This document shows positions 1 through 64,000 of a DNA stretch of 64,000 nucleotides, piece after piece. The position numbers and the translations under genes are program-made. How positions within the stretch are numbered: the first letter of the stretch is position 1; every line of letters begins with the position of its first letter. This stretch comes from Sphingobacterium bambusae (GTDB lineage Bacteria > Bacteroidota > Bacteroidia > Sphingobacteriales > Sphingobacteriaceae): the NCBI RefSeq assembly GCF_033955345.1, contig NZ_CP138332.1, positions 3,782,001 to 3,846,000 on the forward strand, given 5' to 3'. A model generated the notes under the pieces. The model had not been told where the DNA came from. It made no database searches and worked only from the letters and a program-made list of their open reading frames with translations.

Positions 1-1755
1 TTTGGTTATCAGATTGGTCAGATGTATGGGCGTTATTTCCTTTGGAATTTTGCCGGAAGACAAAATGATCAACAAGGACATGGCTCTTATACTGAAGGTA
101 ACTGGATAAGTGGTATTACGCCAATCGATAATGCATTGCTGGGAGGGCAGGATAAGTTGCCTACTTCAGCAAAGACAGATCCGTCTCGCAATACGTATTT
201 CTTTTTGCCGCTCATCATTGGTTTGCTTGGAGCCTTTTGGCATTTTGGCAAAAGGCAGCGCGATGCCGGTGTGGTTGGTTTACTATTCTTCTTTACGGGT
301 ATTGCCATCGTGCTCTACCTTAACCAAACACCTTTGCAGCCGCGCGAGCGCGATTACGCATACGCAGGATCCTTCTATGCATTCAGTATCTGGATTGGTC
401 TAGGTGTATTGGCTATCGCCGATTACATCGGTAGGAAAGCCAACGCGAAGGTTGCGGGCTATACCGCTGCGGTGATCGGTATTTTGGCAGGTCCTGTTAT
501 TCTTATCGCTAAGAACTACGATGATCACAATCGTTCGGAGAAGACTTTGGCGAGGGGTATGGCACGAAACTACCTAGAATCCTGTGCGCCAAATGCGATC
601 TTGTTCAGTTATGGAGATAACGATACCTATCCGTTATGGTATGTGCAGGAAGTTGAAGGCTTCCGTACAGATGTTCGTGTGGTGAACTTAAGCTTGCTGA
701 GCGCTGATTGGTATATGAAGCAGATGATGGATAAGGTGAACGATGCAGATGCTTTGCCGATCAATATCGATCCTGAACTGATTAAAGATGGTGTGCGTGA
801 CGTGATCTATTACCAAGATTATAATATCCCCGGACATGTGCCTGTACAGGACTTGGTGAAGGTTATGTTGTCAGACAATCCACAGAATAAAGCGCAGTTG
901 CAGAGCGGTGAGTTTGTGAATTTGCTGCCAACAAAGAAGATGCAGCTTGCTGTAGATAAACAGGCTGTTATTGCCAACAAGGTTGTGCCTAAGGATTGGG
1001 AATCGGCCATTGTGGATACTATGCATTGGAACTACAGTTTGAACTATGTAAGCCGTGCGGAATTGTCTATGTTGTCCATTCTGGCTAATAATAACTGGAA
1101 GCGTCCCGTTTATTTTACTATTACAACGCCTGAGGAAAACTATATGGGTCTTGACCGTTACTTGGTGAGTGAAGGCTTTGCATATCGACTGATGCCAGTT
1201 GATTTTGGACTTAAAGAAGGCGATCCGAGCTCGGTAGAGAATGTCGATCAAACCTATGATAACATCATGAACAAGTTTACTTGGGGCAATTTGGGTAAAG
1301 CTTCTTATATAGATCCTGACTCTTACCGTTACATCAGCATGTATGTTGGTACGATATACGGCGAGACAGCGCAACAGTTGTTGGCTGCTGGTGAGGTGGA
1401 TAAAGCGAAAAAGCTGGTTGTGAACGCTTATGAGAATATGCCGAAGCGAGCCTACCTGATGTCCGAGGTGATGAGCTATGTCGGTCTACTGGAGGTGATG
1501 TATAAGGTTGGTGAAACTGCTAAAGCGAATGAGATTGCCAAACGTAATCTGCAATTCATACGCGAGAATATGGCTTATTACGAGTCGGTTTCGGAGGCTA
1601 AATCAAACTTAGAATATCGAAATATGCGTTTTGGATTGGCTTCTATCCAACGGTACAAGCAGTTGCTTGATCAGGTTAATCAACCAGAGCTTAAAAAGCA
1701 ATCTGATGAGTTGTTTAATGTGTACAAACATTATTTTGAGCAGGCAACACAATAG
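1..1755 (+). CDS. DUF2723 / GT117-family membrane glycosyltransferase, C-terminal part (5' truncated by window edge)
   Basis: The reading frame is open from base 1 and ends at a TAG at 1753-1755, so the N-terminal catalytic membrane part is outside the window. The visible 585 residues start with the end of the membrane region: hydrophobic stretches near NTYFFLPLIIGLLGAFW, a helix after a basic loop, and the segment QPRERDYAYAGSFYAFSIW that I recognise from DUF2723 proteins. A soluble, presumably periplasmic domain follows, with a helical, TPR-like end. The family (GT117) resembles protein O-mannosyltransferases and is linked to Bacteroidetes glycoprotein assembly; substrate is unknown here. 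A strong terminator follows directly, so it ends its transcript. Family call fairly sure, activity inferred. Confidence 0.8.
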   Translation, partial: FGYQIGQMYGRYFLWNFAGRQNDQQGHGSYTEGNWISGITPIDNALLGGQDKLPTSAKTDPSRNTYFFLPLIIGLLGAFWHFGKRQRDAGVVGLLFFFTGIAIVLYLNQTPLQPRERDYAYAGSFYAFSIWIGLGVLAIADYIGRKANAKVAGYTAAVIGILAGPVILIAKNYDDHNRSEKTLARGMARNYLESCAPNAILFSYGDNDTYPLWYVQEVEGFRTDVRVVNLSLLSADWYMKQMMDKVNDADALPINIDPELIKDGVRDVIYYQDYNIPGHVPVQDLVKVMLSDNPQNKAQLQSGEFVNLLPTKKMQLAVDKQAVIANKVVPKDWESAIVDTMHWNYSLNYVSRAELSMLSILANNNWKRPVYFTITTPEENYMGLDRYLVSEGFAYRLMPVDFGLKEGDPSSVENVDQTYDNIMNKFTWGNLGKASYIDPDSYRYISMYVGTIYGETAQQLLAAGEVDKAKKLVVNAYENMPKRAYLMSEVMSYVGLLEVMYKVGETAKANEIAKRNLQFIRENMAYYESVSEAKSNLEYRNMRFGLASIQRYKQLLDQVNQPELKKQSDELFNVYKHYFEQATQ

Positions 1756-1764
1756 TATTAACGC

Positions 1765-1795
1765 GAGGCAATCAAATCTGATTGCCTCTTTTATT
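1765..1795 (+). terminator. Rho-independent terminator after the GT117 gene
   Basis: A perfect 10-bp stem, GAGGCAATCA (1765-1774) with TGATTGCCTC (1779-1788), 4-nt loop, followed by TTTTATTT. It sits 10 nt after the stop codon. Confidence 0.85.
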
Positions 1796-1950
1796 TGCGA
1801 TGTATCCTGCCTGAATTGACAGCAAACGCATTTACAAATTCAGTACTCATGATTCAAGGGCGGCTCCTATATGGGAGTATTAGCTTTCTCGGATTCTCGA
1901 GGCACCTTGATGTCCATGTTTTATATGACCTTGTCTCAAATGATGATCCG

Positions 1951-2022
1951 TAAACCTGCTTAATTATTGTTGTTATTCTACGGCAAACATATAGCAGGTT
2001 TAAAAAAAATACCGTAAGTTTG
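1951..2022 (+). promoter_or_regulatory. Candidate pyrR promoter with upstream inverted repeat
   Basis: TAAGTTTG at 2015-2022 matches the Bacteroidetes -7 consensus TAnnTTTG, 16 nt before the pyrR ATG. No clear -33 TTTG is seen at the usual distance. Just upstream is a 10-bp inverted repeat, TAAACCTGCT (1951-1960) and AGCAGGTTTA (1993-2002), whose right half lies where the -33 region would be. It could be an operator; this is inference. Confidence 0.35.
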
Positions 2023-2038
2023 CCCAAACATTCCCATA

Positions 2039-2590
2039 ATGAAACAATCGATTTTATTAGAAGGAGCCAAATTCCAGATCACAATCAAAAGACTATGTCA
2101 ACAGTTGATTGAGAATCATGGCGATTTTTCCAATGCCGTATTAATCGGAATTCAACCACGAGGTACTTATTTAGCTAAGCGCATTCAGAAGGAGATAGCA
2201 AACATCACCGGACATCAAGTGCAACTTGGTGTGTTGGATATTACCTTCTACCGTGATGATTTCCGCATGAAAGGAGCTAGTCCGTTGGCTGCAAACAGTA
2301 CGGTCATTGATTTTATCGTAGATAATAAAGATGTCGTCCTTATTGATGATGTCCTTTGGACGGGGCGGACTATTCGCTCGGCGATGGATGCGATGCAAGC
2401 TTTCGGTCGATCAGGAAAGATGGAGCTTCTGGTTTTGGTGGATCGCCGCTTTTCGAGACAGATTCCCATTCAACCCGACTATATTGGTATACAGGTGGAT
2501 TCCATTGATTCGCAAAAAGTAATCGTTAGTTGGGAAGAGGTAGACGCAGATGATAGTATTGTACTCGTGACCGAGAAAAAGCCTGTTTAA
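2039..2590 (+). CDS. pyrR: PyrR-type bifunctional pyrimidine regulator / uracil phosphoribosyltransferase
   Basis: A 183-residue type I phosphoribosyltransferase. The PRPP loop VVLIDDVLWTGRT lies at residues 99-111, and PRGTY (40-44) is in the usual PyrR position. Length is typical of PyrR. In Firmicutes PyrR binds pyr mRNA and also makes UMP from uracil and PRPP; in Bacteroidetes the RNA-binding role is less established. pyrB follows 95 nt downstream on the same strand, which strongly supports a pyrimidine role. The start at 2039 fits the promoter candidate and gives a full N terminus (MKQSILLEGA). A second PyrR-like protein is encoded at 34343-34858. Confidence 0.88.
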   Translation: MKQSILLEGAKFQITIKRLCQQLIENHGDFSNAVLIGIQPRGTYLAKRIQKEIANITGHQVQLGVLDITFYRDDFRMKGASPLAANSTVIDFIVDNKDVVLIDDVLWTGRTIRSAMDAMQAFGRSGKMELLVLVDRRFSRQIPIQPDYIGIQVDSIDSQKVIVSWEEVDADDSIVLVTEKKPV

Positions 2591-2597
2591 AGGCTTT
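2577..2597 (+). other. Inverted repeat across the pyrR stop codon
   Basis: AAAAGCCT (2577-2584), loop GTTTA, AGGCTTTT (2590-2597) is a perfect 8-bp stem whose loop covers the pyrR TAA at 2588-2590. It is followed by GTTTCG, not a long T-run, so it may be a weak terminator or attenuator between pyrR and pyrB. Confidence 0.4.
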
Positions 2598-2685
2598 TGT
2601 TTCGACAGAGCCTTTGCGGCCAAATCTCCCGTTCCGAAAGGAAAGCTTTTATCAGTAAAACAGAGCGCTAGAAATTTAACATAAC

Positions 2686-3624
2686 ATGTCAACAACAACC
2701 GAGCAGCTTAGCACAAGACACCTTTTAGGTATAAAAGACCTGAATGAAAATGATATTCAACTTATTTTAGATACAGCGGCCAATTTCAAGGAGGTTCTAA
2801 ATAGACCAATAAAAAAGGTGCCTTCTCTGAGGGATATCACCATTGCGAATGTGTTTTTTGAGAATTCCACGCGTACGCGTTTATCGTTCGAGCTGGCAGA
2901 GAAACGCCTTTCTGCAGACATCGTGAACTTTGCCGCATCATCTTCATCGGTGAGCAAAGGGGAGACCTTGATCGATACGGTCAACAACATTTTGGCCATG
3001 AAGGTAGATATGATCGTGATGCGTCACCCATATGCTGGTGCAGGCGTATTTCTAAGTAAGCATGTAAATGCACAGATCGTGAACGCTGGAGACGGTGCGC
3101 ATGAACATCCCACGCAGGCTTTATTGGACTCTTTTTCTATCCGCGAGCGACATGGCGACATGGCTGGACGTAAAGTGGCCATCATCGGGGATATTCTACA
3201 TTCGCGCGTAGCATTGTCTAATATTTTGTGTTTGCAAAAGCAAGGTGCGGAAGTGATGGTTTGTGGCCCCACAACACTCATTCCAAAGTACATCGGTTCT
3301 TTGGGGGTAAAAGTGGAGCACGACCTTCGTACAGCGCTAAACTGGTGTGATGTGGCCAATATGCTGCGGATACAGTTAGAACGTCAAGATATTGCCTATT
3401 TCCCTTCACTGCGCGAATACTCGATGTTGTACGGGTTGAACAAAGAAATCTTGGACTCGTTGGATAAAGAAATCACCATCATGCACCCCGGCCCGATCAA
3501 CAGAGGAGTGGAAATTACGTCGGATGTAGCCGACAGTAAACATTCTATTATTCTTGATCAGGTAGAAAATGGTGTCGCCGTTCGTATGGCTGTACTTTAT
3601 CTGCTGGCAGGACAACGCGGATAA
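2686..3624 (+). CDS. pyrB: Aspartate carbamoyltransferase catalytic subunit
   Basis: 312 residues, the normal length of the catalytic chain. It carbamoylates aspartate with carbamoyl phosphate, the first committed step of pyrimidine synthesis in the cytoplasm. Visible signatures are the carbamoyl-phosphate loop STRTR (61-65), HPTQALLDSF in the aspartate-binding half, and MHPGPINRGVE near the C terminus. It lies 95 nt downstream of pyrR with a small inverted repeat between, so the two are probably one transcript with possible PyrR control. No pyrI regulatory chain is adjacent. A strong terminator follows. Confidence 0.96.
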   Translation: MSTTTEQLSTRHLLGIKDLNENDIQLILDTAANFKEVLNRPIKKVPSLRDITIANVFFENSTRTRLSFELAEKRLSADIVNFAASSSSVSKGETLIDTVNNILAMKVDMIVMRHPYAGAGVFLSKHVNAQIVNAGDGAHEHPTQALLDSFSIRERHGDMAGRKVAIIGDILHSRVALSNILCLQKQGAEVMVCGPTTLIPKYIGSLGVKVEHDLRTALNWCDVANMLRIQLERQDIAYFPSLREYSMLYGLNKEILDSLDKEITIMHPGPINRGVEITSDVADSKHSIILDQVENGVAVRMAVLYLLAGQRG

Positions 3625-3654
3625 CCGCCGGCAGGCCAGTGCAATAGCATTTTT

Positions 3655-3687
3655 ATGCCCGACTTTTTAAAGTGGGGCATATTTTTT
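3655..3687 (+). terminator. Rho-independent terminator after pyrB
   Basis: ATGCCC (3655-3660) pairs with GGGCAT (3675-3680), with an inner ACTTT/AAAGT stem, followed by ATTTTTT. Confidence 0.85.
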
Positions 3688-3847
3688 GGGTAATATTTAC
3701 GTTATATAGGGCAGTTACCAACAGATGTTAAGAACTTTTGAGGAATACGTGGAACTTTAGTTCTAATTTAGTATCCTGAAGGTGTATGCCTTTGAGGGTA
3801 GGCCACTTTTGTAATGCGAAGATTTAGTTGTTGAATAATTCATCAGT

Positions 3848-6800
3848 ATGAATAAGAAAATTTATGGTGTAGGTGTAGCATTGAGTTTAATGAGCTCGGT
3901 AGCGTTTGGGCAACAAACGGCTTGGCAACAGATTAACAATGCGTACAAGTCTGGAATGGAGTTGTTTGAACGGGGAAAGTACAGCTCGGCCGCCAAGCAG
4001 TTTGATCGGGTAGAGGATATTCGCACGAAGTCTACCTTACAGTTGGATGAGACGGAGGAGCTAACGTTGATCAAGGAGAATGTTCGCTTTTATCAAGCTA
4101 TCTGTGCCTTGGAGTTGGGCGATTCAGATGCCGAAGCTCGCTTTTTAAAGTACATCAAGGATTATCCAGCAAGTGCCAACTCAAAAGCAGCATATTTCCA
4201 GATTGGTAAGTCTTATTATGCTAAGAAAGATTATACCAAAGCTATCGAATGGTTTCAAAAAATTGATAGCAAGAATTTAGCTGGAGCGGAAAATACGGAG
4301 TATCGTTTTAAGTTGGCGTATGCCCAATTTATGACGGACGATTTCACTTCCGCTAAGCCGCTTTTTGAAAAGTTGAAAGATGAGAAAGGTCAATATCAAG
4401 AGGCATCTATCTATTACTACGCTTACCTGTCTTATTTGGACGCCGAATATAAAACGGCGCTTAACGAATTCGAAAGGTTGGATGGTTCGAAAACCTACGA
4501 GAACAGTTATCCCTATTATATCACAGCGCTTTATTTCTTAGATAAACGCTACGACGATGTGTTGAGCTATGCGCTACCTATATTGGAGCGTACGAAGCAG
4601 GAGCACGAAACGGAAATATTCCGAATTGTAGCCGCCACATACTTTATCAAGGGCGACCTGCAGAAATCAAAAAACTACTACGATAAATTCCAGGCTCAAG
4701 ATCAAGGGAAAACACAAAACAATCAGGATAGCTACCAAATTGGGTATATAGCCTACAAACTTGGTGATTATGAGAAGGCGATAAAGGAATTGGAAAAACT
4801 TAGCGAGCCTGATGCATATTACCAAAGTGCGATGATCACACTGGGAGATTCTTTTTTAAAAACCGGTAATAAGCAGAGCGCGAGAAATGCTTTTTTTAGA
4901 GCCTCCAAATTGGATTTTGATGCACAGTTGAAAGAAGAGGGTTTGTTCAATTACGCAAAACTATCTTACGAGTTGGAGTTCCATCAAGTAGCCTTGGAAG
5001 CTACCCAAGAATACCTAGAGACCTATCCCCGCTCGACACGTCTCGAAGAAGCCAAAACACTATTGGCAGAGGTGCTCTTGAGTACCAAGAACTACCGTGC
5101 TGCGGTTGATATCTTGGAAGGAATCGGTAAACGTGGGCGCGAAGCAAATGCGGCCTACCAAAAAGTGACCTATTACCGCGGGTTAGAGTTTTACAACGAA
5201 AGGGCCTTTGAAAATGCCATTTCAATGTTTATGCGCTCGGAAGCGAACCGCTACGATGAGGAGATCTATGCGCTGTCCACCTACTGGAAGGCGGAGGCCA
5301 TGTATGAAGTTCGCAAGTATGGTGAGTCGGTGACGAACTTTAACAAGTTCTTACAGCTACCTGCGGCGCGGAAAACGGATGTATATAGTTATGCCAATTA
5401 TGCGTTGGCCTACGCTGCGTTCCGTAACGATCGCTACAATACGGCCGCCAATTACTTTGAGCGCTTTTTGGCAACGGGTGGTAAGGATGGTATAGAAATC
5501 AATACACGTAATGATGCTGTTGCCCGTTTAGCAGATTCCTATTTTGGGATGAAGAATTATGGACGTGCCTTGGAGTACTACAACCGTTTGATCAGTGCAA
5601 AGGCGCCTAGCCAAGATTACGCTCTGTTTCAACGTGGTATTATCCAAGGGTTGCAAGGAGACAATAACGGTAAGATAGCCACGCTCAATTCCGTGGTGCA
5701 ACAATTTCCAAAATCCAACTATGCGGATGACGTAGCTTTCGAAGTGCCTTACACGTATTTCCTGATGGGCGATTACAATACGGCAATATCCGGATTACAG
5801 GCTATGGTCGAGCAATATCCACGAAGTAGTTACGTTCCACGTGCGTTGGTAACAATCGGCTTGGTGCAATATAACAAAGACGATAACGATGCCGCACTAG
5901 CGACCTTTCAACGTGTGGTCGATCAATATGCCACAACAGACGAAGCAAAGCAGGCTTTATTATCCATTGAGAATATTTATTTAGATAAAGGTGATGCAAC
6001 AGGATATATCCGTTACGCGACAAGTACGAATATCGGTGATTTAAGTACGGCACAACAAGATGCGCACACCTTCGGCGTGGCAAAGACACTTTTCGATCGT
6101 GGCAATTACCAAGGCGCGGTGGAGGCCATCAACGCCTACTTCGATAAGTTTCCAAAACCGATACAGGAGAAGCATGCGCGCTTTATCCGCGGCGAGAGTT
6201 ATGCGCAGCTGCACAAGGATAAAGAAGCCATTCATGATTTTAATATTATCATGAACGACTGGACGAGCGCCTACACCGAGCAAACCCTGATCAGTGTAGC
6301 GAAACTGCACTTGCGTAATAAGGCCTATAATGAAGCTGTACAGGTATTGCGCAAATTAGAGCTTACCTCGGAGTACAAATCCAATTATGGCTTTGCTATC
6401 AATAACCTGTTGATGAGTTTCTTCAACATCGGCGATTACGTGGAAACGCTGAATTACGCCAAGTTGGTGAAGAACTATGAAAAATCGTCTGAAGAGGATA
6501 TAGCCTTGGCGCATCTGTATGCGGGTAAGGCCTATGCCGCAACAAACAAAGCCGCTGATGCGCTGAAGGAATTTAATTTGGCGGCTCTAAAAAGTAAAAC
6601 CGTAACCGGTGCAGAAGCGCGTTACCGGGTTGGTGAACAACAGTTGAAGGCAAAGCAGTATGATAAGGCGATCGAATCCGCCTTCGATATTTCCAATTCG
6701 TTTTCTTCGTACGACTATTGGGTGGCCAAAGGTTTTATCATGATGGCTGACGCTTATTTGGGTAAAGGCGATAAATTCCAAGCGAAATCGACGTTGGAAA

Positions 6801-6877
6801 GTGTGATCGAGAATTACGATAACGATAAAGATGATGTGCTAAAAGAGGCTAACGCTCGTTTAGGAAAATTGAAATAA
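3848..6877 (+). CDS. Large periplasmic tetratricopeptide-repeat protein
   Basis: 1009 residues with a Sec signal peptide (MNKKIYGVGVALSLMSSVAFG, cleavage near residue 22) and then an almost continuous helical TPR solenoid. Repeats of the type YYYAxxxYxxGxYxxAIxxFxxL recur to the C terminus, so it should be a periplasmic or outer-membrane-facing scaffold. It has no catalytic motif. It starts a co-directional run followed after 15 nt by a plugless barrel, then HU-SPOR, ExbB, ExbD and TonB. The context suggests work with that energised envelope complex, perhaps as a YbgF/BamD-like scaffold. Specific function is unknown. Confidence 0.85.
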   Translation: MNKKIYGVGVALSLMSSVAFGQQTAWQQINNAYKSGMELFERGKYSSAAKQFDRVEDIRTKSTLQLDETEELTLIKENVRFYQAICALELGDSDAEARFLKYIKDYPASANSKAAYFQIGKSYYAKKDYTKAIEWFQKIDSKNLAGAENTEYRFKLAYAQFMTDDFTSAKPLFEKLKDEKGQYQEASIYYYAYLSYLDAEYKTALNEFERLDGSKTYENSYPYYITALYFLDKRYDDVLSYALPILERTKQEHETEIFRIVAATYFIKGDLQKSKNYYDKFQAQDQGKTQNNQDSYQIGYIAYKLGDYEKAIKELEKLSEPDAYYQSAMITLGDSFLKTGNKQSARNAFFRASKLDFDAQLKEEGLFNYAKLSYELEFHQVALEATQEYLETYPRSTRLEEAKTLLAEVLLSTKNYRAAVDILEGIGKRGREANAAYQKVTYYRGLEFYNERAFENAISMFMRSEANRYDEEIYALSTYWKAEAMYEVRKYGESVTNFNKFLQLPAARKTDVYSYANYALAYAAFRNDRYNTAANYFERFLATGGKDGIEINTRNDAVARLADSYFGMKNYGRALEYYNRLISAKAPSQDYALFQRGIIQGLQGDNNGKIATLNSVVQQFPKSNYADDVAFEVPYTYFLMGDYNTAISGLQAMVEQYPRSSYVPRALVTIGLVQYNKDDNDAALATFQRVVDQYATTDEAKQALLSIENIYLDKGDATGYIRYATSTNIGDLSTAQQDAHTFGVAKTLFDRGNYQGAVEAINAYFDKFPKPIQEKHARFIRGESYAQLHKDKEAIHDFNIIMNDWTSAYTEQTLISVAKLHLRNKAYNEAVQVLRKLELTSEYKSNYGFAINNLLMSFFNIGDYVETLNYAKLVKNYEKSSEEDIALAHLYAGKAYAATNKAADALKEFNLAALKSKTVTGAEARYRVGEQQLKAKQYDKAIESAFDISNSFSSYDYWVAKGFIMMADAYLGKGDKFQAKSTLESVIENYDNDKDDVLKEANARLGKLK

Positions 6878-6892
6878 CAAGAATAGGATAGC

Positions 6893-8626
6893 ATGATGAA
6901 ATTGCATAAAACAGTATTTAAGAATTACGCAGCTGTAGCGTTTTTGCTTGGTTTAAGTGTTGGGGGATATGCACAAACGGATCCTCAGAAGCCGGTAACT
7001 ATCGATTCTTTTGATGTCGTACGTGACTATAAACCTATTCTTGCGGACGCGGTTAAGATACGCCGCAGTCCTGATATGACCAACAAACGGAGCTATATGC
7101 CCAAGCTTTCCTACGGGAATATAGCCGATAAGAAGTTGGATATCAATACCGGATTGAAGGAATTGGACGTGCAGGAAACGCCGTTTTCCCAAGCGCAGGA
7201 TCAGCGGAGTAACTATGTGAAATTTGGGCTGGGAAACTTCAACACAATTTTAGGTGAAGGCTATTTTTCCTACGATGAATATGAAGATATGCGCGTGGGT
7301 GGTTTTGTGAAGCACCTGAGCCAAAAAGGAAGCCTTGAGGGGCAGCGTTTCTCCAGACAAGAGGTGGGCGTTTTCGGACGGCGCATCCTGCCTATGTTCA
7401 CTGTGGATGGTACCTTGGGTTACAACCGCTTTGGGACGAATTTTTACGGTATCCCGCTAGGTAACGATGGCGTTACGACGTTAAACCCTACACCAGAGAA
7501 GCAGGTTTTCAATGACATTTACTTTACTGGCGAGCTTACCAGCAATTACGATCCACAGAACGAAGATGCGTTTAGTTATTCCGCAAAGCTCGATGCCTAT
7601 TCTTTTAGCGACCGCTTCGATGCCAAAGAAACCTCATTTGCCGTTTCGGCCTACTTCAATAAGCGTGTACGTGCCTTTAACATTGGTGCAAATCTAAGCG
7701 TAGATGTGAATAACGTAGATGGAACACCCAATAGCGGTGTAGCAGGGCAGACGAACAACTCCTTGGCTACGTTGAATCCTTATATCCGCTTTAAGGGTGA
7801 TAACTATGCCATCACCTTGGGCGCTAATTTTGTTCCTGAGTTTGGGGATAGTACCAGTTTCAATATCTTCCCTGCTGCCGAAATCGACTTCGCTTTGGCG
7901 CCGGAATATTTCCATATTTTTGGTGGGGTAAACGGAGGTGTCAAGAAGGCTTCTTACCGTGACTTTGCTCGTCAGAACCCATTTATTGGCCCTAATCTGG
8001 GTATACAGAATATGGTGGAGCGCCTGAATTTCTTCGGTGGTATCAAAGGTAATGCAGGAGCTACCTTTGGTTATAAGGTGAAAGCCATTTATCGCCAACT
8101 AGAAGGTCTCCCTCTTTTTGTCAATAATATGGAAACACCATTCCAGTTTGATGCGGTGTATGATGGTAATGGCGATAAGTCTGTTCGACATGTGGGTTTG
8201 GAGGGTGAAATCAACGTACGCCTGTCGAAGTTGGTTAACCTCGGTGGTCGCTTGAACATCGATCAGTATACCGCGGCGCAGCAAGATGAGGTGTGGCACA
8301 CGCCGAAAATGCGGTTGAATGCCAATGCCCGATTTAATATATCAGAGAAATTGTATATCGACGCGGAAGCTTTGTTCCATGGGCTATCTTATGCGAGAGC
8401 ATATGACTATGACGCTAGCACAGGAGCTGTGATTACCTCAATTCCCTACGAACGCAGAGAGGTGCCGTCATTCTTTGATCTAAGTGCAGGTGCGGAATAC
8501 AAAGCGACCAAGCAATTGGGATTGTTCGTGAAAGCCAATAATATTTTCAATGCAGAATATCAAACATACTTGTATTACCCGAAATTAGGTTTTAACGTAC
8601 TGGGCGGTTTAAATTTTTCGTTTTAA
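6893..8626 (+). CDS. Plugless TonB-dependent-receptor-like outer membrane beta-barrel
   Basis: 577 residues: signal peptide ending near GGYAQ (residue 27), a short periplasmic segment, then alternating amphipathic strands rich in Y, F and N to the C terminus GGLNFSF, whose final Phe is the usual barrel-assembly signal. The last third resembles the end of TonB-dependent receptors (LGLFVKANNIFNAEYQTYLY). The N-terminal plug domain of about 120 residues is absent: after the signal peptide there is a possible TonB-box-like stretch (PVTIDSFDVVRDY), and barrel-like strands begin near residue 105. It lies 15 nt after the TPR gene and upstream of exbB-exbD-tonB, so it is probably served by that motor or by the TPR scaffold. 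Confidence 0.78.
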   Translation: MMKLHKTVFKNYAAVAFLLGLSVGGYAQTDPQKPVTIDSFDVVRDYKPILADAVKIRRSPDMTNKRSYMPKLSYGNIADKKLDINTGLKELDVQETPFSQAQDQRSNYVKFGLGNFNTILGEGYFSYDEYEDMRVGGFVKHLSQKGSLEGQRFSRQEVGVFGRRILPMFTVDGTLGYNRFGTNFYGIPLGNDGVTTLNPTPEKQVFNDIYFTGELTSNYDPQNEDAFSYSAKLDAYSFSDRFDAKETSFAVSAYFNKRVRAFNIGANLSVDVNNVDGTPNSGVAGQTNNSLATLNPYIRFKGDNYAITLGANFVPEFGDSTSFNIFPAAEIDFALAPEYFHIFGGVNGGVKKASYRDFARQNPFIGPNLGIQNMVERLNFFGGIKGNAGATFGYKVKAIYRQLEGLPLFVNNMETPFQFDAVYDGNGDKSVRHVGLEGEINVRLSKLVNLGGRLNIDQYTAAQQDEVWHTPKMRLNANARFNISEKLYIDAEALFHGLSYARAYDYDASTGAVITSIPYERREVPSFFDLSAGAEYKATKQLGLFVKANNIFNAEYQTYLYYPKLGFNVLGGLNFSF

Positions 8627-8639
8627 GCGAAGAAGATCA

Positions 8640-8647
8640 TAACTTTG
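8640..8647 (+). promoter_or_regulatory. Candidate -7 promoter element before the HU-SPOR gene
   Basis: TAACTTTG matches TAnnTTTG and lies 19 nt before the start at 8667. It suggests an internal promoter in the envelope block. Confidence 0.35.
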
Positions 8648-8666
8648 CAGTTTAGTATAACATAGG

Positions 8667-9725
8667 ATGAATTTAGGAAAGAACGTAAATAATCTGTTAA
8701 AAAGACAACCTGAGGTTTATATCAAGGGGTTGGGCGCCTTTAAGCGGAACCATACGCCAGCGACGTATGATGAAAAGCGGAATGTCTATCTTCCCCCGAT
8801 CAGTTATATAGATTTCGACCAAACGAGTAATCGCGGCTACGATTTCATCCAATATATTGCCCAGTTGGATGCCATCGATACCAAGGATGCTGAAGCACAG
8901 ATCGCCACCGTAGTGGGGGCCTTACTTAAGGAAATTAGGGAAGAAGGACAGGCGAAGCTGGATGATTTAGGTTATTTGGTTAGTTACGGTGAAGGATATG
9001 TGTTTAAAGCTTTGGATCTTTCGGGATTCCACTATGAACCTATCGCTGCGACATTGCCGCCAACGAGCAGTGTACCTGCGGTTGATACAGCTGCGGAGAC
9101 AACCCCCGTTTCTTCGTCCGAAAAAACAGAGATACCTACACCAGTGGCTCCTGTAGAGCAACAACCGGTATCGGCGGAAATTTTGGAACCATTTTTTGAA
9201 AATAACAGCATGGGAGCCAAGAATACGCGAAGCAATACCCTATGGTATATTTTGATTGCGTTATTGGCCTTGGGTACCATTGCTGCACTTTATTACTTTA
9301 ATAAGCGTGCCGGGCGTATAGCCAATCCGGTGGTGGTGGTGGAACCGCAAGCAACAGAGCCAGATACGCTCGACGCTTTCAGTCCTGTGGATAGCTTGAA
9401 TAATGCAGATTCCCTTGCAGAAAGTTTGGTGGATACCTCGCAGACCGAGATTGCCGCGACAGAAACACCCGACGTCCCGGCAGAAGTTCCTGATCAATGG
9501 CAGATCGTGATTGGGATTCATCCGACCATGGCTAAGGCTAACGAGCATGCCGTAGCGATGCGGAAGAAAGGGTATACCAGCGTTCGTGCTGTGCCTAGCA
9601 AAATGGTCAAAAACAATAAAAAAGTAATTTGGGATACCTATGCCACGAAGGAGGAAATGGAAACTGCCCTACAATATGTCCGAAAAAATATAGAGAAGGA
9701 CGCTTGGCCGGATAAGATAAATTGA
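8667..9725 (+). CDS. HU-CCDC81-like / transmembrane / SPOR domain protein
   Basis: 352 residues in three parts. Residues 1-125 look like the prokaryotic HU/CCDC81 fold (YIKGLGAFKRNH then IDFDQTSNRGYDF), placed in the cytoplasm. A single membrane helix spans about 192-210 (LWYILIALLALGTIAALYYF). Residues 275-352 form a SPOR domain (QWQIVIGIHPTMAKANEHA), which in other proteins binds denuded septal peptidoglycan. Acidic Thr/Glu-rich linkers join the parts. Topology would therefore span from the cytoplasm to the cell wall. Gene position between a plugless barrel and exbB suggests a link to envelope constriction or Tol-Pal-like work. Domain calls are from pattern recognition; function is not known. 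Confidence 0.8.
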   Translation: MNLGKNVNNLLKRQPEVYIKGLGAFKRNHTPATYDEKRNVYLPPISYIDFDQTSNRGYDFIQYIAQLDAIDTKDAEAQIATVVGALLKEIREEGQAKLDDLGYLVSYGEGYVFKALDLSGFHYEPIAATLPPTSSVPAVDTAAETTPVSSSEKTEIPTPVAPVEQQPVSAEILEPFFENNSMGAKNTRSNTLWYILIALLALGTIAALYYFNKRAGRIANPVVVVEPQATEPDTLDAFSPVDSLNNADSLAESLVDTSQTEIAATETPDVPAEVPDQWQIVIGIHPTMAKANEHAVAMRKKGYTSVRAVPSKMVKNNKKVIWDTYATKEEMETALQYVRKNIEKDAWPDKIN

Positions 9726-9764
9726 TAAAATAAACCTAATAATAAAAAATACACAAGAAAGACT

Positions 9765-10469
9765 ATGTCATTAATGCAAGAGAATTTAACAGCGATGGAT
9801 TCTGTGAACTCGGTTCAACAGCAAGCGGTACAGTTGGCAACAGCGGATGAGAACTTAAATCTTATCCAACTGTTGATGAAGGGAGGTTGGATTATGATTC
9901 CAATTATTTTCCTGTTGTTTTTAGCCTTGGTTATCTTTTTTGAACGATACATCACCATCCGAAAGGCATCGAAAACCGACTCGGGTTTAATGTCGCAGAT
10001 CAAGAGCAATGTTATGTCTGGTCGTTTAGATGCGGCTATTGCGGTTTGTCGCTCCAGCAATTCTGCTTTGGCGCGTATGCTGCAGAAAGGTCTTTCGCGC
10101 GTAGGACGCCCGATAAAAGATATAGAAGGAGCGATAGAAAACGCTGGTAAGCTGGAAGTATCTAAATTAGAGAAGAACATCAATATCTTAGGTATCGTTG
10201 CTGGTATTGCGCCGATGCTTGGTTTCGTTGGAACTATCTTTGGGGTAATCCAAATTTTTCGTGATGTGGAAGTAGCAGGTGGTATCGATATCGGATCGGT
10301 GTCTGGAGGTTTGTATGTGAAGATGATTGCTTCTGCAAGTGGACTTACCGTTGGTATTTTGGCCTATATTGGTTACCATGTATTGAACATGATGGTGGAG
10401 CGCGTTATTTTACGCATGGAGACCGATTCGGTAGAATTTATCGATCTATTGGACGAGCCTGGTGTTTAG
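9765..10469 (+). CDS. exbB: ExbB/TolQ/MotA-type proton channel subunit
   Basis: 234 residues with three hydrophobic segments: about 40-62 (GWIMIPIIFLLFLALVIFF), 148-170 (ILGIVAGIAPMLGFVGTIFG) and 188-212. The conserved GxxAPMLGFVGTIFGVI loop is the ExbB/TolQ hallmark. The protein forms the pentameric inner-membrane channel that, with ExbD, uses the proton gradient to drive TonB. exbD starts 46 nt downstream and tonB follows it. A hydrophilic 38-residue N-terminal extension precedes the first helix. Whether it acts as ExbB or TolQ cannot be fixed from sequence, but the tonB neighbour favours ExbB. Confidence 0.92.
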   Translation: MSLMQENLTAMDSVNSVQQQAVQLATADENLNLIQLLMKGGWIMIPIIFLLFLALVIFFERYITIRKASKTDSGLMSQIKSNVMSGRLDAAIAVCRSSNSALARMLQKGLSRVGRPIKDIEGAIENAGKLEVSKLEKNINILGIVAGIAPMLGFVGTIFGVIQIFRDVEVAGGIDIGSVSGGLYVKMIASASGLTVGILAYIGYHVLNMMVERVILRMETDSVEFIDLLDEPGV

Positions 10470-10515
10470 TATAGCGTTAGCAGTTGACGTTATTTTTGAC
10501 TTTTCAGTTTAAACG

Positions 10516-10923
10516 ATGAACTTAAGAAATAGAAGACATAAGCCTACAGCGGAGGTACACACAGCGGCATTGAACGATATCATGTTTTTCTTGATGTTGT
10601 TTTTCCTGTTGGCGTCTGCGGTGGCAAATCCGCAAGTCGTGAAATTGTTGTTGCCTAAATCGAGCGCCGGCGAGCAGTCAGTTGCTAAGAAAACGATGAC
10701 GGTGTCTATTACGGCAGATTTAAACTATCACGTGGACAAACAAACGGTTAGCTTGGACCAATTGGAACCATTGATTCAAAGCCAAATTGTTAACGGCGAG
10801 GAATTGACGATCATGTTGTATGCCGATAGTTCGGTGCCTATTCAAAATGTGATCTCTGTGATGGATGTTGCAAACAAGAATAGAGTAAAATTGGTGCTGG
10901 CGACGGAGCCGAAGAAAGATTAA
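10516..10923 (+). CDS. exbD: ExbD/TolR-type biopolymer transport protein
   Basis: 135 residues: short basic cytoplasmic tail, one membrane helix (about 22-40, DIMFFLMLFFLLASAVA) and a periplasmic domain. Asp21 at the helix start is in the position of the essential proton-carrying Asp of ExbD. It should sit in the ExbB pore and couple proton flow to TonB. It is between exbB and tonB, all on the plus strand. The 46-nt gap before it holds TTTTTGACTTTTCAGTTT, related to the tandem repeat before tonB. Confidence 0.92.
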   Translation: MNLRNRRHKPTAEVHTAALNDIMFFLMLFFLLASAVANPQVVKLLLPKSSAGEQSVAKKTMTVSITADLNYHVDKQTVSLDQLEPLIQSQIVNGEELTIMLYADSSVPIQNVISVMDVANKNRVKLVLATEPKKD

Positions 10924-11007
10924 AGAAGGATGGTGTATCAGGTCGTAGGTATTGCGATACAACGACAGGTGATACGGCGAGATAGCATATCTATTAGACT
11001 ATCGCTG

Positions 11008-11035
11008 TTTGACTTTTTAATTTTGACTTTTTAAT
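11008..11035 (+). repeat. Tandem 14-nt repeat before tonB
   Basis: TTTGACTTTTTAAT occurs twice head to tail (11008-11021 and 11022-11035), ending 10 nt before the tonB ATG. A related TTTGACTTTTCAGT stands just before exbD. Its role is unknown; it may be translational or promoter-related. Confidence 0.6.
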
Positions 11036-11045
11036 TTGAAAGAAG

Positions 11046-11867
11046 ATGTATTACCAATCGCAAGAGGAAAATAATCTGCCGAAAGCCTTGGGCTTATCAA
11101 CGGCAGTGATGGGGATATTGGTGTTGATTGCGTTTTTCGTGGTTTTTGGAGGTGATGTACCACGCTATGGTATGGGTGGTATTGTGGTGAATTATGGAAC
11201 CTCGGAAGAAGGAATGGGCGACGACTACATGAGCGTTGATGAACCTTCCATGGATGAGAATGCGAATAATGTGAAGCCCGATAAAATTGATCCTGTTTCT
11301 ACACCGGTACCTACACCGTCGCAGCAGGTAGCGGATAAAGTAGTGGCTACGCAAGATGTCGAGGACGCACCTGCAGTACCAAAAAACGAAAAGCCAGTCA
11401 AACCGAATGCTGATGTGGCGACAGCTGAAAAGAAGGATGCGAAGCCAGCTGTTAATCCGAATGCGCTGTATAAAGGCAAAAAGAACAACGCCACCGGAAC
11501 AGGTGATGGTACAGGAACTACGGCGGGCAACCAAGGTAGCAATCTTGGCGATCCATTGGCGAGCAACTATGGAGAAGGTGGTTCGGGAGATGGAAATATG
11601 ATGTTGACCATCGCTAACCGCCGTTTTGAAGTGCCACCTAGAATTCAGGATGATGGACAGCAGGCCGGACGTGTAGCCGTAGAATTTAAAGTGAATAAAA
11701 GTGGCGTAGTAACCTATGCGCGCGCTGGTGTACGAGGTACAACGATTTCCAACCGTAGCTTGTTGGAGAAGTGTGAACGCGCTGTGATGGGGGCTCGTCT
11801 TAACCAACTACCCAACGCTCCCGATTCTCAAACGGGTGTTATTGTATTCAATTTCAAGTTAAGATAA
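11046..11867 (+). CDS. tonB: TonB-type energy transducer
   Basis: 273 residues: N-terminal inner-membrane anchor (about 16-34, LSTAVMGILVLIAFFVVFGG), a long Pro/Lys/Asp-rich periplasm-spanning region (about 60-190, with VSTPVPTPSQQ and glycine-rich GDGTGTTAGNQG), and a C-terminal TonB-like alpha/beta domain (about 190-273, starting ANRRFEVPP and ending VIVFNFKLR). It is the third member of an exbB-exbD-tonB set and should carry energy to outer membrane receptors, possibly including the barrel at 6893. folC begins 6 nt after its stop, so they are co-transcribed. Confidence 0.88.
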   Translation: MYYQSQEENNLPKALGLSTAVMGILVLIAFFVVFGGDVPRYGMGGIVVNYGTSEEGMGDDYMSVDEPSMDENANNVKPDKIDPVSTPVPTPSQQVADKVVATQDVEDAPAVPKNEKPVKPNADVATAEKKDAKPAVNPNALYKGKKNNATGTGDGTGTTAGNQGSNLGDPLASNYGEGGSGDGNMMLTIANRRFEVPPRIQDDGQQAGRVAVEFKVNKSGVVTYARAGVRGTTISNRSLLEKCERAVMGARLNQLPNAPDSQTGVIVFNFKLR

Positions 11868-11873
11868 CTTTTC

Positions 11874-13193
11874 ATGATGAAGACATATGATGAGGTAATC
11901 GAGTATCTTTATGCTCGATTACCCATGTTTACACGTGATGGAGCTAGCGCCATCAAGAAAGATGTAAACAACACCCTTCGTTTCTGTGCAGCGCTGGATA
12001 ATCCCCATCAAAAATTTAAGTCTGTTCATGTTGCAGGTACCAATGGGAAGGGCTCTACCTCCCATATGCTGGCGTCGATTTTTGCTTCGGCAGGATACAA
12101 AACGGGCTTATACACCTCACCCCACTTGGTCGATTTCCGAGAACGTATACGTGTCAACGGACAGATGATTTCAGAAGCGGAGGTACTCGCGTTTGTCAAT
12201 CAACATTTGCCAACAATCACAGAAATATCGCCTTCGTTTTTCGAGGTAACGGTAGCTATGGCATTTGATTACTTCGCGCGGGAGCAAGTAGATATTGCCA
12301 TTATCGAAGTAGGACTTGGAGGTCGATTGGATAGCACAAACATTATTCTACCGGAGCTAGCTGTCATCACGAATATTGGGATGGATCATATGAATCTTTT
12401 GGGCGATACCTTACAGGAGATTGCTGGCGAGAAGGCAGGTATTATAAAGAAAGATATTCCCGTGGTTGTCTCCGAGAGGGATGAACGGGTGGCTCATGTA
12501 TTTGAGGAATATGCGCAAAAGGTAGGCGCTCCATTGAAATTTGCGACTGCTGATTTACAGGTCTTGGCTGCCGATCGTAAGGAGTCGGGGCTGCAGGTGG
12601 AAGTGCTCAACAAGCAAACTGGCGTTCGGCAGGTTTGGGAGATGGCGCTTGCGGGCTCGTACCAGCAAAAAAATCTGTTAGGCGTATTGACTGCAGTTGC
12701 ATCCCTACAGAAGAAGGGATGGGTTGTGAAAGAGGAGTATATCCGTGCAGGCTTGTTGGAAGTGCAAAGGCAAACAGGGCTTCAAGGACGATGGCAAACG
12801 CTGTCGACTGATCCTTATATCATTTGCGACACCGGGCATAATGAGGACGGTATCCGTGAAGTAGTGCAGAACCTAAAGCAGACCACATATAAGCAATTAC
12901 ATATGGTGATTGGTGCTATGCGCGATAAAGATTTGAGCCATATGCTACCGCTTCTGCCTGCAGAAGCAAAATATTACTTCTGTAGCCCAGACATGCCACG
13001 CGCATTGCCTGCCAAAGAATTGCGTGAAGCAGCTACTTCTTGGAAGCTGAAGGGGGAGGATTTTGTTACTGTGGAGGAGGCTTTACGGGCTGCGAAAGAC
13101 AATTTCCGCACCGGCGATTTCATTTTTGTTGGAGGAAGCACCTTTGTTGTGGCGGAAGTGCTGACCGCAGAAAAAAGTAAAGAGCAATCATGA
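11874..13193 (+). CDS. folC: Bifunctional folylpolyglutamate synthase / dihydrofolate synthase
   Basis: 439 residues, typical length. The Mur-ligase-type P-loop VAGTNGKGSTSHM and the following YTSPHLVDFRERI folate loop are clear, and the C-terminal half has DTGHNEDGI and GAMRDKD found in FolC. It ligates glutamate to dihydropteroate and to folates in the cytoplasm. It follows tonB by 6 nt; this tonB-folC adjacency is familiar in Bacteroidetes and is probably a shared transcript, not a functional link. ATG codons at 11874 and 11877 are both possible starts. Its last codons and TGA are part of the terminator hairpin. Confidence 0.95.
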   Translation: MMKTYDEVIEYLYARLPMFTRDGASAIKKDVNNTLRFCAALDNPHQKFKSVHVAGTNGKGSTSHMLASIFASAGYKTGLYTSPHLVDFRERIRVNGQMISEAEVLAFVNQHLPTITEISPSFFEVTVAMAFDYFAREQVDIAIIEVGLGGRLDSTNIILPELAVITNIGMDHMNLLGDTLQEIAGEKAGIIKKDIPVVVSERDERVAHVFEEYAQKVGAPLKFATADLQVLAADRKESGLQVEVLNKQTGVRQVWEMALAGSYQQKNLLGVLTAVASLQKKGWVVKEEYIRAGLLEVQRQTGLQGRWQTLSTDPYIICDTGHNEDGIREVVQNLKQTTYKQLHMVIGAMRDKDLSHMLPLLPAEAKYYFCSPDMPRALPAKELREAATSWKLKGEDFVTVEEALRAAKDNFRTGDFIFVGGSTFVVAEVLTAEKSKEQS

Positions 13194-13215
13194 GTTTGAT
13201 TGCTCTTTACTTTTT
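13172..13215. terminator. Bidirectional terminator between folC and the SDR gene
   Basis: A perfect 19-bp stem (13172-13190 with 13197-13215) with a 6-nt loop, A-run on the left and T-run on the right. The folC stop codon TGA (13191-13193) lies in the loop, so coding sequence and terminator overlap. Confidence 0.9.
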
Positions 13216-13230
13216 CAAATAGTGTTGGCG

Positions 13231-13974
13231 TTATTTCGCCAAATACCCACCATCTACCGGATAGTAACTTCCGGTCACGAAACTCGCCTCGTCGGAGGCT
13301 AGCCATAGGGTTAAGGCAGCTACCTCTTCGGGTTTTCCCAAGCGCTGCATAGCATGCTGCTCGGCCAAATATTTTTGTGTCGCTTGATCCAAATGGTCAT
13401 CAATCAGCGGCGTTGCGATAAAGCCCGGACCGACGGCATTGATGCGCACACCACGTGTGCCATATTCCCAAGCGGCAGATTTCGTTAAACCTACAACGCC
13501 ATGTTTTGCCGCTACATAGGCTGATGATTGGGCAAAGCCAACGCTACCTAAAATGGAAGCCATATTAATAATGGATCCGCCCACTTTTTCGATTTCTGGA
13601 AGTTGGTAATGCATACCATAGAAAACACCATTTAAGTTGATATCGATGACTTTGTTCCAAGCATCCAAGGCATAATCGCCGACGGTAGCTGCAGGACCGC
13701 CAATACCCGCGTTGTTGACGGCGATGTGCAGAGCTCCAAAATTTTCTATGGCGACGTCCACAATTTTCTTGTTATCCTCGGGAGATGATGAATCTGCTTT
13801 TACAAAGAGGATGCGACCATCTTTATCGGCATTCACCAACTCATGACCCAACTTTTCATTTAAGTCGGAAACGACCACTTTAGCACCGGCTTTTACAAAG
13901 GCCTCGACAATCGCTTTCCCAATGCCAGAGACACCTCCAGTGACTATAGCTACTTTATTTTCTAGTTGTTTCAT
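13231..13974 (-). CDS. Short-chain dehydrogenase/reductase (glucose/3-oxoacyl reductase type)
   Basis: 247 residues, a classical SDR. The cofactor loop TGGVSGIG is at 12-19, NNAG at 87-90, and the catalytic Ser140, Tyr153 and Lys157 are all present. The C terminus ends in the usual VDGGYLAK. It oxidises or reduces an alcohol/ketone with NAD(P); Asp37 after the second strand (VVVSDLNE) suggests NAD preference. Substrate cannot be told from sequence. It lies 112 nt downstream of alkB on the same strand, so it may share that transcript or have its own promoter; I saw no terminator between them. Confidence 0.88.
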   Translation of the reverse strand: MKQLENKVAIVTGGVSGIGKAIVEAFVKAGAKVVVSDLNEKLGHELVNADKDGRILFVKADSSSPEDNKKIVDVAIENFGALHIAVNNAGIGGPAATVGDYALDAWNKVIDINLNGVFYGMHYQLPEIEKVGGSIINMASILGSVGFAQSSAYVAAKHGVVGLTKSAAWEYGTRGVRINAVGPGFIATPLIDDHLDQATQKYLAEQHAMQRLGKPEEVAALTLWLASDEASFVTGSYYPVDGGYLAK

Positions 13975-14086
13975 ATTACATCGATATATAGTAACAATTT
14001 ACGAAAAAGGTATTCAGCTTTTTCAGCATCTACTGCGACACCTATCGAAGATGATTATTAAACAACAAAAGCATAGCGTTGTGACA

Positions 14087-14713
14087 CTACCTTGATGATT
14101 CGCTTCCCTCAATCGTTCTGAAGGTAAGGTTGATGCGAGGAGTAGTGACTTTTGTCGTAGGAGGTAATCGGTGCAGCCAATGATCCTGCGTTTGATCCCG
14201 CATGATCAGCAAACTACCATGCTCGAGTTCCACATATACGGTCTTCTTATTCAATTTATGTTTAAATCCAAATTTGCGTTGGGCACCGAAGGTCACTGAC
14301 GCAATGGCGCCATGTTTCTTAAGATCTTTTTCGCCGTCGCTATGCCAGGCCATTCCTTCCGATCCATCGTGGTAGAGGTTGCATAAGCATGAATTGAACC
14401 GTGCGCCGCAAAGTTCTTCGATTTGCTGTTTGATACTTTGCAGCGGAGCCACCCAAGGCAATGCTCTTTTCAATATTCCAGAATAGGTATATTCAAATGT
14501 CTGATCGCCATACCAAGCTACCTTACGTTTAGTGCTGATATGCTTGCCAAATATAACTGCCTGATCGTGCTCCCAAGCGAGTTGCTCAAGCAGCTGCTGG
14601 TAATAAAGGTTGGCTTCATCATGTTTAAATACCGCTCCATAATACTGTACCATACCATCTTGTGGTAGCAGATTTCTTTGGGGCGCGGCGGAGTCGTCAA
14701 ATAGTGTCATCAT
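14087..14713 (-). CDS. alkB: AlkB-like 2-oxoglutarate/Fe(II) DNA-repair dioxygenase
   Basis: 208 residues from the ATG at 14713. The iron ligands are visible as His124-x-Asp126 (WHSDGEKD) and His181 (HWLHRLPP), with the 2-oxoglutarate-binding Arg193-x5-Arg199 (RINLTFR). The protein resembles ALKBH2/3-type enzymes, which remove 1-methyladenine and 3-methylcytosine from DNA by oxidation. A longer frame reaches 14743, but the ATG at 14713 (or 14710) overlaps the TGA of the upstream alkyltransferase gene in ATGATGA, the usual coupled arrangement. The neighbour makes this an adaptive-response operon against DNA alkylation. Confidence 0.9.
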   Translation of the reverse strand: MMTLFDDSAAPQRNLLPQDGMVQYYGAVFKHDEANLYYQQLLEQLAWEHDQAVIFGKHISTKRKVAWYGDQTFEYTYSGILKRALPWVAPLQSIKQQIEELCGARFNSCLCNLYHDGSEGMAWHSDGEKDLKKHGAIASVTFGAQRKFGFKHKLNKKTVYVELEHGSLLIMRDQTQDHWLHRLPPTTKVTTPRINLTFRTIEGSESSR

Positions 14714-15567
14714 TGTTGTGCGGTTTTTAGTGCGCTTTCCCAAGCAATAATCGCAGTCTTACGATGCAGTCCCCAACGGTAACCGCCCAATAATCCTGAA
14801 GTTTGTATCACCCGGTGGCAGGGAATCAAATAAGCGATAGGGTTGCTGCCGATAGCTGTGCCGACGGCCCGAGATGCGGAGGGATTTCCAATTTCTTCGG
14901 CCACTTGGCGGTAGCTCGCCAGCTGGCCGGCGGGAATTTTTAAGAGCGCCGCCCATACATGTAATTGAAAAGGCGTCCCTCGAAGATGTAGTTTCACGGC
15001 TTGTAGATTCGACCAGTCGCGATTGAAAAATGCTAATACTGCCTTTTGATATGGACTATTTTCCAATACGAATGTTGCATTTGGATAGCTGTTGAAAAGT
15101 GTTTCGCACACGCCGTTTGCTTCGTCTTCGAAGGCCACGTAACAAACTCCCTTGTCGGTCGAAGCGATAAGCACATTGCCGAAGCGAGAAGCATGATAAG
15201 CATAGCGGATGGTGAGTTGTCGACCACCTTGTTTGTATTCTGCGGGCGTCATGCCCTCGATTTGTATAAAAAGATCGTGCAGGCGGCTGGTGCTAGACAG
15301 CCCTGTTTCAAATGAAGCATGGAAAAGGTTCTTTTGCTGTCCAGCCAGCAGTTGTTTTGCATGCTGTATGCTGGTGTATTGTAGAAATTTTTTTGGACTT
15401 GTGCCTGCCCATTCCTGAAAGAGACGTTGAAAATGATCGGGGCTCATATGCACATGTGCCGCGATCTCCGCTAGCGAAGGTTGCGCCTTAAAGTTGTCCT
15501 GCAAAAATGCAATGGCCTTGGCGATACGTTCGAAGTTTATGAGATCCTGTTGCTTTTCCATATTCAA
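14710..15567 (-). CDS. AraC-type regulator fused to O6-methylguanine-DNA methyltransferase (Ada-like, lacking the N-terminal Ada domain)
   Basis: 285 residues. An AraC helix-turn-helix pair fills about 12-112 (LAEIAAHVHMSPDHFQRLF and the second helix set). The methyltransferase part runs from about 118 to 275, with acceptor Cys250 in IPCHRVI and the following GGYRWGLHRK. The zinc-binding N-terminal domain of E. coli Ada, which senses methylphosphotriesters, is missing. The protein can repair O6-methylguanine, and any switch would have to come from Cys250. It overlaps alkB by 4 nt. Symbol ada is tempting but the architecture differs, so I leave it blank. Confidence 0.9.
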   Translation of the reverse strand: MNMEKQQDLINFERIAKAIAFLQDNFKAQPSLAEIAAHVHMSPDHFQRLFQEWAGTSPKKFLQYTSIQHAKQLLAGQQKNLFHASFETGLSSTSRLHDLFIQIEGMTPAEYKQGGRQLTIRYAYHASRFGNVLIASTDKGVCYVAFEDEANGVCETLFNSYPNATFVLENSPYQKAVLAFFNRDWSNLQAVKLHLRGTPFQLHVWAALLKIPAGQLASYRQVAEEIGNPSASRAVGTAIGSNPIAYLIPCHRVIQTSGLLGGYRWGLHRKTAIIAWESALKTAQQ

Positions 15568-15618
15568 ATGTCCTCATTTTTGTGCGACAAAAAAATCCGT
15601 TTCTTGCGTATGTAGCTT

Positions 15619-16716
15619 TTAAGAACCTTCCTGTGTTTTATCTGCTGCGCTGGACTCCGGAGGTGGCAGCTGCAAAGGCAAAGGCTCGCGAACGATACCT
15701 TTACCATATTCGTGGCTGTAAACTTTCATCAATAAGCCTATTGAAGAGAGAATAAGCGGCCCGAAAATCAAGCCCAGCATACCAAATAGATTTAAACCCA
15801 GCAATACCCCGAAAACCGTGATCATTGGCGGTACATCGCCAATGGTTTTCAAAATGGTAAAGCGCAGTACATTATCTATACCACCGACTAAGATGAAACA
15901 GTAAATGGATAGTCCGATAGCGTTGGCGGTCTCCCCGCCGGCTAACGTAATGGCACAGATCGGGACATAGATGGTCATTGTGCCCAAGATAGGTACAATC
16001 GATGATATACCGGTCAGAAGTCCCAACAGCACGAAATTATCGATGCCGAATATCCAGTAGCCCAGCATGGCTACCAAGCCTTGGCAAAAGCCCAAGATGG
16101 GAATGCCGATGGCGTTAGAACGGACCATCACGTTAACCTCGTTCCAAATATCCCTTTTGCTCTCTTTACTAAAAGGAATAGAGCGGTAGAGGGTAGATTC
16201 CATTTTTTTCGCATTTACCTGCATAAAGTAGAGCACAAAAAGGGTAACAACAATGTTCACACCAACCTCAGCGACCGAGTTTAGTATATTCGGGACATAG
16301 CGGGTCAGCCGCTGTAAAAAATTCAAGAGTGCTGTATCCGACATGTCAATGTCTTTCAGGAATGGCTTATCACTCATAAATGTTTTCAGTGTGTTGAATT
16401 TCTCGACAATCTGTTGTTGGTTGCTGAAGAAATGGTTGACCTGTGGCACCAGATAATCGATAATAGCCCAAATAGGGAGGATGATAAAAATGATGGATAG
16501 CAAGATGAAAAGTGCACTGGCAAGTGACTTTTTCCAACGGTAATGCTCGGTTAACTTAAAATAGGGCGTGCGAAAGAGTATGTAAAGCGTGATCGCTCCT
16601 AAGAAACCGGGAAGGTAATACATCAGGTTTTTAAAAACCAAAATGGATATTAAAATAATGATGATGATCAACATCACCTGGTTGATCGAGTTGTTGTTTA
16701 TCTGTTTATACTTCAT
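15619..16716 (-). CDS. AI-2E family (PerM/YdgG-type) membrane permease
   Basis: 365 residues with about eight hydrophobic segments: two near the N terminus (16-52), one at about 60-85, a periplasmic or cytoplasmic region to about 150, then helices at about 155-175 and 205-330 including GLLTGISSIVPILGT, a family signature, and GVLLGLNLFGMLGLIFGPL near the end. Members are proposed exporters (autoinducer-2, ions, or unknown); the substrate cannot be stated. The C-terminal tail (LQLPPPESSAADKTQ) is soluble. It lies 51 nt upstream of the ada-like gene on the same strand and may be co-transcribed. Confidence 0.88.
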   Translation of the reverse strand: MKYKQINNNSINQVMLIIIIILISILVFKNLMYYLPGFLGAITLYILFRTPYFKLTEHYRWKKSLASALFILLSIIFIILPIWAIIDYLVPQVNHFFSNQQQIVEKFNTLKTFMSDKPFLKDIDMSDTALLNFLQRLTRYVPNILNSVAEVGVNIVVTLFVLYFMQVNAKKMESTLYRSIPFSKESKRDIWNEVNVMVRSNAIGIPILGFCQGLVAMLGYWIFGIDNFVLLGLLTGISSIVPILGTMTIYVPICAITLAGGETANAIGLSIYCFILVGGIDNVLRFTILKTIGDVPPMITVFGVLLGLNLFGMLGLIFGPLILSSIGLLMKVYSHEYGKGIVREPLPLQLPPPESSAADKTQEGS

Positions 16717-16997
16717 CGTTCAGGGCGATTGGAATTGTATTCATCATCGGCCGCAGCCGTAGTTCTGTGCTACTACTAATGTAAGGTTTATTGTGTAAAA
16801 GTAGTCTGCGATGAGTAGCTAATCTTTATATAGTAAATACTTATATGCGACTTGCGCATAAATAAATTGCTGTACAATTCGTTTTCGAACTTATTTCTAT
16901 GTGAAATTTTGCGCAATCGATTGTTTGATTTTGATTTTTTTTATCTACGGAAATATAATTATACTTGAAATGAAATACCTTGTAAATCACTACAATT

Positions 16998-18761
16998 ATG
17001 ATGAAACGAAATTCAATTCTCGTTGTGGCTGCCTTTTTCGCGATGTTGCCGGTTTCTTGCAAGCGCACGCTGCTGAGCGAAACCGTGGTCGAGCAAGCCG
17101 ATAGCTTATTCATTGCTTTTGATAGTATCCAAACCTTTCAAGAAAAGCCTTCTGGGCAGCGAGAGGCACGTCGATTAGGACAGTCCAATCCGGCATCGGA
17201 TTTTACATCCACGGGTTTGTTTGTGCCGCCCAATACCGATCTTGTACTCTATGTAGAGCAACTAGAACCGGGAAGTGGTATCCCTAGACTTCTTATTGGT
17301 TCCTACTCACGCTATCAAGCGCGTTGGGATCCTCGATCGGTCAACCTGACAACAGGACTACAAACTATCACAGGCGATGCGCTTGGTGGCCTGTTGTTTA
17401 TTCGTTACCCTGCCAACGATAACAGTGCCATATCGGGGCGTATTCGCATAGAATTCCGACAAGGACATCAACCGGTTCCCCATTTTGTACTGGGAAAGAC
17501 CAGCAATGCGCAATGGCAATCCATGTTGGATAATTGGACGACAGCACCTGATGTATTGCTTGAAAATGGCACGAACATCATTGTATCCTCGCGCGCGAAA
17601 GCTCTAGCTTACCGATCGGAAGATCAGCAGGAGCTTATGCAGCTGCTCGAGCAGGTGTCGGATGCGGAGTACGCAATCAGCGGTATCGACAACTCGTCGC
17701 CACAGCATGCGCGAAATACCCACAAGATCATTATGACGGAAACCGATATGGCAGATACCTATATGGCCGCCACTTGGTATCGTACGTGGTACCATACTGA
17801 TGTGATGAATACTATTTTGACAGTGAATGGCATCCGTAATGATGGCTGGGGACCTTGGCACGAACTGGGGCATATGCACCAACAAGGCGCATGGACTTGG
17901 GATGGTTTAGGTGAAGTGACGGTGAATATTTATTCTCTGGCTGCGGAACGTAAAATGGGAATCCCTACATCAAGGCTGACCCGCGATGGGGTATGGAATG
18001 CAGCGATGGACTACCTCGGAATACCTTATGCGGAGAAGAGCTTTAATGCGGAAACCACTGATCTTTTTGTCCGCTTAGCGATGTTTCAGCAACTTTGGCT
18101 AGGCTTTGGCGACAGTTTCTACCAGCGGTTGCATAAGGAAACTCGGGAAGATCAAGTATCCTTGTCTACCACAGAACAGAAAATGCGCTATTTTATGCTA
18201 AAGGCTTGTACGATCTCGGGTAAAAACCTGACAGAATTTTTCCGAAAGTGGGGTCTTAAGGTCAATGAATCCGTGTATTTAGAAATCGCCGCTTTGGGGC
18301 TACCTGCGCCCACAGAAGACCTAACGACAAAGACCGATGATCCGGATTGGGAGAACAAGTGGCTCGTGGTGGGGTATAGCTCGCAGGAGACTGCTGGTGA
18401 GAATGGCCGTGCGTCCAATCTCGTGGATGGCAATGCTGCAACATACTGGCACTCGCGTTGGTCGACGAATCCAGACACATATCCGCACTTTGTAAGCGTA
18501 GACATGAAGGAAAGCAAGTTGATCAATGGTTTTGCACTCACACAACGCAACGGATCACGCAAAGTGAAAGATATAGAGATTCAGGTCAGCGGTGATAATC
18601 TCAATTGGTCAAGCGTTGGCGATTACGCGCTGACGGAGAGCACAACGGCACAGCAACTGACATTGGGCTCTGCGGTCTCCTCGCGTTACTTCAAGCTCAT
18701 CTTTAAAAGTGGTTTTGACGAAACTGGCTTTGCGGCGATGGCTGAGGTAAGCATCTTCTAA
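16998..18761 (+). CDS. M60 (enhancin-type) metallopeptidase lipoprotein with C-terminal F5/8-type carbohydrate-binding domain
   Basis: 587 residues. The lipobox LPVSC puts the lipidated Cys at 21. A beta-rich N-terminal domain (about 60-170) precedes the M60 peptidase. The zinc site is HELGH at 288-292 with Glu306 as the likely third ligand. Residues about 448-587 look like an F5/8 type C (CBM32-like) module (ASNLVDGNAATYWHSRWS). Known M60 enzymes cut O-glycosylated proteins such as mucins, and their CBM32 modules bind the glycans. It should be a cell-surface or periplasmic glycoprotease. It stands alone: no susC/susD is adjacent. The start MMKR could also be the second Met. Confidence 0.9.
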   Translation: MMKRNSILVVAAFFAMLPVSCKRTLLSETVVEQADSLFIAFDSIQTFQEKPSGQREARRLGQSNPASDFTSTGLFVPPNTDLVLYVEQLEPGSGIPRLLIGSYSRYQARWDPRSVNLTTGLQTITGDALGGLLFIRYPANDNSAISGRIRIEFRQGHQPVPHFVLGKTSNAQWQSMLDNWTTAPDVLLENGTNIIVSSRAKALAYRSEDQQELMQLLEQVSDAEYAISGIDNSSPQHARNTHKIIMTETDMADTYMAATWYRTWYHTDVMNTILTVNGIRNDGWGPWHELGHMHQQGAWTWDGLGEVTVNIYSLAAERKMGIPTSRLTRDGVWNAAMDYLGIPYAEKSFNAETTDLFVRLAMFQQLWLGFGDSFYQRLHKETREDQVSLSTTEQKMRYFMLKACTISGKNLTEFFRKWGLKVNESVYLEIAALGLPAPTEDLTTKTDDPDWENKWLVVGYSSQETAGENGRASNLVDGNAATYWHSRWSTNPDTYPHFVSVDMKESKLINGFALTQRNGSRKVKDIEIQVSGDNLNWSSVGDYALTESTTAQQLTLGSAVSSRYFKLIFKSGFDETGFAAMAEVSIF

Positions 18762-18808
18762 GTGTACATAAGCTGCTCACTGCGACTGATGTATTTTTAA
18801 TTTTTTCG

Positions 18809-18836
18809 CTAGCCGCCTTCCAGAGAAGGCGGCTAG
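18809..18836. terminator. GC-rich hairpin between converging genes
   Basis: A perfect 12-bp stem, CTAGCCGCCTTC (18809-18820) with GAAGGCGGCTAG (18825-18836), 4-nt loop. Only TTTG follows on plus, so termination may be weak, but it is the only hairpin between the M60 gene and the converging anti-sigma gene. Confidence 0.6.
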
Positions 18837-18897
18837 TTTGTCGTACACACTGAAATTTTTGTACTAAAGGGCAATCGATAATTTTTAGATTATAGCG

Positions 18898-20139
18898 TTA
18901 TTCTCTAAACTCGATCGTTAGCTTGGTTTCCTTATCTAACCGACCATGTTCCCATTTCGGACCATCTTTTAGCACTTGTATCGCTTTGGCCTCGTGGGCT
19001 GCACTGGTAGATTTTTCGATGCGGATATGCGTAGGGTTACCTGTCGCATCTAAGTCAAAGCGGAGGGTTACCGATCCCGATGTAAGGTCACTCGCTTTTG
19101 CAGCTTTTTTGATATAGGCATCAAAAGCTCGCCAGCCACCAATAGGCGTTGGTTTTTTCGGCATCGACGTTTTTTTGCTGTACCCAGAAACAACGACTTC
19201 CTCTAGGCTGTTTTGCATAGGATCTAGCCGAATTTCAAGTTCGGAGGTACCGGCAAGCAACTGCTTTGGTTCGTAGCCTATATAGCTTAGCGCTAAGTTG
19301 ACCTGATTCGAATCGGAGACGATCACGAATCTTCCTAGGCTGTCTGCTTTAGTCGTTTTATTGGATATAAGATCCTTGATGACAATATCGGCTAATGGTG
19401 TATTGGTTTCACTGTCCAGCACTTTTCCAAAGACCACGGTTTGGTCTGCTTTACTAGATGTCAGACTACTCGATCCTCGGATCAATATCTGCGGCGTACT
19501 ACCTGCGACCGATTGCTTACGATGGGCTTGTGCGGCTTTGACCTCCACGGCTTCCAATTGTTTGCTGGGGGCTTGTGCGAGCACAATGGCATTACTGTCC
19601 AAAAAGAGGTCTGCCGGTAGTTCGGTCTCTTCTCGTGTTGGCCGAGGCTTTTCTTCGACGATAGGTGGCGCGGGCTTAGCGGTTGTTGCAGCAATCTGCT
19701 GCTCCGAGCTATCGTCACGCTGCTCTTGTGTTGCACCTAGGCTATTCGTATCCGCTAAAGGGAGATGCTCTTGCTTTTGGTCGGAAGAGTGATCCGTTTC
19801 TGCTGTTGCTATCTTCTGTTCATGTTGAGAAGGCGGAGACCATAGTAGGAAATATGCGGAAACCCCGATAACGGCAAGAAGTGAAGCTGCAGCTCCAAGG
19901 AATTTCCAGGGTAGTATTTTTCGGTCGCTTTTAGGGTAGGCGCGGGTTTCGATACGTTGTTGTAGATCAATGGTCGGCAATGGAAGCTTCTTGGCGTATT
20001 CTGTTTCTACGCCCAGAATAAGATCCATAAGCATTTCATCGGCCTCTGCGGCACGCTCGAGCTCATGCATCTCCTTTGGAGAAAGATCGCCCTGCACGTA
20101 ACGACGTATATACGCTATGTCAAATTTCCTATTCTGCAT
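18898..20139 (-). CDS. Anti-sigma factor with carboxypeptidase-D-like and TonB C-terminal domains
   Basis: 413 residues. Residues 1-50 look like a cytoplasmic sigma-binding segment (YIRRYVQGDLSPKEMHELER), one membrane helix is at 78-100, and the rest is periplasmic. After a Glu/Pro-rich linker come a plug-like motif ILIRGSSSL (218-226), a CarboxypepD-regulatory-like beta domain (234-308), the SusC-type motif LEEVVVSGYSKK (312-323) and a TonB C-terminal-like domain (335-413, WRAFDAYIKK to LTIEFRE). It overlaps the sigma gene by 11 nt, so the pair is co-translated. The periplasmic part may sense receptor or envelope state and control the sigma factor; the sensing model is inference. Confidence 0.85.
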   Translation of the reverse strand: MQNRKFDIAYIRRYVQGDLSPKEMHELERAAEADEMLMDLILGVETEYAKKLPLPTIDLQQRIETRAYPKSDRKILPWKFLGAAASLLAVIGVSAYFLLWSPPSQHEQKIATAETDHSSDQKQEHLPLADTNSLGATQEQRDDSSEQQIAATTAKPAPPIVEEKPRPTREETELPADLFLDSNAIVLAQAPSKQLEAVEVKAAQAHRKQSVAGSTPQILIRGSSSLTSSKADQTVVFGKVLDSETNTPLADIVIKDLISNKTTKADSLGRFVIVSDSNQVNLALSYIGYEPKQLLAGTSELEIRLDPMQNSLEEVVVSGYSKKTSMPKKPTPIGGWRAFDAYIKKAAKASDLTSGSVTLRFDLDATGNPTHIRIEKSTSAAHEAKAIQVLKDGPKWEHGRLDKETKLTIEFRE

Positions 20140-20698
20140 TTTTCTCCATACAAATTTTCAAGTTTCTTTTTCCGTTCTGGATAAAGCTCTTTACTTCATT
20201 TAAATTGTATCCGCTCAGTTCGGCGACTTCCTTGTAACACTTTTCTTGTAAGAAAAAGAGGTCTACCGTAACCTTCTGCTTGGCAGGTAGCTTGTCCATG
20301 CAATTTTCCAACAGCGATAACCGTTCCTCTTTTTCCGCATAGTTTTCATCTTGATGCAGGTTTACCGAAAATTCCACAAAATTATCGACAGGAATAATAA
20401 ACTGTTGCTTGTTCGCCCGCAATGCCATTAAACAATGGTTTTTGGCAACTACATACAGCCATTTTGGAAAATCTTTTATCGCCTGTTTAGGAATCTTATG
20501 GACAAGCTCTTCAAAGAGCTGCATGACGGCATCCTTGCTGCGCTCACTCTCCTTGAAATAACGTAAGCATACATAGTAGACCATTTCGCTATGTCGGGTG
20601 TATAGCACTGCTAGCGTAGCCAAATCACGCGTTTCGCCGTAGCGAGCAAGTAATTCCTCATCGGATAGAGTTTGTTCTGACGACCTATGGAGCTTCAT
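20129..20698 (-). CDS. ECF-like sigma-70 family RNA polymerase sigma factor
   Basis: 189 residues from the ATG at 20698. The open frame continues upstream to 21154, but that part overlaps the divergent vWA gene and is not sigma-like. Region 2 is recognised around LATLAVLYTRHSEMVYYVCLR and region 4 around ENCMDKLPAKQKVTVDLFF with the helix-turn-helix CYKEVAELSGYNLNEVKSF. The short C terminus ends in KNLKICMEKNAE-like basic residues. It directs RNA polymerase to its own target promoters and is presumably held inactive by the overlapping anti-sigma gene product. The gene is divergent from the vWA gene, with 82 nt between. Confidence 0.9.
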   Translation of the reverse strand: MKLHRSSEQTLSDEELLARYGETRDLATLAVLYTRHSEMVYYVCLRYFKESERSKDAVMQLFEELVHKIPKQAIKDFPKWLYVVAKNHCLMALRANKQQFIIPVDNFVEFSVNLHQDENYAEKEERLSLLENCMDKLPAKQKVTVDLFFLQEKCYKEVAELSGYNLNEVKSFIQNGKRNLKICMEKNAE

Positions 20699-20780
20699 AT
20701 TTCGAAGGCAAAATAATTTTTTTTTCTCGCTTATGGAAATTAATATTTTCCTGCATCCATCTCCAAAAAATAGATAAGCT

Positions 20781-22613
20781 ATGAAAAAGAGAACATTTTT
20801 ATCTGCACTATGTGCGATCTTGATTGGGATTGGCACCTGCTTGGGCGCGGAGATAAGCGGTTGGGTGATGGAATCCGGAACGGGCCAAGCAATTGCTGGT
20901 GCTTCTGTATCGAACCCACGCACCCAAGTAATGATACAGACCGATAAACACGGTGCTTTCAGCATCGAAGCTTCGGTAGGCGATAGTTTGGAAGTTAAGA
21001 TGATCGGATTTGAAACCAAGTTTGTCAAGCTTGGTAAAAAGAACAGAATCAAGATCATGTTGAAACCTGAAGTGATGTTCATGGAAGAAGTAGTTGTAAC
21101 AGCATATGCTGGACGTGCGAAACAATCATCGAATGCGGTCATGATACGAGGCATGGCAATAGCTTCTCCAGCACAGGCACCGCAGGAGAGCTATGCTCAG
21201 ATTAAAGAGAATACATTTATCAATCCGCGGAAAGAACCGCTTTCTACCTTCGCTGCGGACGTGGATGCCGCCTCGTACAGCAACGTACGCCGGATGTTGA
21301 AGATGGGGACGGTTCCGCCGAAAGATGCGGTGCGTGTAGAAGAAATGCTCAACTATTTTCAGTATGACTTGGAGGCGCCCAGCAATGGCGATCCGGTGTC
21401 GATAAAGACCGAGTTAACCGTGGCACCGTGGAATAAGGAAAACCGGTTGTTGCGTATTGCGCTTAAAGCTAAAGATGTGCCTAAAGAGCAGCTGCCCGCT
21501 TCCAATTTCGTTTTCTTGATCGACGTATCTGGTTCTATGTATGATGCCAATAAATTGCCGTTGGTAAAATCTTCGCTGAAGATGCTGGTGGATCAATTGC
21601 GAACAAACGATCGGGTAGCAATTGTGACCTATGCTGGATCCGCAGGGGTGAAGTTGGAAAGTACATCGGGGAGCGAAAAAATGAAGATTAAGGACGCTAT
21701 TGATGCCTTGGAGGCCGGAGGTTCTACTGCTGGTGCAGCCGGCATTATCAAGGCTTACCAGATTGCACGATCCAATTTCATCAAGAACGGGAACAACCGT
21801 ATCATCATGGCTACCGATGGAGATTTCAACGTAGGAGCGTCCAGTGATGAGGATATGGAGGCACTGATCGAGAAGCAGCGTGAAAGTGGTATCAATATTT
21901 CACTCTTGGGCTATGGTATGGGAAATTATAAAGATAGCAAGATGGAGATCCTCGCAGACAAGGGCCGTGGAAACTATGCGTATATCGACAATATTTCGGA
22001 AGCCCGCAAAGCGATTATCACTGAATTTGGTGGTACATTGTTCAGCGTAGCAAAAGATGTCAAGATTCAAGTCGAATTTAATCCTGCACAGGTGCAGGCC
22101 TACCGGCTTGTGGGCTACGAAAATCGCTTATTGGAAGCACAAGACTTTAATAACGATACCAAGATTGGTGGCGATATGGGCGTAGGCCATACGGTGACTG
22201 CACTATATGAGATCGTACCGGTAGGCACAAAATCATCCATTATTGGTACGGTAGATCCGTTGAAATACCAACAAGCATCTACCCCAGAAGGCGGACCACT
22301 CGTTGGCGAAGTGGCAACGGTAAAATTTCGCTACAAAGACCCCAATTCGGATAGCTCGAAACTAAAGCAGGCCACAGTTAGCAATAAGATAACTCCATTG
22401 GATGACGTATCGACAGACTTTAGATTTGCTTCGGCTGTTGCCGAGTTTGGCATGCTTTTACGCCATTCAGACTATAGGCAGCAAGCCAGCTTTCCGTCAT
22501 TGATAGCCAGAGCACGGGCAGCTAGTGGCGCCGATATCGAGGGGTACCGGATGGAGTTTGTCCGCTTAGCGGAAGACGCTGAAGCGCTGCTCACGGCACA
22601 ACAAGCTGATTAG
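20781..22613 (+). CDS. von Willebrand factor A / YfbK-type (DUF3520) protein with SusC-like N terminus
   Basis: 610 residues with a signal peptide to about residue 23. A CarboxypepD-regulatory-like domain (25-98) is followed by MEEVVVTAY (101-109) and MIRGMAI (121-127), motifs normally found before a SusC receptor plug. Then come a vWF-N-type segment (about 148-195, STFAADVDAASYSNVRRML) and a vWA domain with the metal site D248-V-S250-G-S252, T in GGSTAG, and TDGDF. The C terminus (about 420-600) matches DUF3520. It is a secreted or periplasmic metal-dependent adhesion-type protein. Divergent position next to the sigma/anti-sigma pair suggests it is their target or partner. Confidence 0.85.
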   Translation: MKKRTFLSALCAILIGIGTCLGAEISGWVMESGTGQAIAGASVSNPRTQVMIQTDKHGAFSIEASVGDSLEVKMIGFETKFVKLGKKNRIKIMLKPEVMFMEEVVVTAYAGRAKQSSNAVMIRGMAIASPAQAPQESYAQIKENTFINPRKEPLSTFAADVDAASYSNVRRMLKMGTVPPKDAVRVEEMLNYFQYDLEAPSNGDPVSIKTELTVAPWNKENRLLRIALKAKDVPKEQLPASNFVFLIDVSGSMYDANKLPLVKSSLKMLVDQLRTNDRVAIVTYAGSAGVKLESTSGSEKMKIKDAIDALEAGGSTAGAAGIIKAYQIARSNFIKNGNNRIIMATDGDFNVGASSDEDMEALIEKQRESGINISLLGYGMGNYKDSKMEILADKGRGNYAYIDNISEARKAIITEFGGTLFSVAKDVKIQVEFNPAQVQAYRLVGYENRLLEAQDFNNDTKIGGDMGVGHTVTALYEIVPVGTKSSIIGTVDPLKYQQASTPEGGPLVGEVATVKFRYKDPNSDSSKLKQATVSNKITPLDDVSTDFRFASAVAEFGMLLRHSDYRQQASFPSLIARARAASGADIEGYRMEFVRLAEDAEALLTAQQAD

Positions 22614-22657
22614 GTATATAAGAAGATTCTCACGCGTAGTGTTATTGCATACTTGGC

Positions 22658-25501
22658 TTATTCATCTGCAGTTTGCTCGTCAGCCAATACGGCAGCGGGT
22701 GAACTGCGGATTGAAGAACCATCGTCTTTGTTCGCTACGTTGTATCGATATTCATAATAGCCCACGTCTCCTGCCTCATTGAAGGCTTCGATGATAACTG
22801 TTGTTTCGCCAAGGTTATCGCCGTTGTAATAATCCACGAAAGTTTTCCCTTCCTTGTCGGTCAAGACATCGGGAAGCCAGTGTAGCAAAGTACGCCAATC
22901 GGGCTTAGCGGCATCCTCTGCAGACATCGATGCGTAACGTGGAGCATAAAACTCAACAACGGGCGAATACACCGGAACAGCCGCCTGCATAATGCCTGGC
23001 GATCGACGAACATTGTACACGCCTTGCCCTGCATGGGTGTAGATAGCAACTACGTGTCCTACGATAGGGATGTTCATAGGTGAAGCCTCGGGGTAGGTTT
23101 GCATATACAAATTGGCGAAGTTCTTTGCAAAACGAATAACTTCGAACCTCTTGACTTCACTAGGCGGGAAATTAGGGATGATGTCGTAGGAGTGGCCCGG
23201 TACAGGGATCCCGTCAACAACAACCAATGTGGGATCTCGACCGGGTACTTTGGCTACCAAGTATCCTCCTGGTCCCTCCGTGCGATCAATGCTAATATCA
23301 CGTGGGAAATTAAACAATAAGACACTATAAAGGCCGTAAGACCATTTTTGTTCTTTTTCTTGAATTGCCTTTCCCGATATCACGACGTCTGCCGCGCCGT
23401 AGGTGTCCAATACCTTTTGTTCTTGTTCGTTTAATTGTTTCCGCTCTACGACGACCTCGTCCAACAGGATTCCTCCTGCAGCTATGCGGTATGCGGCCTC
23501 TCGCTTACTGCGTTCTTGTCGTCGGAGTCCAAGAAGTGAGGTGATACTGTCCACAGGTTCCAACGAATGTAAGGCATTGTAGCCCGCGTCCACTTGATGT
23601 CGCTTTTCCAGCTGAATCGTGTAATCGCGGTTTTTTCCGGCCTTATTGCTTGTTTGTAGCAGGACGTTTAGCGTATCACTGTACTGATCCGGCAGTTGAA
23701 AGTAAAAGCTGCCTAGGCTATCGCTACTTTGCACTTGGAAGACATTGCTGGCACCAAATCCGATCAGGGAAAGCTGTATACCTGCTTGTTTTTTTTTCGA
23801 CAGCAGTCCCGATACATCGCCAGCGATATAAGGTGTAAATTCCGGTTGAATTAGAAAGGAATCTGGCACCGGCTCATTGTATTTGTATTTACGCCATCCC
23901 TGCGTTAACATTAGGGCGTCCAACGCCGCTGCACGCGTTGCGGAATCGCCTTGGAAATAGTGGTAGGGTTCTTCAACCTCGCCACGCAAATCCGATTGAA
24001 GGAGAAAGTGCGTCAAAATATTTTGTCGTGTGGAAGCCTTCTTGCCGATATGATCACTGCTCACGACCATAACCGATAGTTTTGCCTCCGAAGGTAGGCT
24101 ATCTCTTCCCAATATTTGAATCTGCAGGTCAGTTTTCGAACGTTTTTCGTAGCTATCGTTAGTTGTTGATGCTCGTATTGCTAGACGGTTTTCCGGCCGT
24201 TCGTGAAAGTAGATGCGCTCAGCGATCGGCCGCATGTCGCGACCTAGTAAGGTAAAAAGAATGATGCCTTCTGGCAGGCTATTCTTCGGGATAGATGCTA
24301 AAATCTGGTTGCTTTTGGTGCCGGTTTTGATCAGGTAATAAAGGTTCCCTCGGCAGCTGACTTGTACAAATAGACTGTCTTGGATTGTTTCCGTGCTTTG
24401 GATGTTTACCTTGATATGTTCTTCGTCTTGCCATATGGCCAATCGCTTTCCCTTTTTGCTAGGTTGTGGTAGTGGGTAGCGCGCCGCGTGAATAGCACTG
24501 TTCTCGTTCGAACTATCCACGACCGCATGATAGGTACTTCCTTCATTCGCCATCAGGTACACACTTCCAATTCCTAAGTGGTTGCTTTGGAAACGGCTGA
24601 TGGTATCGCCGATGTTGTTGAATATGGTTCCCGATACCGCGATTCCTTTTCCAGTGGGTGCTACCGCCTTAAAGCCCAATTTTGTGGGTATGTTTTCCAG
24701 CCATTCTCCACCTTCGGGGAAAAACTGTAGATCTATTGGTGCCGTTGGGGTTGTTAAGCTTCTAGTATAGCGGATACCGTTATCCGTATGCATTTGTATG
24801 ATGGCTGTGGCAGCGTTTGGTGGGAGTTGTTCATCCAAAAGGTAGTATCCTTGGTTACTCTCTTTTAACCGGATGCTGTCTTTTTTACCATCTACGATAA
24901 GGTAGATGTGCAGCTGTTTGCGGTGCGTAGGATCGATCAGCCGTGGAAACAGTTTTGCCTGCAACCGATAGGTATTGGGCATATGTTCCAGCATTTTGGT
25001 ATCGATGATGGGCGCCATTTTGGTTTCTATCGTGGCCGGAAAAAGTTCTACATATCTGCTGAAAACAAAATCACGGCCGAAATTATGGTTCCATTCGGTG
25101 TATGCGCGTAGCAGGTATTTTCCTGCCGGATAAGTCTTTTTCAATTCAAAAGCACCGTGTCCGCTGCCTTGGCTTAGCTTAATACGCTTGCTAGCGATAA
25201 TCTCTTCGTTGGGAGCCACTAGCTCTACGTGAAGCACGCCGCTAAGTTGAGAAGGGTAGTGGCCGGCAGATTCCAGCACAACGGCTTTGAACCAAATAGT
25301 TTGATCGTTGGTATACACATCAGCATCCAGCTGCAGGTATATCTTCTCGGCATATGCGCCCTTGGTGAGATAGGCATTGGATTGTACTTGTCCACAAGCG
25401 TTTTCATAGCATGCCGCCAACAGACTGAACAGCAGCAACGCCGTTGATAGCAGGGGCGACATTAGCTGAAGGCGACAATATGGAAAACAGCAGAAAGACA
25501 T
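22658..25501 (-). CDS. MG2-like multidomain envelope lipoprotein ending in a TonB-receptor plug-like domain, no barrel
   Basis: 947 residues from 25501; an alternative ATG is at 25462. The hydrophobic signal ends in LLAAC, a lipobox. Residues about 45-150 look like an alpha-2-macroglobulin MG2 domain (KIYLQLDADVYTNDQTIWFK), followed by several beta-sandwich regions. Residues about 685-800 carry ILLDEVVVERKQ and LVVVDGIPVPG (759-769), the signature of a TonB-dependent receptor plug, but the barrel of about 600 residues is absent and only 186 residues follow VDGIP. It converges on the vWA gene. Plug-without-barrel proteins of this kind are common but poorly characterised in Bacteroidetes; function unknown. 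Confidence 0.8.
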   Translation of the reverse strand: MSFCCFPYCRLQLMSPLLSTALLLFSLLAACYENACGQVQSNAYLTKGAYAEKIYLQLDADVYTNDQTIWFKAVVLESAGHYPSQLSGVLHVELVAPNEEIIASKRIKLSQGSGHGAFELKKTYPAGKYLLRAYTEWNHNFGRDFVFSRYVELFPATIETKMAPIIDTKMLEHMPNTYRLQAKLFPRLIDPTHRKQLHIYLIVDGKKDSIRLKESNQGYYLLDEQLPPNAATAIIQMHTDNGIRYTRSLTTPTAPIDLQFFPEGGEWLENIPTKLGFKAVAPTGKGIAVSGTIFNNIGDTISRFQSNHLGIGSVYLMANEGSTYHAVVDSSNENSAIHAARYPLPQPSKKGKRLAIWQDEEHIKVNIQSTETIQDSLFVQVSCRGNLYYLIKTGTKSNQILASIPKNSLPEGIILFTLLGRDMRPIAERIYFHERPENRLAIRASTTNDSYEKRSKTDLQIQILGRDSLPSEAKLSVMVVSSDHIGKKASTRQNILTHFLLQSDLRGEVEEPYHYFQGDSATRAAALDALMLTQGWRKYKYNEPVPDSFLIQPEFTPYIAGDVSGLLSKKKQAGIQLSLIGFGASNVFQVQSSDSLGSFYFQLPDQYSDTLNVLLQTSNKAGKNRDYTIQLEKRHQVDAGYNALHSLEPVDSITSLLGLRRQERSKREAAYRIAAGGILLDEVVVERKQLNEQEQKVLDTYGAADVVISGKAIQEKEQKWSYGLYSVLLFNFPRDISIDRTEGPGGYLVAKVPGRDPTLVVVDGIPVPGHSYDIIPNFPPSEVKRFEVIRFAKNFANLYMQTYPEASPMNIPIVGHVVAIYTHAGQGVYNVRRSPGIMQAAVPVYSPVVEFYAPRYASMSAEDAAKPDWRTLLHWLPDVLTDKEGKTFVDYYNGDNLGETTVIIEAFNEAGDVGYYEYRYNVANKDDGSSIRSSPAAVLADEQTADE

Positions 25502-25555
25502 ACTTCTAAAATAAAAAATAATTTTGGAAATAGTGTCCCTGTTTTTAAACGCGAA

Positions 25556-25584
25556 AAAGCCTGTCCGTAGATTGGACAGGCTTT
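25556..25584 (-). terminator. Terminator after tsf
   Basis: On the minus strand AAAGCCTGTCC, 7-nt loop, GGACAGGCTTT, then TT. The same element is symmetric enough to be seen on plus as well. Confidence 0.8.
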
Positions 25585-25636
25585 CGTTAATCTGTTATTA
25601 AGACTCCCTAAAGAGTTTGTTTAACAAGCTATTAGG

Positions 25637-26473
25637 TTATGCACCCAATTGTACGCGTTTGAAAGCAGTAACGGTTAAACCTTTGGAAACAGAGTCTAAG
25701 AATTGTGCGATGTTTTTCGAAGAATCTTTAACGAATTCTTGGTTCAACAACGTGTTTTCTTTGTAGAATTTGTTCAATTTACCAGCAGCGATTTTTTCAA
25801 CCATTTCTTCTGGTTTACCTTCTGCGCGGATTTGCTCTTTAGCGATTTCAAGCTCACGCTCGATAGTGTGAGAATCTACACCATCTTTATCGATCGCAAC
25901 TGGATTCATTGCAGCAATTTGCATCGCTACATCTTTACCTGCTTCTTCAGCACCTTCAGCGTCAGCAGAAAGACCTACTAATACACCTAAACGGTAGTTA
26001 CCGTGGATATAAGCAACAACTTTATCTCCAGAGATAGTTTCGTATTTAGAAACATCGATTTTCTCACCGATAACACCGGTTTGTTCGATCAATGCATCTG
26101 CAATTTTCTTACCGTCGATTTCTAAGGCTTTCAAGTCTTCCAAAGAAGCTGGTTTGTTAGCCAAAGCGATATCGGCAATTTTCTCTGCGAAAGCGACGAA
26201 ATCAGCATTCTTAGCTACGAAGTCAGTTTCACAGTTTACTTCAACTACAATACCTGATTTTGCATCAGCTGTAGCTTTTGCTACGATAACACCTTCGTTA
26301 GAGTCACGGTCTTGACGGCTAGCAGCAACTTTAGCACCTTTTTTACGTAGGTAATCAACAGCTGCTTCGAAATCACCATTAGCTTCCACTAATGCTTTTT
26401 TACAATCCATCATACCAGCGCCTGTTTGTTGACGCAATTTGTTCACATCTGATGCAGAAATTTGTACTGACAT
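25637..26473 (-). CDS. tsf: Translation elongation factor Ts
   Basis: 278 residues. The N-terminal UBA-like segment VNKLRQQTGAGMMDCKKAL and the following NCETDFVAKN are EF-Ts signatures. The protein exchanges GDP for GTP on EF-Tu during elongation. rpsB lies upstream on the same strand, the usual order, but here a terminator and a promoter candidate lie in the 174-nt gap, so tsf probably has its own transcript as well. No Shine-Dalgarno is seen before the start (AAAGAAATAAAAACATG). Confidence 0.98.
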   Translation of the reverse strand: MSVQISASDVNKLRQQTGAGMMDCKKALVEANGDFEAAVDYLRKKGAKVAASRQDRDSNEGVIVAKATADAKSGIVVEVNCETDFVAKNADFVAFAEKIADIALANKPASLEDLKALEIDGKKIADALIEQTGVIGEKIDVSKYETISGDKVVAYIHGNYRLGVLVGLSADAEGAEEAGKDVAMQIAAMNPVAIDKDGVDSHTIERELEIAKEQIRAEGKPEEMVEKIAAGKLNKFYKENTLLNQEFVKDSSKNIAQFLDSVSKGLTVTAFKRVQLGA

Positions 26474-26513
26474 GTTTTTATTTCTTTAAAAAATTTACAA
26501 TCTAAAAGCCTTG

Positions 26514-26521
26514 CAAGTATA
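26514..26521 (-). promoter_or_regulatory. Candidate -7 element before tsf
   Basis: Minus-strand TATACTTG, one mismatch to TAnnTTTG, 41 nt before the tsf ATG. Confidence 0.3.
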
Positions 26522-26563
26522 GCATCATTATGCAACTTGGGCATTAAACTTTTGTTAAATAAC

Positions 26564-26633
26564 AAAAAACCGGACAAACTAATGTAGACGCTTTGAAGTC
26601 GAACTTCAAAAAGGCTAACACTTGTTTATCCGG
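26564..26633 (-). terminator. Branched terminator after rpsB
   Basis: On minus, CCGGATAAAC pairs with GTTTGTCCGG (one G-U pair) and is followed by TTTTTT. An inner perfect hairpin TTGAAGT-TCG-ACTTCAA lies between the arms, giving a multi-branched structure. Confidence 0.75.
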
Positions 26634-26647
26634 CTTACTATAGAATA

Positions 26648-27463
26648 TTATTCTCCGTCTTTCGCTTTACGAGGGCGTTTTCCAGCGTTAGCATCTGCAT
26701 CAACAGCTTCTGTACCGTTATCAACGGCAGCTTTAGCTGCAGCAGCTTCTTTTTCTGCATCCTCTTCTTTATCGCGTTTACGCTCTTCTAATCCTTCTTG
26801 GATCGCTTTACCAATGATTCCAGCGATCAAGCTAATTGATTTTGTAGCATCATCGTTAGCAGGGATAGGGAAATCGATATTTGAAGGGTCAGAGTTTGTG
26901 TCGACCATTGCAAAAGTAGGGATGCTCAATTTGATTGCTTCCGCAACAGCGATGTGTTCTTTTTTCACATCGATGATGAATAGGGCAGCAGGTAAACGGT
27001 TCAAATCAGCAATACCACCTAAAAGGTTTTCTAATTTGATACGCTCGCGTTGAATCATCAACTTCTCTTTTTTAGACAATACATCGTATGTACCATCTTT
27101 TTGCATTTTGTCGATGTTAGACATCTTTTTGATGGACTTACGCACTGTTTGGAAGTTTGTAAGCATACCACCTAACCATCTTTCTGTTACGAAAGGCATG
27201 TTCACGTCTTTCGCTTGTTGAGCGATGATTTCTTTTGCTTGTTTTTTCGTTGCTACGAAAAGTACTTTGCGACCTGATTTTACGATTTGTTTGATAGCTG
27301 AAGCAGCTTCTTCTAATTTCGTAAGCGTTTTGTTCAAGTCGATAATGTGGATACCGTTGCGCTCCATGAAAATGTACTTCGCCATTTTCGGATCCCATTT
27401 ACGTGTAAGGTGACCAAAGTGCACACCTGCATCCAATAATTCTTGATAAGTTGTTCTTGCCAT
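26648..27463 (-). CDS. rpsB: 30S ribosomal protein S2
   Basis: 271 residues. Starts ARTTYQELLDAGVHFGHLTRKWDPKM, with the S2 signatures RKWDPKMAKYIF and PAALFIIDVKKEHIAV. The C-terminal tail of about 45 residues is charged and alanine-rich, longer than E. coli S2. It is the third gene of rplM-rpsI-rpsB, 18 nt after rpsI. The gap contains AAAGGAGG at 8 nt before the ATG, an unusually good Shine-Dalgarno for this phylum. Confidence 0.98.
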   Translation of the reverse strand: MARTTYQELLDAGVHFGHLTRKWDPKMAKYIFMERNGIHIIDLNKTLTKLEEAASAIKQIVKSGRKVLFVATKKQAKEIIAQQAKDVNMPFVTERWLGGMLTNFQTVRKSIKKMSNIDKMQKDGTYDVLSKKEKLMIQRERIKLENLLGGIADLNRLPAALFIIDVKKEHIAVAEAIKLSIPTFAMVDTNSDPSNIDFPIPANDDATKSISLIAGIIGKAIQEGLEERKRDKEEDAEKEAAAAKAAVDNGTEAVDADANAGKRPRKAKDGE

Positions 27464-27468
27464 TTTTT

Positions 27469-27476
27469 GATCCTCC
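27469..27476 (-). promoter_or_regulatory. Shine-Dalgarno sequence of rpsB
   Basis: On minus, CAAAGGAGGATCAAAAAATG: a full GGAGG complement to the 16S tail, spaced 8 nt from the start. Most genes in this window have no such site. Confidence 0.8.
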
Positions 27477-27481
27477 TTTGA

Positions 27482-27868
27482 TTAACGTTTACTGAATTGG
27501 AATCTTCTACGTGCTTTGCGGCGTCCTGGTTTCTTACGCTCAACCATACGGTCATCACGTGTAACTAAACCTTTAGCACGTAAAGCTGGTTTTACTTCTG
27601 GGTCAAGTTCTACCAAAGCTTTAGCAATCGCTAAACGTACTGCTTCGGCTTGTCCTTTGACACCACCACCTTGAACGTTAACATTTACATCAAAATTTCC
27701 AGCAACACCAGCTACCTCTGTAGATTGAGTAACGATGTATTGCAAAGGCAATGTTGGGAAATATACTTTAAAATCTTTACCGTTTACGGTAATGTTTCCG
27801 CTACCAGCAGTTAAGTAAATGCGGGCAACAGCAGTTTTTCTTCTTCCTGAAGTGTTAGTTGTTGACAT
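27482..27868 (-). CDS. rpsI: 30S ribosomal protein S9
   Basis: 128 residues beginning MSTTNTSGRRKTAVARIYL and ending with the basic tail KPGRRKARRRFQFSKR that reaches the P-site tRNA. It assembles in the small subunit head. It lies 11 nt after rplM and 18 nt before rpsB, so rplM-rpsI-rpsB is one operon. AAGGAG stands 7 nt before the ATG, the second clear Shine-Dalgarno in this operon. Confidence 0.98.
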   Translation of the reverse strand: MSTTNTSGRRKTAVARIYLTAGSGNITVNGKDFKVYFPTLPLQYIVTQSTEVAGVAGNFDVNVNVQGGGVKGQAEAVRLAIAKALVELDPEVKPALRAKGLVTRDDRMVERKKPGRRKARRRFQFSKR

Positions 27869-27879
27869 GTTTGCTCTCC

Positions 27880-28323
27880 TTAAAATTTAACTGGTTTTGG
27901 ATTCTGTGCCTCATGTTTGTGCTCTGAACCAGCATAAACAAAAAGGTTTCTGAATAACTCACGGCCTAAACGGTTTTTAGGAAGCATACCGCGAACAGCT
28001 TTCTCGATAATGCGCTCCGGGTGTTTAGCCAATAGTTCTTTTGGAGAAACAAAACGCTGACCACCTGGGTAGCCCGTGTAGCGAACATAAACTTTGTCGC
28101 CCAATTTGTTTCCTGTCAATCTAACTTTGTCTGCATTGATAACGATCACGTTATCTCCACAGTCTACGTGTGGGGTGAATGTAGGCTTGTGCTTTCCGCG
28201 AATTACTTTCGCAATTTCGCTTGCCAAGCGCCCCAAAATCTCTCCTTCAGCGTCAACAACGATCCACTCTTTGTTAACGGTGTTCTTGTTGGCAGAGACA
28301 GTTTTGTAACTTAACGTATTCAC
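27880..28323 (-). CDS. rplM: 50S ribosomal protein L13
   Basis: 147 residues, normal length. L13 signatures are [16 protein letters not shown] and [22 protein letters not shown]. The start codon is GTG at 28323-28321, with no ATG nearby giving the standard N terminus ([14 protein letters not shown]). It is the first gene of rplM-rpsI-rpsB. A near-perfect promoter lies about 63 nt upstream, leaving a leader of roughly 55-60 nt that could hold an autoregulatory site, as known for the L13-S9 operon in other bacteria. Confidence 0.98.
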
Positions 28324-28385
28324 TTGCTTTTATTTAATTAATTAATAAATATGTATTCCTCTTGTAATCCCTACAATGAGGTCTG

Positions 28386-28393
28386 CAAAGGTA
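28386..28393 (-). promoter_or_regulatory. rplM operon promoter (-7 element)
   Basis: Minus-strand TACCTTTG fits TAnnTTTG exactly, in the context CGTACCTTTGCAGACC. The same TACCTTTGCA occurs before rplS at 63597-63604. Confidence 0.55.
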
Positions 28394-28584
28394 CGATAAA
28401 TATTCTATAAAATAAAAGCGAATTTTATTTTTGTGTTTCAGGCTGTTGTGCAAGGATCATCGCCTTAAGGGATGGGTATGCAATATTTAACATGTTTTAA
28501 GATTACATGCCTAAACTTTTGCGTTTTTTTGTCATCTTTATAATGTGTAGCATACACATAGAAAAATTTAAGAAGGGAAAATTA

Positions 28585-30300
28585 ATGAAGATTAGTAAGA
28601 AGTTCGTCTATTTAGGCGTGTCCGTCGTAATGGGGCTGTCATTATTTACAGAGGTCAAGGCGCAGCAGGTGCCCGTGGCCGACAAGCCTTATAAGAACGA
28701 ACTGACGTTGGTGGAAGGCAAACTTCGGAACGGTGACCTCGCCGGCGCGATAGAAACCTTAGATGCCGTTATCGCGAAATATCCGGACGCGGCGGAGGTT
28801 TATTATGCGAAAGCATTGTTGTTTGGGCAGGCTCGAAATCTAGAGGTAGCCATTCCTCTTGCGCAGAAAGCGTTATCATTGGAGCCGCGGAATTTGCTGT
28901 TTGCGAATTACCTGGTTGAGCTTTATAAGAGTGCTGCGGACTTGTCGTCAGCGATTTCCGTGGTGGATCAGGTCATACTTCAATATCCAGATAATGCTTC
29001 GCTCTATCGCGAGAAGATGTTGTTGTTGCATGCGAATAAGCAGTCCGATCAGGCATTGGATGTATATACTGATGCAGTTGATCGGTTTGGGAAGTCGGAT
29101 ACCCTTGATGTGATCAAGTCGGAGGTGCTAGTGGATATGGAACGCCATGATGAGGCGCAAGCTGTATTGTTGCCCTGGGTAAAGGAAAATTCGGGCATCA
29201 GGCAGGTGTATAGCACCTTGGCTTATATCTATCTTGATAAAAAGCAAAGCAAGCAAGCCTTGGAGGTTTTGCAAAAAGGCTATGCCAATACAAAAAACGA
29301 TCTGCTGTATTTGGATATGGCTGATGCCTACAGTGCAGAAAAGAAAAATAAGCCAGCGCTGGAATCATTGAAGAAGGCCTTTGAATCATCCAATGTTGAT
29401 TACGCCGATAAATATCGTGCTATATTTACCATGCTTAGCGGTAAAAGTGCCTTCAGCTTGGATCAAATACAAGAGTTGGCCAATATTCTGGTTATTAAGC
29501 ATCCGCGTGTGGCAGATAGTCACGTTGCTAAGGGTGATATTCTATGGCGTCGTGGGCAGTTGCAGGAGGCTCGTTCCTTGTTTCTGACGGCTGTTGGGAT
29601 TAATAGGGGACATATCGATGCTTGGCGTATGTTGATGAATGTGGAGTTGGCGCTTAACGAAGCGGACCAAGCCATCGCACACGGATTTGAAGCCTTGGAA
29701 TCTAATCCTAATAATCCGATGCTGCTGTATTTTACAGGGCTGGCTTATATGGTGAAGGACGATAGTGAAAATGCGCGCAAGATGATGGAATCTGCATTGG
29801 ATAACAGCGGGCAGGAGAATACCTATCTTCAATCGCTGATTTACGCGGGGTTGGGCGATCTATATCATAAGTTAAAGATGGCTGAAGTGTCTGATGTGGC
29901 CTATGAAGAGGCTATCAAGTTGGATAGCACCAATGTTACCGCGATGAATAATTACGCTTATTACTTGTCAGAACGGAACGAGAAGCTAGAAGTCGCGGCT
30001 GAGCTTTCCAAGAAGTCCAACGAACTGGATCCCACGTCCAATACCTTTCAGGATACCTACGCTTGGGTTCTTTTTAAACAGGAGAAATATAAGGAATCAT
30101 TGAAATGGATCGAAAAAGCCTTGCGGGGAGCTTCACCATCAGCCGTGCTATACGATCACTATGGAGATATTCTTTACAAGAACGGGAATGCAAAAGAGGC
30201 GGTAAAACAATGGGAAAAAGCCTTGTCGATGAATGGAGGAAGCGGATTGGATCTGGAGAAAATTAAACTAAAAATCGAGAAGAAGAGCTATGTGGAATAG
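28585..30300 (+). CDS. Secreted tetratricopeptide-repeat protein
   Basis: 571 residues from the ATG at 28585. A frame upstream to 28507 exists, but the ATG at 28585 is preceded by AAGAAGGGAAAATTA and begins a good signal peptide (MKISKKFVYLGVSVVMG, cleavage near KAQQ). TPR helices continue to the end; the last repeats contain AMNNYAYYLSERNEKLEVA and DTYAWVLFKQEKYKESLKW, typical of Bacteroidetes TPR lipoproteins or periplasmic proteins. It overlaps the DUF4292 gene by 11 nt, so the two are translationally coupled. Role: probably a periplasmic scaffold for outer-membrane or wall enzymes encoded next to it. Confidence 0.85.
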   Translation: MKISKKFVYLGVSVVMGLSLFTEVKAQQVPVADKPYKNELTLVEGKLRNGDLAGAIETLDAVIAKYPDAAEVYYAKALLFGQARNLEVAIPLAQKALSLEPRNLLFANYLVELYKSAADLSSAISVVDQVILQYPDNASLYREKMLLLHANKQSDQALDVYTDAVDRFGKSDTLDVIKSEVLVDMERHDEAQAVLLPWVKENSGIRQVYSTLAYIYLDKKQSKQALEVLQKGYANTKNDLLYLDMADAYSAEKKNKPALESLKKAFESSNVDYADKYRAIFTMLSGKSAFSLDQIQELANILVIKHPRVADSHVAKGDILWRRGQLQEARSLFLTAVGINRGHIDAWRMLMNVELALNEADQAIAHGFEALESNPNNPMLLYFTGLAYMVKDDSENARKMMESALDNSGQENTYLQSLIYAGLGDLYHKLKMAEVSDVAYEEAIKLDSTNVTAMNNYAYYLSERNEKLEVAAELSKKSNELDPTSNTFQDTYAWVLFKQEKYKESLKWIEKALRGASPSAVLYDHYGDILYKNGNAKEAVKQWEKALSMNGGSGLDLEKIKLKIEKKSYVE

Positions 30301-31075
30301 AGGGGCTATTGTGTTGTTGCTGGCAGTGACGTTGCTTTCTGTCGGCTGTAAGACCAAAAAGCGGGTGAGCTTGCCCGATCATGGGACACCCAAAGACGTG
30401 ACGGCCGCAAATGAGGCCAGTATTAAGAGCTTTGAGATGAATAATCTCGATTTTCATACATTCTCAGGTCGGGCTAAAACTCGAATAGAACTGGATAAGC
30501 AAGTGCATGACTTGACCTTGAATATTCGAATGCAACGGGATAAGGCTATTTGGCTTTCCGTTACCGCTACGCTCGGCATTGAGGTCGCGCGTGTCATGAT
30601 CACACCGGATAGCGTCAAGATTCTGAATAAATTGGCTGGCGAATATATTGCCAAGCCGTTTAACTACATTTACCACTATACAAATCGCGGGATCAACTTC
30701 CATACGCTTCAAGATTTGCTTATTGCTAATGTGTCCTCGAACTTGCTGCGCAACAGCAGTATGCAGGTCGCTAGCGCCACCGATGAGTTTATTGTGGTGG
30801 GAGTCAAGGATCAATTGTCCTACCAGTATCGCATCAATAAATCCAATCGCCCTTTCAACTTTGTGCTGCAGGAAGTCGGCGGAACGCAAAATCTAGAAGC
30901 CTTCTACAGCGATTATGCCAGCTACGGAGGATATAATTTTCCAAATAATTTGGCGTTGAATATCTTGGGTGAACAGTTGTCCTTAAAGGCGAGCGTGGCG
31001 TATAATCGCGTGACCTTTAATGAAGATGTCGAGATGCCCTTTTCGGTTTCCGGGCGGTATAAAGTGATAAATTAG
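30290..31075 (+). CDS. DUF4292 family lipoprotein
   Basis: 261 residues. Signal and lipobox LLSVGC (Cys20) make it a lipoprotein. The body is beta-rich, with FHTFSGRAKTRIELDKQ and an end in FNEDVEMPFSVSGRYKVI, a family that I recognise as DUF4292, with a fold like LolB/LolA-type lipid carriers. It follows the TPR gene with an 11-nt overlap and precedes the EnvC-like gene by 99 nt. A role in lipoprotein or lipid transfer to the outer membrane is possible but not shown. Confidence 0.82.
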   Translation: MWNRGAIVLLLAVTLLSVGCKTKKRVSLPDHGTPKDVTAANEASIKSFEMNNLDFHTFSGRAKTRIELDKQVHDLTLNIRMQRDKAIWLSVTATLGIEVARVMITPDSVKILNKLAGEYIAKPFNYIYHYTNRGINFHTLQDLLIANVSSNLLRNSSMQVASATDEFIVVGVKDQLSYQYRINKSNRPFNFVLQEVGGTQNLEAFYSDYASYGGYNFPNNLALNILGEQLSLKASVAYNRVTFNEDVEMPFSVSGRYKVIN

Positions 31076-31128
31076 TTACAGGGATATACAAAAGCGCAAA
31101 ATAATTACGTGCTTAACAGGTATATCCT

Positions 31129-31136
31129 TATTTTTG
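31129..31136 (+). promoter_or_regulatory. Candidate -7 element before the EnvC-like gene
   Basis: TATTTTTG fits TAnnTTTG, 38 nt before the ATG at 31175. Confidence 0.4.
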
Positions 31137-31174
31137 TAGGCTTAATTTAAACCGATATTTATAGAAAACGGTTC

Positions 31175-32446
31175 ATGGATTTAAAAAAGATTGTATTTAG
31201 TTTCTTCGTGGTTTGCTGTTTTGGTTTGACGATGCTGCACGCGCAGAGTAGTGCCGAATTGAAAAAACAACGGGAAAAGATTGATGTGGAGATAGCAGAG
31301 CTAACGAAAGTGCTACGTGCGAAGACGCAAGAGAAATTACTTTCTCAAAGGGAAGTTAATGCGCTGAGCCGACAGTTGGATCTACGGGAAAACAAAATCA
31401 GCACGATCAATGCCGAGCTGCGCATTATCAATTCGAATATTCGAAATAATACCCAGAAGGTCGATCAGTTAAAGGCGGAGCTGGAGAAAATGCGGAAAGA
31501 CTACGAAAAGATGATCCTCTTTGCGTTCCGTAACAAAAACGGCTATAATAAGTTGATGTTTATTTTTGCCTCCAAAGATTTCAATCAGGCGTTTAAGCGG
31601 GTTAAATATTTGCAACAGTTTAACGATGCCCGGAAGATAAAAGCAGCGGAAATAGAAAATACGAAAAAGGAAATAGAATTGAAAATCGCGCAATTGGAGC
31701 GCGACAAACAAACGCAGAATCAGCTGTTGAAAGAACAGCAGGCCGAGCGTGCCATTATCCAAAAAGACCGTACCACACATGCAAATGAGCTTAGCCAACT
31801 GCGTCGTGAGGAGTCTAGCTTCAAAGGTCAATTGACGAAGAAACAACAGGAGAAAAAACGTATTGATGCGATGATCCAGTCGGCTATTCGTCGTGAAATC
31901 GAGGAGGAGCGAAGAAGAGCCGAGGAAGCACGTCGTAAAGCTGCGGAAGCGGAAGCCAAACGTACAGGCAAAACGGTGGAAGAGGTAGAGAAAAAGACCC
32001 CTAGAAAGTCGGATAGTGAGATCTTAAGATCGACACCAGAGGCAGCCAAGCTTTCTGCCGATTTCAAATCAAACCGTGGGCGCTTACCATGGCCGGTGGC
32101 GCAGGGTAATATTGTACGTAACTTTGGCTTTGAGACTGTCGAACGTAACGTTCGCATCGACAACTCCGATGTGGCGATCCGAACCTCTACAAATGCGGCT
32201 GTGAAAGCGGTGTTTGAGGGTGAAGTTGTGCAGGTGATAGGTAGCTTTGTCGTCATCAAGCATGGAGAGTATTTTACATCGTACTCTAACCTGAAGAGTG
32301 TTGCCGTTAGAAAAGGACAGAAGGTGAGCCGTGGACAACAGATTGGTTCTGCCGATGAAGATGCGGATGCAGGCTACTCTGTCGTAAACTTTGGGGTGTT
32401 CCAAGGGCAAACGGCGATGAACCCTTCTTCATGGTTAGCAAAATAG
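31175..32446 (+). CDS. EnvC-like murein hydrolase activator with degenerate LytM domain
   Basis: 423 residues: signal peptide ending at about HAQS, a long coiled coil (about 28-270, rich in K/E/Q), and a C-terminal LytM/M23 fold (about 315-423). The M23 zinc residues are replaced: the place of HxxxD reads RIDNSDVAI, and HLHF is VVNFGVF. It is therefore probably inactive as a peptidase and, like E. coli EnvC, an activator of septal amidases. It is followed by tatA, which matters because exported amidases are often Tat substrates. No amidase gene is next to it. Confidence 0.85.
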   Translation: MDLKKIVFSFFVVCCFGLTMLHAQSSAELKKQREKIDVEIAELTKVLRAKTQEKLLSQREVNALSRQLDLRENKISTINAELRIINSNIRNNTQKVDQLKAELEKMRKDYEKMILFAFRNKNGYNKLMFIFASKDFNQAFKRVKYLQQFNDARKIKAAEIENTKKEIELKIAQLERDKQTQNQLLKEQQAERAIIQKDRTTHANELSQLRREESSFKGQLTKKQQEKKRIDAMIQSAIRREIEEERRRAEEARRKAAEAEAKRTGKTVEEVEKKTPRKSDSEILRSTPEAAKLSADFKSNRGRLPWPVAQGNIVRNFGFETVERNVRIDNSDVAIRTSTNAAVKAVFEGEVVQVIGSFVVIKHGEYFTSYSNLKSVAVRKGQKVSRGQQIGSADEDADAGYSVVNFGVFQGQTAMNPSSWLAK

Positions 32447-32472
32447 TTACAGGGATTTAAAGAATTAAATTA

Positions 32473-32507
32473 TATATTTGTAAAACGCTGATAATGAAAG
32501 CAGCGTT
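32473..32507 (+). promoter_or_regulatory. tatA promoter and leader hairpin
   Basis: TATATTTG (32473-32480) fits TAnnTTTG. Just downstream AACGCTG (32484-32490) pairs with CAGCGTT (32501-32507), a leader stem-loop ending 14 nt before the ATG. Confidence 0.45.
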
Positions 32508-32521
32508 AAGAAATTAAAACT

Positions 32522-32725
32522 ATGTACACATCGGGATTATTATTTATCGGGACGCAGGAGATTATCATCATCGTGGTTTTAGTATTGTTACTTTTTGGTG
32601 GTAAGAAAATTCCAGAATTGATGCGTGGTCTGGGACGTGGAGTTAAAGAGTTCAAAGACGGTCAACGTGATGAACAGAACAACGAAACTAAAAGCAACAC
32701 AACAAACAATAATACACAGAACTAG
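32522..32725 (+). CDS. tatA: Twin-arginine translocase subunit TatA/TatE
   Basis: 67 residues: periplasmic start with GTQEIIIIV, one membrane helix (about 10-26), hinge [16 protein letters not shown] and an amphipathic helix, then a polar Asn/Thr tail. It forms the Tat export pore for folded proteins with TatC, which is not in the window. Two Tat-type leaders (RRNFL) occur in window genes at 46061 and 60765. A terminator follows immediately. Confidence 0.93.
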
Positions 32726-32749
32726 TCTTCTGTGGCGTTGAAAAAAAAT

Positions 32750-32790
32750 AAAGAGTTTCCTGGCAAAACCACGAAACTCTTTTAATTTTT
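32750..32790 (+). terminator. Terminator after tatA
   Basis: AAAGAGTTTC (32750-32759), 13-nt loop, GAAACTCTTT (32773-32782), then TAATTTTT. Confidence 0.85.
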
Positions 32791-32894
32791 ACAGCAGCTA
32801 TACTAACGAACAGCAATTGACGTTTTACTTTCATGTTTGACGTATCATAAATCGTAGACCTTTGACCGCGAAATTGTTCATGAAATAAAAAAGT

Positions 32895-34322
32895 ATGAAG
32901 AAAATCCATTTATGGGTGGTGCCCTTTTGTGCCTTGAGCATGATGCAGCCCACTCAGGCACAGGATATGGCAAGTCCAGAAACTGAGGAGTTTCCCTTAC
33001 ATCTAAAGGAACTTGCCAGCATCCAGCGAGAAGCTATATTCTCGGGTATAGATTCCTTAAAGAAGCTTTCCTATGCTGACGCTATCCACACCGCCGAAGA
33101 TTCCCTGATCTTCCAACGGATGCGTAAAATTCAGAAGACCATTCCCTTGGCTTTTAACGAAAGAATTAAATTTTACATCGATAAATATATCTCTCGGAAT
33201 TATAATCCGTACATGAGCAAGTTGCGTGGACTATCACAACATTACTTTCCCATTTATGAGGAAATTTTATCCGATAGCGAGCTTCCCGATGAGATCAAAT
33301 ATATATCGGTTGTCGAGTCCTCTTTGGATCCACATTTGGTGTCGCGATCAGGCGCAGTAGGTCTATGGCAGTTTATGTACCCCACGGCCAAGGGTTACGA
33401 CCTGACGATGGATAGCTATATCGATGAGCGAAAGGATCCCTATGCCGCATGTTACGCGGCAAGTCGCTATTTCAAGGAGGCCTACGATGAGTTCAACGAC
33501 TGGCTTTTGGCCTTGGCATCTTACAATTGCGGACGCGGTGCCGTGCGCCGAGCTATTGAACGTTCTGGATTAGATCATCCTGATTTTTGGCAGTTGTCAC
33601 CCTACTTGCCGGAGGAAACCAGAAACTATGTGCCCAAGTTTATTGCGATGACCTATGCTATGAAGCATGCAGATGAGTATGGGATTGATGGTACATCGAC
33701 AGAGTTTGAGTGGTCGTCGACGCCTATCATGTTGCAAAACAATGTCGACTTGAACCGTATCGCGGAAGCAATACATGTTCCTATATCCACCTTAAAGAAG
33801 TTCAATCCATCCTTTAAACGTAACGTAGTCGTAGCGAGTGTGGAGAAGCCTAAGCGCCTTCTGCTGCCCGAAACATTGGATAAGAACGACAGCCTTCTCT
33901 ATGCAGCGTTGAACAATACTCTATCGCCGGGATTTGCTGCCGGACCTTCGGAGTTGTTGGCTTCAAAGACTCCTTCGCGTTATACGGCACGGCACGGCGA
34001 GTCGTTAGCTTCCGTATCACGTAAGTTTGGCGTCAGTGTGCAGGATCTGAAAGCTTGGAACGGATTGTCGGCGAATAGCCGAATAGCGGGAAGGTCACTG
34101 ATTGTGCAAAAAGAGGAGCGCTTAGCAAGCCGTAACAGTGCGACTGCTGCCAAAGCGCGAAGTGCGTCGGTTTATACCACCTACACGGTGCGCAAGGGCG
34201 ATACATTGTCGCATATTGCCAATAGATTTAAGGGCAGTACAGTAAATCAGATAAAGACAGATAATAACTTGCAGGGGAGCGCCCTGAAGATAGGGCAGAA
34301 GCTTAAGATCAAAAAATCATAG
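32895..34322 (+). CDS. mltD: Membrane-bound lytic transglycosylase D-like, SLT plus two LysM domains
   Basis: 475 residues with a signal peptide (cleavage near TQAQD). The SLT lysozyme-like domain (about 95-240) has the catalytic Glu in VVESSLDPHLVSRSGAVGLWQFM and ALASYNCGRGAVRRAI. Two LysM wall-binding domains follow, at about 369-415 (YTARHGESLASVSRKFGV) and about 428-475 (YTVRKGDTLSHIANRF). It cleaves glycan strands to anhydro-muropeptides. Neighbours are envelope and wall genes. A hairpin overlapping the converging neighbour follows. Confidence 0.9.
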   Translation: MKKIHLWVVPFCALSMMQPTQAQDMASPETEEFPLHLKELASIQREAIFSGIDSLKKLSYADAIHTAEDSLIFQRMRKIQKTIPLAFNERIKFYIDKYISRNYNPYMSKLRGLSQHYFPIYEEILSDSELPDEIKYISVVESSLDPHLVSRSGAVGLWQFMYPTAKGYDLTMDSYIDERKDPYAACYAASRYFKEAYDEFNDWLLALASYNCGRGAVRRAIERSGLDHPDFWQLSPYLPEETRNYVPKFIAMTYAMKHADEYGIDGTSTEFEWSSTPIMLQNNVDLNRIAEAIHVPISTLKKFNPSFKRNVVVASVEKPKRLLLPETLDKNDSLLYAALNNTLSPGFAAGPSELLASKTPSRYTARHGESLASVSRKFGVSVQDLKAWNGLSANSRIAGRSLIVQKEERLASRNSATAAKARSASVYTTYTVRKGDTLSHIANRFKGSTVNQIKTDNNLQGSALKIGQKLKIKKS

Positions 34323-34324
34323 GT

Positions 34325-34374
34325 ACCATGTAAAAGATGCGGCTAGGATAGCCAAGCCGCATCTTCTACATGGT
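34325..34374. terminator. Hairpin shared by mltD and the converging phosphoribosyltransferase gene
   Basis: ACCATGTA and AGATGCGGCT pair with AGCCGCATCT and TACATGGT (two stems with a 2-nt bulge). It includes the last codons of the minus-strand gene. No long T-run is present, so function as a terminator is uncertain. Confidence 0.55.
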
Positions 34375-34858
34375 CAAACTCTTCGAGAACAACCTCTACA
34401 TGTTCTTTCAATATGGTCGAAAGCTTTAGGCCATAGTAGTCGCTGAAAAGCGGGAATTGATGATGTGATCGGTCGATCAACACCGCCGTGCGCATTTTCT
34501 TGAGCGGAACATCTAAAAACAAGCCTAAGCCGTATGCCAATGTTCTTCCACTGTTCAAAACATCGTCGATTAAAATAATGACTTTGTCTTTAGCGGTTTC
34601 TAATGAGCCGTCGGTAGAAGCTTCCAAACTACGTTTGGTTTTCGCAATATTAACCTTCAGTAGTTCAAATGTTTTCTCTGGAGCAATGCCGCTCAAAATG
34701 TCTTGTAGTCTTTTTGCGAACACATAACCACGATCAGCGATACCCACCAACACGATGGATTCTTCTTCAAAATTATCTTCCAATATTTGATAAGCGATAC
34801 GGATGGATTTCTGACGAATTTGCTCTTTATCTAAGATAAGGGTTCTTTTAGTAGACAT
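34343..34858 (-). CDS. PyrR-like phosphoribosyltransferase
   Basis: 171 residues of type I phosphoribosyltransferase fold. The PRPP loop is VIILIDDVLNSGRTLA, and GIADRGYVFAKRL takes the place of the PyrR IQPRGTYLAKRI. It is a paralogue of the pyrR product at 2039-2590, but pyr genes are not adjacent, and the substrate is unknown (uracil, purine base or regulatory). Its 3' end lies inside the hairpin shared with mltD. Upstream, a perfect terminator separates it from the NlpC/P60 gene. Confidence 0.8.
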   Translation of the reverse strand: MSTKRTLILDKEQIRQKSIRIAYQILEDNFEEESIVLVGIADRGYVFAKRLQDILSGIAPEKTFELLKVNIAKTKRSLEASTDGSLETAKDKVIILIDDVLNSGRTLAYGLGLFLDVPLKKMRTAVLIDRSHHQFPLFSDYYGLKLSTILKEHVEVVLEEFDHVEDAAWLS

Positions 34859-34950
34859 GTTCTGTGCTTTGATTACTAAAGGCTAAAATACGAAATCTTT
34901 TAAATAAAATCCGTAGGAATCGATCTTTAGGAGTTGTTCCTTTGTGCAAT

Positions 34951-34986
34951 AAAAAAGGTCTAGATTGTTTAATCTAGACCTTTTTT
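34951..34986. terminator. Strong terminator between the NlpC/P60 and phosphoribosyltransferase genes
   Basis: A perfect 16-bp stem (34951-34966 with 34971-34986), loop GTTT, A-run on one side and T-run on the other. It lies 20 nt after the C40 peptidase stop. Confidence 0.9.
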
Positions 34987-35006
34987 ATTATATGATGAAA
35001 TAGAAA

Positions 35007-35588
35007 CTAATTCAAATTTTTGTTTTCGTCGTCCAACCCTGCATTTGCAGTCATTGTACCTGGTTCTTCTACCGGTCTTCCGCCATTGTAGTAGTAGCGT
35101 TTCCAATAGGCTTCGTTTAGGTTGCTCACCATCACGCCTCGACTTGATGAAGCATGTGCAAATTTGTCGTCACCAAGGTAGACGCCAACATGTGTGATGT
35201 GTCTGCTACGAATCTTAAAGAACACTAAGTCGCCAGGTTGCAAATCATTTTTACGGATCTGCTTTACGTTAGCATACTGATTACGGCTGTTGTAACCGAT
35301 CGTCGTGTTAAATACATTTTCATAAACCGCCAATGAAAACTTAGAACAATCAATTCCATTTTTCGAATCACCTCCCAAACGATAAGGAGTGCCTACCCAT
35401 TCGTACACAAATTGGTAAAGCTTGGTGTTAGCCATCGCATTGGAGGCAACGCCCATGATTTGTGAAAAATATTCTTTAGCTAGGTTATCCGGATCGGAAG
35501 AGGTGGTTTTTGATTTGGTTGTTTGTGCCTGCGACACTAGACATAAGCCTATGAAGAGCATTCCTGCTACTAGTTTCTTTGTATTCAT
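35007..35588 (-). CDS. NlpC/P60 (C40) family wall peptidase
   Basis: 193 residues: signal peptide (cleavage at about SQAQ), helical N terminus and an NlpC/P60 domain (about 55-175). Catalytic residues are Cys81 (GIDCSKF), His133 (ITHVGVYLG) and a third polar His145 (FAHASS). Such enzymes cut gamma-D-Glu-diamino acid bonds in peptidoglycan stem peptides. The GTPYRLGGDSKNGIDCSKF motif is standard. It is upstream of a strong terminator. No SH3 or lipid anchor is present, so it is probably periplasmic. Confidence 0.9.
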   Translation of the reverse strand: MNTKKLVAGMLFIGLCLVSQAQTTKSKTTSSDPDNLAKEYFSQIMGVASNAMANTKLYQFVYEWVGTPYRLGGDSKNGIDCSKFSLAVYENVFNTTIGYNSRNQYANVKQIRKNDLQPGDLVFFKIRSRHITHVGVYLGDDKFAHASSSRGVMVSNLNEAYWKRYYYNGGRPVEEPGTMTANAGLDDENKNLN

Positions 35589-35827
35589 TTGTTCGCTTAA
35601 ATTACAACTTCTTTATACACTGTCTTGTATTTTCTACAGGACTGAAGCAAAACTAATACATAATGTGTACGGTTCCAAACATTTTCTTGATTTTTTAATG
35701 ACAATTTAACGAATTTTAACATTTTATTTTACATACTAAAACCATTAAGTTTACGTTGTAGCAAATCAACATGTAAACCTTAGACTGGGGCTCTTCTTGA
35801 TAAATTTTCAAAAAAAGTGAAAAATTA
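35589..35827. other. Intergenic stretch without a gene
   Basis: The AT-rich region between the C40 peptidase and the thr leader. I see no ORF, repeat or clear promoter for the peptidase; the thr promoter and attenuator begin at 35828. Confidence 0.6.
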
Positions 35828-35860
35828 TTTGATATATCTAAAGATTAACTCCTATATTTA
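35828..35860 (+). promoter_or_regulatory. Candidate thr operon promoter
   Basis: TTTG (35828-35831) and TATATTTA (35853-35860) with a 21-nt spacer approximate the Bacteroidetes -33/-7 pair. Transcription would start near 35864, 15 nt before the leader peptide. Confidence 0.4.
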
Positions 35861-35878
35861 AAAAGTTTTTAAAAGACC

Positions 35879-35944
35879 ATGTACAGACACACTATTATTA
35901 CATCCATTATTATTACCACCGGGATATTATATCGGAGGAAGTAA
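35879..35944 (+). CDS. thrL: thr operon leader peptide
   Basis: A 21-residue frame, MYRHTIITSIIITTGILYRRK, too short for ordinary gene callers. It has four Thr and six Ile codons, concentrated at residues 5-16, as expected for an attenuator that reads charged tRNA-Thr and tRNA-Ile. E. coli ThrL (also about 21 residues, Thr/Ile-rich) is the functional analogue. The 8-nt GGAGGAAG over its last codons (35934-35941) can pair with the 5' arm of the terminator at 35979-36008. The stop codon TAA is at 35942-35944. thrA starts 102 nt later. Confidence 0.8.
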   Translation: MYRHTIITSIIITTGILYRRK

Positions 35945-36008
35945 TTCTATTGTATAAATAAGTGTACACGACATATAGAGCCTTCCTCCTCCGGGGAAGG
36001 CTTTTTTT
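35934..36008 (+). terminator. thr attenuator: terminator and competing antiterminator
   Basis: Terminator: AGCCTTCC (35979-35986), 8-nt loop, GGAAGGCT (35995-36002), then seven Ts. Antiterminator: GGAGGAAG (35934-35941) is exactly complementary to CTTCCTCC (35982-35989), which overlaps the terminator's left arm. A ribosome stalled on the Thr/Ile codons leaves GGAGGAAG free and blocks termination; a ribosome at the stop codon covers it and permits termination. Confidence 0.8.
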
Positions 36009-36046
36009 ATTGAAACACACTATTTTAAAATTATAAAAAGACGAAA

Positions 36047-38494
36047 ATGAAAGTATTAAAGTTCGGTGGAACGTCAGTCGGGACGGTGGAGAGCATCAGC
36101 GCAGTACTGGATATTGTTAAGAAGTCCTTTGACGAGGGAGAAAAGCCCCTAGTGGTTTTATCAGCGATGTCTGGGGTAACGAACCTGCTTACCAAGATGG
36201 CAGAGCATGCGGCAGAACGACTTCCCTTCGAGGACGATCTGAAACTTTTGGAAGAACGGCATTTCGAAGTTGTAAAGAAATTGATAGCTGTAAAATTTCA
36301 AAACCCGGTATTTACCAAACTGAAGCTTATGCTGAACGATTTGGAAGAGATACTGCAAGGCGTAAGCGCGCTGAAGGAGCTCAGCGCGCAAAGTAAAGAC
36401 CTGATTGTCTCTTTCGGTGAGCGTCTTTCCAACTACATGGTTTCCAAAGTGATGGAGCAATATGTGGCGCAGGTAGAGTTTGTAGATGCCTCGCACTATG
36501 TAAAAACCGATTCGAATTTCGGCAACGCGCATGTGAACGAGGAGCTTACCCAGCAATTGATCCAATCACTGGGGCATAGCCATGCAGATAAGTTGTTGTT
36601 TGTAACCGGCTTTATCGGTTCCAACGAAAAAGGCCGCGTGACAACGTTGGGTCGCGGTGGCTCCGACTATACAGCTGCAATATTTGGAGCTGTTTTACAG
36701 GCATCGACCATCGAGATATGGACCGATGTAAACGGTATGTTGACGGCCGATCCACGTATTGTCAAGAAAGCATTTTCGCAAACGATCCTTTCCTATACGG
36801 AAGCGATGGAACTTTCTTATTTCGGCGCCAAGGTGATCTATCCACCGACGATGATACCGGCATTTTTGAAGAAGATCCCTATCGTTATCCGGAATACTTT
36901 TGAACCTGCTTTTCCCGGCACGACTATACAGTTTGAAAGTGGTAAGTCTGCTTTTCCGATAAAAGGCATATCATCAATCTCCGATATTTCGGTGATCAAT
37001 CTATCTGGTAGCGGCATGATTGGAAAGTCTGGATTCAGTGGTCGCCTGTTTACCTTGCTGGCGCGCGAACAGATAAACGTAGTACTGATCACCCAGTCGT
37101 CTTCGGAGCACAGCATTACATTTGCAGTCAATCCAGATGATGCTGCAAAAGCGGTAAGTTTGATCGAAGCGGAATTCGAACTGGAGCTGGAAGCTAATAA
37201 GTTGCAGTTGCCGGTGGTTGAGGAGAATCTTTCGGTTTTGGCCATCGTCGGCGAAAACATGAAACGCACACCAGGCATGTCGGGGCGCTTATTTTACGCC
37301 TTGGGCCGAAATGGTATCAACGTGCGCGCTATTGCACAGGGATCCTCCGAGCTGAATATTTCGGTGATCATCGGTAAGGAAAATTTGGCTAAAGCTCTCA
37401 ATGCGGTGCACGATGCGTTCTTTGCGGCGTTGAAGAAGACATTATATGTGTTCAACGTGGGGACTGGAAACATTGGAGCCACGTTGTTCAGACAAATCCG
37501 TGAGCAGCATGATTTTCTATTGGATAATAATGATATTGAAATAAAAGTGGTCGGCGTTTCCAATTCGAGAAAGATGTTTTTTGATGTGGATGGCATCGAC
37601 TTAGAGCATTGGTCGGAGTCGTTGGAAGCCAGCGGAGAGGTGGCCGATCTGGCCTCCTTTATTGAGCGTATGCGCGCCATGAACCTACCAAATTGTGTAT
37701 TTATAGATAATACAGCGAGCAAGTTGCCCTCGACCTACTACGAGGATATCTTTAAAGCGAATATTTCGGTTGTCACTTGTAATAAAATTGCCAATTCTGG
37801 CGCATATGCCCAATACCAGCTGTTGCGCGAAACAGCGCGCAAGCATGGCGTAGATTTCTTTTATGAAACCAACGTGGGGGCAGGTTTGCCTATCGTTCGG
37901 GTCTTGAAAGACTTGATGTTAAGCGGCGATCGTCTCGTGAAGATCGAGGCTATACTATCAGGAACGATCTCCTACATCTTCAACAACTTTGTGGGCGAGG
38001 CTTCTTTCTACGAAACGGTAAAACAGGCACAAGCATTGGGATATACCGAGCCCGATCCACGGGATGACCTCGGCGGTGTGGACTTTATGCGTAAGATGTT
38101 GATCTTGGCGCGTGACGCTGGTCATGCCTTAGAACCAGAAGCGGTAGACTTGGGAGCCATATTGCCTAAGGCCTGTTTAGAGGCTTCTTCGGTGGATGAT
38201 TTTTATGCAGAACTATTAAAGGCGGATAGCTATTTCAATGGACTCAAAGAGCAGGCGGCTAGCGAAGGAAAGGTGATTCGTTATATCGGAAAACTCGAAG
38301 AGGGCAAGGTTTCTATTGCGTTGGAAATGGTAGATGAAAATCACCCATTCTATGCGCTATCGGGTAGTGACAATATCATCTCCTTCACGACAGAGCGTTA
38401 CAAAGATCGTCCATTGGTGGTGAAGGGGCCTGGCGCGGGTGCAGAAGTAACTGCGGCAGGTGTGTTTGCAGACTTAGTGAATGTAGGAGCATAA
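36047..38494 (+). CDS. thrA: Bifunctional aspartate kinase / homoserine dehydrogenase
   Basis: 815 residues. The kinase half begins KFGGTSVGTVESI and includes ACT-type regulatory segments (about 300-460). The dehydrogenase half starts about residue 465 with the nucleotide loop NVGTGNIGATLF and has ETNVGAGLPIV and the homoserine-site KxxGxGA near the end (VKGPGAGAEVTAAG). It catalyses the first and third steps from aspartate to threonine; end-product feedback through the ACT domains is expected. It is first in thrA-thrB-thrC and is controlled by the upstream attenuator. Confidence 0.97.
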   Translation: MKVLKFGGTSVGTVESISAVLDIVKKSFDEGEKPLVVLSAMSGVTNLLTKMAEHAAERLPFEDDLKLLEERHFEVVKKLIAVKFQNPVFTKLKLMLNDLEEILQGVSALKELSAQSKDLIVSFGERLSNYMVSKVMEQYVAQVEFVDASHYVKTDSNFGNAHVNEELTQQLIQSLGHSHADKLLFVTGFIGSNEKGRVTTLGRGGSDYTAAIFGAVLQASTIEIWTDVNGMLTADPRIVKKAFSQTILSYTEAMELSYFGAKVIYPPTMIPAFLKKIPIVIRNTFEPAFPGTTIQFESGKSAFPIKGISSISDISVINLSGSGMIGKSGFSGRLFTLLAREQINVVLITQSSSEHSITFAVNPDDAAKAVSLIEAEFELELEANKLQLPVVEENLSVLAIVGENMKRTPGMSGRLFYALGRNGINVRAIAQGSSELNISVIIGKENLAKALNAVHDAFFAALKKTLYVFNVGTGNIGATLFRQIREQHDFLLDNNDIEIKVVGVSNSRKMFFDVDGIDLEHWSESLEASGEVADLASFIERMRAMNLPNCVFIDNTASKLPSTYYEDIFKANISVVTCNKIANSGAYAQYQLLRETARKHGVDFFYETNVGAGLPIVRVLKDLMLSGDRLVKIEAILSGTISYIFNNFVGEASFYETVKQAQALGYTEPDPRDDLGGVDFMRKMLILARDAGHALEPEAVDLGAILPKACLEASSVDDFYAELLKADSYFNGLKEQAASEGKVIRYIGKLEEGKVSIALEMVDENHPFYALSGSDNIISFTTERYKDRPLVVKGPGAGAEVTAAGVFADLVNVGA

Positions 38495-38503
38495 GAAACA
38501 ATT

Positions 38504-39484
38504 ATGGAACTGGGAAAAAAACAATACCAAATAGATTTTAGCAAGATACTTGATCAGATTCGGGTTTTCGCACCGGCTACCGTTGCCAATATGATCTGCG
38601 GATTTGATGTGTTGGGGTTCGCCGTCGATCATCCCGGCGATGAAGTTGCCATGTATCGTGTGGCGGAACCGGGCGTTCGCATTCGTTCCATAGTGGGCGA
38701 TGAAGGGCGTTTGCCTTTAGATGCGGATAAGAATACGGTGAGTGCCTGCGTAAAAATGCTGCTTTCTCACTTAGGACTGCAGGAAGAACTGGGGGTGGAA
38801 ATCGAACTGACCAAGCATATGCCCATTGGCAGTGGGCTGGGATCGAGTTCGGCTAGTACCGTGGCGGGGCTTTTCGCTATCAACAATTTGTTGGGTAATC
38901 CGCTATCCACAGCAGAGCTGATGCCCTTTTGTGTGGAAGGAGAACGGCTAGCCTGCGGACATGGACATGCTGACAATGTGGCGCCTGCGCTGATGGGCGG
39001 AATCACGCTGATTCGCGGCTACAACCCTTTGGACGTGATCAAGCTGCCCGTGCCGGATGAATTGTATGCGGGGATCGTGTTTCCGCAGGTGGATGTACCT
39101 ACGCGCGATGCACGGCAGCTGATTAAGGAGAAAGTATTGTTGAAAGATGCGGTGACGCAATGGGGCAATATTGCAGGACTTATCGCTGGGCTCTACGAGT
39201 CGGATTACGACTTGATCAGTCGAAGTATGCACGATGTGCTTATAGAGCCTACGCGAGCAATTCTTATCCCTGAATTCTATGAAATGAAACGTATCGCGCT
39301 AGCAGCAGGAGCATTGAGTTTCGGTATTTCCGGATCAGGACCATCGGTGGTGGCTATTGCGCGCGGCAGCGATATTGCCGAGCGTGCTGCGACGGAAATC
39401 CAACAACATTTGACCGATTGCGATATCGATAGCTTGAAGTATGTTTCGGCCGTAAATGTTGGCGGCCCAAAGGTCTTAGGCTAA
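38504..39484 (+). CDS. thrB: Homoserine kinase
   Basis: 326 residues, GHMP kinase family. The ATP loop PIGSGLGSSSASTVAGL is perfect, and VFAPATVANMICGFDVLGFAV is the homoserine kinase N-terminal motif. The N terminus is about 20 residues longer than usual before VFAPATV (MELGKKQYQIDFSKILDQI). It phosphorylates homoserine to O-phosphohomoserine. It is 9 nt after thrA and 34 nt before thrC. Confidence 0.97.
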   Translation: MELGKKQYQIDFSKILDQIRVFAPATVANMICGFDVLGFAVDHPGDEVAMYRVAEPGVRIRSIVGDEGRLPLDADKNTVSACVKMLLSHLGLQEELGVEIELTKHMPIGSGLGSSSASTVAGLFAINNLLGNPLSTAELMPFCVEGERLACGHGHADNVAPALMGGITLIRGYNPLDVIKLPVPDELYAGIVFPQVDVPTRDARQLIKEKVLLKDAVTQWGNIAGLIAGLYESDYDLISRSMHDVLIEPTRAILIPEFYEMKRIALAAGALSFGISGSGPSVVAIARGSDIAERAATEIQQHLTDCDIDSLKYVSAVNVGGPKVLG

Positions 39485-39518
39485 TCCTTTTTGAAGCAAG
39501 ATAAAATAAAAGATAACG

Positions 39519-40826
39519 ATGAAATTATATAGTACCAATAATAAAGATTTACGCGTCTCCTTCCAAGATGCGGTATTCCATTCACTGCCGCAGGACAAAG
39601 GCTTGTATATGCCTGAACAGATCCCCACGCTAGATCCGGCATTTATTCGAAATATTCAGCAATATTCTTTGCAGGAAATTGCATTCCATGTTGCCCATGC
39701 GGTAATCGGGGATGCCATCCCTGCTGTTGACTTAAAGGTAATTATTGCTGATGCGATCAATTTTGATGCTCCAGTAAAATTCTTAGATGCCGAGCAGGCG
39801 GTCTTAGAATTGTTCCATGGTCCGTCCTATGCGTTCAAGGATTTTGGCGCGCGCTTTATGAGCCGTGTTATGGGCTATTTTTCCAAGCAGGGCGACCAGC
39901 TGTTGGATGTACTGGTGGCTACCTCCGGCGATACCGGCGGCGCTGTGGCGCTAGGCTTTCTTGGGGTAGAAGGCACACGCGTCACTATTCTTTATCCCAA
40001 AGGAAAGGTATCTAAAGTACAAGAAGAGCAGCTGACGACCAATGGACAGAATATTCGTGCGCTGGAGGTTGATGGTACCTTCGATGACTGTCAGGCTTTA
40101 GTGAAGAGGGCGTTTAATGATGAGGAGCTGAACAGCAGCTTACGTTTGACATCGGCCAATTCCATCAATATTGCGCGTTTGATTCCGCAAACGTTCTACT
40201 ATTTCTGGGCGTATGCACAGTTGAAGTCTCAAGGAGCAGATCAGGTCGTGTTTACGGTGCCGAGCGGTAATTTTGGAAATATTGGTGCCGGTTTGTTGGC
40301 TTATAAAATGGGGCTTCCCGTGAAACACTTTGTGGCAGGAACCAATGTAAATGATACGGTACCACGCTTTTTGCAAGATGGACAGTATGTGCCAAAACCA
40401 TCGGTGCAGACCCTAGCCAATGCTATGGATGTAGGCGATCCGAGCAACTGGGTGCGCATTCAGGATCTATTTGATCAGGATGTCGATGCCATTCGCGCAG
40501 TGGTGTCGTCTTACACGTATAACGACGAGGAAACAAAACAAGGTATGGAAGAACTTTTCGAACGATACCACTATGTTGCCTGTCCGCATACGGCAATAGC
40601 GTATCTCGCAGCCAAGCAGTATAGAAAAGAGCATGATGGTAATTATGCTTCCGTATTCCTGTCGACCGCGCATCCCTGCAAATTTCCCGACGCCATATCT
40701 GCAGAAGCTTTCCAAGCCATCCAGCTTCCAGAGGGGGCGTCCGCGTTAGCCGAAAAGGAACGCTTAGTAACGGAAATCGAGGTGGATTATGAAGCTTTCA
40801 AAGCTTATCTGCTTGCCAATAAATAA
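39519..40826 (+). CDS. thrC: Threonine synthase
   Basis: 435 residues, PLP-dependent. The PLP lysine is in SYAFKDFGARF, followed by SGDTGGAVALG, the phosphate-binding loop. The N-terminal motif MKLYSTNNKDLRVSFQDAV fits the Bacteroidetes and E. coli type. It turns O-phosphohomoserine into threonine, finishing the thrABC pathway. A strong terminator lies just after the stop and also serves the converging YceI gene. Confidence 0.97.
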   Translation: MKLYSTNNKDLRVSFQDAVFHSLPQDKGLYMPEQIPTLDPAFIRNIQQYSLQEIAFHVAHAVIGDAIPAVDLKVIIADAINFDAPVKFLDAEQAVLELFHGPSYAFKDFGARFMSRVMGYFSKQGDQLLDVLVATSGDTGGAVALGFLGVEGTRVTILYPKGKVSKVQEEQLTTNGQNIRALEVDGTFDDCQALVKRAFNDEELNSSLRLTSANSINIARLIPQTFYYFWAYAQLKSQGADQVVFTVPSGNFGNIGAGLLAYKMGLPVKHFVAGTNVNDTVPRFLQDGQYVPKPSVQTLANAMDVGDPSNWVRIQDLFDQDVDAIRAVVSSYTYNDEETKQGMEELFERYHYVACPHTAIAYLAAKQYRKEHDGNYASVFLSTAHPCKFPDAISAEAFQAIQLPEGASALAEKERLVTEIEVDYEAFKAYLLANK

Positions 40827-40847
40827 TTTTAATAGCTAGTGTGTACA

Positions 40848-40878
40848 AGAAAAGGAGGCAAACGCCTCCTTTTCTGTT
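40848..40878. terminator. Terminator after thrC (also serves yceI-like gene)
   Basis: AGAAAAGGAGGC (40848-40859), loop AAAC, GCCTCCTTTTCT (40864-40875), with T/A tracts on both sides. Confidence 0.85.
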
Positions 40879-40896
40879 ATCAATCATGTTGTGCAC

Positions 40897-41427
40897 TTAT
40901 TTGCTGACTGGAAGTTTGATGGCAATTTTTACGACTTCGCCTACCCCTTTTTTAATTAAGTTATATTCCGTTCTATTGATCTGAAATGCGCCCTCGAAGG
41001 TACCTTGGTTACCTTTTTCATGAAAGGTAAACGGTATTTGTATCGCTTTGCTGACGTTCTTGATCTGGAGGTCTCCCGTTACGAGATAGCCGGATGCCGT
41101 TTTCTTAAAGCTCTTAGATTTGAAACTTATCTTCGGATACTTCTCCACGTTGAAAAAATCTTCCGCTTTGGCGTGGTTGTTTTTAAGCCACACACCGGTC
41201 GCTATGGTATTTACATCAACCGAAACATCTATCTGTGCAGCGTCTACATGTTGTTCGTCGAACACAATTTTTCCTTGCAGTCCTTTGATTTTTCCGCTGG
41301 CCTTATCGGTGTCAAACTGGATGACATAGTCGTCTTCCTGAATTTTCCAAACGGCGTAGTAAGCCGTGCCGAATGCGCTTAGGAGGATGGCCAACAGCAG
41401 GAGTGTGGCAGAGATGTTTTTTTTCAT
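40897..41427 (-). CDS. YceI-like lipocalin-fold protein
   Basis: 176 residues. An N-terminal hydrophobic segment (MKKNISATLLLLAILLSAFG) is a signal peptide or anchor. The body (about 32-176) has YceI features: YVIQFDTDKASGKIKGLQG, FFNVEKYPKISFKSKS and a final conserved ENT-like IAIKLPV end. YceI proteins bind polyisoprenoid-type lipids in a beta-barrel; the ligand here is unknown. It converges on thrC with a shared terminator. Confidence 0.88.
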   Translation of the reverse strand: MKKNISATLLLLAILLSAFGTAYYAVWKIQEDDYVIQFDTDKASGKIKGLQGKIVFDEQHVDAAQIDVSVDVNTIATGVWLKNNHAKAEDFFNVEKYPKISFKSKSFKKTASGYLVTGDLQIKNVSKAIQIPFTFHEKGNQGTFEGAFQINRTEYNLIKKGVGEVVKIAIKLPVSK

Positions 41428-41523
41428 GGATGAGTTTTTTAGATAAAACGGATGCTGTTATAGATTGTTGTTTCTTTTTACAAATTAAGTCCTTTTATTG
41501 ACTCAACTACAAAAGCTAAGCTT

Positions 41524-41531
41524 TATTTTTG
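41524..41531 (+). promoter_or_regulatory. Promoter -7 element touching the methyltransferase start
   Basis: TATTTTTG fits TAnnTTTG and ends 5 nt before the ATG at 41537, which implies a leader of only a few nucleotides. A TTG at 41498-41500, which begins the longer frame, lies 23 nt upstream of the element and may be part of the -33 region. Confidence 0.45.
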
Positions 41532-41536
41532 TAGCG

Positions 41537-42721
41537 ATGAATAAAATAACCCTTCACCGAGGAAAAGATAAAGCTGCATGGCAGTTACATCCTTGGGTGT
41601 TCTCTGGAGCAATTGCACATATAGCGGGAAAACCAGCCAATGGTACGGTAGTCGAGGTGTTCAATGCGGAAGATGAATTTATAGCTTTTGGTGTTTACAA
41701 TGCCTTTTCTCGCGTTGCTGTTCGCTTATTGGAATGGAATCCGGAACGTGAAATTAACGATAGCTGGTGGCGCGATCGCATACAGCGCTCGATCGGTTTG
41801 CGTAAGCATTTGCTGACCGATAGCAATACCACGGTGCGGCTGATTTTTGCAGAAGCGGATTTCCTACCCGGTCTGATTGTGGACAAGTATGGCGATTTTA
41901 TGTCGGTGCAGGTGCACGCTGCGGGTGCCGAGTTGGTGAAAGAGGTGATTATCGATGAGCTCGTTGCACAGCTAAATCCAAAGGGTATTTATGAGCGCAG
42001 CGACCTGAAGTCGCGCGAACATGAGGGCTTGGCGGATGCCAATGGTTTGCGCTATGGACAGATGCCCCCTGAGTTTGTGGAGGTCATCGAAAATGGAATA
42101 CGTTATCAAATCAATATCGTTGAAGGCCAGAAATCCGGTTTTTACTGTGACCAACGTGATAACCGCTGGCTCACGGCGCAATACGCAAAAGGCAAGCGCG
42201 TACTAGATTGCTTTTGCTATTCTGGCGGCTTCACCTTGAATGCTTTTCAGCAAGGAGCTGCCGAAGTGGTTTCCGTAGACAGTTCAGCGCTGGCGATAGA
42301 TACGTTGAAGCGTAATGTTGTGGCCAATGGGTTCAATAGTGAAAGTCATCAGGCTGTACAATCCGACGTCAACAAGTATTTACGTCAGCTGGGAGAAGCC
42401 GGCGAAAAGTTTGATCTCATCGTCTTGGATCCACCGAAATATGCGCCTTCACGATCGGCATTGGAGAAGGCTTCGCGTGCATACAAAGATCTTAACCGCC
42501 GTGGCCTTATGTTGCTAGAGAGCGGTGGTCTGCTAGCCACGTTCTCCTGCTCGGGAGCCATGGATATTGATACCTTTAAGCAAGTTATTGCTTGGGCTGC
42601 GCTGGATGCCGGACGAGAGATACAGTTTATTCGACAGTTTACCCAGCCGGAGGACCATCCAATACGCGCGTCCTTTCCAGAGGGAGAATACCTCAAAGGT
42701 TTGTTGGTTAGGGTCGTTTAA
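41537..42721 (+). CDS. Class I SAM-dependent rRNA methyltransferase (RlmI/PUA type)
   Basis: 394 residues from the ATG at 41537; the longer TTG frame from 41498 runs through the promoter candidate. An N-terminal PUA-like RNA-binding part (about 1-80, with HPWVFSGAI) is followed by a Rossmann methyltransferase: FCYSGGFTLNAFQQGA for SAM and VLDPPKYAPSR for the catalytic loop. The family includes 23S rRNA m5C1962 methyltransferase RlmI, but the base is not proven here. It converges with the 42718 gene by 4 nt. Confidence 0.9.
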   Translation: MNKITLHRGKDKAAWQLHPWVFSGAIAHIAGKPANGTVVEVFNAEDEFIAFGVYNAFSRVAVRLLEWNPEREINDSWWRDRIQRSIGLRKHLLTDSNTTVRLIFAEADFLPGLIVDKYGDFMSVQVHAAGAELVKEVIIDELVAQLNPKGIYERSDLKSREHEGLADANGLRYGQMPPEFVEVIENGIRYQINIVEGQKSGFYCDQRDNRWLTAQYAKGKRVLDCFCYSGGFTLNAFQQGAAEVVSVDSSALAIDTLKRNVVANGFNSESHQAVQSDVNKYLRQLGEAGEKFDLIVLDPPKYAPSRSALEKASRAYKDLNRRGLMLLESGGLLATFSCSGAMDIDTFKQVIAWAALDAGREIQFIRQFTQPEDHPIRASFPEGEYLKGLLVRVV

Positions 42722-45015
42722 CGACCCTTGCCATTTTCCTGCGCGAGGTAGGAACGAAAATAGCCACATTCCCGAATCACCTCTTGGTAGTATTTGGTGT
42801 CGGCATAATCGTTTTTCAAGTTCCTGAATCCTGTCCAAGCCTTAAACATGGCCTGTTCGGGGTCTGCCCAATAATATTCCTCATTTTGCAGGTAGCTTTT
42901 ACGGTAGAACTCGTTGCGATCTACCTTTGCCATAAGATAGGATACCTTGGCACGCTGTTCCTTGTTTTCAGCTGCGCTTAATGCTTTCTCGTAATACATT
43001 TTTGCATTTGACATGCCAAGTATGTAGGGTTGGTTTTTTGTGGAAATGTAATTTCCATATTCGCCGATAATCGTATTGTAATAGAAAACTCGCGCATTTC
43101 CAAAAAAAGAGGTGCTGTAGTAGGCATTTCCTAGCAGCAATGCATTGGTATACACATCCGTGCCACGCTCGATATGCTGCTTCAATTCCTGGACTTTACG
43201 TAGGAAATCTAGCTTTGTATATTTCACTTTCTGCGGTGCTTCGTGATCGCAGTCGTTACAGTCCTTGATTTTACCGTTAAAAGGGTTTCCCCTTAAAATG
43301 GCGGCGTTGTAGTAGATATCATCGTAGCCGCGATCGATGCGTACCTGCTGTGGTGTAGCTCGCTCCATCAGATCTATGGCTTCTTCGATTCGGTTTTGAT
43401 AATAAGCGTAAATGGCCCGGCTTTCGTATATATCGCTCAGGTTATAGGGGTACAAATCTGCAAAGAGCGTATTCCATCCATTTTTGTTCTCTTGTAACAG
43501 AAATTCCTCCATGCGCGCTCCTTGTTCTTTATTATCATAAAACCCTTGCTCGCTGTACAGAAGTTCGGCCATCAACGGATTGTTGTTGTTTGCATATACG
43601 GCAGATAGCGCTGTTTTGATCCAAGTGGAAGCGTATTCATAGCGGAATGACTTCGTGAGTACGGAATCTTGTGGCACCTCTTGGTACAGCCAAGTTAAGT
43701 CGGCAAGCAGATCTTTTTCACTTTTTGCATCGACTTTCTTTAGTTGTGAAACTTTGTTCAATAAGCTGAACAGCCGAATCTGTGCGGCGACGAGCGGCTG
43801 ATTGCGCGCATAGCGCGCTGCTTTGGCATAGGCTGTTTTTGCGACCTCATGGTCTTTGCAAAACATGCTGATGTATCCATAAGCGAGGTAAACCAAAGGC
43901 GGATTATGTAGCTTCTTCGGCTGTTTTAAAACCTCCCCCAACCAGTTTAGTGTCTCCTTGTCTATTTGGCTTGCATCCCACGGATAGCTACTTTTTTGAA
44001 CGTTGTAGTAGTCGTTTACCTTAGATTCCTCGGCATTCACCCAACGGGTGAGTAAAAAATCGAGATGCGGACTGTTTGCCTGAATGGCGTAGATGCGCTT
44101 CATGGCCTCGGCTGCATCATGGTAATAACCATTCATGGCTACCATGCTGGCCTGTACGGCTTTGCTGTCGGCCTGTTGTAGTGCTTGATGGAGGGAGTCC
44201 GCGGAAAGCGGTCTAAAATTGTAAAGTGCTTCGTGTCGTTTGCTGGGTACATCGTTAAAGATGGAGGCAAAGAGCGCATTGGACTTATCGTAGGCCGATT
44301 GCTGGTAGTAGGCGCCCGCTACATAGCCTAGCGCGCGATAATACAGATCGTTTTTGGGCTGTTTGTTAGCGCTGGCTTCGAAAAATGGAATAACACTGCC
44401 GCGATCGTCGGAGTAGAATTTTGCTTTCAGCACCTGAAACCAAATCCGGTTGGCGAAGAAGGCATCCGGCTTTTCCAAGTTTTGATAAAAAGTCTCGATG
44501 TCCTCCACAAGGGACGATTGGGTTTGAACAACGATACGGTCTTCATAATCCCAAGAGGAAAAGGTTGTTGTAGAGGAGGCTTCTATAGCCTTGGCATAAT
44601 GTAAAAACTGTACAAAGTTCTGTGTTTTTTTCGAGGCGAGAAGACCTGATCGCTGCGTAGCGTTGCCTTGTAGCTCTCGGTAGAGCTGCTCGATCTCTGT
44701 GGCGGACGAGTCGTTCATCAGGTAAAACGTAATCTTATTTTTCGGCAATGCAGCCCCGAGATACTGCTGCCAATCTGCGAGGATGTTGTCCTTATCTTTT
44801 TCGATATATTCCAGTTGCGCATAATCGTAGAATTTCTCTTCGGGAGCGTAAAATAACGGCTTGTAGGAGTCATCGGCAAAAGCCTCGGGCGTAAAAGAGG
44901 ATACGTAGGAGTAGCCCCACCAGCCATCGGCGCAGGCATAAGCATAAATGCCGATTCCCAGTGCCAATACACTAACGGAAGCGACTAGCAGTTTCTTGAA
45001 AAATGTCCTTGTCAT
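42718..45015 (-). CDS. Unknown secreted helical-repeat protein
   Basis: 765 residues. A signal peptide (MTRTFFKKLLVASVSVLALG, cleavage about AYACA) precedes ADGWWGYSYVSSFTPEAFAD. Most of the chain looks like TPR/SEL1-type helical repeats (AYAKAARYARNQPLVAAQI; EEAIDLMERATPQQ). A CxxC-like motif DCNDCDHE occurs near residue 590. I recognise a Bacteroidetes family by the N-terminal pattern SSFTPEAF, but it has no function assigned. Its start overlaps the upstream lipoprotein by 44 nt, so the two are coupled. Confidence 0.75.
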   Translation of the reverse strand: MTRTFFKKLLVASVSVLALGIGIYAYACADGWWGYSYVSSFTPEAFADDSYKPLFYAPEEKFYDYAQLEYIEKDKDNILADWQQYLGAALPKNKITFYLMNDSSATEIEQLYRELQGNATQRSGLLASKKTQNFVQFLHYAKAIEASSTTTFSSWDYEDRIVVQTQSSLVEDIETFYQNLEKPDAFFANRIWFQVLKAKFYSDDRGSVIPFFEASANKQPKNDLYYRALGYVAGAYYQQSAYDKSNALFASIFNDVPSKRHEALYNFRPLSADSLHQALQQADSKAVQASMVAMNGYYHDAAEAMKRIYAIQANSPHLDFLLTRWVNAEESKVNDYYNVQKSSYPWDASQIDKETLNWLGEVLKQPKKLHNPPLVYLAYGYISMFCKDHEVAKTAYAKAARYARNQPLVAAQIRLFSLLNKVSQLKKVDAKSEKDLLADLTWLYQEVPQDSVLTKSFRYEYASTWIKTALSAVYANNNNPLMAELLYSEQGFYDNKEQGARMEEFLLQENKNGWNTLFADLYPYNLSDIYESRAIYAYYQNRIEEAIDLMERATPQQVRIDRGYDDIYYNAAILRGNPFNGKIKDCNDCDHEAPQKVKYTKLDFLRKVQELKQHIERGTDVYTNALLLGNAYYSTSFFGNARVFYYNTIIGEYGNYISTKNQPYILGMSNAKMYYEKALSAAENKEQRAKVSYLMAKVDRNEFYRKSYLQNEEYYWADPEQAMFKAWTGFRNLKNDYADTKYYQEVIRECGYFRSYLAQENGKGR

Positions 45016-45967
45016 AGCGACGAATATTCGTTTGATCTAAATCGTAAAAGATAATTTCAGTAGGCTGGTGCTTGAGGTACCGCTTGAGGTCGCTCGCCAT
45101 CTCGAGCAACATGTCGGGGCGGATACTTTCCAACTTTATCTCATCTCCAGCAGCAAATAGCTGACCAAAATAATGTCCTTCTCGCTCTATTTTGAATTTT
45201 CCGTTTTCTGTCTTTCGAAATGCCGAATTCCCAGTTACTTCCTCTTCTCCTAGGCGGTTGATCAGGTTGATCACTTTTCCCTGCCGAAGATGGACGCCCC
45301 AAGAAAAGATGGGCAGTGCAATCTTTAAAGGCAGTGGGTACTTGACCAAGCTTGGTATGTAGCCAGCCGCAACCCGCCGGTCATAAATGGAGTTAACTTG
45401 ATTTGCCGAAATCGTACCGATATTGTAATACATCAGTACGCCGTAATCGACCGGCGGAATACCGGTCTTTTCTGCATATTTTACCTGATGCAGGCGTATG
45501 GTGCAGGAGAGTAGGGCAGTCCATTTTGTCTTCATTTCTTTGACAAGTAAAAAAAAAGCGGATTTGCTCTTTAGGCTCCAGTCACAGTCTAGTTGAAGTT
45601 CAGGGGCTGTGATGCCATAGTGCTTATTAATCTGCTCGACGTAGGCTAAGATCCGATCGGCAAGAAGCTTTACATCCGTATCGGGGTTTAGCAGTACTTC
45701 ATTTTTGATGTAGACCACAGGTACGATGTCTTGCTTAGGTATGGATTTGAAGACCACGGGGCTTATAGGGAAGGGTTCTCCGCGCTGCAGGCCTACATCA
45801 AAATAGCGAACGTATAGACGGGAACTTTTGTTGTCTCGCAACAGTTGCTCTTCTTTGTCGCTGAGTTTCCATGTTGTTTTCCAAGAATAGAAGGATACGC
45901 CTAGCGGTTCGGATGGGGTGGTACAGGAAACAACCAAAAAGATCAGTATAGCCCAGTATATTTTCAT
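44972..45967 (-). CDS. Unknown lipoprotein, possible glycoside-hydrolase-like TIM barrel (DUF3142-like)
   Basis: 331 residues. Lipobox LVVSC (Cys15). Alternating strand/helix pattern and the segments ELQLDCDWS and VLMYYNIGT at strand ends recall TIM-barrel glycosidase-like proteins (I compare it with DUF3142), with Asp residues where acids would sit. That is inference; no full active site could be confirmed. It overlaps the 765-residue protein by 44 nt in a different frame, suggesting an obligate pair. A promoter candidate stands at 45975-45982. Confidence 0.65.
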   Translation of the reverse strand: MKIYWAILIFLVVSCTTPSEPLGVSFYSWKTTWKLSDKEEQLLRDNKSSRLYVRYFDVGLQRGEPFPISPVVFKSIPKQDIVPVVYIKNEVLLNPDTDVKLLADRILAYVEQINKHYGITAPELQLDCDWSLKSKSAFFLLVKEMKTKWTALLSCTIRLHQVKYAEKTGIPPVDYGVLMYYNIGTISANQVNSIYDRRVAAGYIPSLVKYPLPLKIALPIFSWGVHLRQGKVINLINRLGEEEVTGNSAFRKTENGKFKIEREGHYFGQLFAAGDEIKLESIRPDMLLEMASDLKRYLKHQPTEIIFYDLDQTNIRRYDKDIFQETASRFR

Positions 45968-45974
45968 AGAAAGA

Positions 45975-45982
45975 CAAAACTA
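45975..45982 (-). promoter_or_regulatory. Candidate -7 element of the 45967/45015 pair
   Basis: Minus-strand TAGTTTTG fits TAnnTTTG, 7 nt before the ATG at 45967; transcript leader would be very short. Confidence 0.4.
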
Positions 45983-46009
45983 GCTATTTTGTGGTTGGTA
46001 TAGTGTCAT

Positions 46010-46050
46010 AAAAAGGCGTTGTCTGGTAAATCGGCCTTGCCAGACAACGC
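46010..46050 (-). terminator. Terminator after the SGNH hydrolase gene
   Basis: On minus, GCGTTGTCTGG, 13-nt loop, CCAGACAACGC, then CTTTTT. Confidence 0.85.
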
Positions 46051-46060
46051 TATATGACAT

Positions 46061-46813
46061 TTACTTGATGAGGTCGAGCCAAGCTTGCGCCATGAGATTG
46101 GCACCGGCCATGGAGGTGTGCACACCATCTGTCGTCCAATAGTTGCCTGCGCCGCGGCTTGCAGCTTTGTCAAACACGGACTGGTAAGGTAGAAAAACGG
46201 CATTGAATTCCTTGGCGATTTCTTTTGCCGCCTGCTGATAGCCTAAGAAATCAGGATACCAGTTGTCTTTTACGTGTTTCACACCTTTTACGCCAAAGGG
46301 CTCACCAATAATCAATTTTACGTTGGGCAATGCTTTCAAGGTTGTTTCAAGCAATTGCTGGTATTGTTCTTTGTATTGGGTGGAGCTGTTTTGTGCACCA
46401 CTATCTTTTGTTCGCCAAAAGTCGTTCACGCCAATCAGGATGCTGAGTATCGTTGGTTTTAGTGCTAGTGCATCATTATCCCAGCGTTTGACAAGATCGG
46501 GCACCCTGTTGCCACTGATTCCCCGGTTGTACACCTGAATATTTTTATCAGCATATCTATTGAGGAGGGTGCTGCCTGCAAGCAGCGCATAGCCATTTCC
46601 GAAGGCTGCAGTGTCATTGGCTTGCGTCTGCTCTCGTTTACGACCCGCGTCGGTAATCGAATCGCCCTGAAATAGGATGATATCGTTCGTTTGTACACTT
46701 ATCTTGCCGCTGGGCTTGGCTGTTGTTTCTGCTGCAAGGAGGCTTTTGGCGCCCAATGTTGCAGCCCCCAACGATAGTAGGCTCTTGGCTAAAAAATTTC
46801 TTCTTGATTCCAT
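46061..46813 (-). CDS. SGNH/GDSL hydrolase with Tat-type leader
   Basis: 250 residues. The N terminus MESRRNFLAKSLLSLGAATLG is a Tat-like leader (RRNFL). The catalytic serine is in block I, FQGDSITDAGR; block III GVNDFWR and block V DGVHTSMAG with the Asp-x-x-His are present. Members are carbohydrate esterases or lipases; which is unknown. It is 39 nt downstream of the aminotransferase on the same strand and ends at a terminator, forming a two-gene unit. Confidence 0.87.
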   Translation of the reverse strand: MESRRNFLAKSLLSLGAATLGAKSLLAAETTAKPSGKISVQTNDIILFQGDSITDAGRKREQTQANDTAAFGNGYALLAGSTLLNRYADKNIQVYNRGISGNRVPDLVKRWDNDALALKPTILSILIGVNDFWRTKDSGAQNSSTQYKEQYQQLLETTLKALPNVKLIIGEPFGVKGVKHVKDNWYPDFLGYQQAAKEIAKEFNAVFLPYQSVFDKAASRGAGNYWTTDGVHTSMAGANLMAQAWLDLIK

Positions 46814-46852
46814 AGGTTTACAGCTGTTTTATGTATGCTAAAAATAGAACTT

Positions 46853-48037
46853 TTAACAGAACTTTTCAATGGCTGTACGAATAATTTTACAAGCATCCTC
46901 AATTTCAGGGAGCGTGATCGTAAGTGGTGGGGCAACGCGCAAAGCGGTTTCGCAGTGTAGATACCAATCGATCATAATCCCTTGTCCTGCACAGTAATTG
47001 CTTACCGCATAGACTTGGTCAAAGGATTCCAGTTGTATGCACATCATCAAACCTAGTCCTCTTATTTCTTTGATCTTTGGGCTGTCCAGAAGTTCGCGGA
47101 AGCGCGCTGCTTTTTCAGGTACGGCATCGAGCAATTGTTCTTCTTGGATCACCTGTAGAGAAGCGCGTGCTGCAGCACAGCTCATTGGATGTCCGCCGAA
47201 GGTGGTGATATGTCCCAGCATGGGATTATCTTTGATAACATCCATCACTTCTTTTCTCGCTACAAAGGCGCCAAGAGGCATGCCTCCACCTATTCCTTTG
47301 GCCAGCATCAGGATATCAGGCACTACGTCAAAGTGCTCAAAGGCAAACATTTTTCCCGTTCTGCCGAAGCCCGTTTGTATCTCATCAAAGATCAGCAAAG
47401 TACCCGTTTCATTACATTTTTGGCGCAGCGCCCGGATAAAGTCGAGATCGGGCACGCGCACGCCAGCTTCGCCCTGCACGGCTTCGATAATGACCGCCGC
47501 CGTTTCATGGTTTATTTTGTCCAGTGTGCTTCGGTCATTGAAGCGTATAAAATCGATTTCCGGCAATAGCGGAGCATAGGCCGAGCGGTATGCATCGTTT
47601 CCGATTAGGCTCAATGCCCCTTGCGTACTCCCGTGATAGGCTTTTTCAGCAGCAATGATCTGCCGACGTCCGGTGAATTTCTTGGCAATTTTCATGGAAC
47701 CTTCCACGGCTTCGGCTCCACTATTGGTGAAGTAAACAGAGGCAAAGCTCGACGGGAGCACTGCGAGCAACTCGGTCGCAAACATCACCTGTGGAGCCTG
47801 CACAAACTCGCCGTATACCGTAACATGTAGGTACTTCTCCATTTGTTGCTGCAGGGCTTCCAGCACCTTGGGATGACGATGCCCAATGTTGCTCACATTG
47901 AATCCCGATACCAGGTCCATGTAGCGCTCGCCTTGCGGTCCGTATAGGTAAACACCTTCGGCTTTATCCACTTCCACCAATCGAGGAGAGGACGAGGTTT
48001 GCGCCGTGTTTTGTAAAAAAAGTTCTCTATTGCTGAT
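46853..48037 (-). CDS. Class III PLP-dependent aminotransferase
   Basis: 394 residues from the ATG at 48037. An earlier ATG at 48064 falls inside the promoter candidate, so I reject it. PLP lysine is in MLAKGIGGGMPLGAF, with DEIQTGFGRTGKMFA and YHGSTQGALSLIG as class III signatures. Acetylornithine or 4-aminobutyrate-type enzymes belong here; the donor is not fixed by sequence. It precedes the SGNH hydrolase by 39 nt. Confidence 0.9.
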   Translation of the reverse strand: MSNRELFLQNTAQTSSSPRLVEVDKAEGVYLYGPQGERYMDLVSGFNVSNIGHRHPKVLEALQQQMEKYLHVTVYGEFVQAPQVMFATELLAVLPSSFASVYFTNSGAEAVEGSMKIAKKFTGRRQIIAAEKAYHGSTQGALSLIGNDAYRSAYAPLLPEIDFIRFNDRSTLDKINHETAAVIIEAVQGEAGVRVPDLDFIRALRQKCNETGTLLIFDEIQTGFGRTGKMFAFEHFDVVPDILMLAKGIGGGMPLGAFVARKEVMDVIKDNPMLGHITTFGGHPMSCAAARASLQVIQEEQLLDAVPEKAARFRELLDSPKIKEIRGLGLMMCIQLESFDQVYAVSNYCAGQGIMIDWYLHCETALRVAPPLTITLPEIEDACKIIRTAIEKFC

Positions 48038-48061
48038 CATTGTTTTTATAAAGGAAAGGTT

Positions 48062-48069
48062 CAAAAATA
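48062..48069 (-). promoter_or_regulatory. Candidate -7 element of the aminotransferase unit
   Basis: Minus-strand TATTTTTG fits TAnnTTTG, 25 nt before the chosen start at 48037. Confidence 0.4.
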
Positions 48070-48135
48070 ACCATTATCTTTTTAGTAAGCCAGTGTTGCC
48101 ATTAAGAAAGGGGGGGGAGCCCAAATGTACAGTAC

Positions 48136-48166
48136 AAAAAAAGAAGCTATGGTGTAGCTTCTTTTA
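48136..48166 (-). terminator. Terminator of the second sigma operon
   Basis: On minus AGAAGCTA, 5-nt loop, TAGCTTCT then TTTTTT. The upstream end touches the stop of the 48164 gene. Just beyond, plus-strand G8 occurs at about 48110-48117. Confidence 0.85.
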
Positions 48167-48604
48167 TTTATTTCTTCGTTGCAGCTCTTTGTAAAGGAGC
48201 TCTCTAAAGTTTTGTTCTATTTCAAAAAACTGCGAGGCGCGTGAATTTCCGATTACCTCGGCAAATTTTTTACGGTATTCTTTTTTTACCTCCAGCTCTT
48301 TGGCATCATAGGAGAGCACATCGCGTCTACCCGACCCGTTAAACGAACTTGCGCCACGCGGAGCATCTGCCGACGATCCTGTTTTTTCAGATTTCAATGC
48401 CCACATCTCCTTGTTGTACTGATTGTACACCGGAAAAAAGCGCTGTGCCTCTGCCTGCGACAGATTCAATTCTTTCGTGATATAGGCCACCTTTTCGTTT
48501 TCTATTGCTGCGAAGCGTTTGGAATCACGCTGCTGAGCATTGACGCAAAGCACGTAGAACAACAGCATACTTAAGGTGATTGATAAATGTCTAAAACGTA
48601 ACAT
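48164..48604 (-). CDS. Small periplasmic Spy/CpxP-like protein of a sigma operon
   Basis: 146 residues with signal peptide (cleavage about NAQQ). The body has YITKELNLSQAEAQRFFPVYNQY, a motif of Spy/CpxP-like and 'sensor of ECF sigma' proteins in Bacteroidetes, and is otherwise helical and charged. It starts in the A of the preceding gene's stop (1-nt overlap), so it is translated with the anti-sigma-like protein. It may sense envelope stress or misfolding; inferred. Confidence 0.78.
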   Translation of the reverse strand: MLRFRHLSITLSMLLFYVLCVNAQQRDSKRFAAIENEKVAYITKELNLSQAEAQRFFPVYNQYNKEMWALKSEKTGSSADAPRGASSFNGSGRRDVLSYDAKELEVKKEYRKKFAEVIGNSRASQFFEIEQNFRELLYKELQRRNK

Positions 48605-49434
48605 TATAGTGTGTAATTTAAATAGTCTTCGATATCATCTTCCTTTATCTTACTGCAAACGCCTTCCGACTCTGCAGGTTGATAAATATATTCCATGATA
48701 TAGAGCAAATCATCATTGCCTTTGGAAGATGTGAGGTAATTGACAATTTCCTCTTCTTCAATGGCGGCTAGATGTGTTTCGGTAACATCAACCTCATTGT
48801 GTTCTATGATAGCATTGTAAGAAGCCGTACCTAGAACTGTTGCTACACAGGCCGCAGCGGCATACTGTATCCATCGTTGTGCATACATACGGCGGACGGG
48901 CTTATCTTCCACAACTGTTTCTGCAGAAGTAGCCTTTACTTTCGCGGTGATGTTTGCTGTAAGTTTTTCAAAATACAGTGTAGGTGCGGTGAAGCCATCC
49001 ACAGCTACTGTACTGCGTAAGTTGTCTTCAAAAACTTTCCCCTGTATACGTTCACCCAAGGATTCGAAATAACCTGCAGGTGCAACAAAGCTTTCTTGCT
49101 CCTGGAATGTTGTTTCTATCTTGATACGGGATTGAATAGTTTCCTGAAGTGTCTCGAAATAGCTTGCTGGTGTGCTCCAAGACTGCGCTTCTTCATCGGG
49201 TTTGGCAAGCGCTACTTGGGCAGTGATACGCTCGGTCAGTTGTCCGAAGTAAGCATCGGGCACCGAGAATGCTTGCGCTTCCGGAGGTACTTTTCCTTCT
49301 AGTCCTATCTGCGCCTTGATCGTGGATGTTAGCGTCTCAAAATAGTCCGTAGGTACTGAAAAAGGATTTACACGTAAAGATTCCGGTAGATTTGCGCCTT
49401 CCATTCCCTCATGATATGTGTTATTTTCCTTCAT
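48604..49434 (-). CDS. Anti-sigma-like membrane protein with five N-terminal repeats
   Basis: 276 residues. Residues 25-166 hold five copies of F-x-x-P-x-x-YF-x-x-L-x-x-x-I at about 31-residue spacing (repeat starts at 25, 56, 86, 116 and 148; the third begins with Trp). A basic stretch and one membrane helix follow (about 188-205), then a periplasmic acidic tail of about 70 residues with two Cys-free helices and IEDYLNYTL. Between a sigma factor gene and a Spy-like gene, it is most likely the anti-sigma factor, with repeats on the cytoplasmic side. The repeat is not a known anti-sigma fold to me. Confidence 0.8.
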   Translation of the reverse strand: MKENNTYHEGMEGANLPESLRVNPFSVPTDYFETLTSTIKAQIGLEGKVPPEAQAFSVPDAYFGQLTERITAQVALAKPDEEAQSWSTPASYFETLQETIQSRIKIETTFQEQESFVAPAGYFESLGERIQGKVFEDNLRSTVAVDGFTAPTLYFEKLTANITAKVKATSAETVVEDKPVRRMYAQRWIQYAAAACVATVLGTASYNAIIEHNEVDVTETHLAAIEEEEIVNYLTSSKGNDDLLYIMEYIYQPAESEGVCSKIKEDDIEDYLNYTL

Positions 49435-49468
49435 AGTCTATTTTTAGAGTAGCGAATGCGACAAAGGT

Positions 49469-50014
49469 TTAATCACTCGAAGAAAAAAAGTTCTCTATTT
49501 TTTTTACGGCCAAATGGTAGGATGCTTTTAGGGCACCAACACTTGTCCCGAGGATTTCGGAAATCTCGTCGTACTTCAGATCCTCAAAATACTTCATGTT
49601 AAATACCAACCGTTGTTTTTCCGGCAGCTTCAACAAGGCCTGCTGCAGTTTCATTTGCGCCTTGTCGCCGTTGAAATAACTCCCTTCCGCTAGGGTATCG
49701 GCTAAGTAAGCAGAACTGTCGTCATCTAACGACAGGTTCTGCTTCTGTTTTTTCTTGTTTAAAAAGGTGATACACTCGTTCGTCGCGATACGATATAGCC
49801 ATGTGTATAGCTGTGCGTCTTCCCGGAATTTCTCTAGGTTGCGCCACACCTTAATAAATATATCCTGCACCACATCGTCTGCATCATCGTGGTCGATCAC
49901 CATGCGGCGAACGTGCCAGTATATTTTTTGTTGGTATTTTTGAAGTAAATAGCCAAACGCCTCTTCGCGTGTGCGTTCATCAGCAAATTTTGATATGATT
50001 AAGGCGTCTTCCAT
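49469..50014 (-). CDS. ECF-type sigma-70 RNA polymerase sigma factor
   Basis: 181 residues. Region 2 is recognised by IYWHVRRMVIDHDDADDVVQDIFIKVWRNL and region 4 by LLKLPEKQRLVFNMKYFEDLKYDEISEILG with ASYHLAVKKIENFF at the C terminus. The start codon is 15 nt after the transketolase C-subunit stop, same strand. The two following genes encode its probable anti-sigma factor and a Spy-like protein. Target promoters were not identified. Confidence 0.93.
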   Translation of the reverse strand: MEDALIISKFADERTREEAFGYLLQKYQQKIYWHVRRMVIDHDDADDVVQDIFIKVWRNLEKFREDAQLYTWLYRIATNECITFLNKKKQKQNLSLDDDSSAYLADTLAEGSYFNGDKAQMKLQQALLKLPEKQRLVFNMKYFEDLKYDEISEILGTSVGALKASYHLAVKKIENFFSSSD

Positions 50015-50029
50015 TTATTCTTTAAACTA

Positions 50030-50983
50030 TTATTTTCTAGCGATTACTTTACGCGCTGCAGCAACGATGGAACTAGCATTTAGGCCATACTTTTCCATAA
50101 GCTGAGCTGGTGTTCCCGATTCGCCGAAGCTATCGTTTACAGCCACAAACTCTTGCGGAGTCGGTTTTTTAGTCGCCAATAACTGTGCCACGCTATCACC
50201 CAAACCGCCTAGTCTATTGTGTTCTTCGGCAGTAACGACGCAGCCTGTTTTGGTAATTGATTTCAATACAGCCTCTTCGTCCAATGGTTTGATGGTATGG
50301 ATATTGATAATTTCCGCATTGATACCTAGTTTTTCCAGCTCTTCGCCTGCTTGGATAGCTTCCCATACCAAGTGTCCCGTAGCAATGATGGTCACGTCGG
50401 TACCTTCGTTCAATAGCACAGCTTTACCGATTTCAAATGTTTGATCGGCTGGTGTAAAGTTAGGTACAACAGGGCGTCCGAATCGGAGGTAAACAGGACC
50501 TTCATATTTTGAAATAGCTATGGTTGCCGCTTTCGTTTGGTTGAAGTCGCAAGGGTTAATCACGGTCATGCCTGGAAGCATTTTCATGAGCCCGATATCT
50601 TCCAATATTTGGTGGGTAGCACCATCTTCACCTAGCGTAAGGCCGGCATGTGATGCACAGATTTTTACGTTTTTGTCAGAGTAGGCGATTGATTGACGAA
50701 TCTGATCGTAAACGCGACCTGTAGAGAAGTTGGCAAAGGTACCCGTAAACGGAATTTTTCCACCAATAGTCAAACCAGCTGCAATGCCCATCATGTTCGC
50801 TTCAGCGATACCTATTTGGAAAAAGCGTTCTGGAAATTCCTTGATGAAATCATTCATTTTTAGCGAGCCAATAAGGTCGGCACACAGGGCAACCACATTT
50901 TCGTTTTGTTTTCCGGCTTCCAATAGTCCTGCGCCGAAACCTGAACGTGTATCTTTTGATTCAGTGTATGTGTATTTTTTCAT
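50030..50983 (-). CDS. Transketolase, C-terminal subunit
   Basis: 317 residues from the ATG at 50983 (an earlier ATG at 51016 is possible but adds a short non-conserved end). It has the pyrimidine-binding domain (SHAGLTLGEDGATHQ) and the C-terminal domain of split transketolase. It pairs with the adjacent N subunit to make one thiamine-diphosphate enzyme of the pentose phosphate pathway. Split forms are usual in Bacteroidetes. The sigma gene follows 15 nt later. Confidence 0.92.
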   Translation of the reverse strand: MKKYTYTESKDTRSGFGAGLLEAGKQNENVVALCADLIGSLKMNDFIKEFPERFFQIGIAEANMMGIAAGLTIGGKIPFTGTFANFSTGRVYDQIRQSIAYSDKNVKICASHAGLTLGEDGATHQILEDIGLMKMLPGMTVINPCDFNQTKAATIAISKYEGPVYLRFGRPVVPNFTPADQTFEIGKAVLLNEGTDVTIIATGHLVWEAIQAGEELEKLGINAEIINIHTIKPLDEEAVLKSITKTGCVVTAEEHNRLGGLGDSVAQLLATKKPTPQEFVAVNDSFGESGTPAQLMEKYGLNASSIVAAARKVIARK

Positions 50984-51072
50984 TCTTGTAGCATTGATTA
51001 GTACGTCGTCATACAATAGGCATGTATGGAGATAACAAGGCCTACCAACGGGTACTAGGGTCTAATATCTGA

Positions 51073-51921
51073 TTAATAATCTCCGATGGTTCTAGGCAAT
51101 TGATTTAGCGCCAACTCCAACTGCTCGTCGTTAGGAGCCACACCGTGCCATTTATGCGATCCCATCATGTAATCGACACCGTTACCCATTTCGGTATGCA
51201 ATAAAATAACAACCGGCTTTCCTTTTCCTGTGCGAGATTTAGCCTCTTCAAGTCCTTGGACGACCGATGCCATATCATTTCCTTTTTCTACGTCGAGTAC
51301 ATCCCAACCAAAGGCTTCCCATTTCGCACGTAGGTTACCCAGCGATAATACTTGCTCGGTGGAACCGTCGATCTGTGCACCGTTGTAATCTACGGCAGCA
51401 ATCAGGTTGTCAATTTTGTTGTGCGGCGCATAGAGTGCAGCTTCCCAAACTTGGCCTTCCTGCAATTCACCATCGCCCATCAATACGTATACTAAGCTGT
51501 TATCCTTATTTAGTTTTTTTGCCTGAGCAGCACCAATGGAAACAGATAAGCCTTGTCCTAATGAACCAGAAGCGATACGGATACCTGGAAGATGTTCGTG
51601 GGTAGTCGGGTGTCCCTGTAGTCTAGAATCTATTTTTCTAAAGGTACTCAATTCGCTCGCTGGGAAGTAACCTGCACGCGCCAAGGTACTGTAGAAAACA
51701 GGTGAAATGTGACCGTTCGACAAGAAGAATAAATCTTCGTTTACACCATTCATGTTGAAGCTTGGATCATGTTTCATCGCATGGAAGTAAAGGGCTACGA
51801 AGTAATCTGTACAACCGAGCGAGCCTCCTGGGTGACCAGACTGACAAGCATGTACCATACGAACGATGTCGCGTCTTACCTGTGAAGCGATCTGTTCAAG
51901 TTTGTTGATATCTGCACTCAT
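51073..51921 (-). CDS. Transketolase, N-terminal subunit
   Basis: 282 residues. The ThDP pyrophosphate motif MGDGELQEGQVWEAALYA and NGHISPVFYSTLA mark the N-terminal half of transketolase. The protein needs the C subunit, encoded 89 nt downstream. A near-consensus promoter lies at 51954-51961. Confidence 0.94.
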   Translation of the reverse strand: MSADINKLEQIASQVRRDIVRMVHACQSGHPGGSLGCTDYFVALYFHAMKHDPSFNMNGVNEDLFFLSNGHISPVFYSTLARAGYFPASELSTFRKIDSRLQGHPTTHEHLPGIRIASGSLGQGLSVSIGAAQAKKLNKDNSLVYVLMGDGELQEGQVWEAALYAPHNKIDNLIAAVDYNGAQIDGSTEQVLSLGNLRAKWEAFGWDVLDVEKGNDMASVVQGLEEAKSRTGKGKPVVILLHTEMGNGVDYMMGSHKWHGVAPNDEQLELALNQLPRTIGDY

Positions 51922-51953
51922 TTTTTAATATAATATTTCGATTATTTTAATCG

Positions 51954-51961
51954 TAAAGGTA
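51954..51961 (-). promoter_or_regulatory. Candidate promoter of the transketolase operon
   Basis: Minus-strand TACCTTTA, one mismatch to TAnnTTTG, 33 nt before the ATG. Confidence 0.35.
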
Positions 51962-52106
51962 ATGATTTTTAGTGGTGTAGTGGGCAAAAAAAGCGTACTA
52001 AAATAGGAAAAACAGTGCTTTTTGTGTGCTTTTTGGCATGCATTGTAGGGGGGAGTTCAGTGGGTCATAGCAATTGAACATGAGGTAAAACGAATTAGTA
52101 GAACGC

Positions 52107-52132
52107 AAAAAAGGAAGACCATGTCTTCCTTT
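52107..52132 (-). terminator. Terminator after the nfu-type gene
   Basis: On minus AAAGGAAGAC, loop ATG, GTCTTCCTTT then TTT. It lies about 22 nt after the stop at 52155. Confidence 0.85.
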
Positions 52133-52154
52133 CCCTTATGAATAGCGTCAAAAA

Positions 52155-52709
52155 TTACATCGCTTCGGCGACTACTTCTTCTACTTCGGGTACCATACGC
52201 TTCAATAAACCTTCAATTCCGGCTTTCAGCGTAATGGTTGACGATGGACATCCGCTGCATGATCCGCGTAACTCCACGGTAACAATGCCATTTTCGAAAG
52301 CTTTGTAGGCTATTGCTCCACCGTCTTGCTCCACGGCTGGGCGAACGTAATCGTGCAGCACCTGTTGGATTTTTACTTCCACTTCGGTACCTTCAAAATT
52401 GACATCCTCAGAGTGCTCTACAGGCTTTACCGATAGCTCTGATTCTACAGCTCCCTTAACGAAATCCTTTAATAGGGGCTCGATATCGGACCATTCTACA
52501 CCTTCGGTCTTGGTGATCGTAACAAAGTTGCTTGCAAAGAATACACCCTCCACAAAGTTGAACTTGAACAGTTCTCTAGCGAAATCGGATTCCTGTGCTT
52601 TCTCTTTATTGGGGTAATCCAAACTTCCATTGATCAACAGCTTGTTGACCAAAAACTTCATAGTAGAAGGGTTGGGAGTGGATTCTGTATATACGTTGAT
52701 CGTTGCCAT
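52155..52709 (-). CDS. nfuA: NifU/Nfu-type iron-sulfur scaffold
   Basis: 184 residues. An Nfu N-terminal domain (about 1-90, TPNPSTMKFLVNKLLI) and a NifU-type C-terminal domain (about 105-184) with the cluster-binding CxxC in GSCSGCPSSTITL. It carries [Fe-S] clusters to target enzymes. It is upstream of nothing on its strand but follows purB by 66 nt in the same direction. Promoter TATATTTG is at 52728-52735. Symbol is by function; the gene could equally be called nfu. Confidence 0.88.
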   Translation of the reverse strand: MATINVYTESTPNPSTMKFLVNKLLINGSLDYPNKEKAQESDFARELFKFNFVEGVFFASNFVTITKTEGVEWSDIEPLLKDFVKGAVESELSVKPVEHSEDVNFEGTEVEVKIQQVLHDYVRPAVEQDGGAIAYKAFENGIVTVELRGSCSGCPSSTITLKAGIEGLLKRMVPEVEEVVAEAM

Positions 52710-52727
52710 GTTTTCTTATATAATGAA

Positions 52728-52735
52728 CAAATATA
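52728..52735 (-). promoter_or_regulatory. Candidate -7 element of the nfu gene
   Basis: Minus-strand TATATTTG fits TAnnTTTG, 19 nt before the ATG. Confidence 0.45.
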
Positions 52736-52775
52736 AATCAAAAGTAGCTGTTGCTGGTCATCTTCACGTCAAAGC

Positions 52776-54125
52776 TTACAGGCTTACACCGGTGTAGTTG
52801 CTTGGCGATATGGCCTTTATTTCGTTTTTGATAGCTTCGGATACGTTTAGACCGTCCACAAATTGCGCAATGGTTTCTTGGGTGACATGTGTATTGGTTC
52901 GTGTGAGATCTTTCAACGCTTCATAGGGCTTAGGGTATCCCTCGCGACGAAGAATCGTTTGTATGGCTTCGGCCACAACAGCCCAGTTGTTTTCCAAATC
53001 AGCTTGCAACGCAGCCTCATTCAGTATGAGCTTACGCAATCCACGCAGAGCAGATTTGATAGCGATAAGGGTGTGTGCAAAGGGGACGCCGATATTACGA
53101 AGTACCGTGGAATCCGTTAAATCGCGCTGTAGACGCGAGATAGGAAGTTTAGCTGCCAAATGTTCAAAGAGTGCATTGGCCAAGCCTAAATTGCCTTCTG
53201 CATTTTCAAAGTCGATCGGATTCACCTTATGTGGCATGGCCGAGGAGCCGATTTGTCCTGCAGTGATCTTCTGTTTGAAATATTCCATGGAGATGTAGGT
53301 CCACATGTCACGACAAAGGTCGATCAAGATGTTATTTATGCGTTTGAAGCCATCACAGCTTGCCGCAAAATTATCATAATGTTCGATTTGGGTAGTGGTT
53401 TGTGAACGCGATAATCCCAACGCGTCGTTGACAAATGCATTCCCAAAAGATACCCAGTCCGTTTCTGGGTAGGCTACATGGTGCGCATTGAAATTGCCGG
53501 TGGCACCACCAAATTTGGCCGAGTAAGGAACTTGCTTTAGCCCATCAAGTTGTTTCTCTATACGTTCGATGAATACGTTCACTTCTTTGCCCAAGCGAGT
53601 CGGTGAAGCGGGCTGTCCGTGCGTGCGTGCTAGCATAGGAATGGCTGTCCACTGGGAAGAAAGATCCTTCAATTCTGTCAACAGCTCTTCGATTTGCGGA
53701 AGATACACGTTTTGGAAGGCCTCTTTCCAAGAGTAGGGGATCGCGGTATTATTGATATCCTGCGAGGTCAGTCCAAAATGTATAAACTCCAAGGAGTCAT
53801 GTAGGCCAAGCTTCTCGAATTCGTGCTTCAAGAAATATTCAACGGCCTTGACATCGTGGTTGGTGATCTTCTCTTTATCCTTAATCCACTGCGCATCTTC
53901 AAGCGTGAAATTTTGATAGATTTGACGTAGTCGATCGTTGAGCGATCCATCGAAGTGTGCCAATTGGGGAATGCCCGATTGGGATAGTGCAATAAAATAT
54001 TCTACCTCGACAAGCACGCGGTATTTAATCAATGCGAATTCTGAGAAGTAAGCAGAAAGGTCGCTCGTTGCGTTATAATAGCGTCCGTCTATAGGCGTGA
54101 CAGCGGTTAAAGGCGATAAACTCAT
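52776..54125 (-). CDS. purB: Adenylosuccinate lyase
   Basis: 449 residues from the ATG at 54125. The frame runs on to 54206, but that region contains the promoter candidate and is not conserved. Signatures are TPIDGRYYNATSDL, GSSAMPHKVNPIDFEN (catalytic loop) and the C-terminal LRREGYPKPYEALKDLTR. It cleaves adenylosuccinate and SAICAR in purine synthesis. It is transcribed away from the small lipoprotein gene behind it. Confidence 0.96.
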   Translation of the reverse strand: MSLSPLTAVTPIDGRYYNATSDLSAYFSEFALIKYRVLVEVEYFIALSQSGIPQLAHFDGSLNDRLRQIYQNFTLEDAQWIKDKEKITNHDVKAVEYFLKHEFEKLGLHDSLEFIHFGLTSQDINNTAIPYSWKEAFQNVYLPQIEELLTELKDLSSQWTAIPMLARTHGQPASPTRLGKEVNVFIERIEKQLDGLKQVPYSAKFGGATGNFNAHHVAYPETDWVSFGNAFVNDALGLSRSQTTTQIEHYDNFAASCDGFKRINNILIDLCRDMWTYISMEYFKQKITAGQIGSSAMPHKVNPIDFENAEGNLGLANALFEHLAAKLPISRLQRDLTDSTVLRNIGVPFAHTLIAIKSALRGLRKLILNEAALQADLENNWAVVAEAIQTILRREGYPKPYEALKDLTRTNTHVTQETIAQFVDGLNVSEAIKNEIKAISPSNYTGVSL

Positions 54126-54203
54126 GATCAAAATGAAAATAAAAATATAACTATCTATGGCTATTTGTGCGGCGCCATTGAAACGCTGCGCCATAGCATT
54201 TGA

Positions 54204-54211
54204 CAAAAATA
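54204..54211 (-). promoter_or_regulatory. purB promoter -7 element
   Basis: Minus-strand TATTTTTG fits TAnnTTTG, 79 nt before the ATG. Confidence 0.45.
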
Positions 54212-54249
54212 AGAAAACTCGTGGACAAGGAGGTTAGAATAGCCGTATA

Positions 54250-54282
54250 AAAAGAAAACCCGCACTATAGTGCGGGTTTTAA
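54250..54282 (-). terminator. Terminator after the small lipoprotein gene
   Basis: A perfect palindrome AAAACCCGCACTA / TAGTGCGGGTTTT centred at 54267, followed on minus by CTTTTT. Confidence 0.85.
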
Positions 54283-54305
54283 AGTATCTTTAAATACGGT
54301 TCGGA

Positions 54306-54524
54306 TTACTGAACGTTTTTCAAAGAATCAGCGATTGAATCACCAGTAGATTTTACTGAATCAGCAACGTTGTTCAAAGAATCAGCAACAGAGTCAGTAG
54401 AGTTCTGAACTTCAGTAGCCAAAGAATCAGCAGCTTCTTCTGATTTAGTTTCTGCACCACCACAAGCAGCGAAAGCGATAGTTAAAGCTAAACCTAAAAA
54501 TCCGAATTTGAATAAATTTTTCAT
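54306..54524 (-). CDS. Small lipoprotein with Asp-Ser-rich helical repeats
   Basis: 72 residues. Signal and lipobox IAFAAC (Cys21) give a mature lipoprotein of about 51 residues. The mature part repeats ADSLxxxxDS-like units (ADSLATEVQNSTDSVADSLN, ADSVKSTGDSIADSLK) forming an acidic amphipathic helix. It resembles short Bacteroidetes 'entericidin-like' or Lpp-like lipoproteins only in general build; no function known. It has its own strong terminator, and two GGTAACC sites lie upstream. Confidence 0.85.
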   Translation of the reverse strand: MKNLFKFGFLGLALTIAFAACGGAETKSEEAADSLATEVQNSTDSVADSLNNVADSVKSTGDSIADSLKNVQ

Positions 54525-54547
54525 CTTTTAATCTTCTATTTTAATTG

Positions 54548-54598
54548 AAACAAATTTGTTTATTTATCCTTTTATACCGGTAACCTAAAAAGGTAACC
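54548..54598 (-). promoter_or_regulatory. Symmetric motifs upstream of the small lipoprotein
   Basis: AAACAAATTTGTTT (54548-54561) is a perfect 14-nt palindrome 24 nt before the ATG. GGTAACC is repeated directly at 54579-54585 and 54592-54598, and is itself nearly palindromic. They may be operator sites; no protein is proposed. Confidence 0.4.
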
Positions 54599-54771
54599 CT
54601 ACTTTCAGAAAAAAAATAAAAAAAAGTTGAACGCTTTGGTTTTCACTTCTTTAGCTTGTATTCTTTCGCTGAAAGCCGGGGCAAATATAAGACTGTTTTA
54701 CTGAATTGCAACAATAAAAAACAATTTTCATAAAAAAAATGTTACAACTATATATAATACCGTGTTAAACC

Positions 54772-56121
54772 ATGATAAAGAAGCTCAAAAATATTATTCA
54801 GTTATTGCGTTCTGTTGATCTGGAGCAGATCGAGAAGCTTTCGCAGAAGGTTGATTTGCCCGCTGTTATGAAGGCTGTTTCCAAGATGGAAGATAATCAG
54901 TTGAAAGGTTTGATGAAGATGTTAACCAGCTCGGGCAAGAAACGAGAGGCGCCACCCATCAATGCGGATTTCTATGCCGTAGAGGCTAAGCTATCGCCAG
55001 AAGATAGGGCATTGCAGCTGCGGGTGCGTGATTTTTTGGAAACAGAGATCAAGCCTATCGTCAACAAATATTGGCTGCACGACGAGTTTCCATTCGAAAT
55101 CATTCCCAAATTGGCAGCGCTCAATGTCTGTGGCTATGTATATGAGGGCTATGGTTGTGCGGGAGGATCTTCCCTAATGGACGGAATCATCGCTGCTGAG
55201 TTTGGTCGGATAGACCCGTCTATAGCAACATTTTTAGGTGTGCAGAGTGGTTTGGCAATGGGGTCTATCTATACGTGCGGATCGGAGGAGCAAAAGCAGG
55301 AGTGGCTTCCGAAAATGCAACGTTTGGAGACGATCGGTGCGTTTGGGTTGACCGAGCCGGAAGTAGGGTCCGCCACAGCGGGAGGTTTGACTACCACCTG
55401 TAAAAAAACGGCCGAGGGTTGGGTTCTGAATGGACAAAAGAAGTGGATCGGAAATTCTACCTTTTCTGATATCACCATCATTTGGGCACGCGACCTAGAC
55501 GATGGGCAGGTGAAAGGCTTTATCGTGCGCAAAGAAAATCCGGGCTTCGCCGTGGAAAAGATAAAGGGCAAGATGGCGCTCCGTATTGTGCAGAACGGTT
55601 TAATCACCCTAACGGACTGCCTTATCCCGGAGGCAGATCGTTTGCCGGAGGCAAATAGCTTTAAGGATACGGCAAAGGTACTTCAAATGACGCGTGCTGG
55701 CGTGGCTTGGATGGCTGTAGGATGTGCTCGCGGTGCCTACGAGAATGCGTTGGAGTATACGCTACAGCGAAAGCAATTTGGGAAACCTATTGCTTCCTTC
55801 CAGCTTATCCAAAACCATCTCGTGGAGATGCTCTCCAATTTGACAGCCATGCAAACCTTGGTATTCCGGCTCTCGGAGTTGCAGGACGAAGGCAAGCTCA
55901 AGGACGAGCATGCTTCTCTGGCGAAGGTCTTCTGTACGCTTCGTACGCGTGATATTGTTTCACGGGCACGTGAGGTAATGGGTGGTAATGGCATCTTGTT
56001 GGAATACAATGTGGCGCGCTTTTTAGCGGATGCGGAAGCTATCTATTCCTATGAGGGCACGAAAGAGATCAACTCGCTTATCGTGGGACGGAGTATTACA
56101 GGCTTTAGTGCCTTTGTTTAA
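54772..56121 (+). CDS. Acyl-CoA dehydrogenase family protein (glutaryl-CoA dehydrogenase-like) with N-terminal extension
   Basis: 449 residues. The ACAD core (about 75-445) has the FAD loop FGLTEPEVGSATAGGLTT, RVLQMTRAGVAWMAVGCARGAYENAL, and the catalytic Glu near the end in YEGTKEINSLIVGR. This end matches glutaryl-CoA or short/branched-chain dehydrogenases. Residues 1-65 are a Lys-rich helical extension (ILLRSVDLEQIEKLSQK-like) that is absent from typical enzymes. Substrate is unknown. No beta-oxidation partner is adjacent. Confidence 0.88.
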   Translation: MIKKLKNIIQLLRSVDLEQIEKLSQKVDLPAVMKAVSKMEDNQLKGLMKMLTSSGKKREAPPINADFYAVEAKLSPEDRALQLRVRDFLETEIKPIVNKYWLHDEFPFEIIPKLAALNVCGYVYEGYGCAGGSSLMDGIIAAEFGRIDPSIATFLGVQSGLAMGSIYTCGSEEQKQEWLPKMQRLETIGAFGLTEPEVGSATAGGLTTTCKKTAEGWVLNGQKKWIGNSTFSDITIIWARDLDDGQVKGFIVRKENPGFAVEKIKGKMALRIVQNGLITLTDCLIPEADRLPEANSFKDTAKVLQMTRAGVAWMAVGCARGAYENALEYTLQRKQFGKPIASFQLIQNHLVEMLSNLTAMQTLVFRLSELQDEGKLKDEHASLAKVFCTLRTRDIVSRAREVMGGNGILLEYNVARFLADAEAIYSYEGTKEINSLIVGRSITGFSAFV

Positions 56122-56227
56122 TAAAGTACAGGCTTTTGGATTTATGTATGCATTGTAGGCTTAGTTGGTATCATATTTGTTACAGGTTGGGCAGTAAATA
56201 ACCTGATGTTTTAGAAAAATTAGTAAC

Positions 56228-57016
56228 ATGAATACCAAACACATTTTATTAAGCGCTTCTGTGCTCTTGATGAGCTCGGCCTCCTTTGCACAAATTAAGA
56301 TTAACACCAAGTCGGTAGGCGCGGCAGCGAAAGCTGTTAAAGCGGTAACGCTATCAAATGAGGATGTCATAGCTTATACCAAGGAGTATGTCGAGTGGAT
56401 GGATGAGAATAATCCGGTGGCGCCTGAAGATGATGAATTTGCTATCCGCTTAAAGAAGCTGACGGCAAACCTGCAGAATTACGATGGGCTAAACTTAAAT
56501 TACAAAGTTTATCTAGTTAGAGATGTGAATGCCTTCGCTTGTGCAGATGGAAGCGTTCGGGTATGTGCCGGACTGATGCAGACGATGAGTGATAACGAGG
56601 TGTTAGGCGTGATAGGGCATGAGATCGGGCATGTGAAAAATACGGACTCGCGCGATGCGTTTAAATCTGCATTGATGACTTCTGCATTGAAAGATGGTGT
56701 TTCCTCGCAGGGAGGTGCCGCCGCTGCATTGTCAGATTCGCAATTGGGTGAGCTTGGCGAGCAAGTGGCAAATATGAGCTTCTCGCGCAAGCAGGAGAGT
56801 GCTGCAGACAACTATGGCTATCAATTTTTGAAAGATAACAAGGTGAACCCTTGGTATATGTCCATGGCCTTCGAGCGCTTGGTGGAGTTGTCCGGCGGAG
56901 CATCGGATGGTGGGATGACTAAGAAGCTTTTCTCTTCTCACCCTGATACACAGAAACGTGTGGATGAGATGGCACAGAAAGCTACAAAAGACGGATTTGA
57001 AAAACCTACAAAATAA
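56228..57016 (+). CDS. M48 family periplasmic metallopeptidase
   Basis: 262 residues with signal peptide (cleavage near SFAQ). The zinc site is HEIGHVKNTDS, with the third ligand Glu in SFSRKQESAADNYGYQF. It is soluble, without the multi-helix membrane body of HtpX, and resembles BepA/LoiP-type enzymes, which degrade misassembled outer-membrane proteins. It converges on yidC with a perfect 42-nt terminator between. Confidence 0.9.
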   Translation: MNTKHILLSASVLLMSSASFAQIKINTKSVGAAAKAVKAVTLSNEDVIAYTKEYVEWMDENNPVAPEDDEFAIRLKKLTANLQNYDGLNLNYKVYLVRDVNAFACADGSVRVCAGLMQTMSDNEVLGVIGHEIGHVKNTDSRDAFKSALMTSALKDGVSSQGGAAAALSDSQLGELGEQVANMSFSRKQESAADNYGYQFLKDNKVNPWYMSMAFERLVELSGGASDGGMTKKLFSSHPDTQKRVDEMAQKATKDGFEKPTK

Positions 57017-57041
57017 GCGAGGCGAAAGGACTACGTCATTA

Positions 57042-57083
57042 AAAATAAGAAGAGCTCGGAAATTTCCGAGCTCTTCTTATTTT
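57042..57083. terminator. Bidirectional terminator between the M48 gene and yidC
   Basis: A perfect 42-nt palindrome, AAAATAAGAAGAGCTCGGAAA and its complement, from 57042 to 57083, with A and T tracts on both ends. It serves both converging genes. Confidence 0.92.
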
Positions 57084-57097
57084 ATCTGTTAGCAGGT

Positions 57098-58912
57098 TTA
57101 CTTTTTCTTCTGCTGTGTGGCTTGCTGTTGGCGCATCATCTCTTCCATTTTTTGTTGGAACGATGATTTTTTCTGCACTTTCGGGTTCTTTTTGTTTGAT
57201 TCGATTTTCGCGAGGATCTTTTCGTCGTCAACGAATTGACGGATAAGCACCTGCGTTAAGAACGTGAACACGGCTGCAAGGAAGTAGTAATAGTTCAAAC
57301 CTGCAGGGAAGTTGTTCAATACAAAGAAGAAAATCAACGGCATAATATAACCAATGTATTTCATCTGGTTGTTTGCTGCACCCGAAGTGGAGTTGTTGTA
57401 CCAAGTTGTCAATAATGTGGTTAAGGTCATCAACACGCACATCAAAGAAATGTGGTTGATACCAAAGATTGCCGGAAATGTGATTGCCGCATCGTAGGTA
57501 GACAAATCTTTGATCCATAGGAAGCTTTCGCCACGTAGTTCGAACAAGTTGGGGAAGAAGAAGAAGAAGGCAAGCGTAAATGGCATCTGTAGCACCAAGG
57601 GTAGACATCCACCCAATGGATTTACTCCGGCTTGCTTGTAGAGCTTCATCTGTTCTTGTTGCAAAAGCATGGGGTTATCTTCACCTACTTTTTCTTTGAT
57701 TTCATCCAGTTGTGGTTTCAATACACGCATCTTGGCCATAGATTGGTAAGATTTGTATGTCAACGGGAACAATACCCCTTTGAGGAAGATGGTTAAGATT
57801 AAGATGATGATTCCATAGCTCAATGCAAACCCATCAAGAAAGTCGAAGATAGGCACGGTGATGAACTTATTGATCCAGCCCATTGGTCCCCAGCCCATGT
57901 TGATGATCTGCTGAAAATCGTTTCCTTGCGCTTTCAATACTTTGTACTGGTTCGGCCCAAAGAAGAAGTTGAAGGAATATTGGTTGTCTTTCTGTGCGGC
58001 AAATTCTAGATCGGCAGTAGCCTTATAGTGTTTGACAATTTTCGGGTTGGTATCCGAGTTGACCGCCAATTCCGTATTGGTCAACGGCTGGTTGGATGTC
58101 AATACCGCGGAGAAGAAATGTTGTTTGAAAGCGATCCAGTTAACCTTCTCTTCCAGTTTTTCCTTATCGTCGCTGCTCTCTGAAAGATGGTCTACATTCC
58201 CTGCCACCTCCTTAAAGAAGATCGTGGATTTTTCGCGTTCCGACTTACCGTTAAGTTCTTTTTGGAGCAGTGTGCTTTCCCAGTTTAGCGCAATGGCCCT
58301 AGTTTTTACATCCATGAGGTTTTGGATACCTACGGCTTTTACATCCAGCCCTAAGCTGTAGTCGTTGCCCTTGATGGAGTAGGTGTACTCCAAGTATTGC
58401 GTCTCGCTGTAGTTCAATCGGAAACTGATGGACTGCGCATTTTCACCGCTTACGGATACACTATTGGCCTGTGGAGTAAAGTTAAGGTTGCTGGTGTTGA
58501 TGTTTTCACCATTGGCTTTAAAAACAAAACCGAAGTTGTTGTAGTTTTCTTCCAATACCATTAAAGGCTTGCCGTCGAAGTTCGTTTGCCCTTTCAGTTG
58601 TACTGATTTTATTTGTCCGCCTTTAGAGCTGATTTTGGCGATTAGTTTTTCGTTTTCCAAAGTCAACACTTGCTCCTGACCCAAGCGTCCAGCGCCGAAT
58701 GGCTGGCTAAGCACGGCAGAAGAGTCAATGACGGCAGGTGTATTGGCCTTTACGCTGTCGACCAAGGGCGTTAATCCTTCTTTGGCTCTTTTAATTGAAT
58801 CCTGAAGCTTTTGCTCCTGCTTTAATTCTTGTTCTGAAGGCTTCATTAAATAAAATGAGCCCGCCAAAATTCCAAAAATCAATACTAATCCAATCAGGGT
58901 ATTTCTATCCAT
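57098..58912 (-). CDS. yidC: Membrane protein insertase YidC
   Basis: 604 residues from the ATG at 58912 (MDRNTLIGLVLIFGILAG). It has the first membrane helix, a large periplasmic beta domain (about 35-340), and the conserved C-terminal insertase helices (about 365-570) with LKGVLFPLTYKSYQSMAKMRVLKP and PLVLQMPFTLAFFFFFP. The tail ends in MMRQQQATQQKKK, basic for ribosome contact. It inserts membrane proteins with or without SecYEG. pyrG lies 40 nt upstream on the same strand. Confidence 0.96.
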   Translation of the reverse strand: MDRNTLIGLVLIFGILAGSFYLMKPSEQELKQEQKLQDSIKRAKEGLTPLVDSVKANTPAVIDSSAVLSQPFGAGRLGQEQVLTLENEKLIAKISSKGGQIKSVQLKGQTNFDGKPLMVLEENYNNFGFVFKANGENINTSNLNFTPQANSVSVSGENAQSISFRLNYSETQYLEYTYSIKGNDYSLGLDVKAVGIQNLMDVKTRAIALNWESTLLQKELNGKSEREKSTIFFKEVAGNVDHLSESSDDKEKLEEKVNWIAFKQHFFSAVLTSNQPLTNTELAVNSDTNPKIVKHYKATADLEFAAQKDNQYSFNFFFGPNQYKVLKAQGNDFQQIINMGWGPMGWINKFITVPIFDFLDGFALSYGIIILILTIFLKGVLFPLTYKSYQSMAKMRVLKPQLDEIKEKVGEDNPMLLQQEQMKLYKQAGVNPLGGCLPLVLQMPFTLAFFFFFPNLFELRGESFLWIKDLSTYDAAITFPAIFGINHISLMCVLMTLTTLLTTWYNNSTSGAANNQMKYIGYIMPLIFFFVLNNFPAGLNYYYFLAAVFTFLTQVLIRQFVDDEKILAKIESNKKNPKVQKKSSFQQKMEEMMRQQQATQQKKK

Positions 58913-58952
58913 TTTTACTATTTTAATTTTCAAATTCTTACAATGCCAGTCG

Positions 58953-60560
58953 TTAGCCTTTTTTATTGGCTAAAGAAGCGGCTACAAAGCTAACAAAAAG
59001 TGGGTGAGGATTTGCTACCGTAGACTTTAATTCTGGATGAAATTGTCCTGCCACGAAGAAAGGGTGGTTTTTTAGCTCCACAATTTCCACTAAGCCCGTC
59101 TTGGGGTTGATGCCTGAGGCGACCATCCCTGCCTCTTCATATTGTTTAAGGTAAGCATTGTTGAATTCATAGCGATGTCTGTGTCTTTCGGAGATCTTCG
59201 ACTTGCCATAAACACCAAATGCTTTGGATCCTTTTTTGATTTCGCAATCGTAGGCGCCCAAGCGCATCGTTCCGCCCATATTCTTAATGGTCTTCTGTTC
59301 TTCCATCAGGTTGATCACCGGGTGTGCGGTCTTCTCGTCCATTTCAAAACTGTTTGCGCCTTTGAGGCCGAGCACGTTTCTACCAAATTCGATAACCGAA
59401 CATTGCATACCCAAACATATACCAAAGAATGGGATTTTGTTTTCGCGCACATACTGTATGGCAGCAAGCTTTCCTTCCAATCCGCGTTCGCCAAAGCCCG
59501 GAGCAACCAATACGCCGTGCAGATCCTTCAATTTCTCCTGCACGTTTTCATTGTTGACGCTTTCGGCAGCAATATACTTTACTTTGACCTTCGTTTCGTT
59601 GATCGCTCCGGCGTGGATAAAGGCTTCGGTGATGGATTTATAAGCATCGGGTAGCTCCACATATTTGCCGACAAGTCCAATCTGCACTTCGTTTGTTGGG
59701 TTTTTAAGCTTGCCCAAGAACGCTTTCCAGCTTTCCAGATCCGGCTCTTGTTTCGTCGACAATTTAAGCTTGGTCAAGGCCGTTTTGTCCAATTGCTCGC
59801 GAAGCATGTTCAGCGGAACATCATAGATCGTAGGGGCATCGATGGATTCCACTACGGCATTGATGTTTACATTACAGAATTGTGCAAGTTTCTTACGGAT
59901 ATCTTGGTTTAATTTATGCTCGGTACGGCATACCAAAATATCCGGTTGTATACCGTATTCCAAGAGGGTTTTGACCGAATGTTGTGTAGGTTTTGTTTTG
60001 AGTTCACCCGCGGCAGCAAGGTAGGGCACCAAGGTCAGGTGGATCACTAGCGAGTCGCTGTTGCCCAGTTCCCAACGTAGTTGTCTCACCGCTTCTATGA
60101 AAGGCAGCGATTCAATATCGCCCACGGTGCCGCCTAGCTCGGTGATGACGATGTCATACTCGCCGGTTTGCCCAAGCAACTGCATGCGTCGCTTGATTTC
60201 GTCGGTGATGTGCGGAACAACCTGTACCGTTTTTCCCAGATAGGCGCCAGCACGTTCCTGCTCGATCACATGTTGGTAAATACGTCCGGTGGTAACATTG
60301 TTTGCTTGAGAAGTGGCTACATTAAGGAAACGTTCGTAATGCCCAAGATCTAGATCCGTTTCTGCACCATCTTCGGTTACATAGCACTCGCCGTGTTCGT
60401 AAGGGTTTAATGTTCCTGGATCGATGTTGATGTAAGGGTCAAACTTTTGGATGGTCACTTTAAAACCGCGAGCTTGAAGAAGTTTGGCAAGCGATGCCGC
60501 AACAATGCCCTTTCCCAACGACGAGGTTACGCCGCCCGTAACGAAGATATATTTACTCAT
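58953..60560 (-). CDS. pyrG: CTP synthase
   Basis: 535 residues. The synthetase half starts [17 protein letters not shown], with [18 protein letters not shown]; the glutaminase half has GICLGMQ with the nucleophile Cys and the His/Glu pair in [12 protein letters not shown]. It makes CTP from UTP and glutamine. It is 40 nt before yidC, so they are probably co-transcribed. Promoter TATCTTTG is at 60629-60636. Confidence 0.97.
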
Positions 60561-60584
60561 AGCAATAATGGAATTTCAACTATT

Positions 60585-60636
60585 TTGGGTCAAAATAAGG
60601 ACCCTAAATCTGCTTTATGTACGGGATACAAAGATA
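60585..60636 (-). promoter_or_regulatory. pyrG promoter and leader hairpin
   Basis: Minus-strand TATCTTTG (60629-60636) fits TAnnTTTG. The leader of about 65 nt contains GGGTC / GACCC (near 60585-60602), a small hairpin. Confidence 0.45.
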
Positions 60637-60720
60637 GGTTTTTTTGGAGACTAACCGAAATTTAAAAATTGTTTATCTGTGGTCGTCGTTCGTCGGTTTT
60701 GCTGCATGGTTCGGTATCTT

Positions 60721-60759
60721 TTTTCCGCAAGATGCTTATGTCTAGCATCTTGCGGAAAA
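60721..60759 (-). other. Long hairpin after the GH10-like gene
   Basis: A perfect 16-bp stem (60721-60736 with 60744-60759) and 7-nt loop begins 6 nt past the stop. It lacks a T-run on minus, so it may be a stabilising hairpin more than a terminator. Confidence 0.6.
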
Positions 60760-60764
60760 GTGGG

Positions 60765-61847
60765 CTATTTCAGTGCGCGCAACAACTGGATTGTGGCAGC
60801 GTCGAAGTCGGCTTCACCAAAAAGGGAGACGCCGGCGGCACCGTTATCCTTGGCGAGCAGGATGCCTGCTTTAAGCTCGTCGTGATTTTTGAAGTCCGGC
60901 AGGTAGAGCCCTGCGTATAAGGGGTATTTGCCTTTTAAGCTTTGTACGCCTTCGGCTACGGCTGTGCCTATCCAATGGATCGGTTCCTTGTAAAAACCGT
61001 GATATATCATCGGGAAAACGCCAGAGAGGTTCCAGCTCGGCCAGTCTTGACGCACGATTCTACGTGCCAGATCAGGTGTCGGGAATACGGCTGCGGTGAC
61101 CGGTTTCTTGTATTCCTCGGCCGCTGTGCATATACGGTTCACGATTTTGGTGATCTGTCCGTAACGGAACGAACGCCAAGAAAGGCTTTGTTCCGGACGT
61201 TCGACCTTGTCGATATCGATGCCTGTTTCTTTTAGGAATGCGGCTTTGCTGAATTCGCTGTAGCAGAAATCGTAATCCGCCAATTCTGTCGATTGGTCGA
61301 GGTTGTAGTTTTGCCAGAGATTGACGGGTAACACCACGTCGGGGTAGCGAATATAGTCGAGGTGTAGTCCGTCGACATCCTCCTTGGCCAGTTGCTCGCG
61401 TGCTTTCTCCTCAAGATATTTCGGCACATCGGGATGCGATGGGCAAAGGAAGCGGTAGTAGCCCACGTATGGTGGATTGGTGGCACAGGATTTCCCCGAG
61501 CGGCTTACCGCGTAATACTCGGGATGTTGAGCCAGTAGATCTTTCTCGCCGCGGTTCATCGTCCACATCCAACGGTGTGTTTCTAGTCCATGTTCTTTCG
61601 CTATTTGGAAGTGGCGCGGATGGTAATCTTCAAAGAAGATACCGCGGACGCCTGCCTCTCGGTATTCTTTGTATCTTTTTTTTAATTGCGCCTCGCTGTC
61701 TTTCTCGTTAGGACGGGTCCAAAGCCAGACATCAAATAAAAGGGGGAGTGGGGTTTGCTGCGTTGCTGCATGCAGTGTTTTGCTGCCCACTTGAAGCGCG
61801 GCCAAGCTCAGGCCTGCGGCTTTGAGGAAGTTTCTTCTGCTATTCAT
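60765..61847 (-). CDS. GH10-like (GHL10) glycoside hydrolase with Tat-type leader
   Basis: 360 residues. MNSRRNFLKAAGLSLAALQ is a Tat-like leader. The body follows the GHL10 pattern: GVRGIFFEDYHPRHF, MWTMNRGEKDL, DGLHLDYIRYPDVVLP, AAVFPTPDLARR and PMIYHGF, with acids in the barrel ends. Substrate is unknown; related proteins work on wall or environmental glycans. Its start overlaps the stop of the CBM9-like gene by 8 nt. Confidence 0.85.
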   Translation of the reverse strand: MNSRRNFLKAAGLSLAALQVGSKTLHAATQQTPLPLLFDVWLWTRPNEKDSEAQLKKRYKEYREAGVRGIFFEDYHPRHFQIAKEHGLETHRWMWTMNRGEKDLLAQHPEYYAVSRSGKSCATNPPYVGYYRFLCPSHPDVPKYLEEKAREQLAKEDVDGLHLDYIRYPDVVLPVNLWQNYNLDQSTELADYDFCYSEFSKAAFLKETGIDIDKVERPEQSLSWRSFRYGQITKIVNRICTAAEEYKKPVTAAVFPTPDLARRIVRQDWPSWNLSGVFPMIYHGFYKEPIHWIGTAVAEGVQSLKGKYPLYAGLYLPDFKNHDELKAGILLAKDNGAAGVSLFGEADFDAATIQLLRALK

Positions 61848-62940
61848 GGTGTATATGGTAATTTCCGTGACTATCCAATGTGACGGTGGTCTGCGTGGCA
61901 GGGTCTGTCAACGTAAGTTTGTAAAAGGATTTAGCTTTGTTCAATAAAAACGAATGTTGTAATTTGCTGTTTTCCGCCTGTAGGATCTTGCTGTAGGAGG
62001 GTAGCAGGGATATCTTATCTGCAAACTGTTTATTCTGTCGTTGGTAGGCCTGCTGCAGGTAGAAGATGTTCCAAGCGGCTTTCTCTAGCGCGAATGTCGC
62101 TGGTAATGCAGGATTTCGCTCTTCCGCTTCCACAAACTTGATGAAGCCCCAGCGTTCTGGATGGTGCATATTGACCACACCTATCGGTGACCATACCCAG
62201 TTATCTTCCGGGATGAATCTATTGCCTTCTTTTTTGCGTTGGTAGGTTTGGTCTTGGACTTCATGTTGCCATTGTACACGCGAGAAATTGATGCGCCAGT
62301 AGCTGTTGGTTGCCGGCATTGCTTTGCGTGCGTAGCTGGTTAGCGAGCGAAAGGGGATAGCCATCTCGACGGTCCAGTACTTGTCGCTGTCTGTGGCATC
62401 ATTGATGGTGCCTTCGACATGCACGGCCGATTGTAGGCCCTTGACATCCCAGTGCATCATCGCATCGCCTCCCAAGCGGTAGGCTTTGGGCATCATCAGA
62501 TCCATAATGGTATTCAGCGCATTTACCTCGATTTCATAGTACAGGGCTTGGTCGTCAAAAGGCTTCACGAATACCTCAAAGTCGTTGTTGTGGTAAATGA
62601 TGGCGTCGTGCTTACTGATGTCTCCCCACACATGTGGTTCTTCGAGTTGCGCATATATATATAGGTGTTCCTCGTCCCATAGCATTTTGATCTTGCTTTG
62701 GTATGCGGGTGCTTTTTTATGTTCGCCCTCGATATCAACGAAGGCGTTACTCCAGGCTGCCTGTTGCCAAGCGGCCTCGTCGGGCTTGCCATCGATGTGG
62801 ATGGGGCTGTTGATCTTGGTAGCGGCATATACTTTTGGGGCCGACTGCATATATTGGACTTGATCCGGTGTTTGAGCCGATAAGCTGGATAGGGAGCATA
62901 TAAAAGCGCTGCTGAGCGCAGGGAGTAAGTGTTTCATCAT
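61840..62940 (-). CDS. CBM9-like carbohydrate-binding protein
   Basis: 366 residues with signal peptide (cleavage about LSAQ). The CBM9-like domain (about 45-245) has IHIDGKPDEAAWQQAAWS at the start, YIYAQLEEPHVW and FEVFVKPF in the middle; such domains bind sugars by aromatic residues. A C-terminal helical and strand region (about 275-366) has no known match. It overlaps the GH10-like gene by 8 nt, so binding and hydrolysis are probably used together. Start MMKH could be the second Met. Confidence 0.86.
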   Translation of the reverse strand: MMKHLLPALSSAFICSLSSLSAQTPDQVQYMQSAPKVYAATKINSPIHIDGKPDEAAWQQAAWSNAFVDIEGEHKKAPAYQSKIKMLWDEEHLYIYAQLEEPHVWGDISKHDAIIYHNNDFEVFVKPFDDQALYYEIEVNALNTIMDLMMPKAYRLGGDAMMHWDVKGLQSAVHVEGTINDATDSDKYWTVEMAIPFRSLTSYARKAMPATNSYWRINFSRVQWQHEVQDQTYQRKKEGNRFIPEDNWVWSPIGVVNMHHPERWGFIKFVEAEERNPALPATFALEKAAWNIFYLQQAYQRQNKQFADKISLLPSYSKILQAENSKLQHSFLLNKAKSFYKLTLTDPATQTTVTLDSHGNYHIHHE

Positions 62941-63071
62941 TTTCGAGGCTGAAAATACGTAATTACGCCTATAGAAAGCTAATGTAACATAAATTTTGTA
63001 TTGATGGCAATCTGCTTTAATCGGCTATTAATTGTTAGGTGGCAGCTGCGTCAGTGCTGGAGCAAGGGCAT

Positions 63072-63102
63072 AAAAAAAGCTTCTATGTCGAATAGAAGCT
63101 TT
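63072..63102 (-). terminator. Terminator after rplS
   Basis: On minus AAAGCTTCTAT, 5-nt loop, ATAGAAGCTTT then TTTT. Confidence 0.85.
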
Positions 63103-63129
63103 CTCGTATGTTTGAAGAAGTTAGCGAAA

Positions 63130-63477
63130 TTAAACGCGTCTCGTTTTGATACGAGCAGCTTTACCAGTAAGGCCACGCAAATAGAATAATTTTGCACGAC
63201 GCACTTTACCGTAGCTATTAACTTCGATTTTTTGAATGTTTGGCGAGTTTACAGGGAAAATACGTTCAACACCTACACCGTTAGACATTTTACGAACGGT
63301 AAAAGTAGCGTTAGCACCTTCGCTGTTTAACTGGATAACTACACCTTGGTACACCTGAACACGCTCTTTATTTCCTTCGCGAATTTTATAATGAACGCTG
63401 ATGGTATCTCCGGCTTTGAAAGCGGGGTTTTCATTTTTTACTACCGCTTGTTCTTCTACAAATTTTACTAAATCCAT
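63130..63477 (-). CDS. rplS: 50S ribosomal protein L19
   Basis: 115 residues, normal size. Signatures are [26 protein letters not shown] and the C-terminal [21 protein letters not shown]. It is monocistronic here, with a terminator downstream and a promoter 120 nt upstream. It lies at the 30S-50S interface. No Shine-Dalgarno is seen. Confidence 0.98.
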
Positions 63478-63574
63478 GATTTTGAGTAATTATTAACGAT
63501 TTATATCCTGTAAAAATCGGACTGCAATATTACAGCTTTTTTTTAAAATAAAAAAATACTTTTCAAATAATCTT

Positions 63575-63604
63575 CGCACTCTTTTACAAGTGCGTGCAAA
63601 GGTA
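63575..63604 (-). promoter_or_regulatory. rplS promoter with hairpin at the transcript start
   Basis: Minus TACCTTTG (63597-63604) fits TAnnTTTG. CGCACT/AGTGCG (63575-63594) forms a hairpin just at the start of the 116-nt leader, which could be a regulatory or stability element. Confidence 0.5.
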
Positions 63605-63732
63605 GTGAAAATAAATATATAATGCAGATGAATTTTACTTTTTTTATTAGTCCCATCTTTTTGTCGCTGCCCCTGTTCGGTAATTTATCTCTCAATCAAT
63701 GAACTCTTTAGCAAGGTGGCGTGAAAAAAAGC

Positions 63733-63762
63733 TTGACAGGAATAAAATATGCCGTATATTTG
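63733..63762 (+). promoter_or_regulatory. tRNA-Pro promoter
   Basis: TTG (63733-63735), 19-nt spacer, TATATTTG (63755-63762): the best match to the Bacteroidetes -33/-7 promoter in the window. Confidence 0.65.
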
Positions 63763-63791
63763 TGCCACACAAAACAAAGGTGATACCTTTT

Positions 63792-63865
63792 CGGGGTGTA
63801 GCGTAGCCCGGTATCGCGCCACATTTGGGATGTGGAGGTCGTAGGTTCGAATCCTGCCACCCCGA
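63792..63865 (+). tRNA. tRNA-Pro (anticodon UGG)
   Basis: A 74-nt cloverleaf. Acceptor CGGGGTG (63792-63798) pairs with CACCCCG (63858-63864), discriminator A. Anticodon stem CCACA/TGTGG encloses TTTGGGA, with anticodon TGG at 63826-63828. T arm GTAGG-TTCGAAT-CCTGC is standard. The 3' CCA is not encoded. It stands alone, without other tRNAs in the window. Confidence 0.96.
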
Positions 63866-63891
63866 CAACACTTACGATAAGTAAGATCCAA

Positions 63892-63925
63892 AACCCGCAA
63901 ATCTCACGATTAAGCGGGTTTTTTT
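63892..63925 (+). terminator. Terminator after tRNA-Pro
   Basis: AACCCGC (63892-63898), 15-nt loop, GCGGGTT (63914-63920), then TTTTT. Confidence 0.8.
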
Positions 63926-64000
63926 ATTTTTTCCGAAGCAGAATCCTGCAAACAATATCAATAAAAATGTGAGCAATTAGGTGAGTAAATTTTAGCGTAT
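63926..64000. other. Window end, no gene seen
   Basis: The last 75 nt show no frame of use, no integrase start that I can confirm, and no full tRNA repeat. GAATCCTGC recurs near 63942 as in the tRNA T arm, probably by chance. Confidence 0.5.

Follow-up and report, generated by a model that had tools for sequence, protein, structure and literature searches.

With high probability, the leader upstream of thrABC in Sphingobacterium bambusae controls these genes by ribosome-mediated transcriptional attenuation, sensing threonyl-tRNA and probably, in this species, isoleucyl-tRNA as well. The element lies within the window, i.e. the whole stretch of 64,000 nucleotides that was analysed (NZ_CP138332.1, positions 3,782,001 to 3,846,000). 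A preliminary description of this DNA had proposed a complete classical attenuation circuit in front of thrABC, which is supported by the conserved reading frame and the conserved pairings of region 2 with region 3 (2:3, antiterminator) and of region 3 with region 4 (3:4, terminator); the 1:2 hairpin, which is needed to complete the circuit, was added by comparison with relatives. The sequence itself establishes the reading frame, all three pairings and the fact that these are conserved.

Architecture of the thr Leader

Three genes of threonine synthesis follow the leader on the forward strand, namely thrA (36047-38494; bifunctional aspartate kinase/homoserine dehydrogenase I; NCBIfam NF006959, 1015 bits, cut-off 726), thrB (38504-39484; homoserine kinase; NF002288, 368 bits, cut-off 194) and thrC (39519-40826; threonine synthase; TIGR00260, 286 bits, cut-off 167). 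The gene on the other side of the leader (35007-35588, minus strand) is divergent, hence there is no co-directional gene other than the leader that the terminator could serve. Direct reading and an upstream scan of relatives gave TTTG (35828-35831, forward strand) as the candidate -33 box of a Bacteroidota sigma-A promoter, and the scan gave TATATTTA (35853-35860, forward strand) as the candidate -7 box, for which the consensus TAnnTTTG is reported in PMC9723704. Transcription would then start near 35864-35867, and the span from candidate promoter to terminator is about 145 nt. Of 142 relatives, 107 carry the arrangement TTG-N18-23-TAnnTT in the 70 nt that precede the leader, as compared to 9.5 expected from shuffles.

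The leader peptide gene (35879-35944, forward strand) starts with ATG at 35879-35881, comprises the 21 codons of MYRHTIITSIIITTGILYRRK and ends with TAA at 35942-35944, so that the 21-codon Thr/Ile frame of the preliminary description is correct to the base. With 4 Thr and 6 Ile codons, the predicted peptide carries the end-product codons that are characteristic of classical attenuators, and a Thr-rich frame of this kind precedes thrA throughout the Sphingobacteriaceae.

All four regions lie on the forward strand. Region 1 (35909-35922) consists of the Ile and Thr codons ATTATTACCACCGG and pairs in the fold of the window with 35932-35945 to form the putative 1:2 protector hairpin. The core of region 2, GGAGGAAG (35934-35941), lies directly 5' of the leader stop codon and is the exact reverse complement of CTTCCTCC (35982-35989), which confirms base for base the 8-nt complementarity proposed between the leader end and the left arm of the terminator. 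Region 2 is extended by TTCTAT (35945-35950), which pairs with ATAGAG (35975-35980) as a second antiterminator helix; neither this helix nor the 1:2 hairpin had been listed before. Region 3, ATAGAGCCTTCCTCC (35975-35989), provides the right arm of the antiterminator and the left arm of the terminator, and region 4 (35995-36008) comprises GGAAGGCT and the T tract of the predicted intrinsic terminator. The perfect 8-bp stem and the seven Ts noted previously are both present, as AGCCTTCC (35979-35986) pairs with GGAAGGCT (35995-36002) and the T tract covers 36002-36008, with the first T paired within the stem; upon folding, the stem lengthens to 12 bp with G-U pairs. The segment 35982-35989 is common to both structures, by which terminator and antiterminator would exclude one another as in a classical attenuator, and this mutual exclusion, already part of the preliminary description, is conserved in relatives with compensated cores.

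Folding with an RNA program, which the preliminary description had put forward as a check, bears out these structures, since none of 200 shuffles was as good as the 161-nt leader (-37.8 kcal/mol, z -4.15), the antiterminator alone (-19.9 kcal/mol, z -3.5) or the terminator alone (-18.5 kcal/mol, z -3.6). Taken alone, the 1:2 hairpin in the window's leader is unexceptional (-8.3 kcal/mol, z -1.1), hence support for it comes from comparison.

Conservation in the Sphingobacteriaceae

The thrA loci were drawn from named Sphingobacteriaceae genomes, 94 genus genomes, 121 family genomes and a phylum-wide draw, and upstream DNA of thrA was added for genera still uncovered. The working set consists of 142 distinct thrA leaders, each chosen because it combines a Thr/Ile-rich frame with a terminator; both features are thus built into the set, its sequences are related and counts are not independent events, hence the tests below address features outside the selection. 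Because the MAFFT alignments (A1 and A2) lock onto the stop codon and not onto region 2, pairs were counted with per-sequence scripts. The 142 leaders span 18 of the 21 sampled genera of the family that carry thrA; among the other three, g5 has another leader type, and no leader was seen in g8 or g9. Nearly all members examined have a short Thr-rich frame upstream of thrA, and the terminator typically lies 17-46 nt past the leader stop, with a mean hairpin energy of -19.4 kcal/mol over the 142 leaders. A lack of the frame or of the two pairings in relatives had been named beforehand as grounds for giving up the attenuator reading; all three are conserved across the Sphingobacteriaceae, and the reading stands.

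Thr is present in every one of the 142 leaders, with 2-11 residues per leader among the last 24 residues counted, while Ile varies from 0 to 9 and certain Mucilaginibacter leaders are almost pure Thr. As judged from this composition, Thr is the constant signal and Ile, which is absent or rare in some leaders, is optional; in S. bambusae, sensing of Ile is plausible.

A gapless 2:3 helix of at least 6 bp is found in 138 of the 142 leaders. The usual core in relatives is GGAGGAAG/CTTCCTCC, and Pedobacter-like leaders have it changed on both sides to CGGGGC/GTCCCG, as do further lineages with CGAGGGAAGT/GCTTCTCTCG, TCGGGAAGGT/GCCTTCCCGA, CGGAAGGT/GCCTTCCG or TGGGGG/CCCCCA. Region 2 pairs with its own region 3 at a mean of -15.5 kcal/mol, as opposed to -9.6 kcal/mol when region 2 is shuffled. 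Within the non-consensus leaders, own partners reach -13.8 kcal/mol, compared to -10.2 kcal/mol for partners swapped among themselves, -10.4 kcal/mol for their region 3 with the consensus region 2 and -12.5 kcal/mol for their region 2 with the consensus region 3. Between the flanks of the region 2 core and the terminator loop, no covariation was seen beyond a marginal first position (35 of 65 paired, 30.6 expected), hence the 2:3 claim is restricted to the core and the additional spacer helix. Relatives differ in the sequence of the spacer, which nevertheless folds better on average than its shuffles (mean z -1.28, 59% below -1), and this gives moderate support to a second antiterminator helix that is conserved as a pairing, comparable to that in the window.

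The GGAGG within region 2 is read in all three codon frames, i.e. in frames 1, 0 and 2 in 50, 48 and 14 leaders, and the peptides accordingly end in ..RRK, ..GGR or ..EEG. As read from these frames, it is the RNA, rather than the peptide, on which selection acts at this site.

Codon choice speaks for the protector hairpin. Among the final two Thr codons of the 117 leaders that contain Thr-Thr-Gly, ACC accounts for 212 of 234 (91%), as opposed to only 73 of the 428 earlier Thr codons (17%). The letters of ACC-ACC-GG pair with region 2, and the 1:2 hairpin is weakened by synonymous recoding (mean z -1.9). That the ACC bias is confined to these two final codons agrees with a 1:2 protector hairpin, and it is this codon choice over 117 related leaders that points to the protector expected of a classical attenuator.

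Proposed Mechanism and Alternative Explanations

From this architecture we infer stalling, an order of folding and termination in the cell. When charged Thr-tRNA is ample, the ribosome would reach the leader stop codon and cover region 2 (GGAGGAAG), so that region 3 would pair with region 4 and RNA polymerase would stop near 36005. Under Thr shortage, the ribosome would stall in the Thr/Ile run, and region 2, located about 13 nt past the last Thr codon, would stay free to pair with region 3 during transcription, upon which the polymerase would read on into thrABC. If the leader is untranslated, or the ribosome is released, region 1 would pair with region 2 and the terminator would form.

The geometry is consistent with this sequence of events. 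In 83 of 112 leaders, 12 or 13 nt of variable sequence separate the last Thr codon from GGAGG. With the usual bacterial ribosome footprint, a ribosome with its A site on the last Thr codon would leave region 2 just free. The suggestion that the footprint might be unlike that in Escherichia coli therefore found no support, as the spacing in most members agrees with an ordinary bacterial footprint. In certain lineages, the leader stop is 24-28 nt away from GGAGG, and a ribosome bound there would cover region 2 only in part.

The terminator is present in 141 of 142 folds when region 2 is masked, and with region 2 free, equilibrium folding still favours the terminator in 120 of 142. The models place antiterminator and terminator near each other in energy, hence the choice between them must be kinetic and the antiterminator would have to win by forming first. 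The two conformations of the trp attenuator are likewise similar in stability (PMC1183508).

Several other explanations for the leader were considered. The candidate promoter and the terminator bracket about 145 nt, which could be a short independent transcript, such as a small RNA or the message of a small protein, closed by a constitutive intrinsic terminator and unrelated to Thr supply. This is very unlikely, because the Thr-rich frame stays beside thrA over 18 genera and the 2:3 complementarity persists through compensated core changes and across three reading frames, none of which a plain small RNA needs. A metabolite riboswitch or a protein-bound leader, in which the short frame would have arisen by chance, would likewise present a structured leader with a terminator, and no Rfam family reaches its cut-off here; yet what is conserved are Thr codons and two competing stems instead of an aptamer-like domain, and the spacing from Thr codon to region 2 is nearly fixed, which makes such a leader extremely improbable.

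It is just as hard to credit that GGAGGAAG serves as a Shine-Dalgarno-like site at which ribosomes pause or re-initiate, and not as region 2. The segment does contain GGAGG, which in Mucilaginibacter is followed by an ATG at a plausible spacing; however, Bacteroidota ribosomes do not recognise Shine-Dalgarno sequences according to PMC9976891, and Pedobacter and other lineages have CGGGGC, CGAGGGAAG or TGGGGG in its place, with region 3 altered to match. The attenuator reading leaves room for a further, quite unlikely, conjecture, namely that SD-blind ribosomes allow the Sphingobacteriaceae to use the SD-like GGAGGAAG as an antiterminator arm without unwanted initiation or pausing, or, in a stronger version, that ribosomes without bS21, in which SD recognition is regained, would change read-through at this leader. 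If true, the design of the attenuator would depend on the translation-initiation system.

Other Leaders in the Bacteroidota

A covariance model of the thr leader (R1) kept only 7 base pairs, and its weak matches outside the Sphingobacteriaceae were rejected as instances of the same element, as they comprise other leaders together with plain terminators. Through this model, short frames rich in Ile, Val and Thr, followed by terminators, were observed in other Bacteroidota before ilvD (L272, L274, L278-L280 and L282), and a similar frame and terminator precede an ilvE-like gene (L273) and a threonine dehydratase-like gene, ilvA (L276), while a Tyr-rich leader with a terminator precedes a prephenate dehydrogenase-like gene (L277); all of these genes were named from their translations only. 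The biased short frame and the terminator are shared with the thr leader, whereas amino acids and genes differ. Unlike in several of these Bacteroidota, no leader peptide or attenuator was found upstream of ilvE-ilvD in the genome of the window itself (L294:180-510).

A second type of thr leader is present before thrA in families f2, f3, f4, f8, f9 and f23 and in genus g5 (L160, L163, L204, L209, L212, L213, L214, L216, L217, L221, L223, L224, L236, L256 and L260). Its Thr-rich frame ends mostly in TTP*, TTR* or ITG*, and the stop codon lies in or beside the loop of a 4-8 bp hairpin, the arms of which covary (TACCCC/GGGGTA, AACCCC/GGGGTT, ACAACCC/GGGTTGT and ACGGG/CCCGT). On inspection, an intrinsic terminator with a T tract was not evident in most of these loci, and the second type possibly uses a different attenuation mechanism. 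A leader similar to that of the window was observed in one genome of family f2 (L141, G207). Its frame (..GMTTIMSIMGDVQSWR) is rich in Met, Thr and Ile, its region 2 reads TGGAGGTAAGG and its terminator arm CCTTCCTCC; this leader may sense more than one amino acid of the aspartate family.

Comparison with Known Attenuators

No earlier thr attenuator in Sphingobacterium or its relatives was found in the open-access literature; a comparative study of bacterial attenuators from 2010 (Lopatovskaya et al.) may include such a case. Among the closest known systems is thrL of E. coli, which has a Thr/Ile-rich leader, regions 1-4, of which region 2 lies at the end of the leader, and an intrinsic terminator. 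The S. bambusae element resembles thrL (Rfam RF00506, Thr_leader) in the Thr genes downstream (here thrA, thrB and thrC), the Thr/Ile-rich leader, the layout of the four regions and the intrinsic terminator, but it differs in that the sequences of regions 2 and 3 are unrelated, the candidate promoter is of the Bacteroidota type and Ile codons outnumber Thr codons in the leader. Moreover, the earlier Thr codons in the Sphingobacteriaceae are mostly ACA, while E. coli uses ACC (PMC1183508). At the Rfam cut-offs, no match was found in the leader stretch, and the gathering cut-off of RF00506 (55 bits) was reached neither by the window (21.4 bits) nor by the best relative (49.2 bits); as judged from its architecture, the element works like the E. 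coli thr attenuator, yet is outside RF00506 by the rule of Rfam.

With the classical trp and his attenuators of the Yanofsky type, for which the mechanism is described in PMC1183508, it shares competing 2:3 and 3:4 pairings of similar stability, a 1:2 protector and a stop codon at region 2, whereas it would sense Thr, and a separate polymerase pause hairpin is not demonstrated here. Within the phylum, PMC9723704 states leader-peptide attenuation in general terms for amino-acid operons of Flavobacterium psychrophilum, which are alike in phylum, in the class of operon and in the leader-peptide type.

The kind of element is thus already known, and the Sphingobacteriaceae thr attenuator is, by comparative evidence, a new and well-supported example of it. 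It would place classical Thr attenuation in many genera of the Sphingobacteriaceae, far from the proteobacteria in which it was worked out, and the thr-leader model of Rfam misses it. The near-fixed 12-13 nt from the last Thr codon to region 2 would provide a sequence-based limit on the footprint of SD-blind ribosomes, and an attenuator of this type would imply that ribosome and polymerase are tightly coupled in the Bacteroidota.
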